Positions 1 through 34,588 of a stretch of DNA of 34,588 nt are shown here, one piece after another. The first letter of the stretch is position 1. Every line of letters starts with the position of its first letter. Position numbers and translations under genes: made by a program. The stretch spans positions 1-34,588 of the forward strand of contig JAFIFN010000029.1 of NCBI GenBank assembly GCA_020832005.1, given 5' to 3'. The notes under the pieces were generated by a model. It was not told where the DNA came from and made no database searches. It worked only from the letters and a program-made list of their open reading frames with translations. Source of the stretch: Gammaproteobacteria bacterium (GTDB lineage Bacteria > Pseudomonadota > Gammaproteobacteria > Steroidobacterales > PWYM01).

Positions 1-1367
1 CGGAACCAGGGCGCGAAATACTCAGCTGGTCGCGCGGCCACCTGCCCGGGCGACGTGTCGAGACGCGGCCTGCGCTCGCGGCCGTGCTCGAACGCAACCT
101 GCCCGCCGGCATGCGTGCCGAGGTGATCGATGCGGCCGGGTGGCGGCTCGCCAGTGGCGGCATGCTGGCACCCGTGCCCCGCCTCGAGCAGGAGGCATCG
201 GTTTGGATCGCACTGCGAAACCGGGTATTCGAGTGGTGGCTGCAAGGCGACGAACTACCCCGACCCAGCGATGCAATCAATCCGCAGGCACGCACCGCCG
301 GTACCGAGATCGACCTGGCTGCACAGGGCGACACCGCGATGGCGCGCTATCGCATTGCCGATGGCACGGTGCTGGCCGTGGCAGTGCCGCTGGCCGGCGG
401 CGGCACGCTGCTGCTCGAGCAGGGCAGCGCGGAGATCATCACGCTGACCAATCGCGCGCTGACCGGCGTGCTGACGATGGCATTGGGCATCATGGGCCTG
501 TTCGCGGTGCTGCTGCTGGGCTATGCCAGCTGGCTGTCCTGGCGCATCGCGCGGCTGAGCCGTGCTGCGCGCGGCGCGCTGGGGCCGCGCGGAGAGCTCA
601 CCGCGTCGCTGCCCGGCACCGGCCAAGGCGACGAACTCGGTGACCTCGCGCGCAGCTTCGAAACCCTGCTCCAGCGCCTCGACGGCTATACCGGCTACCT
701 GCGCAGCCTTGGTGGCAAGCTCTCGCATGAACTCAAGACGCCGCTGGCGGTGGTCAACTCATCGCTGGAGAATCTGCCGGCCGATGCGCCACCGGCAGAG
801 CAGGCGCCCTACCTGGCACGGGCTCGCGCGGGGACGGCGAGGCTCGGAAACATACTTGCATCACTGTCGGAGGCCACGAAGGCCGAGGATATGGTCCGTC
901 ACAGTGCGCGCGAGCGCTATCGCCCGGCGCCGGTGGTGGAGAGCTGCGCGCGTGCCTACCAAGCACTGCACACCGGGCGACAGTGGCGCTGGCAGCTGGC
1001 AGACGCACCCGGGGGCCTGGACGGCTCACCCGAACTGCTGGCCCAGGCACTGGACAAGCTTATCGACAACGCCGTGGAGTTCTCCGCGGCCGACGGCTTG
1101 ATCGAACTCAAGCTCTCCCAGCGGCGAGGCCAGTGGATCCTGTCGGTGACCAATGAGGGCGCGTCTCTGCCGGCGGACGCAGGCGATTCGCTGTTTGACT
1201 CGCTGGTATCGCATCGAGCTGGCCCTTCGGCGCAGCCGCACCTCGGGCTGGGGCTGTATATCGTGCGACTGGTGGCCGAATTTCACGGCGGATATGCGCA
1301 GGCGGAGAATGTCGAGCGCGGTGTGTGCATCTCGCTGCACCTGCCTGTCGTGCCGCTCGCCGATTGA
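1..1367 (+). CDS. Sensor histidine kinase, 5'-truncated by window edge (TM + HAMP-like region, HisKA, HATPase_c)
   Basis: The frame is open from base 3 upstream of the listed ORF start at 84. H-box 'GGKLSHELKTPLAVVNSSLENL'; N-box 'ALDKLIDNAVEFS'; G-box 'GLGLYIVRLVAEFHGG'. Confidence 0.93.
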   Translation, partial: EPGREILSWSRGHLPGRRVETRPALAAVLERNLPAGMRAEVIDAAGWRLASGGMLAPVPRLEQEASVWIALRNRVFEWWLQGDELPRPSDAINPQARTAGTEIDLAAQGDTAMARYRIADGTVLAVAVPLAGGGTLLLEQGSAEIITLTNRALTGVLTMALGIMGLFAVLLLGYASWLSWRIARLSRAARGALGPRGELTASLPGTGQGDELGDLARSFETLLQRLDGYTGYLRSLGGKLSHELKTPLAVVNSSLENLPADAPPAEQAPYLARARAGTARLGNILASLSEATKAEDMVRHSARERYRPAPVVESCARAYQALHTGRQWRWQLADAPGGLDGSPELLAQALDKLIDNAVEFSAADGLIELKLSQRRGQWILSVTNEGASLPADAGDSLFDSLVSHRAGPSAQPHLGLGLYIVRLVAEFHGGYAQAENVERGVCISLHLPVVPLAD

Positions 1368-1440
1368 CGGCGGGTGCCTGCCTGCTCACCGCCGCACGGT
1401 TATGATGCGTCTCGGGGCGCAACTGTGGAGACATGATCCG

Positions 1441-2139
1441 GTGAACATCACACGCAATCTGCTGTTGTCAGTGCTGTTGCTGTTGTCTGGCGCGGTCCTG
1501 GCGGGCGAGTCCAAGCAGCCAGTCAGCAGCCTCGGCGGCGAGCTCGATGAACTGCTCAGCTGGATGACCGGTGAGTTCGACAACCGGCAACAGGTCGAGC
1601 ACGGCGAGAATCATCTGGCCACAGCACCCGTCGAGCCCGGCCGCGCACCCGACCTGCTCTACCCTGTATTTGAGCGCGTGCACGCACCGGCGCTGGGTGA
1701 CCACGTGGTCTACCTGCAATGGCCGATCGGCGCCCCCGACGGGCGACTGCAACGCCAGCGCCTGTGGAGTTTCCGCGTGGATCACGCACGCAATGCGCTC
1801 GTCATGGACTTCTACACCTTGCGCGACGCCGATCGCTGGCGTGATGCGCAGCTGGCGCCTGACACTGCGGTAAGCGAGATCACGGCCGATGATGTGATTC
1901 CCTATCCGCCGGCCTGCGGCCTGCCGTTTCGTCGTCATGCCGATGTGTTCATCGGCGAGATCCCGCCAGGCGAGTGCCTGATCGTCTCGCAGGAGACCCG
2001 CACCGAGATGACCATCAACGCCCGCGTCATCGTCGGGCGCGACCAGCTCTGGTATGACGAGTCCGGCGTGCGCCCGGACGGCAGCGTGGTATTCCGCGTG
2101 CCGGCATCGGGCAGCTACCAGTTCAGGCGACGGGATTGA
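1441..2139 (+). CDS. CpeT/CpcT-like (chromophore lyase family) exported protein
   Basis: GTG start followed by signal-peptide-like 'NITRNLLLSVLLLLSGAVLAG'. Family-like motifs 'LLSWMTGEFDNRQQ', 'LYPVFERV', 'VYLQWPIG', 'LWSFRVDHARNALVMDFYTL', 'GLPFRRHADVFIGEIPPGECLI'. Confidence 0.8.
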   Translation: MNITRNLLLSVLLLLSGAVLAGESKQPVSSLGGELDELLSWMTGEFDNRQQVEHGENHLATAPVEPGRAPDLLYPVFERVHAPALGDHVVYLQWPIGAPDGRLQRQRLWSFRVDHARNALVMDFYTLRDADRWRDAQLAPDTAVSEITADDVIPYPPACGLPFRRHADVFIGEIPPGECLIVSQETRTEMTINARVIVGRDQLWYDESGVRPDGSVVFRVPASGSYQFRRRD

Positions 2140-2168
2140 ATCCATAGCCGCCGAGAACGGCAGCTTTC

Positions 2169-3305
2169 CTAGCCGAAGTCGGTAATCACGACCTTGCCGA
2201 CGTGGTTGGCGGCATCCAGGTAGTCCAGCGCCTCGCGCGCCTCGGCGAAGCTGAAACTGCGGTCGATATGCGGACGCACGGCATTCATGGCGCAGGCACG
2301 CAGCAGGTCCTCGAGCATGCGACGGCTGCCCGAGGTGATGCCCTTGAGCACGAGGTTGCCGAAGTACAGGGGCGAGAGATTGGGCGCCTGGCCGCCGCCC
2401 TGGTCGAGCGCGCCGAGCAGACCGACGCGCGCATTGGGGGCACAACAGGCCAGCGACTGGGGCAGCGTGCCCAGTCCGACGGTTTCCACGACGATGTCCA
2501 CGCCACGCCCGCCGGTGCGCTCACGCACGACCTGTTGCCACTGGGGCTGCTGGCGGTAGTTGACCGTGATATCGGCCCCCAGGTCGCGTGCGATCGCAAG
2601 CTTGTCATCACTCGACGAGGTGATGGCCACACGCGCGCCATTCATTTTCGCGATCTGCAGGGCCAGGATGGCAACACCGCCGGTGCCCAGCGTCAGCACG
2701 GTGTCGCCCGGCTTCACGCGACCCAGCGTCTCGATCACCGCCCAGGCCGTGATGCCGGCAGCGCCGAGTGCGGCGGCCTCAGCGTAGGCCATCCCCTCGG
2801 GCAAGTGTACAAGCGCTGATGCGGGCAGCGTGATGTACTCGGCCAGCCAGCCGTCGGCTGTCACGCCCAGGTCGTGGGCGAACACCTCGGGCACGTAGTC
2901 GCCGTCCAGCCAGCGAATGAAATGTGGCGCCGTGACCCGGTCGCCCGGTGCCACCTCAGTCACGCCTGCGCCCACCTCTACCACTTCGCCGGCACCATCG
3001 CCGACCGGGATACGCGCTTCGGGTTGCCGCGCGCCGTAGCGGCCGCGCAGCATCAGAAGATCCCGGTGGTTGAGGGCGGCTGCACGTACGGCGATACGCA
3101 CCTCGCCCGGGCCGGGCGGGTGCGCCGTCGCCTGCCCGCGGCGCAGCGAGTCCAGGCCCTGCTGGTCACCGACCTGGTAGCAGGCGAAGCTCAGGCCCGC
3201 CGCCGCGTCATCTGCTGTCATCCCACGGGCAGGCACGGCTGCCGCTGCGGCAACGCCCAGGCTCCCGGCCAGTGCAGCGCGTCTGCTGAGCTTTTGTGAA
3301 GACAT
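2169..3305 (-). CDS. Zinc-type alcohol dehydrogenase/quinone reductase (MDR superfamily) with N-terminal Tat-like signal
   Basis: MDR pattern 'AALNHRDLLMLRGRYG', 'PVGDGAGEVVEVGAGVTEVAPGDRV', 'AAALGAAGITAWAVI', 'VLTLGTGGVAILALQIAK'; N-terminus 'LSRRAALAGSLGVAAAAAVPARG'. Confidence 0.9.
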   Translation of the reverse strand: MSSQKLSRRAALAGSLGVAAAAAVPARGMTADDAAAGLSFACYQVGDQQGLDSLRRGQATAHPPGPGEVRIAVRAAALNHRDLLMLRGRYGARQPEARIPVGDGAGEVVEVGAGVTEVAPGDRVTAPHFIRWLDGDYVPEVFAHDLGVTADGWLAEYITLPASALVHLPEGMAYAEAAALGAAGITAWAVIETLGRVKPGDTVLTLGTGGVAILALQIAKMNGARVAITSSSDDKLAIARDLGADITVNYRQQPQWQQVVRERTGGRGVDIVVETVGLGTLPQSLACCAPNARVGLLGALDQGGGQAPNLSPLYFGNLVLKGITSGSRRMLEDLLRACAMNAVRPHIDRSFSFAEAREALDYLDAANHVGKVVITDFG

Positions 3306-3360
3306 CTGGGCACTCTCCGCTTCGCATGGACCTGTGATTAGACCATGCGAGTGTACCCAG
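3306..3360 (-). promoter_or_regulatory. Extended interrupted inverted repeat between DUF6134-like gene and MDR gene
   Basis: TCGCATGG (3322-3329)/CCATGCGA (3343-3350), plus outer CTGGGCAC (3306-3313) with GTG (3351-3353) and CCCAG (3356-3360). Confidence 0.55.
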
Positions 3361-3367
3361 CCGTGCT

Positions 3368-4075
3368 TCAGGCGTCCTCGTCGGCGCGGACGTATGCGAG
3401 CAGGCGGTCATTGGCCACCCGCGACTCCAGGCCCAACCAGCGACCATCCTCGCTGGCGTAGAAGACGCGGATATCGGTGGCATCCGTCGTATCGGTACCC
3501 TCGGCGACGATGCGGAACCCTTGCGCGCTGACGCTCGAGCCGTTGCGGGACCACTGCTTGTCGCCGAGGGGCTCGACACGCACATCGAGATACTCGCCTG
3601 TCTGCGAGTTCAGCAGGCGCGAGGCCTGCAGGAACGCACGATCCCAGTAGGCGAAACTCATGACACAGTCGCCATCAAATTCGAACGGCTCGGAGCCGGT
3701 CTCGACGCGGAAGACATCCTCGTCACGACGTCCATCGACCTGGTAGCGATCACCATTCGCCGTGGTCCGGGAGCTGATGCCACGCAGACAACCATCGTCA
3801 CCCCATTTTTCGGTGTTTTCGTGGCGATACCGATATACGGGAATGCCCAGCACACGCACGTCGAAGCGTGCCTCGCTGTGAACCTGGGTGCCGCCGGCCT
3901 CCGGCGATATGACGAAACGGTGTTTGCCGATTTCGCGATCGTCGAGCAGCACCCTGAACGTCAACTGGTCGGCCTGGACGGCGCCCTGCTCGGCGAAGAC
4001 CGGCGGGGCGGCCAGCACCATGGACAGCAGCGCGGCACAGGCGCTGGCATTGAGCTTGCGGGTGATAAGCGTCAT
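3368..4075 (-). CDS. Exported DUF6134/DUF3108-like protein
   Basis: Starts at ATG 4075 (MTLITRKLNASACAALLSMVLAAPPVFAEQ, signal peptide). 'FRVLLDDREIGKHRFVISPEAGGTQVHSEARFDVRVLGIPVYRYRHENTEKW' resembles the DUF6134 family. The listed ORF runs further upstream but the signal peptide fixes the likely start. Confidence 0.75.
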   Translation of the reverse strand: MTLITRKLNASACAALLSMVLAAPPVFAEQGAVQADQLTFRVLLDDREIGKHRFVISPEAGGTQVHSEARFDVRVLGIPVYRYRHENTEKWGDDGCLRGISSRTTANGDRYQVDGRRDEDVFRVETGSEPFEFDGDCVMSFAYWDRAFLQASRLLNSQTGEYLDVRVEPLGDKQWSRNGSSVSAQGFRIVAEGTDTTDATDIRVFYASEDGRWLGLESRVANDRLLAYVRADEDA

Positions 4076-4229
4076 CGGTTCGGGGCTCCGTAGCGTCAGG
4101 AGGCCGCGCGGTCCGCGCGCCGACCTCGATGTTTGTTGTCTGCTATTTCGCTGACGGGGGCGGGGTGGATTCAGCGCCGGTGCCGGCCTCGGATGCGCTC
4201 CTGGTAGATGGCAGGCATGATATGGAGGC

Positions 4230-6143
4230 ATGGAGACGCAACTTGAGGAAGTCACCGAGACCATCCTGAGCCGCGTGGGCAAGCACGTGGTGCTGGCGCT
4301 GCCCCTGGGGCTGGGCAAGCCCAACCCCCTGGTCAATGCCCTGTACCGGCGGGCAAAGGCCGATGCCGGTATTCGCCTGGACATCGTCACCGCGCTGTCG
4401 CTGGATCTGCCCACGCCGGGTAGCGATCTGGAGGCCCGCTTCCTGACGCCGTTTCTCGACCGCCACTTCGGCACCGATTACCCCCGCCTGGAGTACGTCG
4501 CAGATCTCGCCGCCCGGAAACTTCCGGACAACATCACCGTCACCGAGTTCTACCTGCAGTCGGGCAGCCAGCTTGGCAATCCGCTGGTGCAGCGCCGCTA
4601 CATCAGCAGCAATTACACGCATGTGGCGCGAGACCTGATAGATCGCGGCGTGAATGTCGCCATGCAGCTGGTGGCCGAAGGTGAACTCGATGGTCGCAGG
4701 CGTTACAGCCTGTCGTGCAATCCTGATGTGACGCTGGATTTGATGGATCGGCTATCACGCCGGCCGGATCTCGACTGCATGCTGATCGGCCAGGTGCATC
4801 GCGAGCTGCCGCTGATGCATGGCGATGCGCTGGTCGACGAGGATTACTTCGATGTCCTGCTGCCGGCCGGTGACGACTATCGGCTGTTCGCGCTGCCGCG
4901 CGGCCCCGTCAGCCTGCAGGACCACTGGGTCGGCCTGCAGGCCAGTCGCCTTGTCGCCGATGCCGGCACGCTGCAGATCGGCATCGGCTCGCTCAGCGAT
5001 GCACTGGTCAACGCACTGATTCTGCGGCAGAAGCACAACGCGTTGTATCGTCGCGTGGTCGCCGAAACCGACGGAGATGCCGGCACGCTGACGGAGAAGA
5101 TCGGCGGACTCGCCGAGTTCGAGCGCGGCCTTTATGGCGCCAGCGAAATGTTCATGGATGGCTTCATGCACCTGTATCGCGCCGGCATCCTCAAGCGCGA
5201 GGTGTTCGAAGACGCCAGCCACCAGGCCCAGTCCGATGCCGGCACCCTGCCCGAAGAGTTGCGTGGGCGCGGCGCCATCATGGATGGCGCATTCTTCCTG
5301 GGCTCTCACGAGTTCTATGCGTTCCTGCGCGAGCTCTCCGAATCCGAGCGGCCGCGCTTCCGGATGACGTCAGTCGGGCGGGTGAACCAGCTCTATGGCG
5401 GCAATGAAGCGCTGGAGGTCGCCCAGCGCAGGCGTGCGCGCTTCATCAACAGCTGCATGATGGTGACGCTCACCGGCGCTGCGGTCTCCGATGGCCTGTC
5501 CGATCACCAGGTCGTCAGCGGCGTGGGCGGACAGTACAACTTCGTGGCGATGGCCCATGCCATGGAGGATGGACGCAGCATCCTTATGCTGCGCAGCACG
5601 CGCACCCAGGGGGGCAAGTTGCGCTCCAACATCGTCTGGGAGTATCCGCATACGACCATCCCGAGACATCTGCGCGACATCGTCGTCACCGAGTATGGCG
5701 TGGCCGACCTGCGCGGGCGCAGCGATGAAGAATGCATCCAGGCACTGCTGTGCATCTGTGATGCGCGATTCGTCTCCGAACTGGCCGACAAGGCGGTCAA
5801 GGCAGGCAAGCTCAGCGAACATTGGCAGCCGCCCGCACAGGTTCGCGGCAATACCCCCGACAGGCTGGCCGATCGCCTGCGCGCCACCGGGGCCTCTGAG
5901 CACTTTGCCCGCTTCCCGTTCGGCAGTGACTTCACCACGCTGGAGCAGCAGCTAGGGGCTGCGCTCAAGCGCCTGCAGGCCATGCAGCGCAAGCGCTGGC
6001 CGCTGCTGGCCGCCGCCCTGCGAGGCGATCCGGCCCGCTGGCCCGAGGCCATGGCCAGAATGCAGCTGGATCGGCCGCAGGGGCTGAAAGACCGACTGAT
6101 CGCGCGCCTGCTGGCCGCCGCGCTTACCGAAACTGCGCGCTAG
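4230..6143 (+). CDS. Acetyl-CoA hydrolase/transferase (4-hydroxybutyrate CoA-transferase-like) family protein
   Basis: 637 aa; '[27 protein letters not shown]', '[20 protein letters not shown]', '[52 protein letters not shown]', '[17 protein letters not shown]'. Confidence 0.88.
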
Positions 6144-6285
6144 TCTGGAAACGGACACACCCGCGTCGCCGGCCATCGGCCGTGTCGCGGTCGCCCGGGC
6201 CTGCCGGGCAGCATTCACGCAAGCTGCACCCTATCGGCAGCGCGCCCGGCTGCCTATACTTCACCGCCGGAATCCGATCCCGCTG

Positions 6286-7296
6286 ATGACACGCACCCAA
6301 CTCACTGTGAACCCGACCACCACCCCCGCCGCACAGCGCGACGCTGCCCGCGAGACCTCCCCGGCCGACGACCGCGTCATGCTGTCGATCGAGCACCTGT
6401 CGAAAGTCTACGCGGACGGTTTCAAGGCGCTGGACGATGTCAGCCTCGAGGTGCGACGGGGCGAGATTTTTGCGCTGCTGGGCCCCAATGGTGCCGGCAA
6501 GACGACCCTGATCGGCATTGTCTGTGGCCTGATTACGGCCAGCAGCGGCAGTGTGCGCGTCGATGGCCACGACATCGTGCGCAATTATCGCGCCGCACGC
6601 AGCCTGATCGGACTGGTGCCGCAGGAACTCACCACAGATGCCTTCGAGAAGGTCATCGACACCACGGCCTTCAGCCGCGGCCTGTTCGGGCTGGCGCCCA
6701 ATCCGGCGCATATCGAGAAGGTGCTGCGCGACCTTTCACTCTGGGACAAGCGCAACAGTCGCGTGCGCGAACTCTCAGGCGGTATGAAGCGCCGGCTGCT
6801 GATCGCCAAGGCGCTGGCACACGAACCCGAAGTGCTGTTTCTCGATGAACCCACGGCCGGTGTCGACGTGGAGCTTCGCCGCGATATGTGGCTGCAGGTC
6901 CGCGCGCTGCGCGAGCGCGGCGTGACGGTAATCCTGACCACCCACTACATCGAGGAAGCCGAGGAGATGGCCGATCGCATCGGCGTGATCAACCACGGTG
7001 AGCTGATCCTGGTGCAGAACACCACCGAGCTGATGCGCAGGCTCGGCAGCAAGCAGCTGACCTTGCAGCTCAACGAGCCACTGCAACAGATTCCGGAGAT
7101 GCTCGCTGAGTATGAACTCGAACTCAGCGAGGACGGGCATACGCTGATCTACACCTATGACACCCACGGTGAACGTACCGGCATCACCGCCCTTCTCAGC
7201 GACTTGAGCCGCGCCGGTGTGCGCTTCACGGATCTGCGCACGCGCGAGACCTCGCTCGAAGAGATCTTCGTCAGCCTGGTGAGTCCGCAGTCATGA
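6286..7296 (+). CDS. ABC transporter ATP-binding protein (ABC-2 type exporter)
   Basis: Walker A 'GPNGAGKTT', signature '[15 protein letters not shown]', Walker B '[11 protein letters not shown]', H-loop 'ILTTHY'. The exact start is uncertain; an internal Met at about 6379 is also possible. Confidence 0.95.
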
Positions 7297-8054
7297 ATCT
7301 TCGCGCAGTGCAGACCATCTATCTGTTCGAGATGTCGCGGACGTTCCGCACGCTGCTGCAGAGCATTCTCGCGCCGGTATTGACCACATCGCTGTATTTC
7401 GTCGTGTTCGGGGCAGCGATCGGCGCGCGTATCCCGGAGATGGGTGGCGTGAGCTATGGCGCGTTCATCGTGCCCGGCCTGATCATGCTGATGCTGCTGA
7501 CGCAGAGCGTCTCCAACGCCTCTTTCGGCATTTACTTTCCGCGCTTCTCGGGCACCATCTACGAGTTGCTCTCGGCACCGGTGTCGTCGTTCGAACTGGT
7601 GCTGGCCTTCGTCGGCGCGGCGGCAACCAAGGCTATCCTGATCGGGCTGATCACGCTAGCCACGGCCAGTGCCTTTGTGCCGCTGGAGATCGCCCACCCG
7701 GTATGGATGGCCGCGTTCCTGGTGCTGACCGCCGTGTCGTTCAGCCTGCTCGGATTCATCCTCGGCATCTGGGCGGACTCCTTCGAAAAACTCGGCTTCG
7801 TACCGCTGCTGGTGATCACCCCGCTGACTTTTCTGGGCGGGACGTTCTACTCGCTGGATATGCTGCCACCGTTCTGGCAGACGGTAAGCCTGGTCAACCC
7901 GGTCGTCTACCTGGTCAGCGGTTTTCGCTGGAGCTTCTACGGGGCGGGTGATGTCAGCGTGGTGGCAAGCCTGGCCGTGGTAGCCATCTTTCTGGTGGTG
8001 GGACTGACAGCGGTGTGGTGGATTTTTCGCAGTGGTTACCGGCTCAAGCCCTAG
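7293..8054 (+). CDS. ABC-2 type transporter permease
   Basis: ATGA overlap with the ATPase gene; six hydrophobic segments; '[42 protein letters not shown]' typical of ABC-2 permeases. Confidence 0.93.
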
Positions 8055-8105
8055 GCGCCGCGCCGTGTCGTGCGCTATCGGCAACCGAGAAACGAATAAG
8101 TAGAT

Positions 8106-8125
8106 TTCCACATTCCGGTGTGGAA
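8106..8125. repeat. Perfect 7-bp inverted repeat TTCCACA-TTCCGG-TGTGGAA upstream of the SQR-like gene
   Basis: Direct reading of 8106-8112 and 8119-8125. Confidence 0.6.
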
Positions 8126-8182
8126 GGCTTTGCTCTACCGTGAATCCTTGTTCGCCAATGCGCGAAATGCGGGATTTCGGAC

Positions 8183-9538
8183 ATGTCCAACAGAACCAAC
8201 GGTGACAAAGCCTGCAGCGACACGCTGGGCCTGAGCCGGCGAGAATTGTTGCAGGCGCTGGGTGGCGGGGCGATCGCCGCGGCGGGTGCAGGTGGCCTGC
8301 TTTTGCCGTCGCCGGCACGTGCGTATCGGACCAACGCTCGCATCGTCATCGCCGGGGCCGGCGCTGCCGGTCTCGCTGCAGCCAACCGACTGTCCCGCGC
8401 GCTCGAAGGCGCGCACATCACCCTTATCGACCGCCGCAAGCGACACGTCTACCAGCCAGGCCTGACGATGATCGCGACCGGGATCTGGCAGCCTGGCAAG
8501 ATCATCGATGAGAACCGCCGCTATGTACCGCGCAATGTGGAGTGGGTCGATGCGATGGTCGCGGAGTTCGATCCCGACGCCGATCGCCTCGTCACCGATC
8601 AGGGCCAGGTCATCGACTATGACTATCTGCTCGTCACCACCGGACTGCACCTGGACTTCGCCGCGATCGAGGGCATGGATCCTGCGCTGATTGGCCGCGA
8701 GGGCATAGGCTGCGTCTACGACACGCCCGAGCACGCTGTCGGCACCTGGCAGATGATCGATCAGTTCATCAACGCCGGGGGCCAGGGGCTGTTCACCCGG
8801 GGGCCGGGCGGCATCAAGTGCGCCGGTGCACCGCTCAAGGTGGCGATGCTTGCCGAGGATCTGGCCTCTCGGCGTGGTCGCCGGGAGGCACTGCAACTTT
8901 CCTACAACGCCCCGTCCGACGGCTTGTTTTCACAGCCACAGATAGATGGTTTCCTGCGTGAGGAATTCCCTGCCAGGGACATCGCGATCAACTGGCATCA
9001 CCGCCTCGTCGGCATCGAACCGGAGCGGCGCAGGGCGAGCTTCCAAACGCCGCAGGGGATGGCACGCCTGGACTACGATTTCATTCACGTGGTGCCACCG
9101 ATGCGTGCACCCGATGCACTGGGCGACAGTGCACTGGCCTGGCAGACCGGCCCGTTCGCCGAAGACGGCAACTGGCTCGAGGTCGACCGTCACTCGATGC
9201 GCCATACCCGCTATCCGAACGTCTTCGGTGCCGGTGACTGCGTGGGCACGCCGATCGGCAAGACGGCAGCCAGCGTCAAGGCCCAGGTCCCGGTGGCGGT
9301 TGCGAACCTTGTCGATACAATCCGCGGGCGGGAGTCGGGCGCCGCCTATAACGGGTATACTTCGTGCCCTTTGATCACCCGACGGGGCCGGGCAATGCTG
9401 GTTGAGTTCGACTACTCGCTGGCGATGGTGCCGTCATTTACGTTCATCGACCCCTACCGCGAGCACTGGGTCCCGTGGGTACTGAAGGAGCAGATGCTCC
9501 AGGCAGCCTATAACGCGATGCTGCGCGGGCGAATCTGA
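8183..9538 (+). CDS. Sulfide:quinone oxidoreductase-like FAD/NAD(P) flavoprotein with Tat signal
   Basis: 'LSRRELLQALGGGAIAAAGAGG' Tat motif; Rossmann 'IVIAGAGAAGLAAANRLSR'; cysteines in 'GIGCVYD', 'GIKCAGAP', 'YTSCPLITRRGRAMLVEFDY'; 'NVFGAGDCVGTPIGKTAASV'. Confidence 0.85.
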   Translation: MSNRTNGDKACSDTLGLSRRELLQALGGGAIAAAGAGGLLLPSPARAYRTNARIVIAGAGAAGLAAANRLSRALEGAHITLIDRRKRHVYQPGLTMIATGIWQPGKIIDENRRYVPRNVEWVDAMVAEFDPDADRLVTDQGQVIDYDYLLVTTGLHLDFAAIEGMDPALIGREGIGCVYDTPEHAVGTWQMIDQFINAGGQGLFTRGPGGIKCAGAPLKVAMLAEDLASRRGRREALQLSYNAPSDGLFSQPQIDGFLREEFPARDIAINWHHRLVGIEPERRRASFQTPQGMARLDYDFIHVVPPMRAPDALGDSALAWQTGPFAEDGNWLEVDRHSMRHTRYPNVFGAGDCVGTPIGKTAASVKAQVPVAVANLVDTIRGRESGAAYNGYTSCPLITRRGRAMLVEFDYSLAMVPSFTFIDPYREHWVPWVLKEQMLQAAYNAMLRGRI

Positions 9539-9571
9539 CGCGCTTGCGCGCGCCTCGCTGGAGAAACAATC

Positions 9572-9931
9572 ATGGCTTTTTCACTCGCGGGCATCTTCGC
9601 CGTGCTGCTGGAACTGATCCGCCCCTGGTGGCTGTGGCTGGCGATTCTGGTTGCCATCGAGATACTCGTGCTTGGCACATTGCTGCTGCGCCGCCGCCGA
9701 GGTGCCGCACCGGGCTGGCGGCGTGCGCGTCCGATGGCGCTCGCGGTAGGGGTGACGGGCGCTGTAGCAGGTTGTGTATTCGCGTTGTGGTTGACGCAGG
9801 CGGGCTTCGACGATCTCGCCGGCTGGCTCGACTTCGTGTCGCTGATCGCTGTGGGCTTGGGCGTGGGCGTCGGGCTGGCCATACTCACCTGGCCGGTGCT
9901 GACGCTGCTGCGGACACCACGCGCTTCATGA
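9572..9931 (+). CDS. Small integral membrane protein (DUF5368-like)
   Basis: 119 aa with three hydrophobic segments; lies directly between the SQR-like gene and the porin gene; ATGA overlap with the latter. Confidence 0.7.
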   Translation: MAFSLAGIFAVLLELIRPWWLWLAILVAIEILVLGTLLLRRRRGAAPGWRRARPMALAVGVTGAVAGCVFALWLTQAGFDDLAGWLDFVSLIAVGLGVGVGLAILTWPVLTLLRTPRAS

Positions 9932-11022
9932 GCCCTGTGGGCGCTGGCAGCCAGCGCATCGCGCTGCGACGCATATGTCTGATGTCCGCCTTGGTCGCAA
10001 GCCTGGCAGCCCTGCCGCCCGGCACCGCCGCGGCAGCCGGCACTGAGCCGGACTCGGGGTTCAGCCTCCTGCTGCGCATGCAGCCGGAACTCGTACACGT
10101 CAGCGGCAGTGCCGCCGAGGCCCGCGACGGTGAGGGCTGGTATCTCACCGACGGCTGGAGCGGCGGCAATCGCAACAGCCAGAACTGGGGCGCGCTGTTC
10201 ATCGATGGTCATCAGCGCATCGCCGAAGGCGTCACTGTCGTCGCGCGACTGGGCTTTAACGTGAATATGGAAGGCTTTGCCGACGGGCGTGCGCGCCAGC
10301 GCGAGGTCCAGGCCGGGATCCGCGGGCCGCTCGGCCAGCTGCTCGTCGGACGACTGGAAACGCCCTACAAGGTATCCAGTCTCGGCTGGGACCCGCTGAA
10401 CGCCACATTCATGCAGGCCCGCGCCAACAGTGGCCGCTCTGGCGGGCCGTTCGGCCATGGCAGCTATGTCGATCGCGCCATCGAGTATTCACAGACCTGG
10501 AACGGCATCGGCGTGCGCGTGTTCATGGCGCTCGACGACAACAGTGCCAGCGATAACGCAGGAGGCACCTCCGGGCGCAACGCCTGGTCAACATCGCTGA
10601 GCGTACCGGTGGGACCGGTCCAGCTGATGTTCGCGCATATCGATGCAAGCCGTCTCGACGGCGGCCCTGACAGGCGCACCGGCACAAAGCTCGGCGCCCG
10701 TTACGCCGGTGATGACTGGCGGATCGGCGGACACTACGAGGTCCGCGGACGCGGACTGGAGCACGGCGATTTCCTGTTCGTCAACGCGGAACGCGGATTC
10801 GGCCCCTGGCGGCTGATGGCCAGCTACGGCCGCTTCGAGAACGACGCCGTGGCAGGCAACGACGGTCGTTACAACGCGCTCGGCGCGCGCTACGTCGTGA
10901 GCCGGAACTTTTCGGTGCACGGCGGCGTACGCCGAACCCGACGCGACCTGACCGGCACCGAGAATGTCGTCGGCCTCGGCTTTCGCATCCTGCTGGAGAC
11001 CGGGAATCTGCTGGCGCGATAG
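9928..11022 (+). CDS. Gram-negative porin
   Basis: Signal peptide, then beta-barrel-like alternation; 'GALFIDGHQRIAEGVTVVARLGFNV', 'QAGIRGPLGQLLVGRLETPYKVSSL', C-terminal 'NVVGLGFRILLETGNLL'. Starts at ATG 9928, overlapping the upstream stop. Confidence 0.8.
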   Translation: MSPVGAGSQRIALRRICLMSALVASLAALPPGTAAAAGTEPDSGFSLLLRMQPELVHVSGSAAEARDGEGWYLTDGWSGGNRNSQNWGALFIDGHQRIAEGVTVVARLGFNVNMEGFADGRARQREVQAGIRGPLGQLLVGRLETPYKVSSLGWDPLNATFMQARANSGRSGGPFGHGSYVDRAIEYSQTWNGIGVRVFMALDDNSASDNAGGTSGRNAWSTSLSVPVGPVQLMFAHIDASRLDGGPDRRTGTKLGARYAGDDWRIGGHYEVRGRGLEHGDFLFVNAERGFGPWRLMASYGRFENDAVAGNDGRYNALGARYVVSRNFSVHGGVRRTRRDLTGTENVVGLGFRILLETGNLLAR

Positions 11023-11116
11023 TGCCCACGCGCGCTGCGACCGCAGCAAGCCGTAACCATCGCAATTTGCGACGCAGTTCGTGGGCGCTGCTGGATCGAA
11101 TCCGGACTATCGCACC

Positions 11117-11476
11117 ATGGATGAACGCGAACAGTCCCTGCGCACCCTCTACGTCGCACTTGCCGGCGGCGCGGCCCTGTGGATCGCGACGATGGCTGCG
11201 ACGGGCCGCAGTGAAGCCTGGGACTCGCCCTGGTACTGGGATGTCACCTATCCGCTGTGCATTGCCCTGGCTGCGCTGCTCGGATACCTCACGCCCTATC
11301 GTCCGTGGCGCTGGGGCCTGGCAATCATCATGATCCAGGCACCGGTGGTGATGTTCACCAGCGGCAACTCGTGGAATCTCCTGCCGATCGGCATCGCGCT
11401 GTTTCTGGTCATGTCCTTGCCGGCAATCGCGGCGGCGGTGGTCGCGGCGCGCCTGCGCCGCTGGAGGGACGGCTGA
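11117..11476 (+). CDS. Hypothetical membrane protein
   Basis: 119 aa from ATG 11117 (MDEREQSLRTLYVALAGGAALW...), multiple hydrophobic helices; TGATG overlap with the next gene. Confidence 0.65.
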   Translation: MDEREQSLRTLYVALAGGAALWIATMAATGRSEAWDSPWYWDVTYPLCIALAALLGYLTPYRPWRWGLAIIMIQAPVVMFTSGNSWNLLPIGIALFLVMSLPAIAAAVVAARLRRWRDG

Positions 11477-11727
11477 TGGTGCTGTTCCAGGGGCTGTTTT
11501 TCAGCGTCATCGGTCTTGGACTGCTGGCGGTGAGCTATCAGAGCCTGGGACGCGGCTGGCTGCCCTGCGGCCCGAACGGCTTTCGCGGTCGCGTCGAAGT
11601 GCAAAGACGCACACAGCCGGTTGCGTACTGGACGCTGTTGGCCGGCTACACGCTGTTCGCCTTGTGGGTGCTCAGGTACGGCGTGGGAATTCTGTTCGGC
11701 ACAATGGACCCGCTGCCGCTGTCTTGA
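11476..11727 (+). CDS. Hypothetical small membrane protein
   Basis: ATG at 11476 overlaps the preceding stop; 83 aa (MVLFQGLFFSVIGLGLLAVSYQSLGRG...), two TM segments. Confidence 0.6.
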   Translation: MVLFQGLFFSVIGLGLLAVSYQSLGRGWLPCGPNGFRGRVEVQRRTQPVAYWTLLAGYTLFALWVLRYGVGILFGTMDPLPLS

Positions 11728-11737
11728 AGGCGATCGC

Positions 11738-14320
11738 TCAGGGCGTCCGTGCAGCGAGTTCGAGGTCGACGAACTGCCGTTTGGTTTCAATCACCCGGGG
11801 ATGAGCGGGCCCCAAGCGGTCGATGCGGATCTCCAGGGCCGCGTCCAGCAAGGCCCGAGCCTCATCGAGGCGGCCTTGCCGCTGACGCAGCACAGCCAGG
11901 TTGGCGGAGATATCGGCCACGCTCGGATGATGATTCCCGAATGCCAACTGCTTGATTTCGAGCGCCTCGAGCAGCAGCGTCTCCGCGTGCGCCCACTCCT
12001 CGCGGTGCAGCGCAATTCGTGCCATCGCATTGAGACTTCTGCCTATGCTTCTGTGCTGCTCAGGCAATCTGGCACGCCTGATTTCCAGGGCCTCGGCCCA
12101 GTAGCGCTCCGCCCCCTCGATATCATCCAGCCCGAGGCGGACCTGGCCCATCATGTGCAGCAGGGCTGCGTTTCGGGGATGGTCATCCCCCAGCGTGCTG
12201 CGCCTCAGCCGCAGCGCCTCAACGTACATCGCGTAGGACTCGTCCAGCCGACCCAGCGCCATCAGGCTGGCCGCCACGTTACCCATCGAGGTCGTCGTGT
12301 ACGGATGCTCGGGGCCCACATCCGGATCGTTCAGCCGCAGGGTGAGCGCTTGTTCGAACTCATCCAGCGCCTCGGCGATACGTCCCTGCTGCCACAACAC
12401 GGCACCGAGATTGTTCCGCGATAACGCTTCCTCATAGGCACTCGCATCCAGGCGAAGACGGATTTCCAGTCCTTCGCGATGCGCCGCCTCGGCACCGCCG
12501 TACTCGCCGAGGGCATTGAGCGTCGCGGCAAGGTTATTAAGCACCGCGGCACGCTGCAGTTCATCGCCGGTGTCCACCAGGGCCAGGGCTTCATGGAACG
12601 CTGCCGCGGCTTCACGTTGAGCACCGTTTTCTGCAAGCGCCAGGCCCAGCGCGTTATAGGCATCTACACGCTCGCGTGGCAGATCTTCGGACACATCCGC
12701 CAGCACGGCTACCGCTTCCGCCATGAGTGCCACAGCCCGCGTGGTCTCGCCCAGATTACGAAACACATAGCCGAGCGTGACCAGCATTGCGGCCTGCACA
12801 TCAGGCGTTTCTGCGAGTTCGCCGGCGCGCTCCACGCCGCGCTCAACCAGGGACATGACCGTCAGCGCGTCGGGTTCGGACGCGAAATGCGGATCAGCGG
12901 AGCGGAACAGGTCGACGAGGTAATCACTGGTCGCCTGCGCCCGCCTGGCATCGCGCTCTGCGCGCTGGGCAGCCGCCTCGGCGCGCATGGCCTCGAGTTC
13001 CGCGCGGTCGCGCTCGGCACTCAGGCGCTCGGTATGCACGAACAGGGCGCCGATCGCCAGCAGCGGGAGCACAAGCGCCGCCGGCAGACCGAGCGGATGC
13101 CGCCGTGCGAATTTGCCAAGCCGGTAGCCAACACTGTCCGCGCGGGCCCGAATCGGCAATCGCCCGCGATGCCGTGCGAGATCATTGGCCAGTTGTTCCA
13201 CCGTCGCATAGCGACGATTCGGCTCCTTGCGCAAAGCGACCTGGCAGATGATGTCCAGGTCACCGCGAAGCAGTCTTCGCAACCGCGGTACAGTAGTCGC
13301 GCGGCGCACGGCCAAGGCATCGGAGTCGGCAGACTCGTAGCAGTCCCCGGAATCTTCCAGTCGCCGCGACGGCGCCAGGGGTGCAATATCCAGTATGGCG
13401 CGACGCAGATCCTCAGCCTCGCCGAGCTCACCCCGATACGGCGAGCGTCCACACAGCAGCACATACAAAAGCGCACCGAGCGCGTAGACATCGCTGGCGG
13501 TCGTCACCGCGTGTCCCATGATCTGCTCGGGGCTGGCCCACATCGGTGTCATCGGCCGTCCGCCCAAGCGGGTCAACTCGCTTGCCTGACCGGCCCCGTC
13601 GTCATCGCTTAGTACCTTCGCGATACCGAAATCCAGCAGTCGCACATCACCATCGCCGGTGACGAGAATATTCGAGGGCTTGATGTCACGGTGGACGACA
13701 AGGTTGCGGTGGGCATACTGGACCGCATCGAGCACCTGTTCAAACAGTCGCAGGCGCTCTTCGACATTCAGGCGCAGACTGTCGCAGTAGTCGGTGATGG
13801 CTATTCCGTCAACATACTCCATGACCAGATAAGGCCAGCCTTCCCGCGTGGTGCCGCCGTCGAGCAATCGCGCGATGTTCGGGTGAGCCAGTCGTGCCAG
13901 GAGCTGGCGTTCAGCTTCAAAGCGACCGACCAGTGCTTCGCTGCCCGGGCCCACAGCCAGCAGCTTCACGGCCACCTGCTGTTCGAACTCGCCATCGTCC
14001 CGACAACCCAGATACACGACGCTCATGCCGCCGCGACCGATTTCGCGCTGCAGGCGATAGGCGCCTGCCCGCTCAGGCATCGCGAAGGTGTCGGAGGCAG
14101 TGAGACCCAGTCGTCCAGCAAGCCGGCCAAGGCGCCGCTCACCCCGGGCATGCGCTGCGAGCAACTCGCGGACGAGTTTCCGGACCTCGGGATCATCCGT
14201 CGCCTGGGCGAGATGCGCTTCCCGGGTGTCCGGCGACAGCGACAGACTCTCCAGCAACAGGGCTTCGACTTCAGGCGTGATCTGCACTGGCGCCCCGGCC
14301 GAATCCGGCTGGCCGGTCAT
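11738..14320 (-). CDS. Ser/Thr protein kinase with TM helix, coiled coil and C-terminal kinesin-light-chain-type TPRs
   Basis: Gly loop 'IGRGGMSVVYLG', 'VAVKLL', 'HRDIKPSNILV', 'LLDFGIAKVL', 'ASPEQI', 'ASDVYALGALLYVLL'; TM 'LGLPAALVLPLLAIGALFV'; repeated ~42-aa TPR units with 'GDDHP/GNHHP/GPAHP' motifs. Confidence 0.95.
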   Translation of the reverse strand: MTGQPDSAGAPVQITPEVEALLLESLSLSPDTREAHLAQATDDPEVRKLVRELLAAHARGERRLGRLAGRLGLTASDTFAMPERAGAYRLQREIGRGGMSVVYLGCRDDGEFEQQVAVKLLAVGPGSEALVGRFEAERQLLARLAHPNIARLLDGGTTREGWPYLVMEYVDGIAITDYCDSLRLNVEERLRLFEQVLDAVQYAHRNLVVHRDIKPSNILVTGDGDVRLLDFGIAKVLSDDDGAGQASELTRLGGRPMTPMWASPEQIMGHAVTTASDVYALGALLYVLLCGRSPYRGELGEAEDLRRAILDIAPLAPSRRLEDSGDCYESADSDALAVRRATTVPRLRRLLRGDLDIICQVALRKEPNRRYATVEQLANDLARHRGRLPIRARADSVGYRLGKFARRHPLGLPAALVLPLLAIGALFVHTERLSAERDRAELEAMRAEAAAQRAERDARRAQATSDYLVDLFRSADPHFASEPDALTVMSLVERGVERAGELAETPDVQAAMLVTLGYVFRNLGETTRAVALMAEAVAVLADVSEDLPRERVDAYNALGLALAENGAQREAAAAFHEALALVDTGDELQRAAVLNNLAATLNALGEYGGAEAAHREGLEIRLRLDASAYEEALSRNNLGAVLWQQGRIAEALDEFEQALTLRLNDPDVGPEHPYTTTSMGNVAASLMALGRLDESYAMYVEALRLRRSTLGDDHPRNAALLHMMGQVRLGLDDIEGAERYWAEALEIRRARLPEQHRSIGRSLNAMARIALHREEWAHAETLLLEALEIKQLAFGNHHPSVADISANLAVLRQRQGRLDEARALLDAALEIRIDRLGPAHPRVIETKRQFVDLELAARTP

Positions 14321-14889
14321 GACTCGGCCGCCTCTCCCAGGTGACGTTCGAGCCAGATCTTCGCCAGTTCCCAGTCACGCCTCACGGTGCTGACGGAGAT
14401 GCCGAGCGCCTCACTGGTTTCCTCGGTCTGGAGCCCGGCGAAGAAGCGGCATTCGATCACGCGCACCTGGCGGGGGTTGCTCGCCTCCAGCGACTCAAGC
14501 GACTGGTGCAGAGCCAGCACATCGGTGGCAAGCGACTGGTCGGGTGCCGGCATCAGCGCCTCGGCCTGCGTCAGACCCACCTGCTGCGGGTTGCTACCCC
14601 GCTTGGCGGCGCTCACCCGCTTGGCCTCATCGACGAGGATATGACGCATCGCCCGGGCCGCCACGGCGAAGAAGTGCCCGCGGTTCTGCCACTGCGGGTT
14701 TGGCAGCTGCACAAGCTTCAGATACGCCTCGTGCACCAGCGCGGTGGCGTTGAGTGTCTCGTTGCCCTGCCACCGGCGGCGCTGCGCCGCCGCCAGGGTC
14801 TTAAGTTCCGAATACACCGCCTCGTACAGGCGGTCGAGGGCACCCCGATCGCCGGCTTCTGCCTCTTTAAGAAGCTGGGTAATCTCCAT
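14317..14889 (-). CDS. ECF-like RNA polymerase sigma factor (sigma70_ECF, kinase-associated type)
   Basis: 'NETLNATALVHEAYLKLVQ' region 2; region 4 HTH 'VIECRFFAGLQTEETSEALGISVSTVRRDWELAKIWL'; ATGA overlap with the kinase gene start (14317-14320). Confidence 0.93.
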   Translation of the reverse strand: MEITQLLKEAEAGDRGALDRLYEAVYSELKTLAAAQRRRWQGNETLNATALVHEAYLKLVQLPNPQWQNRGHFFAVAARAMRHILVDEAKRVSAAKRGSNPQQVGLTQAEALMPAPDQSLATDVLALHQSLESLEASNPRQVRVIECRFFAGLQTEETSEALGISVSTVRRDWELAKIWLERHLGEAAES

Positions 14890-14917
14890 GGACAGGGGTG
14901 CTCCTCAGCCTGTCCAT
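14867..14917 (-). CDS. Possible 16-codon upstream ORF overlapping the sigma start (MDRLRSTPVHGDYPAS)
   Basis: Minus-strand ATG at 14917 in the 5' arm of the hairpin, out of frame with the sigma gene, TAA at 14867-14869. No evidence that it is translated. Confidence 0.2.
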   Translation of the reverse strand: MDRLRSTPVHGDYPAS

Positions 14918-14918
14918 G
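14887..14918 (-). promoter_or_regulatory. Perfect 10-bp stem/12-nt loop over the sigma-factor translation start (SD in loop, AUG in stem)
   Basis: Minus strand 5'-CATGGACAGG-CTGAGGAGCACC-CCTGTCCATG-3'; the final ATG is the sigma start and GAGGAG in the loop is the likely Shine-Dalgarno. Confidence 0.65.
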
Positions 14919-14979
14919 ATTCTACACGCCGATTCCGACGGATCTATAACCAGGCATGCTGGCGATCCGACATGTCCGG

Positions 14980-15720
14980 TCAATTCACGACACTGCCCCC
15001 CGCGGGCGGTGTCACCTCGATCTCCACGAAGTTGCGGCCCGTGAATGTCGGTATTTCTGGCCTGGTGGGCGCGTTGTTCTGCACCTGGATGTAGATGTAC
15101 GGATACGGCGGCTCGTGCGGGGTCCCATTGATGACCTCGAAGACCTGGCCGGCGCAATCACCGAAGTTTTCCGGATCGCTTGAGGCCAGGGCGGTCCCGT
15201 CTAACCCTTGCCATGCGGCGCGCGGATATCGGCCGACGCAGAGCACTGGCCGGTCACGGAAATAACACGTCTGCCCCGAATGCATGAAGCCGGGAAACGC
15301 CGCGGGCACGTCGGCACCATACTGCGCACGGAGTTGCTGGATTGCCTGATCGACGATGTCTTCAGGCGCCTCTTCGATCGCAGCCAGCCACTATTCGAAG
15401 TCCGCGACGCCGGATCCGGTCAGCCAGCCATCGGACTCTGCGAAATCCTGCGCGATACGGTCGATGGCGGCCTGATCGAGTCCGGCTGAGATGAACCCCA
15501 CCGAGTAGAGCAGCAACAGCGTGCTGTCACGGTTGATCTCAGGATCCAGCGCAGCCATGAAAGTCAGCTCCTCGAGTGCGACGGTGAACCCCAGGAAGTC
15601 GCCAAGATACGGAATGCCCCAGTAGTACTTCAGATCGTCGTACTCCCAGCCGTCGGGCATCCAGTAGTCGATGTAGCGCGCAAGAATATGAGTGAACAGG
15701 TTGACGCTGCCCCGGAGCAC
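14980..15720 (-). pseudogene. Conserved-looking hypothetical ORF interrupted by one in-frame TAG (15391-15393)
   Basis: ORFs 15391..15720 and 14980..15309 share a frame. The intervening 81 nt translate as 'WLAAIEEAPEDIVDQAIQQLRAQYGAD' with no other stop. Confidence 0.65.
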
Positions 15721-15795
15721 GCCGTTTTCTGCCTCCAGCGCCGAGCGCAGGCTCAGCGTCCCGGCAGTTGACGTTGCAGTGTCATGGCGTCTTAC

Positions 15796-16404
15796 TCACA
15801 TTCGGTCAGTGACAACGTCGAAGCGGCCTTCGACACGCACTGTGTCGGTGGGGTCCGGCGGCCCGTCGAGTCGCTGGTAGAACGCCATGTCGGCGCTGAA
15901 TTTCCCAACCAGGCGCACCCGTCCCTGGCGCTGCCGTTCAATCTTCTCGACGATCACATCGGGGCTCAGGGACCGATAAAGAGACGCCTCCATGTCGCCA
16001 TCCAGGTACAGCCGCAAACCCGCCTCCTCAGGGGTACACGGGCACTGGAGATCCAGGCTGGGCAGGCGCATGGACAGGGAAATGGCGTCGTCCTCGGCCA
16101 ACATTTCCCGGGTCGGAAACGCGTGGATGTAAAGGCCGATGCCCCGCGAGGCAGGATTCGGTGAATTCGACAGATCCGCCCACAGGGCTGTGTTGCCATC
16201 CTTGTCGCGATACGTGTGCAGACGCACCGATTCGATTTCGCCATCGTCATGGATGCGCATATCGACCTGCCCGGTCGAGGGCATCGTGACACGTTGCAGA
16301 AACGAACTGCCCGAGCCCTGCGCATGCACGGGCGATGCCGGGACAAGGAAAGTCAGGGTAAGGGCTAGCGCCGGCGCCAGCGCGATCGGCGAGGTTCGTT
16401 TCAT
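15796..16404 (-). CDS. Exported protein with CPCTPE domain
   Basis: Signal peptide 'MKRTSPIALAPALALTLTFLVPASPVHAQ'; the mature part aligns with the C-terminal part of the protein at 32556..33989. Confidence 0.8.
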   Translation of the reverse strand: MKRTSPIALAPALALTLTFLVPASPVHAQGSGSSFLQRVTMPSTGQVDMRIHDDGEIESVRLHTYRDKDGNTALWADLSNSPNPASRGIGLYIHAFPTREMLAEDDAISLSMRLPSLDLQCPCTPEEAGLRLYLDGDMEASLYRSLSPDVIVEKIERQRQGRVRLVGKFSADMAFYQRLDGPPDPTDTVRVEGRFDVVTDRM

Positions 16405-16634
16405 ATTGGTTGGCGAACTCCTTCAGTGGTAGCGCCTTGCGATCGTCAGCTGACGTCCATCGCCAAATGACAGGGCTTGCAACCACAAACGAAATTCGTG
16501 GCGAAACCTGCTCATCTGGACGGGTCGTGAACGCTCTCGGCAGCGTTGTTCGTATTGGTATAGAAGAGCCACTGACTCTCTGGCAAAGTGCCCTGGAGTC
16601 CCGCGTATCCCTCCACCGATGGAGACCGGAGCGC

Positions 16635-19364
16635 ATGATCCGCGAGCACACACCGGAAAACGGACCCGACCCGCTGGCACTCTCTCCGGAGACCGAGGCG
16701 CTGTTGCTGGATGTGCTCGAGCAGCCGCCGGATGCGCGCGGCGACTATCTCTACCAGTCCACCGACGACCCTCAGCTGCGGCAACTCGTCGAGCAGCTGC
16801 TCGCAGTCCACGCCAATGCCGACCGGCGCCTGGGCAGGCTGGCCCGCCGATTGGGTGGTGATTCACAGGCCTCCGCGGCACCGCCGCTGAGCCTGCCGGA
16901 GCGCGCCGGGCCCTACCGGCTGGAGCGCGAACTGGGTCGCGGCGGGATGAGCGTGGTGTGTCTCGGGCATCGCGACGACGGGCAGTTCGAGCAGACCGTC
17001 GCCGTCAAACTGCTGCCCGGCGGCCCGATGCTGGCATCCCTGAGCCGACGTTTCGACGGCGAGCGCCGGATACTCGCGCGCCTGGAGCACCCGAACCTCG
17101 CCCGCCTTATCGATGGCGGCGTCACCGATGAGGGCTGGCCCTATCTGGCGATGGAATACGTCGATGGTGTGCCCATCGACGAATACTGTGACCGCGAGCG
17201 TCTCGACGTGGCGGCACGGCTGGCGCTGTTCGAACAGGTGCTCGAGGCGGTGCAATACGCGCACCGCAACCTGGTGGTGCACCGCGACATCAAGCCGAGC
17301 AATATCCTGGTGACGGGCGACGGTCGCGTGAAACTGCTGGACTTCGGCATCGCCAAGGTGCTCGAAGACGCGGCCGAGAGCGCAGATGCCACGGAGCTCA
17401 CGCGCCTGGGTGGGCGGCCGATGTCGCCGGCGTGGGCCAGCCCGGAGCAGCTCGGCGGCCAGCCCGTGACCACGGCCAGCGACATCTACTCGCTGGGCTT
17501 GCTGCTCTATCGGCTGCTCACCGGCCATCTCCCGCACCCGACGGGCGCTACGGATCTCCAGGCGCTGCGCCAGTCGATGCTCGAGCGGGAACCCACGCGA
17601 CCGTCGCTGAAGGTGCTCGAGGCCGCAGGTGACAACGAGTGCTCACCTGAGGAACTCGCCCAGCGTCGCGCCAGCGGACCGCGCCGGCTGTCACGGGCGC
17701 TCGCGGGTGACCTCGACAACATCGTGCTCACGGCGCTGCGGCGCGAACCCGAGCGCCGCTATGCCACGGCCGAGCAGTTCGCTGCCGATATACAACGTCA
17801 TCGCGCCGGCCTGCCCGTGCGTGCGCGGCCGGACACCTGGGCGTATCGCAGCGGCAAGTTCATCGCCCGACATCGGCTTGCCGTGGCCGGCGCGGTGCTG
17901 GTGCCGATGATGATTATCGGCGGGCTGGTGGTGCACACCGAGCGCCTGCAGGTGGAACGCGACAAGGCCGAACTCGCCGCAGCGCAAGCCGAGCAGGCAC
18001 GCGTGGAGGCCGAAGCGGCTGCGCGCATGGCCAGTCTTGAAGCCCAGCGCAGCGACCGGGTCAGCGACTACCTGGTCAGCCTGTTTCGGGCGGCAGCGCC
18101 TGCCCAAGCGCGAGGCGAGGTCGTTACGGCCCAGGATCTCGTGGCGCTTGGTGCCGGGCAGCTGACCGATCTGGAGACAGAGCCGCTGTTGCGGGCTGCG
18201 TTGTTGACCACGCTTGGCGAGGTCAACGGCGCGCTGGGCCAGTATCGGGAAGCGAACAGCCTGTTCGCTGAAGCGCTGGAGATCTACCGGGGTGATCCGG
18301 ACGCCGATCCGGCCCTCACCGCAGAGGCGTGGAATTATTTCGGGGTCAGTCTGTTTCGTCTGGGTCAGCTCGCCGAAGCGGAGCAGGCCTACCAGGAAGC
18401 GTTGGCACTCGCGCCGGAGGCTGCACGACAGTTACGCGCCCGCACGCTCAATCATCTCGGCGTGGTGTACGTCGTCTCCAACCGTTTCGCCGAATCCAGC
18501 GATGTCCTGGAAGGCGCCCTTGCGCTGCTCGAAGACTTGGCGCCGGGCAGCGCGGATCACGCCAGTACGCTGAACATTCTCGGCACGGTGCGCTCGCGAC
18601 AGGAGCGCCATGACGAGGCCATCGCGATGCTCGAACAGGCGCTCGCGATTCGACGGTCGCTGTATGGCGACGATCACCCGGAGACGACCATCGCACTGAG
18701 CAACCTCGGCACAGTATTGTCCGAAGCAGGTCGCCCCGCTGAGGCCCGGATACACATCAGCGAGGCACTCGAGATCGATCGGGTGATCCTCGGTCCCGAT
18801 CACCCAAGCCTGGCCACGCTGTTGCTGCAGCTTGCTTCGCAGGAACTGCTGCTCGGGGACCCTGCGGCCGCCCGGGGGAACCTGCGACAGGCACTCGATA
18901 TCCAGATCGCCCAGGTCGGAGAGATTCATCCCCTAACCGGGTTCATGCTTCACAACAAGGCGCGTGCGCTGAATGACCTGGGCGAGCAGCGCGCAGCAGA
19001 GGAGTATTATCGTCGGGCAATCGACGTCGGCAGGGCGGTTCACGGCAGTGAAGATCGGGTGCTTGCCGCCTCGTTGCAAGGGCTCGGCGACATAAAAACC
19101 GAGCAGGGCCTGTGGGAGGAAGCGGAGGTGTTGCTGACGCAGTCCCTGAACATGCGTCGTAGCCTGCTGGGCGATGACAGTGAACAGAGCGCTGAATCGT
19201 ATCTGGCGCTCGCGCAACTGGAATCGAGACGTGGTCGGTATGAACAGGCTTTGGCGCATGCGCTCGCCGCGCAGGCCATCTACCGGCAGCGGCTGGCGGC
19301 CGACGATTCCCGCAGGCTGGACGCCGACGCGCTGGTGGAGTCGATTCGTGACGACTTACGGTAA
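16635..19364 (+). CDS. Second Ser/Thr protein kinase-TPR protein, full-length paralog of 11738..14320
   Basis: 'LGRGGMSVVCLGHRDDGQFEQTVAVKLL', 'QYAHRNLVVHRDIKPSNILVTGDGRVKLLDFGIAKVL', TM plus coiled coil, TPRs. ATG at 16635 matches the paralog's N-terminus; the listed ORF start at 16410 is too far upstream. Confidence 0.94.
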   Translation: MIREHTPENGPDPLALSPETEALLLDVLEQPPDARGDYLYQSTDDPQLRQLVEQLLAVHANADRRLGRLARRLGGDSQASAAPPLSLPERAGPYRLERELGRGGMSVVCLGHRDDGQFEQTVAVKLLPGGPMLASLSRRFDGERRILARLEHPNLARLIDGGVTDEGWPYLAMEYVDGVPIDEYCDRERLDVAARLALFEQVLEAVQYAHRNLVVHRDIKPSNILVTGDGRVKLLDFGIAKVLEDAAESADATELTRLGGRPMSPAWASPEQLGGQPVTTASDIYSLGLLLYRLLTGHLPHPTGATDLQALRQSMLEREPTRPSLKVLEAAGDNECSPEELAQRRASGPRRLSRALAGDLDNIVLTALRREPERRYATAEQFAADIQRHRAGLPVRARPDTWAYRSGKFIARHRLAVAGAVLVPMMIIGGLVVHTERLQVERDKAELAAAQAEQARVEAEAAARMASLEAQRSDRVSDYLVSLFRAAAPAQARGEVVTAQDLVALGAGQLTDLETEPLLRAALLTTLGEVNGALGQYREANSLFAEALEIYRGDPDADPALTAEAWNYFGVSLFRLGQLAEAEQAYQEALALAPEAARQLRARTLNHLGVVYVVSNRFAESSDVLEGALALLEDLAPGSADHASTLNILGTVRSRQERHDEAIAMLEQALAIRRSLYGDDHPETTIALSNLGTVLSEAGRPAEARIHISEALEIDRVILGPDHPSLATLLLQLASQELLLGDPAAARGNLRQALDIQIAQVGEIHPLTGFMLHNKARALNDLGEQRAAEEYYRRAIDVGRAVHGSEDRVLAASLQGLGDIKTEQGLWEEAEVLLTQSLNMRRSLLGDDSEQSAESYLALAQLESRRGRYEQALAHALAAQAIYRQRLAADDSRRLDADALVESIRDDLR

Positions 19365-20373
19365 CTTCGAGACCCCCGAGCCCCGGCCGAGCCACATCCG
19401 CTCGCCGCTGCGGATCTTCTTTCTCGTCATGGTGTCGTTCGTGCTGATCCCGATGGCGCTGATGCTGACGCTCGGTGGCGTGACCTCGTTGTTGCTGGGC
19501 GAGGGCGCTGAGGCTATGAGATACCTCGTTCCGGCGACGCTGGTGATCGGCGGCCTCGTGCTTCTGACGCGCTGGGCCGTGCGACGCCTGCCGGTGAACG
19601 CCGACGGCAGCGTGGGCGGGCGGGTGCTGCGTGTGAACTATCCCGACCTTGCCCGACAAGAGGAATTCCGGATGCCCGAGCCGGGTGCCGGGAAGCCGCG
19701 CACCGCGCCGGGGCGCCGGCCCGCGATCCGCTGGCAACCGGGCGGCGCGATCGCGCCCGACCGGGAGGCATGGACCGCCGGGAGTTGCCTGGCCGTGGCC
19801 ATCGTCTGGCTGGTGGCGGGCGGCGGCATCGTCAGTCTCGCCACGATGATGGCGGCCTCCTCGTCCATGTCACTGGATCTCGGTTTCTTCGTCGCGGCCG
19901 GCGGTCTGGTCCTGGTGCCGTCCATCGGCATGTTCGTGATGTCACTGGTACTGCGTCACCGCACTCGCGACTGGCAGGCCTGCCGCGTCGAACTGCCCGA
20001 TGGCCCGGGCCGACCGGGCGAGTCATTCCGGCTGCGCGCCATCCTGCCACACCCGCCTGACCGCACCAGGCGCGTGGAAGCTGCCCTTGTGCACCGCACA
20101 CGACTGCCCGGCACCAGGCGTGACACGCCCGTGCGCCATGCGGAAAACTGGCGGCAGGAGATCGTGGCCCACGCCCGCGCGGATGCCGCGGGCTCAATCG
20201 CCGAGCTGCACTTCGAGCTGCCCGAGGATGCGCCCGCCAGCAGCCAGACGCTGGGTCCTAATGCGAGTCTCTGGCAGCTGGAGCTCAAGGCTGGCGGGAT
20301 GACCGCGCAGGCGCCTGGTTTACGCGGGGAAGCGCGCTTTACCGTGCCGGTGGTGGCGCGGCAGTCGGATTGA
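19348..20373 (+). CDS. Hypothetical membrane protein (DUF3592-like?)
   Basis: GTG 19348 overlaps the kinase stop by 17 nt; ~341 aa with four hydrophobic helices and a soluble C-terminus. Family assignment is weak. Confidence 0.7.
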   Translation: MTTYGNFETPEPRPSHIRSPLRIFFLVMVSFVLIPMALMLTLGGVTSLLLGEGAEAMRYLVPATLVIGGLVLLTRWAVRRLPVNADGSVGGRVLRVNYPDLARQEEFRMPEPGAGKPRTAPGRRPAIRWQPGGAIAPDREAWTAGSCLAVAIVWLVAGGGIVSLATMMAASSSMSLDLGFFVAAGGLVLVPSIGMFVMSLVLRHRTRDWQACRVELPDGPGRPGESFRLRAILPHPPDRTRRVEAALVHRTRLPGTRRDTPVRHAENWRQEIVAHARADAAGSIAELHFELPEDAPASSQTLGPNASLWQLELKAGGMTAQAPGLRGEARFTVPVVARQSD

Positions 20374-20432
20374 ACGAGACCGGCCGAGGCGGGCGGGGTT
20401 GAACGACTTTGTCCGGGTTTATCGTTTGATTA

Positions 20433-20447
20433 ACAGGCAACGCCTGT
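20433..20447. repeat. Short perfect inverted repeat ACAGGC-AAC-GCCTGT upstream of the lipoprotein gene
   Basis: Direct reading. Confidence 0.4.
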
Positions 20448-20500
20448 CCGAGTGAACCGGCGTCATCCGACTTTTTCGATCACCTCGTACGGAATCCGTC

Positions 20501-21226
20501 ATGCCTGCCCGCTCATATCTCGTATTACTCACCGCCCTGTCTTTTGCTGCCTGTGGCAGCCCGTCTGATCCGGCGACCTCCAACGGCGCAAGCGATGCCG
20601 GCCCATCGCCACCGCCGGCGGCCGCTCACCAGCAGGCAACAGCCGACCTCGACGCTGCCCGCCTGTGCGAATTGTTCAGTGAAGCAGAAATACGCGCAAT
20701 GTTCGCAATACCGACCGATCAGGCACTGCAGAGGCAACCTTTGACCTCCGAGGCCGGCAGGGTCGAGTGTCGGTATCACTGGACGATCGCGGACCCGGCA
20801 GCGTACTTCGCCGAACAACAAAGCTGCGACATGGCCCGCATGAGCGAGGCGACGCAAGCCCTGATGGCGGCCGGCGGCGACCGTGCAGCCATCGAGGCGG
20901 CAATCCGCGGCGGCGTGGAGTTTGATGAGGACGATTTCGGGCCGAATCGATCTCTCAGTATCAGTTTCATGCCGCGTGAGAATCGGTACGGGGCTCCGGT
21001 CTCGTACGAAATGGCGCTGGCCGCCGTGCAGTACAACCGCACCGATCATGAGGCCCTCGTGATCTCAGGGCATCAGGCGCTGCTGGGCCGGGAAGCTGGG
21101 GGCTACAGATTCATGGTTTTTCCGCCGGATGGGCAGTTCACGATTTCTATAGACCGCGCCTACAGCGAAGCGAACGCGCAGACAGCTGGCCTCGAGATGG
21201 CGCGGCGTATTGCAAGTGCGCTCTAG
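20501..21226 (+). CDS. Putative lipoprotein
   Basis: 'MPARSYLVLLTALSFAACGSPSD' lipobox-like; 241 aa; no clear family. Confidence 0.75.
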   Translation: MPARSYLVLLTALSFAACGSPSDPATSNGASDAGPSPPPAAAHQQATADLDAARLCELFSEAEIRAMFAIPTDQALQRQPLTSEAGRVECRYHWTIADPAAYFAEQQSCDMARMSEATQALMAAGGDRAAIEAAIRGGVEFDEDDFGPNRSLSISFMPRENRYGAPVSYEMALAAVQYNRTDHEALVISGHQALLGREAGGYRFMVFPPDGQFTISIDRAYSEANAQTAGLEMARRIASAL

Positions 21227-21257
21227 ACACACACTTCGACAAGGCAGGTGAACCCAG

Positions 21258-23675
21258 ATGCTGCGGATGAACGGAATCGCCCACGACGTCCTGATCTGGG
21301 GTATTGGCATCGTCGCGCTTGCGGGTGTCGATGTGGTGCATGGGGATTCTGGCCGCCAAGCAACTGTCGACGACTCGCCAGTGGCATTTTCCGGCACCCA
21401 GACCTCCGCCATGGCAGGACAGTCCGATCAGGGTGTTCGTCTGGAAGAAGAGCTTCGCCGCTTGGACCTCCTGATGGACGCATTCGAGGAGCTCCGGTTT
21501 CAGCTCGATCGCACACAGTTTGATGTCGAAGCGCTGAGTCTGGCATTGCAGCCCGGCGGAGCGATCGCCTACCTGGACTACGTCACAAACCAAGTCTACT
21601 TCGAGCAGTATCCCGGATTGCTGCGCGGGGCTGCCGGTGCGCTCATGAGCCGTGCCGGAAACGCCCTCGATCAGGCCGTACTGCTCGCGACTCTGATGTC
21701 CGACGGTGGATACGACGTCAGAATTGTACGAACTGAGTTGACGGGTGCACAGGCCCAACAGTTGATCGAGCAGATGCTGGTTGAGCGATCACCGCATGCG
21801 CCACCTGCTGAGACGGACGTCACGCTTGAGATTCTTGAAGAGATTGCTGAGCTGGTCGGTCGCAGCCCTGAACTGATCGACGCCGCGATGCTACCGATCG
21901 GCGGGGACCCCACCGAGTCTCTGATGGACACTGCAGTATACGAAAGTACCCTTGCGCAAACAGCGATGATTCTCGAACTGCTCGCTGCGCATGATGTTCC
22001 CCTTGGCGATCCGGACTACCTGTCACGGATTCGGAACGAGGCGAAAGACTATTTCTGGGTGGAATACCGTCGTACACAGGCGAACCCCTGGCGCCAGGCG
22101 CATCCCGTATTTCGCGACCCACCGGATTGGCTGGCCACGCTGGAAAGTCTTGAAATACTCGATCGAGAGGTCCCTGAGCCGCTGCAGTACCGCATCCGCT
22201 TCGTCGTATACGCTCAACAAAAGTGGGGGCATGATGAGCGCACCCACATGCTGATGGCGCCCTGGGAGGTCCCGGTCGCCAATCTCGCTGGCCGACCGCA
22301 GGTCTTTCAGCTTACTCCGGACTCTGTGCCGGACGAACAGAGCGAACAACACGTCGATTGGGATCAGCTAAGCGACGACATGCGATTCATGTTTCCGAGG
22401 TTCGGGGAGTTCCTGGCGCCGGGGGCGGTTGCGCTGGATATCCGGGGAAATGTCGCCGACCCGGAGGCTGCGGCCAGCCCGATGGCCGGCGTCTTCGCAA
22501 CTGGCGCGCAGCGCGTCGGCGAGGCCGCCGGCGCTTTGGATGCCCTTGGCCAGACTCAGGCGGGCGACGCTACACCTGAGGCGTTCGTTGACTTGATTGG
22601 CGTGTACGCCGAGTACTCTCTGATCGCTCCGGGGGGTCAGGAGATATCCATTCGTCGTGATCTGCTGGATCCCGAGACAGATGCCCAGTCTCGGCTCGCC
22701 TCATTGTTACGGGAACAGACCTTCATGGTATTCACCGGAGGTCTACCCGATGCATTCATCATTAACGCTTACCTTGATCGAATCCTCGCACTCAGGGAGA
22801 CATTCCGCACGATGATCCGCCTGGGGGCAGGCGAAGGCCCGTTCTCTGTTCCAGCGGCGGAACTTTCGACCGATACACGTTGGCTTGGACACCTGATCCT
22901 TTCGAGATTGTCCGATGCCGAAAACGGACGGAGCGCACCACGCACATACCGGAACGCACCGGGACTGGTGATCTACGAAACCGATACGATCGATTTATCA
23001 ACAGACTGGCAGCGCATCGACATTGCCACGAACCCCCGGCGTCCGCTGGATGTGAGTCAGAGCGCCGAGCCTGCAGGCGTAGAACTGCTGGTGCGCTCCG
23101 GTGTATGGGAAAGCCATGCGGAGGGCATAGTCATCGGCGCGGACGCCCTGGGGCAGGCTGGAACGATCGGACGAATTTCGGCCGCACTCGCCGCGGGGGA
23201 GCAGCTTGAGGTCATTCATCCTTTCGACGTCTCGTCACTGCGCTCGCTGCGAATGGAGAGCCATGCCCTGGAGGCAATCAGGCAAGACCTGGAATCTGGC
23301 TATGCCGTGATTGTGCCGCGCGCGTTTGCGGAGACCGGGGCGGGGTGGTGGCGGATTGATCCCATGAGAGGCAACACGCTCGCAATGATCGCAGACGGTC
23401 GTGGTGGCCAGGTAAAAGAGTACATGACCGTGAAAGAGGGGAAGGGAATGCTGAAGTTGCTCAAAACAATCAGATTCTCGCAGCACTGCTTCGACGGGAC
23501 CCTGCAGAATGTCGCGGATGCGATGTTCGGTTTCATTACGGTCATGTACGGCGATGTTGGAACATACCTGAGGAGCGTTTACGGTGATGATCTGGATGCC
23601 GCCTCCGAGCGCATGAACGCCTGCGAAAGAACGATCGTGCGCATGCTCATTTCAGCCTCGAATCGACTTCCATAG
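21258..23675 (+). CDS. Large exported protein with degenerate transglutaminase-like core
   Basis: 805 aa; N-terminal hydrophobic segment; 'YFEQYPGLLRGAAGALMSRAGNALDQAVLLATLMSDGGYDVRIVRTEL' resembles the transglutaminase core 'GxCxDxAxLLAxLLRxxG' without the Cys. Confidence 0.75.
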   Translation: MLRMNGIAHDVLIWGIGIVALAGVDVVHGDSGRQATVDDSPVAFSGTQTSAMAGQSDQGVRLEEELRRLDLLMDAFEELRFQLDRTQFDVEALSLALQPGGAIAYLDYVTNQVYFEQYPGLLRGAAGALMSRAGNALDQAVLLATLMSDGGYDVRIVRTELTGAQAQQLIEQMLVERSPHAPPAETDVTLEILEEIAELVGRSPELIDAAMLPIGGDPTESLMDTAVYESTLAQTAMILELLAAHDVPLGDPDYLSRIRNEAKDYFWVEYRRTQANPWRQAHPVFRDPPDWLATLESLEILDREVPEPLQYRIRFVVYAQQKWGHDERTHMLMAPWEVPVANLAGRPQVFQLTPDSVPDEQSEQHVDWDQLSDDMRFMFPRFGEFLAPGAVALDIRGNVADPEAAASPMAGVFATGAQRVGEAAGALDALGQTQAGDATPEAFVDLIGVYAEYSLIAPGGQEISIRRDLLDPETDAQSRLASLLREQTFMVFTGGLPDAFIINAYLDRILALRETFRTMIRLGAGEGPFSVPAAELSTDTRWLGHLILSRLSDAENGRSAPRTYRNAPGLVIYETDTIDLSTDWQRIDIATNPRRPLDVSQSAEPAGVELLVRSGVWESHAEGIVIGADALGQAGTIGRISAALAAGEQLEVIHPFDVSSLRSLRMESHALEAIRQDLESGYAVIVPRAFAETGAGWWRIDPMRGNTLAMIADGRGGQVKEYMTVKEGKGMLKLLKTIRFSQHCFDGTLQNVADAMFGFITVMYGDVGTYLRSVYGDDLDAASERMNACERTIVRMLISASNRLP

Positions 23676-23729
23676 CCTGATGACCGACGACTGAGTGGGT
23701 TTCACGGACTGATCACATGGAGAGTCGCG

Positions 23730-24308
23730 TCACAGGTCATCGATATTCACGCGAACAATCTGCACCCAAGTCCCCTCAAGAATCTCAAGGCGGTCAAGAT
23801 CCACAAACGGAGAATGCACAACCACGCCGAGGCTGCCCATGCCATCGTCCGGCATCAGTATATATTCGTGACGAACCACCGGGCGCCCCTCGGCAGTAGC
23901 TGCCAACGCCAGCGCGCGTGCCGTCCAGTCTTGTCCGATTCGAGTCTCGAAGTCCTCACCAATCATCTCTGCGGTGGCCTGAAGGGACTCGCCGAGATCC
24001 AGCTCAAGTGTGTATGCGGACTGGAGCTCATGCGGCCAGTCCATATCATCGTAGAGGCCTGCCACGGGCGGATCACCCGGGATGCGTCCCACCCACACGC
24101 GAATATCGGCATCTCCCATCTCCATGGTGGCGAACGTGGCCTGCGTTGCGGCGATCACCGAATCGGCCAGCCTTGTGTCCCATGCGTCTGGCACATGCGG
24201 CGGCGCGAGCTGCACCGGCACGGGGGATTGCGCGTGAGCCTTGCCTGACAGGGCCAGCAGGCAGCACGCGAACATCATGGTAAATGGCTTCGATACCAGA
24301 GCATTCAT
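23730..24308 (-). CDS. Hypothetical exported protein
   Basis: Signal peptide 'MNALVSKPFTMMFACCLLALSGKAHAQ', good AAGGAG SD upstream; 192 aa. Confidence 0.75.
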   Translation of the reverse strand: MNALVSKPFTMMFACCLLALSGKAHAQSPVPVQLAPPHVPDAWDTRLADSVIAATQATFATMEMGDADIRVWVGRIPGDPPVAGLYDDMDWPHELQSAYTLELDLGESLQATAEMIGEDFETRIGQDWTARALALAATAEGRPVVRHEYILMPDDGMGSLGVVVHSPFVDLDRLEILEGTWVQIVRVNIDDL

Positions 24309-24361
24309 TTTTGACTCCTTGTAGCCCTCCCCGGGGCCAGAAACATCACGGAAAGTCTGTC

Positions 24362-27300
24362 CTAATCGAGAGTGACCAGCGTTGCCACGCCGCCGCGCAG
24401 GCGCTGGTCCTCCAGCCGCCGCGGCGCCTCACCGTCGACGACAATGGTGTGTGTGCCCGCGGCGACCTCGATTTCTTCACCGCCGACAAGACCCGTGGCG
24501 ATGACACTGCCCGCGCGACCCAACACGCGGTAAGGCACGGCGAATGCGCGCTGCAGCGCCAGCACCAGTTCCTCTTCGCTCGCCGAATCGAAATACAGAC
24601 CGCCCGCCTGCGCGGCCAGTGATTCGAACTCGGCCTGGAAGCCCTGGTCGCCGAGCTGAAAGCCGACGATGTTCAGTCGCAGGTCGAAGCCCTGATCGAG
24701 CAGCTGTGCGATCACCGCCTGTGCATCGCCATCGCAGGTCTCCTCGCCGTCGGTCAGCAGCACGACCATCCGTCGGCCAGTCGCATCCGCGAGATCGTCT
24801 GCAGCTTTTGCCAGCGAGTCGGCGATCGGCGTTCTGGCGAGATTGATCGCCGTGATGCCCTCCAGCGAGCTGCGGAAGCCGCTGCGCTGCAGCGGCGACA
24901 GTGGAATCTCGAGATCTGATCGGCAGGCGTTGGCTTCGCGGTTGCCGTAGACCCGCAGCGCGACCGGCGTACCTTCCGGGATGACCTCGATGACTTCGCC
25001 CAGCACGCGCTTGGCAACCTCGATGCGACGCCCGCCTTGCATTCTGCGCAGCATGCTGCCGGAGGCATCCAGGATGATGGACACCGCCCCGGCAGGCACC
25101 AGAGGCTCGGCACTGACAACGCGAAGCCGCGCAGGGCCGGGGTCCTGTTCGAAGCGGCTCGACGCGGTCAGCAGATATTCGGCAGGGTCGCGCAGCTCCT
25201 GTGTGACCCGCTGGAGCGCGGCGTCGAGCTGCGCGGCATCGTAAACCGTTGCGTAGTAGCCGCCATTCACTGCGGCGAAACTCTGCATGGTCGACTGGCG
25301 CCGGCGCAGATCATCAGTAACACGCCCCGGGCGAACCTTGAAGGCATAGACCCGCGGCTTGACCTGTGCCATCGCAGGCCAGAGCGTGCGGCCGATCCCG
25401 CGCATATTGATATCTTCTTCCGCATCACCAATGGCGATGATGGCGCGCTGGCCCGGGCGGTCGCGAAGGGCATCGACCGCATGGATCATCGCCGTGTGCA
25501 CATTGCTGCCCGAGTAGTTGTTGTCGAAGGCATTGAGCCCCAGGGCGACTTCATGCGGGTCGTCCAGGAAGCGCGTGAAGATCGGTGGGCCGTCGAACTG
25601 GATGAACTGGGCCTCATCCAGTCCGGGACGCAGCGAGCGTGCGTACAGGCGCACGGCCCGCTGGATCATGGCCACGTACTGGGCCACCGAACCGCTGGAA
25701 TCCCAGGCGAAAACAATCGACAGCGGTGCCTCGAAGACGCGGATGCGCAACTCCTCCCCAGGCTCCGCGCGCAGCAGTACCTGATGATGGCGTCCGGCGG
25801 TGCGCTCGCTCTCGGGGGTGCGCGGACGGCCGTCTGCGCCCTGGATTTCCAGTCCCGCGCGCAGGCGCTCGACACCACTGAGGGTCAGCTCCATCACGTT
25901 GTGACCCTCCGGCATGCGCAGGCGATACCACGCCTCGGTCTGGCCGAGCTGAACGTGTCCCCTGGCAGGCTCATCGGCAACCAGCGCTGCGGCGGTGGCC
26001 GTGGTCCGGTTGCCCTGCTGCCGCGGCGGCTCGCGCAGGGGCAGCGGGGCCGGGAAGGCATGCTCATACGGCCCGTCCCACCAGTCCGTCCCCCACTCGG
26101 CCAGCGCACTCCGGTAGCTCGCATCAACCGGGGGTTCGTAGATGCGTATCCGGGTCGGCAACATGAAGCTGGCCGCCGCCTCGGCCGCGTTCGATTCGAA
26201 TCGGACATAGCGTGCCCAGACAGGTGTTTCGGCCTGCCAGCGCCCGCCGGAGTCATCGACATCGATCACGGCCACGGTCTCCCATGGACCGATCGGACTG
26301 GCCAGCGCGACCTGCACCGTGAATTGGGAAAAGTGCGGCATGCCCCCTGCAACACGATGGGGCTCGATCACGATCTCGCCGATACGGGCCGAACGCTGGT
26401 CACGAAACCCGATCAGCCATGAAGTAGTCTGTCCGGCCGCCCGTCGCAGCGCGCCCATCTGACTGCCCTCGTCGAGCAGCTGCTCCGCCCAGATGCCGAA
26501 TCCGGCAATCGGGTCGGTATGGATGACGTGGCCGCCCAGCGACAGCTCGGCGAGGTTGAAGCCGCGGCCGCCGCTGAGATCCAGGTCACCCGAGGCCAGC
26601 ACCTTGAAGGCGTTGAGCTCGATGCGCTGCTCGCTGGCCAGTGCCGGCGCGCGCAGGATCAAACGCGCATGACGCGCCATGACGGGCTCGGGCAGCGCGA
26701 ACGCCTGTGGCCTGGCCAATGGCGCCATCTCGGCTTCGAGCACCGTCTCGAAGTGCTCGCCGTCTTCTGACAACGCGACTGCGAACGCCGCCAGCCGCCG
26801 GGCGGGTTCGACGCCTGTCGTATCCAGTACGAACCCGTGGATCGGCGCAGCCGTATCGCCGGCCAGTACGATATCGACATGCTCGCCATGACGGACCTGG
26901 AGGTTGGCGGTTTCCGGCAGGCTGCCGCTGATCAACCGCTCGTGTGCGGTCGTCCCGCTGACCGGGCGTGCGCCAAACTCGCTCCACGCAACGTTGATCG
27001 CGCCAACCAGCGGCTCAGGGAGGACCGCGCCTGGCTGCGGCGACACGGGCCTGGTGGACGGGTCGACCGCAATCTCCAGCGCGGCCGCCACCTGGCGCTG
27101 GTCGGCGTGGCGGGCCGCGAACGCCAGGATAACCGGCTCGGCCGGCGCCAGGTCCCGGCCGCTCAGCGATCGCCAGGCGACTTCGCGTGATTCGCCCGGT
27201 TGAAGCCGGATGTGACTGTCGTCGACTTCGAGCGACCAGGTCCGGTCGCTGGCGCTGCTGATGAGTTCGACCTCGAGCGGCTCATCGCCCTGGTGCTGAA

Positions 27301-29590
27301 GCCGCAGGAGACCCTCGAGCTGCTGGCGCGTGCGTATGAACGGCGCGACCCGCTCGGCCGCGACCTCGGCACTCAATTCCACGGGCAGCGCGGCCGTCAG
27401 CTGCGCCTGCTGCGCGCCGAAATCCACTGACAGGTCGAACTCGCTGTTGCCCTGCAGACGCAGCAGGTAGTCCTGTCCGGCGGCGAGGCGTGCCGGACTG
27501 CTGCGCGCATCGTGTTCCCGCGTCAGCAGGTCGGTGTCCGGATCGTCGGCGTGGAACAGCGCGAGGCGGATCGAACGTGTCCCCTCGACCCGCAATTCAC
27601 TGTCCTGCACAAACCGCGGCAGTCGATACCAGCGTTCGCGCATCGTCGTGTCGAAACGCCCATGGAGTCGAAAATCCTGCGGCAGCGGACGGGCCTGCTC
27701 GGCAAGGCGCTGCGGGTGAAGGACCGTGAGGCGCTGCAGCGGATGGCCTCTTGCAGCAGTGATCTCGTAGCGTCCTTCGCCCGGATCATCAGCGCGTAGC
27801 TGAACATAGTGCGGTCCGGCGTCGAGCAGCAGCGCAGGCGTTGTCGTCTCGCCCGGTGACAGCCGGAACTCCTGCACCGGCCGCGAGCCCCACAGCACCG
27901 TCGCCCGCAGATCCCCGTCATGCGGTGCGGTCAGTGTCAGCGTGATCAGCTCCGGGCCGCGCAGGTCCATCCGCAGGTAGGTGCGCTTGTCGGTCCTGGT
28001 CACATTGCCTTGCAGCGTGGTGCCATCCAGCGGCAGGTCGAACGCCAGTTCGGGTGCATCGCTGGGTTCGGTGACCAGGTTCGGCGGTACCGCGCCGAGT
28101 GACTGCGCCTGGATTTCGTAGTTGCCCTCGTTGCCGGTCAGGGCAAAGATGTGTCGGCCCACATCGAGTACGAGATTGTCGAGGCGCAGCGGACCGGTCT
28201 GTCGCGATGCCCGTCGTGCGCTCTGCAGCGTGGTGTTGTAGCGCCCGCCGCGCTGCACCAGGGAGAGCTCACGGGAAGTCTCACCGCGGGCGATGACACG
28301 CCAGATCTCTGCCTGCCCCTCCACCGTCACGAAGAAGTGTTCGATGTCTCCATCGCGTCCGAAGCTGCCCCGGGCGCGACCGTCAGCGGCCAGCGCCACC
28401 GCCTCTCCAGGCGTGTCGTTGGGTTCGTAGATGACGCCGCGGCGGATGCGCCCACGGCGCTCCCAGCGGATCCTGTAGTCGGTCTCGACGCTGGCCGGGC
28501 GCACGCGCAGGCCATGTGTGCCGGGCTGCAGCACGAGATCGTCGAGCCGCGCCCCCTCGCGGCCCTCGCGACACAGCCGATCAGTGCCGTCCGGGTGCAG
28601 CAGGCAAAGCTCCATGGCGGTTCGCGGCTCGGCCTCGAGGATCAGCGACAGCCGTTGCGCGGTCCATTCTTCACTGAGCTCGAAGCGAAAGAAATCCGGA
28701 TCCCGCGGGCCGGAGCGGCCACTGATCGCATCGCCTTCGCCCACGACAGTCGCCTGCGGCCAGCGGTCGTTTGGCTCGCGTTCCTCGCCGGCCGACACCG
28801 GACCACTGAACTCAAGGTTGATGACCCGTGGGCCGGCATGCCCATCGGCGATCTGCACCAGGTATTCACCTGCCGGCAGCATCAGGTTTGCCAGCCGTGC
28901 GCGACCGGCCCGGTCGACTTCGCGGCTCGCCACCTGCTGGCCCTGGGCGTCGTGTATCCGCAGTTCGGCTTTTCGCCCGGGTGGCACATGGCCGGCGAGG
29001 GTCACGGCGGCCTCCTCCCCAGCCTCATGCGAGAAGCGATACCAGCTTTCGGCCTGCATGGCGTAGTGGTGCAGTGGTCGGCGCTCGGTGATGCGCTGCG
29101 CTGCGTCGGCCTGTGCGTCGGTGGATGGGGGCAGCGATTGCGTCGGTGAGGAGCGCAGGAACACGCGATAGCTCCCGGCGGCTGCCATCCGGGCGCGACT
29201 GATACCGAGCAGGTAATCGCCTTCCTCGACGACCAGACCCTCGAGGACGGCGCGTGGTGATTCGGGCTCGGCCTGGAGCGCGACCAGGACCTCGGGGGAT
29301 TCGTCGGGATCACCCGACCAGCGCAGCAGATCCACGCGCGTGAGGCCGCCCGGGATGCCTTCGAGTTCGATCGTCCACAGCCGCGCGGCCGCAGCGTCCT
29401 CCACACTCCACAGGAAGAAATCCTGGTCGTCCTCGTAGAGCTCGCCGACCAGCGTCGCTTCACCCCTGACCGGGGTGGCCTGGGCCGGCTGATTGTTCGG
29501 CTCACGCTCCACGACAACGCGTGAGGACTGGGCTGACAGCAGGACTGGCCAGAGCAACAACGCAACACGCAGCGTCCGGGACATCCGCAT
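24362..29590 (-). CDS. Giant exported protein: PPC-like repeats, discoidin-like middle region, two VWA domains
   Basis: ATG 29590 with AAGGAG upstream (29599 also possible), 'MRMSRTLRVALLLWPVLLSAQSS' signal. 'EREPNNQPAQAT', 'EREPNDRWPQAT', 'IYEPNDTPGEAV', 'TEPSDAPELA' repeats; MIDAS 'DSSGSV' and 'DASGSM'; 'LLTDGEETCDGD'. Confidence 0.88.
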   Translation of the reverse strand: MRMSRTLRVALLLWPVLLSAQSSRVVVEREPNNQPAQATPVRGEATLVGELYEDDQDFFLWSVEDAAAARLWTIELEGIPGGLTRVDLLRWSGDPDESPEVLVALQAEPESPRAVLEGLVVEEGDYLLGISRARMAAAGSYRVFLRSSPTQSLPPSTDAQADAAQRITERRPLHHYAMQAESWYRFSHEAGEEAAVTLAGHVPPGRKAELRIHDAQGQQVASREVDRAGRARLANLMLPAGEYLVQIADGHAGPRVINLEFSGPVSAGEEREPNDRWPQATVVGEGDAISGRSGPRDPDFFRFELSEEWTAQRLSLILEAEPRTAMELCLLHPDGTDRLCREGREGARLDDLVLQPGTHGLRVRPASVETDYRIRWERRGRIRRGVIYEPNDTPGEAVALAADGRARGSFGRDGDIEHFFVTVEGQAEIWRVIARGETSRELSLVQRGGRYNTTLQSARRASRQTGPLRLDNLVLDVGRHIFALTGNEGNYEIQAQSLGAVPPNLVTEPSDAPELAFDLPLDGTTLQGNVTRTDKRTYLRMDLRGPELITLTLTAPHDGDLRATVLWGSRPVQEFRLSPGETTTPALLLDAGPHYVQLRADDPGEGRYEITAARGHPLQRLTVLHPQRLAEQARPLPQDFRLHGRFDTTMRERWYRLPRFVQDSELRVEGTRSIRLALFHADDPDTDLLTREHDARSSPARLAAGQDYLLRLQGNSEFDLSVDFGAQQAQLTAALPVELSAEVAAERVAPFIRTRQQLEGLLRLQHQGDEPLEVELISSASDRTWSLEVDDSHIRLQPGESREVAWRSLSGRDLAPAEPVILAFAARHADQRQVAAALEIAVDPSTRPVSPQPGAVLPEPLVGAINVAWSEFGARPVSGTTAHERLISGSLPETANLQVRHGEHVDIVLAGDTAAPIHGFVLDTTGVEPARRLAAFAVALSEDGEHFETVLEAEMAPLARPQAFALPEPVMARHARLILRAPALASEQRIELNAFKVLASGDLDLSGGRGFNLAELSLGGHVIHTDPIAGFGIWAEQLLDEGSQMGALRRAAGQTTSWLIGFRDQRSARIGEIVIEPHRVAGGMPHFSQFTVQVALASPIGPWETVAVIDVDDSGGRWQAETPVWARYVRFESNAAEAAASFMLPTRIRIYEPPVDASYRSALAEWGTDWWDGPYEHAFPAPLPLREPPRQQGNRTTATAAALVADEPARGHVQLGQTEAWYRLRMPEGHNVMELTLSGVERLRAGLEIQGADGRPRTPESERTAGRHHQVLLRAEPGEELRIRVFEAPLSIVFAWDSSGSVAQYVAMIQRAVRLYARSLRPGLDEAQFIQFDGPPIFTRFLDDPHEVALGLNAFDNNYSGSNVHTAMIHAVDALRDRPGQRAIIAIGDAEEDINMRGIGRTLWPAMAQVKPRVYAFKVRPGRVTDDLRRRQSTMQSFAAVNGGYYATVYDAAQLDAALQRVTQELRDPAEYLLTASSRFEQDPGPARLRVVSAEPLVPAGAVSIILDASGSMLRRMQGGRRIEVAKRVLGEVIEVIPEGTPVALRVYGNREANACRSDLEIPLSPLQRSGFRSSLEGITAINLARTPIADSLAKAADDLADATGRRMVVLLTDGEETCDGDAQAVIAQLLDQGFDLRLNIVGFQLGDQGFQAEFESLAAQAGGLYFDSASEEELVLALQRAFAVPYRVLGRAGSVIATGLVGGEEIEVAAGTHTIVVDGEAPRRLEDQRLRGGVATLVTLD

Positions 29591-29777
29591 GGTCGGCATT
29601 CTCCTTGCCAGGCAGTCAGGCGACCGAAGCGTCGAGTTTCCGACGGGGAGGCGCCACGAACAACCCTCGGAAAATACCTGAGCAGTTTTGCCGACGGATC
29701 TCGTTTGAGAGGAGGTGACCGCAGTATTCGTGTGCGGCGCCGTGACCCCTGAAGCCACATCCGCAAGGAGAAATCCG

Positions 29778-30368
29778 ATGACCGATTTGCCCCGTCCTCA
29801 CGCGCTGGATCGTCGGCGCCTGCTCATTGGTACGGCCCTGCTGGTCGGTGCTGCGACCGTGGCACCAGTGACCCTCGGCCGCGAGCAAGGCCGCCTGGAG
29901 ATCCGCGTGCGCGATCCGAGACGACTGGAGGGACTACGTGGCGAGGAGCTTCGCAGAGCCTTGCTGGAACACCTCCAGATTCGCAGCGCAGATGCCAGAG
30001 AGGCGATTCCCGTCGCGCTGTGCGTCGTTCGCGTGGAAGGCGGCCGTGTCGCCGAGGTGTTCATGTCTGGGGAATTCCGCGCGGCGGGAGGTGAGAACTC
30101 AATCCCTGGGGGAGACATGTTTATCCCTGGAGGGGATATGTTCTTTCCACGAGATATGTTCATCCCGGGCGGAGACATGTTCATCCCGGGGGGCGATATG
30201 TTCTACCCACCGCAGGGGGCGGAGCGGTACGCCGCCGAGGCTGCCGTTCGCGTGCTGGGCGAGCAACGCGCCGAGCATGGGCTGTTCTTCGTGGTGATTG
30301 CGGCAGATCCGCGGGTTCGCGAGTCGATCGCCTCATCGGGCACCGCGCTCCCCCTGGCTCGCGGTTAG
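29778..30368 (+). CDS. Exported protein carrying tandem IPGGDMF repeats
   Basis: AAGGAG SD 7 nt before ATG 29778; twin-Arg/hydrophobic N-terminus 'DRRRLLIGTALLVGAATVAP'; 'SIPGGDMFIPGGDMFFPRDMFIPGGDMFIPGGDMFYPP'. Confidence 0.8.
   Translation: MTDLPRPHALDRRRLLIGTALLVGAATVAPVTLGREQGRLEIRVRDPRRLEGLRGEELRRALLEHLQIRSADAREAIPVALCVVRVEGGRVAEVFMSGEFRAAGGENSIPGGDMFIPGGDMFFPRDMFIPGGDMFIPGGDMFYPPQGAERYAAEAAVRVLGEQRAEHGLFFVVIAADPRVRESIASSGTALPLARG
30102..30203 (+). repeat. Five tandem ~21-nt in-frame units encoding IPGGDMF (third unit 18 nt, FPRDMF)
   Basis: ATCCCTGGGGGAGACATGTTT / ATCCCTGGAGGGGATATGTTC / TTTCCACGAGATATGTTC / ATCCCGGGCGGAGACATGTTC / ATCCCGGGGGGCGATATGTTC. Confidence 0.95.
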
Positions 30369-30375
30369 TCCGGCC

Positions 30376-31560
30376 ATGCGACCTTGCCGTGGAGTTCGAC
30401 GGCGCGCAGGGACCCTCGCGGATGCCGTGGTGGTGGGCGGCGGCCCTGCGGGCTGTCTGGCCGCGACGCTGCTGCACGCGACCGGTAGACGGGTCCTGCT
30501 GTTGCACCGTTCGCGCGGTTCGCATGGCAAAGGTGCGGGTGCGCACGCGCATCGGATCCCCTCGGAAAGCTGGCTGGCCCTGGAGCGGATTCTGCCCGGT
30601 CTTCATCGTGAGGTGATTGAAGCAGGCGCAACGCAGGGGTCGCTGCATTGTCTCTCCGCCGGCGCCGGGAACGACGCTGCGGTTACGCCATGGTTGTCAC
30701 GTCGACTACTGGACCGTCTGATGCGCAGGCGCACAGCGGCCGCCGGGGTGATCGTCAAGGACGTCTCTGCACTGCACGTCGCAGCACTGACGACACGGCA
30801 ATGGGAGATCGACTACCAGCCCGCCGATGGGCGCAGTCGGATCGCCCATTCGCGCGCACCGCTGCTGGTCGACGCCAGCGGGAGTGCACGCGCCGCGCTT
30901 GCGGGTGTAGCCGGCGCACTCGGGTCTGCGATCCCCCTGCTGCAGGTGCCGGGGCAGGATCATTACTGGTCCGTACGACTGGCGGATATTGCGCTGCCAT
31001 GGGGCGCCGGCGCGTTAAGTCTCGATAGTGACAGGGCAGGCAGGGTCATCATCCAGCGCCTGGAGTCGGGTTCAGACGACGGGGCCACGCATCTGCTCAC
31101 GTGCATTGTCCGCGGTGAATCCCGCGGCACGGAAGGTGCGAAGCCGACTCCCACTGATCTGCTCTCCGCTCTGTCTGCGGATCCCGAGCTGGCCGACATG
31201 CTCGCCAATGCCCGACCGGTGGCGCCGCCGAACCGCTTTGGCCCGCTGCCGATTCAACTGCTCCAGATGCACCGCGTCGGTGCCGCTGCGCCCGACTGGC
31301 TTGCGCTGGGCGATGCCTTGCTGGTCACGCCACCGGCGAAAGGGCTGGGTATCGCCTGGGCGGTGCTGCAAGCCGAGCGTCTACGCGCGGGCCTCGATGC
31401 CGGCCTTGAGTCCGACGAGCTTCGCCGCAGCCTCGGTGAGTTCGCCGAGGCGGCGTGGCTGAGCGCCAGCTTCGAACAAGCGCTCGAGGATGACGGCTTT
31501 CACCCGCGCAATTCGTTTGACCTCTTGAGAGACCAGAGCGAGGAGTCATGTCATGCGTGA
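30376..31560 (+). CDS. FAD-dependent oxidoreductase/monooxygenase-like (halogenase / LodB-like fold)
   Basis: N-terminal 'AVVVGGGPAGCLAATLLHATGRRVLLL' Rossmann; 'LVDASGSARAAL'; C-terminal 'DWLALGDALLVTPPAKGLGIAWAVLQAERL' (GD motif). Confidence 0.8.
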   Translation: MRPCRGVRRRAGTLADAVVVGGGPAGCLAATLLHATGRRVLLLHRSRGSHGKGAGAHAHRIPSESWLALERILPGLHREVIEAGATQGSLHCLSAGAGNDAAVTPWLSRRLLDRLMRRRTAAAGVIVKDVSALHVAALTTRQWEIDYQPADGRSRIAHSRAPLLVDASGSARAALAGVAGALGSAIPLLQVPGQDHYWSVRLADIALPWGAGALSLDSDRAGRVIIQRLESGSDDGATHLLTCIVRGESRGTEGAKPTPTDLLSALSADPELADMLANARPVAPPNRFGPLPIQLLQMHRVGAAAPDWLALGDALLVTPPAKGLGIAWAVLQAERLRAGLDAGLESDELRRSLGEFAEAAWLSASFEQALEDDGFHPRNSFDLLRDQSEESCHA

Positions 31561-32518
31561 ACGTTGCAAGGGAACGTCTTTCGGATCACAGGTGATCGGC
31601 ACGCTGGCCGTCGTCCTGGTGCTGTCGCCGATCGATGCATCCGCCCAATTCATCGACCGGTTGCGCGACGCCGCGCGGGGTGCCGCCGAGCGGGAGACCC
31701 AGCGGCAGGTCGAGATCCGCGTTCGCGAGACCGTGCGCTGCGCCTTCGGCGAGATTGAATGTATCCAGCGGGCGGAATCGGAGGGCCACGACGTCGAAAT
31801 CGTCGATGCCCAGGGCCAGGTCATGAGTCCGGCCGACGTGGAGGCACTTTCGGCCGGCGCCGCCGGTTTCGCGCCCGCTGCGCCACCGCCTGGCGCGGGC
31901 GCGTTGCCGACTGCGGTACCCGGCGCTGCCACCGGTGCGGCACACCAGTTCGTAGCGGGCAGCCATGTGCTGTTCTTCGATGACTTCGCTAACGGTCGCG
32001 TCGGGGACTTCCCAGGCGGGCTCGAGTTCGTCCGCGGCAACCTGGAACTCGTCGAGTGGCAGGGCCGGAAGCTGCTGCGCGCCACCGGGCCGAGCCGTTT
32101 CCGGGTCGCGCTGCCCGGCGCGCTGCCGGAGAGTTTCACGCTGGAGTTCGATCTGCACGTCGGCGACACCGGCCTTGATGAGAACGCCGTATTGACCCAG
32201 ACCCATGATGGCGCGCTGTTCGAGTACGAGGGCAACTATTTCGCCCTGGGGGGACTGGGGCCCGACGGCAACATGGGCTTGCGTGGCCGTAACCTGCCGA
32301 CCGCTGTGGTCGAGTCGCGGCGTACGGAGGCCGCAGTTGTGCCGGTGCGCATCCTGGTGCAGGGCAGTACGACGCGGATGTTCCTCGAGGATCAACGCAT
32401 CGTGAACGTCCCCAATGCGCAGCTCGCGCGCGGCAACGTGCTCGAGTTCCGACTCAACGGCAGCGACCAGTCCCCGAGCCACATCACGGGGATCCGCGTG
32501 GCCACACAGGCGCCGTGA
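31553..32518 (+). CDS. Exported protein with LamG/concanavalin-like C-terminal domain
   Basis: ATG 31553 overlaps the upstream stop; signal peptide to 'DASAQF'; 'FFDDFANGRVGDFPGGLEFVRGNLELVEWQGRKLLRAT...FTLEFDLHV'. Confidence 0.75.
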   Translation: MRERCKGTSFGSQVIGTLAVVLVLSPIDASAQFIDRLRDAARGAAERETQRQVEIRVRETVRCAFGEIECIQRAESEGHDVEIVDAQGQVMSPADVEALSAGAAGFAPAAPPPGAGALPTAVPGAATGAAHQFVAGSHVLFFDDFANGRVGDFPGGLEFVRGNLELVEWQGRKLLRATGPSRFRVALPGALPESFTLEFDLHVGDTGLDENAVLTQTHDGALFEYEGNYFALGGLGPDGNMGLRGRNLPTAVVESRRTEAAVVPVRILVQGSTTRMFLEDQRIVNVPNAQLARGNVLEFRLNGSDQSPSHITGIRVATQAP

Positions 32519-32555
32519 ACTGCGCGGCACAACCCCACCGCCGGAGGGTGGAGCG

Positions 32556-33989
32556 ATGAGAACAGTGAGCACGGCTTTCAACGGACTCTGTTTGGCTGTC
32601 GCAGCAGGCCTGGCCTGGCCGCTTGCGTTGCAAGCCGCCGAGGGCCTGTACCTCGAGCAGCGCATGTCCACCGAACAGCAGCGTGACCATGACGAAAGTC
32701 ACATGCGCAGCTGGGTCCAGGACGAGCGCTTTCGCATGGAGTTCGTCGACAGCGAACATCCCTTGTTCGCGGCAGGCACCTACATGCTGAGTCTCGACGG
32801 CGGCGAGACCAGCTATCTCGTCGATCCGGCGGCGCAGACCTACACACGGGTCGCGCCGGCCGAAATCGCCGAACAGCTGTTCGCCGGGCTGACGGCCATG
32901 GAGGACGAGGGCGGCGACGGGGCCACCCGCCAGATGATCGATATCCAGTTTTCGGACGTGTTCTCGGAAGATCTGGGCACGGCGGCTGGCGAACCCGTGT
33001 TGGGATACTCCACAACGATTCACCGCGTACGCTCCGGCTACACCATGGAGCTCAAGGTGCTGTTCATGACTCATCGCCAGAGCGTGGAGACGGTCACCGA
33101 GCTCTGGGTCACCGGCGAGATCGACTCGCCACGCATCAGCGCATGGTTCGACATCGGCACGGTGACGGGTAATGAAGAGTCCGATGCCGCGCTGATCGAC
33201 CCGCTGGCGTCAATATCGGGCACGGTGCTTCGATCGGTGCACGAGACGACCGTTCGCGCCGGCCGCCGCGGTCGGCCACAACAAAGCCGCAGTGTCATGG
33301 AGGTCACCGCACTGAGGCACGAGTCCATCGACAGCAGCCTGTTCGAACTGCCCGCAGGCTTTGCCGAGCAGTCACTGGCCATGCGCCTGGGCGGTACCGA
33401 GATGCCTTCAGTGGCCCGCGGGCCCGAACCCTCCGGGGGTGCCGTGCGCCGGGTCGGGCGGATGTTCGGCGGTGTGTTCAACCGTGAATCGGACGACGAA
33501 GAGCGCAGCCTGGAGGAACGTATTTCCACCCTGATGCGGGTGCCCACCGGTGACCTGGAACTGCTCATGGATGGCAAAGCACTGAGGCTGCAGACCTTCC
33601 TGCGCGACGACGGCAACACCGCGGCCTGGGTGGCACAGGCCGATGGCAGCTTCGCGGTGTTCGTCAATGGCTTTCATGACGGCCACGACGGCTATCGGGA
33701 CACCATCAGTGTCCGTGCCATTGTCAGCGGGTTCGACACGCCGTGCCCGTGCACCCCCGAAAGAGTCGTCATCCGGTTCCACCAGGGCGACGATCGGATG
33801 ACGAACTTCTACGAGTCGACCGATGCGGAGCTCGTGTTTACCCAACTGGACCGCAACGGCGATCAACTCGAGGTGGCCGGCGAGTTTGCCGGGCCTTTCG
33901 GTTTCAAGCGCGATATGGACTCGACCCCGGGACAGCGCATCCACGGTGAGGGCCGCTTCGAGGCGCTGGCGAACCGCGCCGGGCATTGA
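32556..33989 (+). CDS. Exported two-part protein: DUF4412-like N-terminal region and C-terminal CPCTPE domain
   Basis: ATG 32556; signal peptide 'MRTVSTAFNGLCLAVAAGLAWPLALQAAE'; C-terminus aligns with 15796..16404. Confidence 0.8.
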   Translation: MRTVSTAFNGLCLAVAAGLAWPLALQAAEGLYLEQRMSTEQQRDHDESHMRSWVQDERFRMEFVDSEHPLFAAGTYMLSLDGGETSYLVDPAAQTYTRVAPAEIAEQLFAGLTAMEDEGGDGATRQMIDIQFSDVFSEDLGTAAGEPVLGYSTTIHRVRSGYTMELKVLFMTHRQSVETVTELWVTGEIDSPRISAWFDIGTVTGNEESDAALIDPLASISGTVLRSVHETTVRAGRRGRPQQSRSVMEVTALRHESIDSSLFELPAGFAEQSLAMRLGGTEMPSVARGPEPSGGAVRRVGRMFGGVFNRESDDEERSLEERISTLMRVPTGDLELLMDGKALRLQTFLRDDGNTAAWVAQADGSFAVFVNGFHDGHDGYRDTISVRAIVSGFDTPCPCTPERVVIRFHQGDDRMTNFYESTDAELVFTQLDRNGDQLEVAGEFAGPFGFKRDMDSTPGQRIHGEGRFEALANRAGH

Positions 33990-34164
33990 TCCCGCACTGC
34001 CGGTATGCAGCTCGGACGCGAGGCATCGAGAACGCCAATCTCGCCTTCGATCCAGCCGAAGAGCCGCCGACCCTGTGGGCCTCAAGCCGTGCACAGCACT
34101 ATGACGTTCAGGCTGCCTATATCCCCCTATACTCAGGTCAGTACAACAGCTGGGGGAAAATTCA

Positions 34165-34588
34165 ATGTGCAAACATCAACCGGTGTTGCGGCATCGTGTG
34201 GCCAGATCCCTTCGTGGATGGGCAGTATTGTGCCTCCTCGTCGGCGCATGCTCTCTGGGTGCCCCCGCCCTGGGAGCCCCCGCCGACATCCTCCTTAAGA
34301 ACGTCAATGTCGTGGAAGTGCGGCATGGTGTCTTGCTCTCTGGCCAGGACGTGCTCATCAGCGATGGTCTGATCAGCGCGGTGGTGCCTCACCGGAGTCA
34401 GCCTGTACACGCAGCAACGGTCGTAGCTCTCGAGGGGGCCTACCTGATACCGGGGCTGTGGGACATGCATGCCCACATCCGGTCCTACGAAGGCCTAGAC
34501 ATCCTGCCCATGTTCGTTGCCCACGGTGTCACTGGGATTCGCGATCTCGGGCTCACCGACTTCGGACTCATCCGGCGATGGCAGGACG
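34165..34588 (+). CDS. Amidohydrolase family protein, 3'-truncated by window edge
   Basis: ATG 34165 with upstream GGGGGA. Translation: MCKHQPVLRHRVARSLRGWAVLCLLVGACSLGAPALGAPADILLKNVNVVEVRHGVLLSGQDVLISDGLISAVVPH...GAYLIPGLWDMHAHIRSYEGLDILPMFVAHGVTGIRDLG; HxH motif 'DMHAHI'. Open to the end, so absent from the ORF track. Confidence 0.88.
   Translation, partial: MCKHQPVLRHRVARSLRGWAVLCLLVGACSLGAPALGAPADILLKNVNVVEVRHGVLLSGQDVLISDGLISAVVPHRSQPVHAATVVALEGAYLIPGLWDMHAHIRSYEGLDILPMFVAHGVTGIRDLGLTDFGLIRRWQD

Follow-up and report, generated by a model that had tools for sequence, protein, structure and literature searches.

A tandem array of five units, four of them IPGGDMF, in a small and probably exported protein of a gammaproteobacterium appears to be a genuine peptide module under selection, and it is best read as a turn motif, [ILVF]-P-G-(G)-D-[MTQ]-[FY], that has been amplified, varies in copy number and is carried in a flexible surface segment of that protein. 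The array lies at positions 30102-30203 of the window, by which we mean the whole analysed stretch of 34,588 nucleotides, and is translated as SIPGGDMF IPGGDMF FPRDMF IPGGDMF IPGGDMF YPP. Short tandem repeats are common in exported proteins, and in this respect the array is of an already known kind. As far as tested, the IPGGDMF repeat and its recurrence across phyla are undescribed: Pfam, NCBIfam and PDB gave no match describing the array and a literature text search for PGGDMF or PGGDTF gave none, in agreement with the initial annotation, which knew of no such repeat. The occurrence of the same undescribed hexa- or heptapeptide in two phyla, on different scaffolds and with similar envelope genes nearby, makes it a compact and testable peptide module.

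The array was called independently by TRF (30102-30203, period 21, 5.0 copies, score 92) and is the strongest TRF array within the window. Units 1 (30102-30122), 2 (30123-30143), 4 (30162-30182) and 5 (30183-30203, followed by YPP), all on the forward strand, read IPGGDMF and unit 3 (30144-30161, same strand) is a degenerate FPRDMF. The five-unit array of the initial annotation was thereby confirmed, but not its uniform 21-nt period, since the unit lengths are 21, 21, 18, 21 and 21 nt and the middle unit has only 6 residues. The longest exact fixed-lag self-match in the repeat protein was 10 residues, as compared to a maximum of 6 when the mature protein was shuffled 20,000 times. No PGGD[MTI]F unit was found in a search of the rest of the genome. 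A terminator-like hairpin in the repeat (30122-30138) was dropped as an explanation, with one such hairpin found and 2.4 expected by chance, and so was an antisense reading, as the synonymous differences match the sense frame.

The four full units differ from each other by 3-4 nt in pairwise comparisons, and all differences are synonymous. At least 7 changes are needed on any tree, none of them nonsynonymous, and given that 21-24% of the possible changes are synonymous, the probability that all 7 would be so is about 2-4e-5. Selection on the peptide, which had been proposed from the synonymous differences in the first place, is thus supported, and the units have therefore diverged over a long time under such selection rather than by fresh slippage. 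The view that the array is a neutral slippage product without function is accordingly very improbable and largely refuted already. It would fit the sporadic distribution of the array, which is missing from most loci with a DUF4412 gene, and no orthologue of the repeat protein was found in 60 relatives or seen in 4 congeners. Absence from orthologues had been named in advance as the mark of a slippage artefact; the objection nevertheless fails because the units have diverged only synonymously and the same motif, written in other codons and set among similar neighbouring genes, reappears in another phylum.

The array is part of a gene for a 196-residue protein (29778-30368, + strand) with an ATG at 29778 preceded by AAGGAG and a TAG stop codon, which is also present in the MAG of a close relative (L033). 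An Arg-rich start (DRRRLLIG) and a hydrophobic segment (residues 12-34, 29811-29879, + strand; mean hydropathy 1.8 over residues 16-34) form a probable export signal that is Tat-like by eye. Export of the protein, as originally suggested, is on these grounds probable, although the NCBIfam Tat model gave no match at E<=1. Two single-sequence AlphaFold models of repeat proteins had mean pLDDT values of 52 and 35, with the repeat segment unstructured in both (residues 103-146 in the window protein, predicted to be disordered with a pLDDT of about 30), confidence levels that are too low for fold assignment. Foldseek matches to SPOP MATH domains were discounted on account of the low-confidence model and an rmsd above 8 A, and a PDB sequence search gave nothing convincing. 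In the L033 MAG the gene order is conserved and the array identical, within a region that is 97.9% identical overall. Across positions 27102-33991 the identity to L033 is mosaic, with mismatch-free stretches of about 600 nt alternating with dense differences, which suggests either recombination between close strains or a chimeric assembly.

A motif-only scan with the Met form, GDMFxPxGDMF, of one genome per species from 85,462 species, a pattern search of the kind that had been proposed at the outset, returned two stretches, one in L033 and the other in Gaetbulibacter sp. 4G1. The latter encodes a 187-aa exported protein with IPGGDMFIPGGDMFVPGGDTFVPGGDTF, comprising two IPGGDMF and two VPGGDTF units. 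Its array codons differ from those of the window, and the peptide is therefore what the two arrays have in common. A search with the Gaetbulibacter protein against 399 genomes of its family identified four IPGDMF units in a 159-aa exported protein (G490), with 6 pairwise differences between units, all synonymous. This match covers the repeat segment and its E value of 6e-4 per genome, for 399 genomes, would be unconvincing if it were not for the gene neighbourhood. In a third genome (G322), a 423-aa protein consists of a LamG-like part fused to 15 units, mostly IPGDQF or IPGDQY, and is adjoined by a DUF4412 gene. Phmmer comparisons of the window protein with the Gaetbulibacter and G490 proteins yielded repeat-driven E values of 4e-13 and 3e-9, respectively.

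All three genomes belong to one Flavobacteriaceae-type family, in a phylum other than that of the window, and each array resides in an exported protein near DUF4412/LamG-like envelope genes. The copy number, which the initial annotation had wished to see compared across strains, is the same in L033 and ranges from 4 to 15 across carriers. Only one of 42 further DUF4412 neighbourhoods (that of G322) contained an array, and the cluster therefore works without it; the sporadic distribution of the PG(G)DxF arrays suggests lineage-specific elaboration. Two genomes (G383 and G336) have a single conserved LPGDM[FY]VP in a separate exported protein adjoining DUF4412. Neither a strict motif scan covering 300 genomes from the family of Gaetbulibacter nor a relaxed scan of 396 genomes of its phylum recovered anything beyond Gaetbulibacter and one chance match. 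Tblastn searches of plasmids and phages with repeat queries gave low-complexity matches only, and no repeat was found in the viral contigs searched. An ORF with about 15 FQxMNLL-type heptads (L076, 1317-1685, - strand) was a chance match.

The pattern hydrophobic-Pro-Gly-(Gly)-Asp-x-aromatic is kept in the units of the window, Gaetbulibacter and G490 and in the majority of those of G322. The x position is occupied by Met, by Thr in Gaetbulibacter or by Gln in G322, and Phe is sometimes replaced by Tyr, while FPRDMF in the window and LKGDKF, ITGDQY and ILGGQL in G322 are more divergent. The key triplet of the initial annotation, Asp-Met-Phe, hence gives way to Pro-Gly-(Gly)-Asp-x-aromatic. That Met varies while Pro-Gly, Asp and the aromatic residue persist argues against both Met-based metal binding and Met modification. 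The pattern kept is as expected of a turn-and-display or ion-binding unit rather than of a Met-centred site.

An ion-binding unit could take the form of a small beta-roll or solenoid, RTX-like in principle, in which stacked units would bind Ca2+ or another ion through Asp and turn carbonyls. We consider this unlikely, though second in rank among the explanations. Nearly all units offer a Gly-Asp turn every 6-7 residues and the 15 units of G322 would be enough for a solenoid, but four units are few for a stable one, the period differs between species (7 versus 6), each unit has a single Asp, the model is disordered, a Met-based site is improbable for the reason given above, and there was no Pfam match to RTX or hexapeptide repeats. 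The RTX nonapeptide repeats (GGxGxDxUx), which form a Ca2+-binding beta-roll, are similar to the array in that short repeats of exported proteins combine a Gly-Asp turn with a hydrophobic position, but their period is 9 rather than 6-7, and the window array has no GGxGxD and few units. With 6-7-residue units and no Pfam match, it lacks the sequence signature of the RTX or haemolysin-type Ca-binding repeats. Elastin-like repeats are built from VPGxG proline-glycine turn units. They resemble the array in the [IV]-P-G start and in consisting of tandem turn-forming units, with no homology implied, but each array unit adds Asp-x-aromatic and the arrays are short and located in bacterial exported proteins. 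Among the tandem-repeat families described in bacterial and archaeal surface proteins (PMC2447325), the likeness is one of tandem repetition in cell-surface proteins, but the repeats named in the part of that work considered here are 42 and 45 residues long rather than hexa- or heptapeptides.

The Gaetbulibacter and G490 loci are homologous, with 36% identity for the exported TPR-CHAT protein, 45% for the ECF sigma factor, 34% for the anti-sigma-like protein and 38% for DUF4412. The array gene directly follows the DUF4412 gene in G490 and is separated from it by two further genes in Gaetbulibacter. In the window, the + strand order is the repeat gene, an FAD oxidoreductase, an exported LamG-like protein (31553-32518, + strand, overlapping the end of the oxidoreductase gene) and an exported protein (32556-33989, + strand). 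The LamG-like protein is homologous to the LamG/OmpA proteins of flavobacterial DUF4412 clusters (E 5e-10 for G490, 2e-9 and 1e-6) and to the LamG part of the G322 fusion (E 4e-4), and it is because of this homology, together with the array itself, that the window is tied to the same kind of locus. No LamG-like gene was recognised near the Gaetbulibacter array. DUF4412 genes are present in the Gaetbulibacter, G490 and G322 array loci; the window candidate, 32556-33989, scored 20.1 bits against a cut-off of 21.6 and was not confirmed by a flavobacterial DUF4412 profile. The window has the selected tandem [ILVF]PG(G)Dx[FY] units of the grouping that we define here, the exported PG(G)DxF-array proteins of DUF4412/LamG clusters. 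A recurrent flavobacterial locus with an ECF sigma factor, an anti-sigma-like TPR protein, an exported TPR-CHAT protein and DUF4412 was seen in L040/L041, L075-L078, L122, L137 and L140, with variable small exported proteins. Other repeats were observed close to DUF4412 loci: collagen-like DGQDGANG repeats (L134, 14684-15337; L149, 3069-3716) and a long GGGDQ repeat in a 1090-aa protein (L139, 3985-7257). A full-text literature search for DUF4412 found no paper, and the clusters (ECF sigma or hybrid two-component regulators, exported CHAT, DUF4412, LamG/OmpA) appear to be unstudied.

With most repeats masked, one small domain common to proteins of G490, G322, G348 and G428 was still recovered. 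Three of these relatives, two from G348 and one from G428, have no true array; in one of the G348 proteins there are two degenerate units, LFSGDHFFLGDHF, as though the array had grown out of a GD turn. Masking the repeats in the window and Gaetbulibacter proteins left scaffolds with no detectable relationship to this domain or to one another. The scaffolds may have diverged too far to be recognised as related; if not, the motif either moves from one scaffold to another or arises repeatedly.

The neighbouring genes raise the alternative that each unit is recognised or cut by one of the exported proteases or cross-linkers of the clusters, such as the TPR-CHAT protein, which has a caspase-like fold and may cut after Asp, or a transglutaminase-like protein. 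The Asp is nearly invariant, exported CHAT proteins are encoded at both the Gaetbulibacter and G490 loci, and transglutaminase-like proteins at the G490 locus and in the window (21258-23675, + strand). However, the window showed no recognisable CHAT gene, and the homology between the two transglutaminase-like proteins, which would be another link between the window and the flavobacterial locus, is suggestive only. This alternative is improbable and ranks fourth, ahead of neutral slippage alone.

A different role would be that of a substrate for the adjacent FAD-dependent oxidoreductase of the monooxygenase/geranylgeranyl-reductase/halogenase superfamily (30376-31560, + strand), with Phe or Met oxidised in the cytoplasm prior to Tat-type export of the folded protein. 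The gene begins 7 nt past the stop codon of the repeat gene and both are kept in L033; the flavoprotein has no evident signal peptide and the repeat protein has its Tat-like start. The comparison would be with LodB, GoxB and QhpG and their quinoprotein partners (PMC7876137, PMC4417212), where an FAD enzyme gene is likewise located beside a possible protein-substrate gene; QhpG is a flavoprotein that hydroxylates a Trp of its partner protein (PMC7876137). The best NCBIfam matches were indeed QhpG (2.9e-11) and LodB (2e-5), but with scores of 42.9 bits (cut-off 240) and 23.8 bits (cut-off 400), so that the curated family cut-offs over the whole protein were not reached, and the QhpG match was confined to the FAD-binding part. 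An unrelated halogenase-like control enzyme scored 112 bits on the QhpG model. The repeat protein, which is not an oxidase subunit, contains no Trp, the residue targeted by QhpG and LodB, and it is not matched by the Tat model. There was no relative of the flavoprotein in the Gaetbulibacter genome or in the flavobacterial clusters examined, an absence that also bears on a comparison with multicore RiPPs, for which the adjacency in the window and L033 would speak. Searches covering 297 genomes from the order and 369 from the class gave generic FAD similarity only, with no close relative, and the best class-level match sits among lipid/aryl-polyene-like genes. Because the control scores higher, Trp is lacking, close relatives are lacking and Gaetbulibacter has no such gene, we treat the flavoprotein as a lineage-specific neighbour, not generally associated with the array; its candidacy as a specific QhpG/LodB-type enzyme was dropped after the control and the Gaetbulibacter result. 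The substrate role, to which this neighbour is the only pointer, is doubtful and placed third.

First in rank, and the best of the three roles initially suggested (metal-binding, adhesive, modification-substrate), is that of a multivalent interaction strip of the cell envelope, perhaps acting together with a LamG-like partner, which we favour tentatively. Each Pro-Gly-(Gly)-Asp would form a beta turn between short hydrophobic or aromatic segments, several copies would display acidic and aromatic side chains in a recurring pattern, and the repetition may provide avidity, through multivalent binding, for a putative envelope partner. Among candidate partners we place first the exported LamG-like protein whose gene lies two genes downstream, since in G322 the array is joined to a LamG-like domain within a single polypeptide. 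A bolder and rather unlikely extension is that PG(G)DxF serves as a portable tag of an undescribed envelope system in at least two phyla, carried in 1 to 15 copies on unrelated small exported scaffolds and recognised by a dedicated, co-clustered reader that could be LamG-like, exported CHAT or transglutaminase-like.

Divergent from the repeat gene is a 1.8-kaa exported protein with a vWA domain (24362-29668, - strand), beyond which lies the transglutaminase-like gene. This very large vWA/PPC-type protein and the transglutaminase-like protein constitute a conserved pair, with homologues adjacent at five other loci of the order (two in G011 and one each in G024, G007 and G015), all without the repeat and FAD genes. 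The exported proteins at 15796-16404 (- strand) and 32556-33989 have an unnamed C-terminal domain in common, which contains a CPCTPE motif (25% identity, E 2e-12), and two Ser/Thr kinase-TPR proteins (11738-14889, - strand; 16410-19364, + strand) flank a gene for an ECF-type sigma factor.
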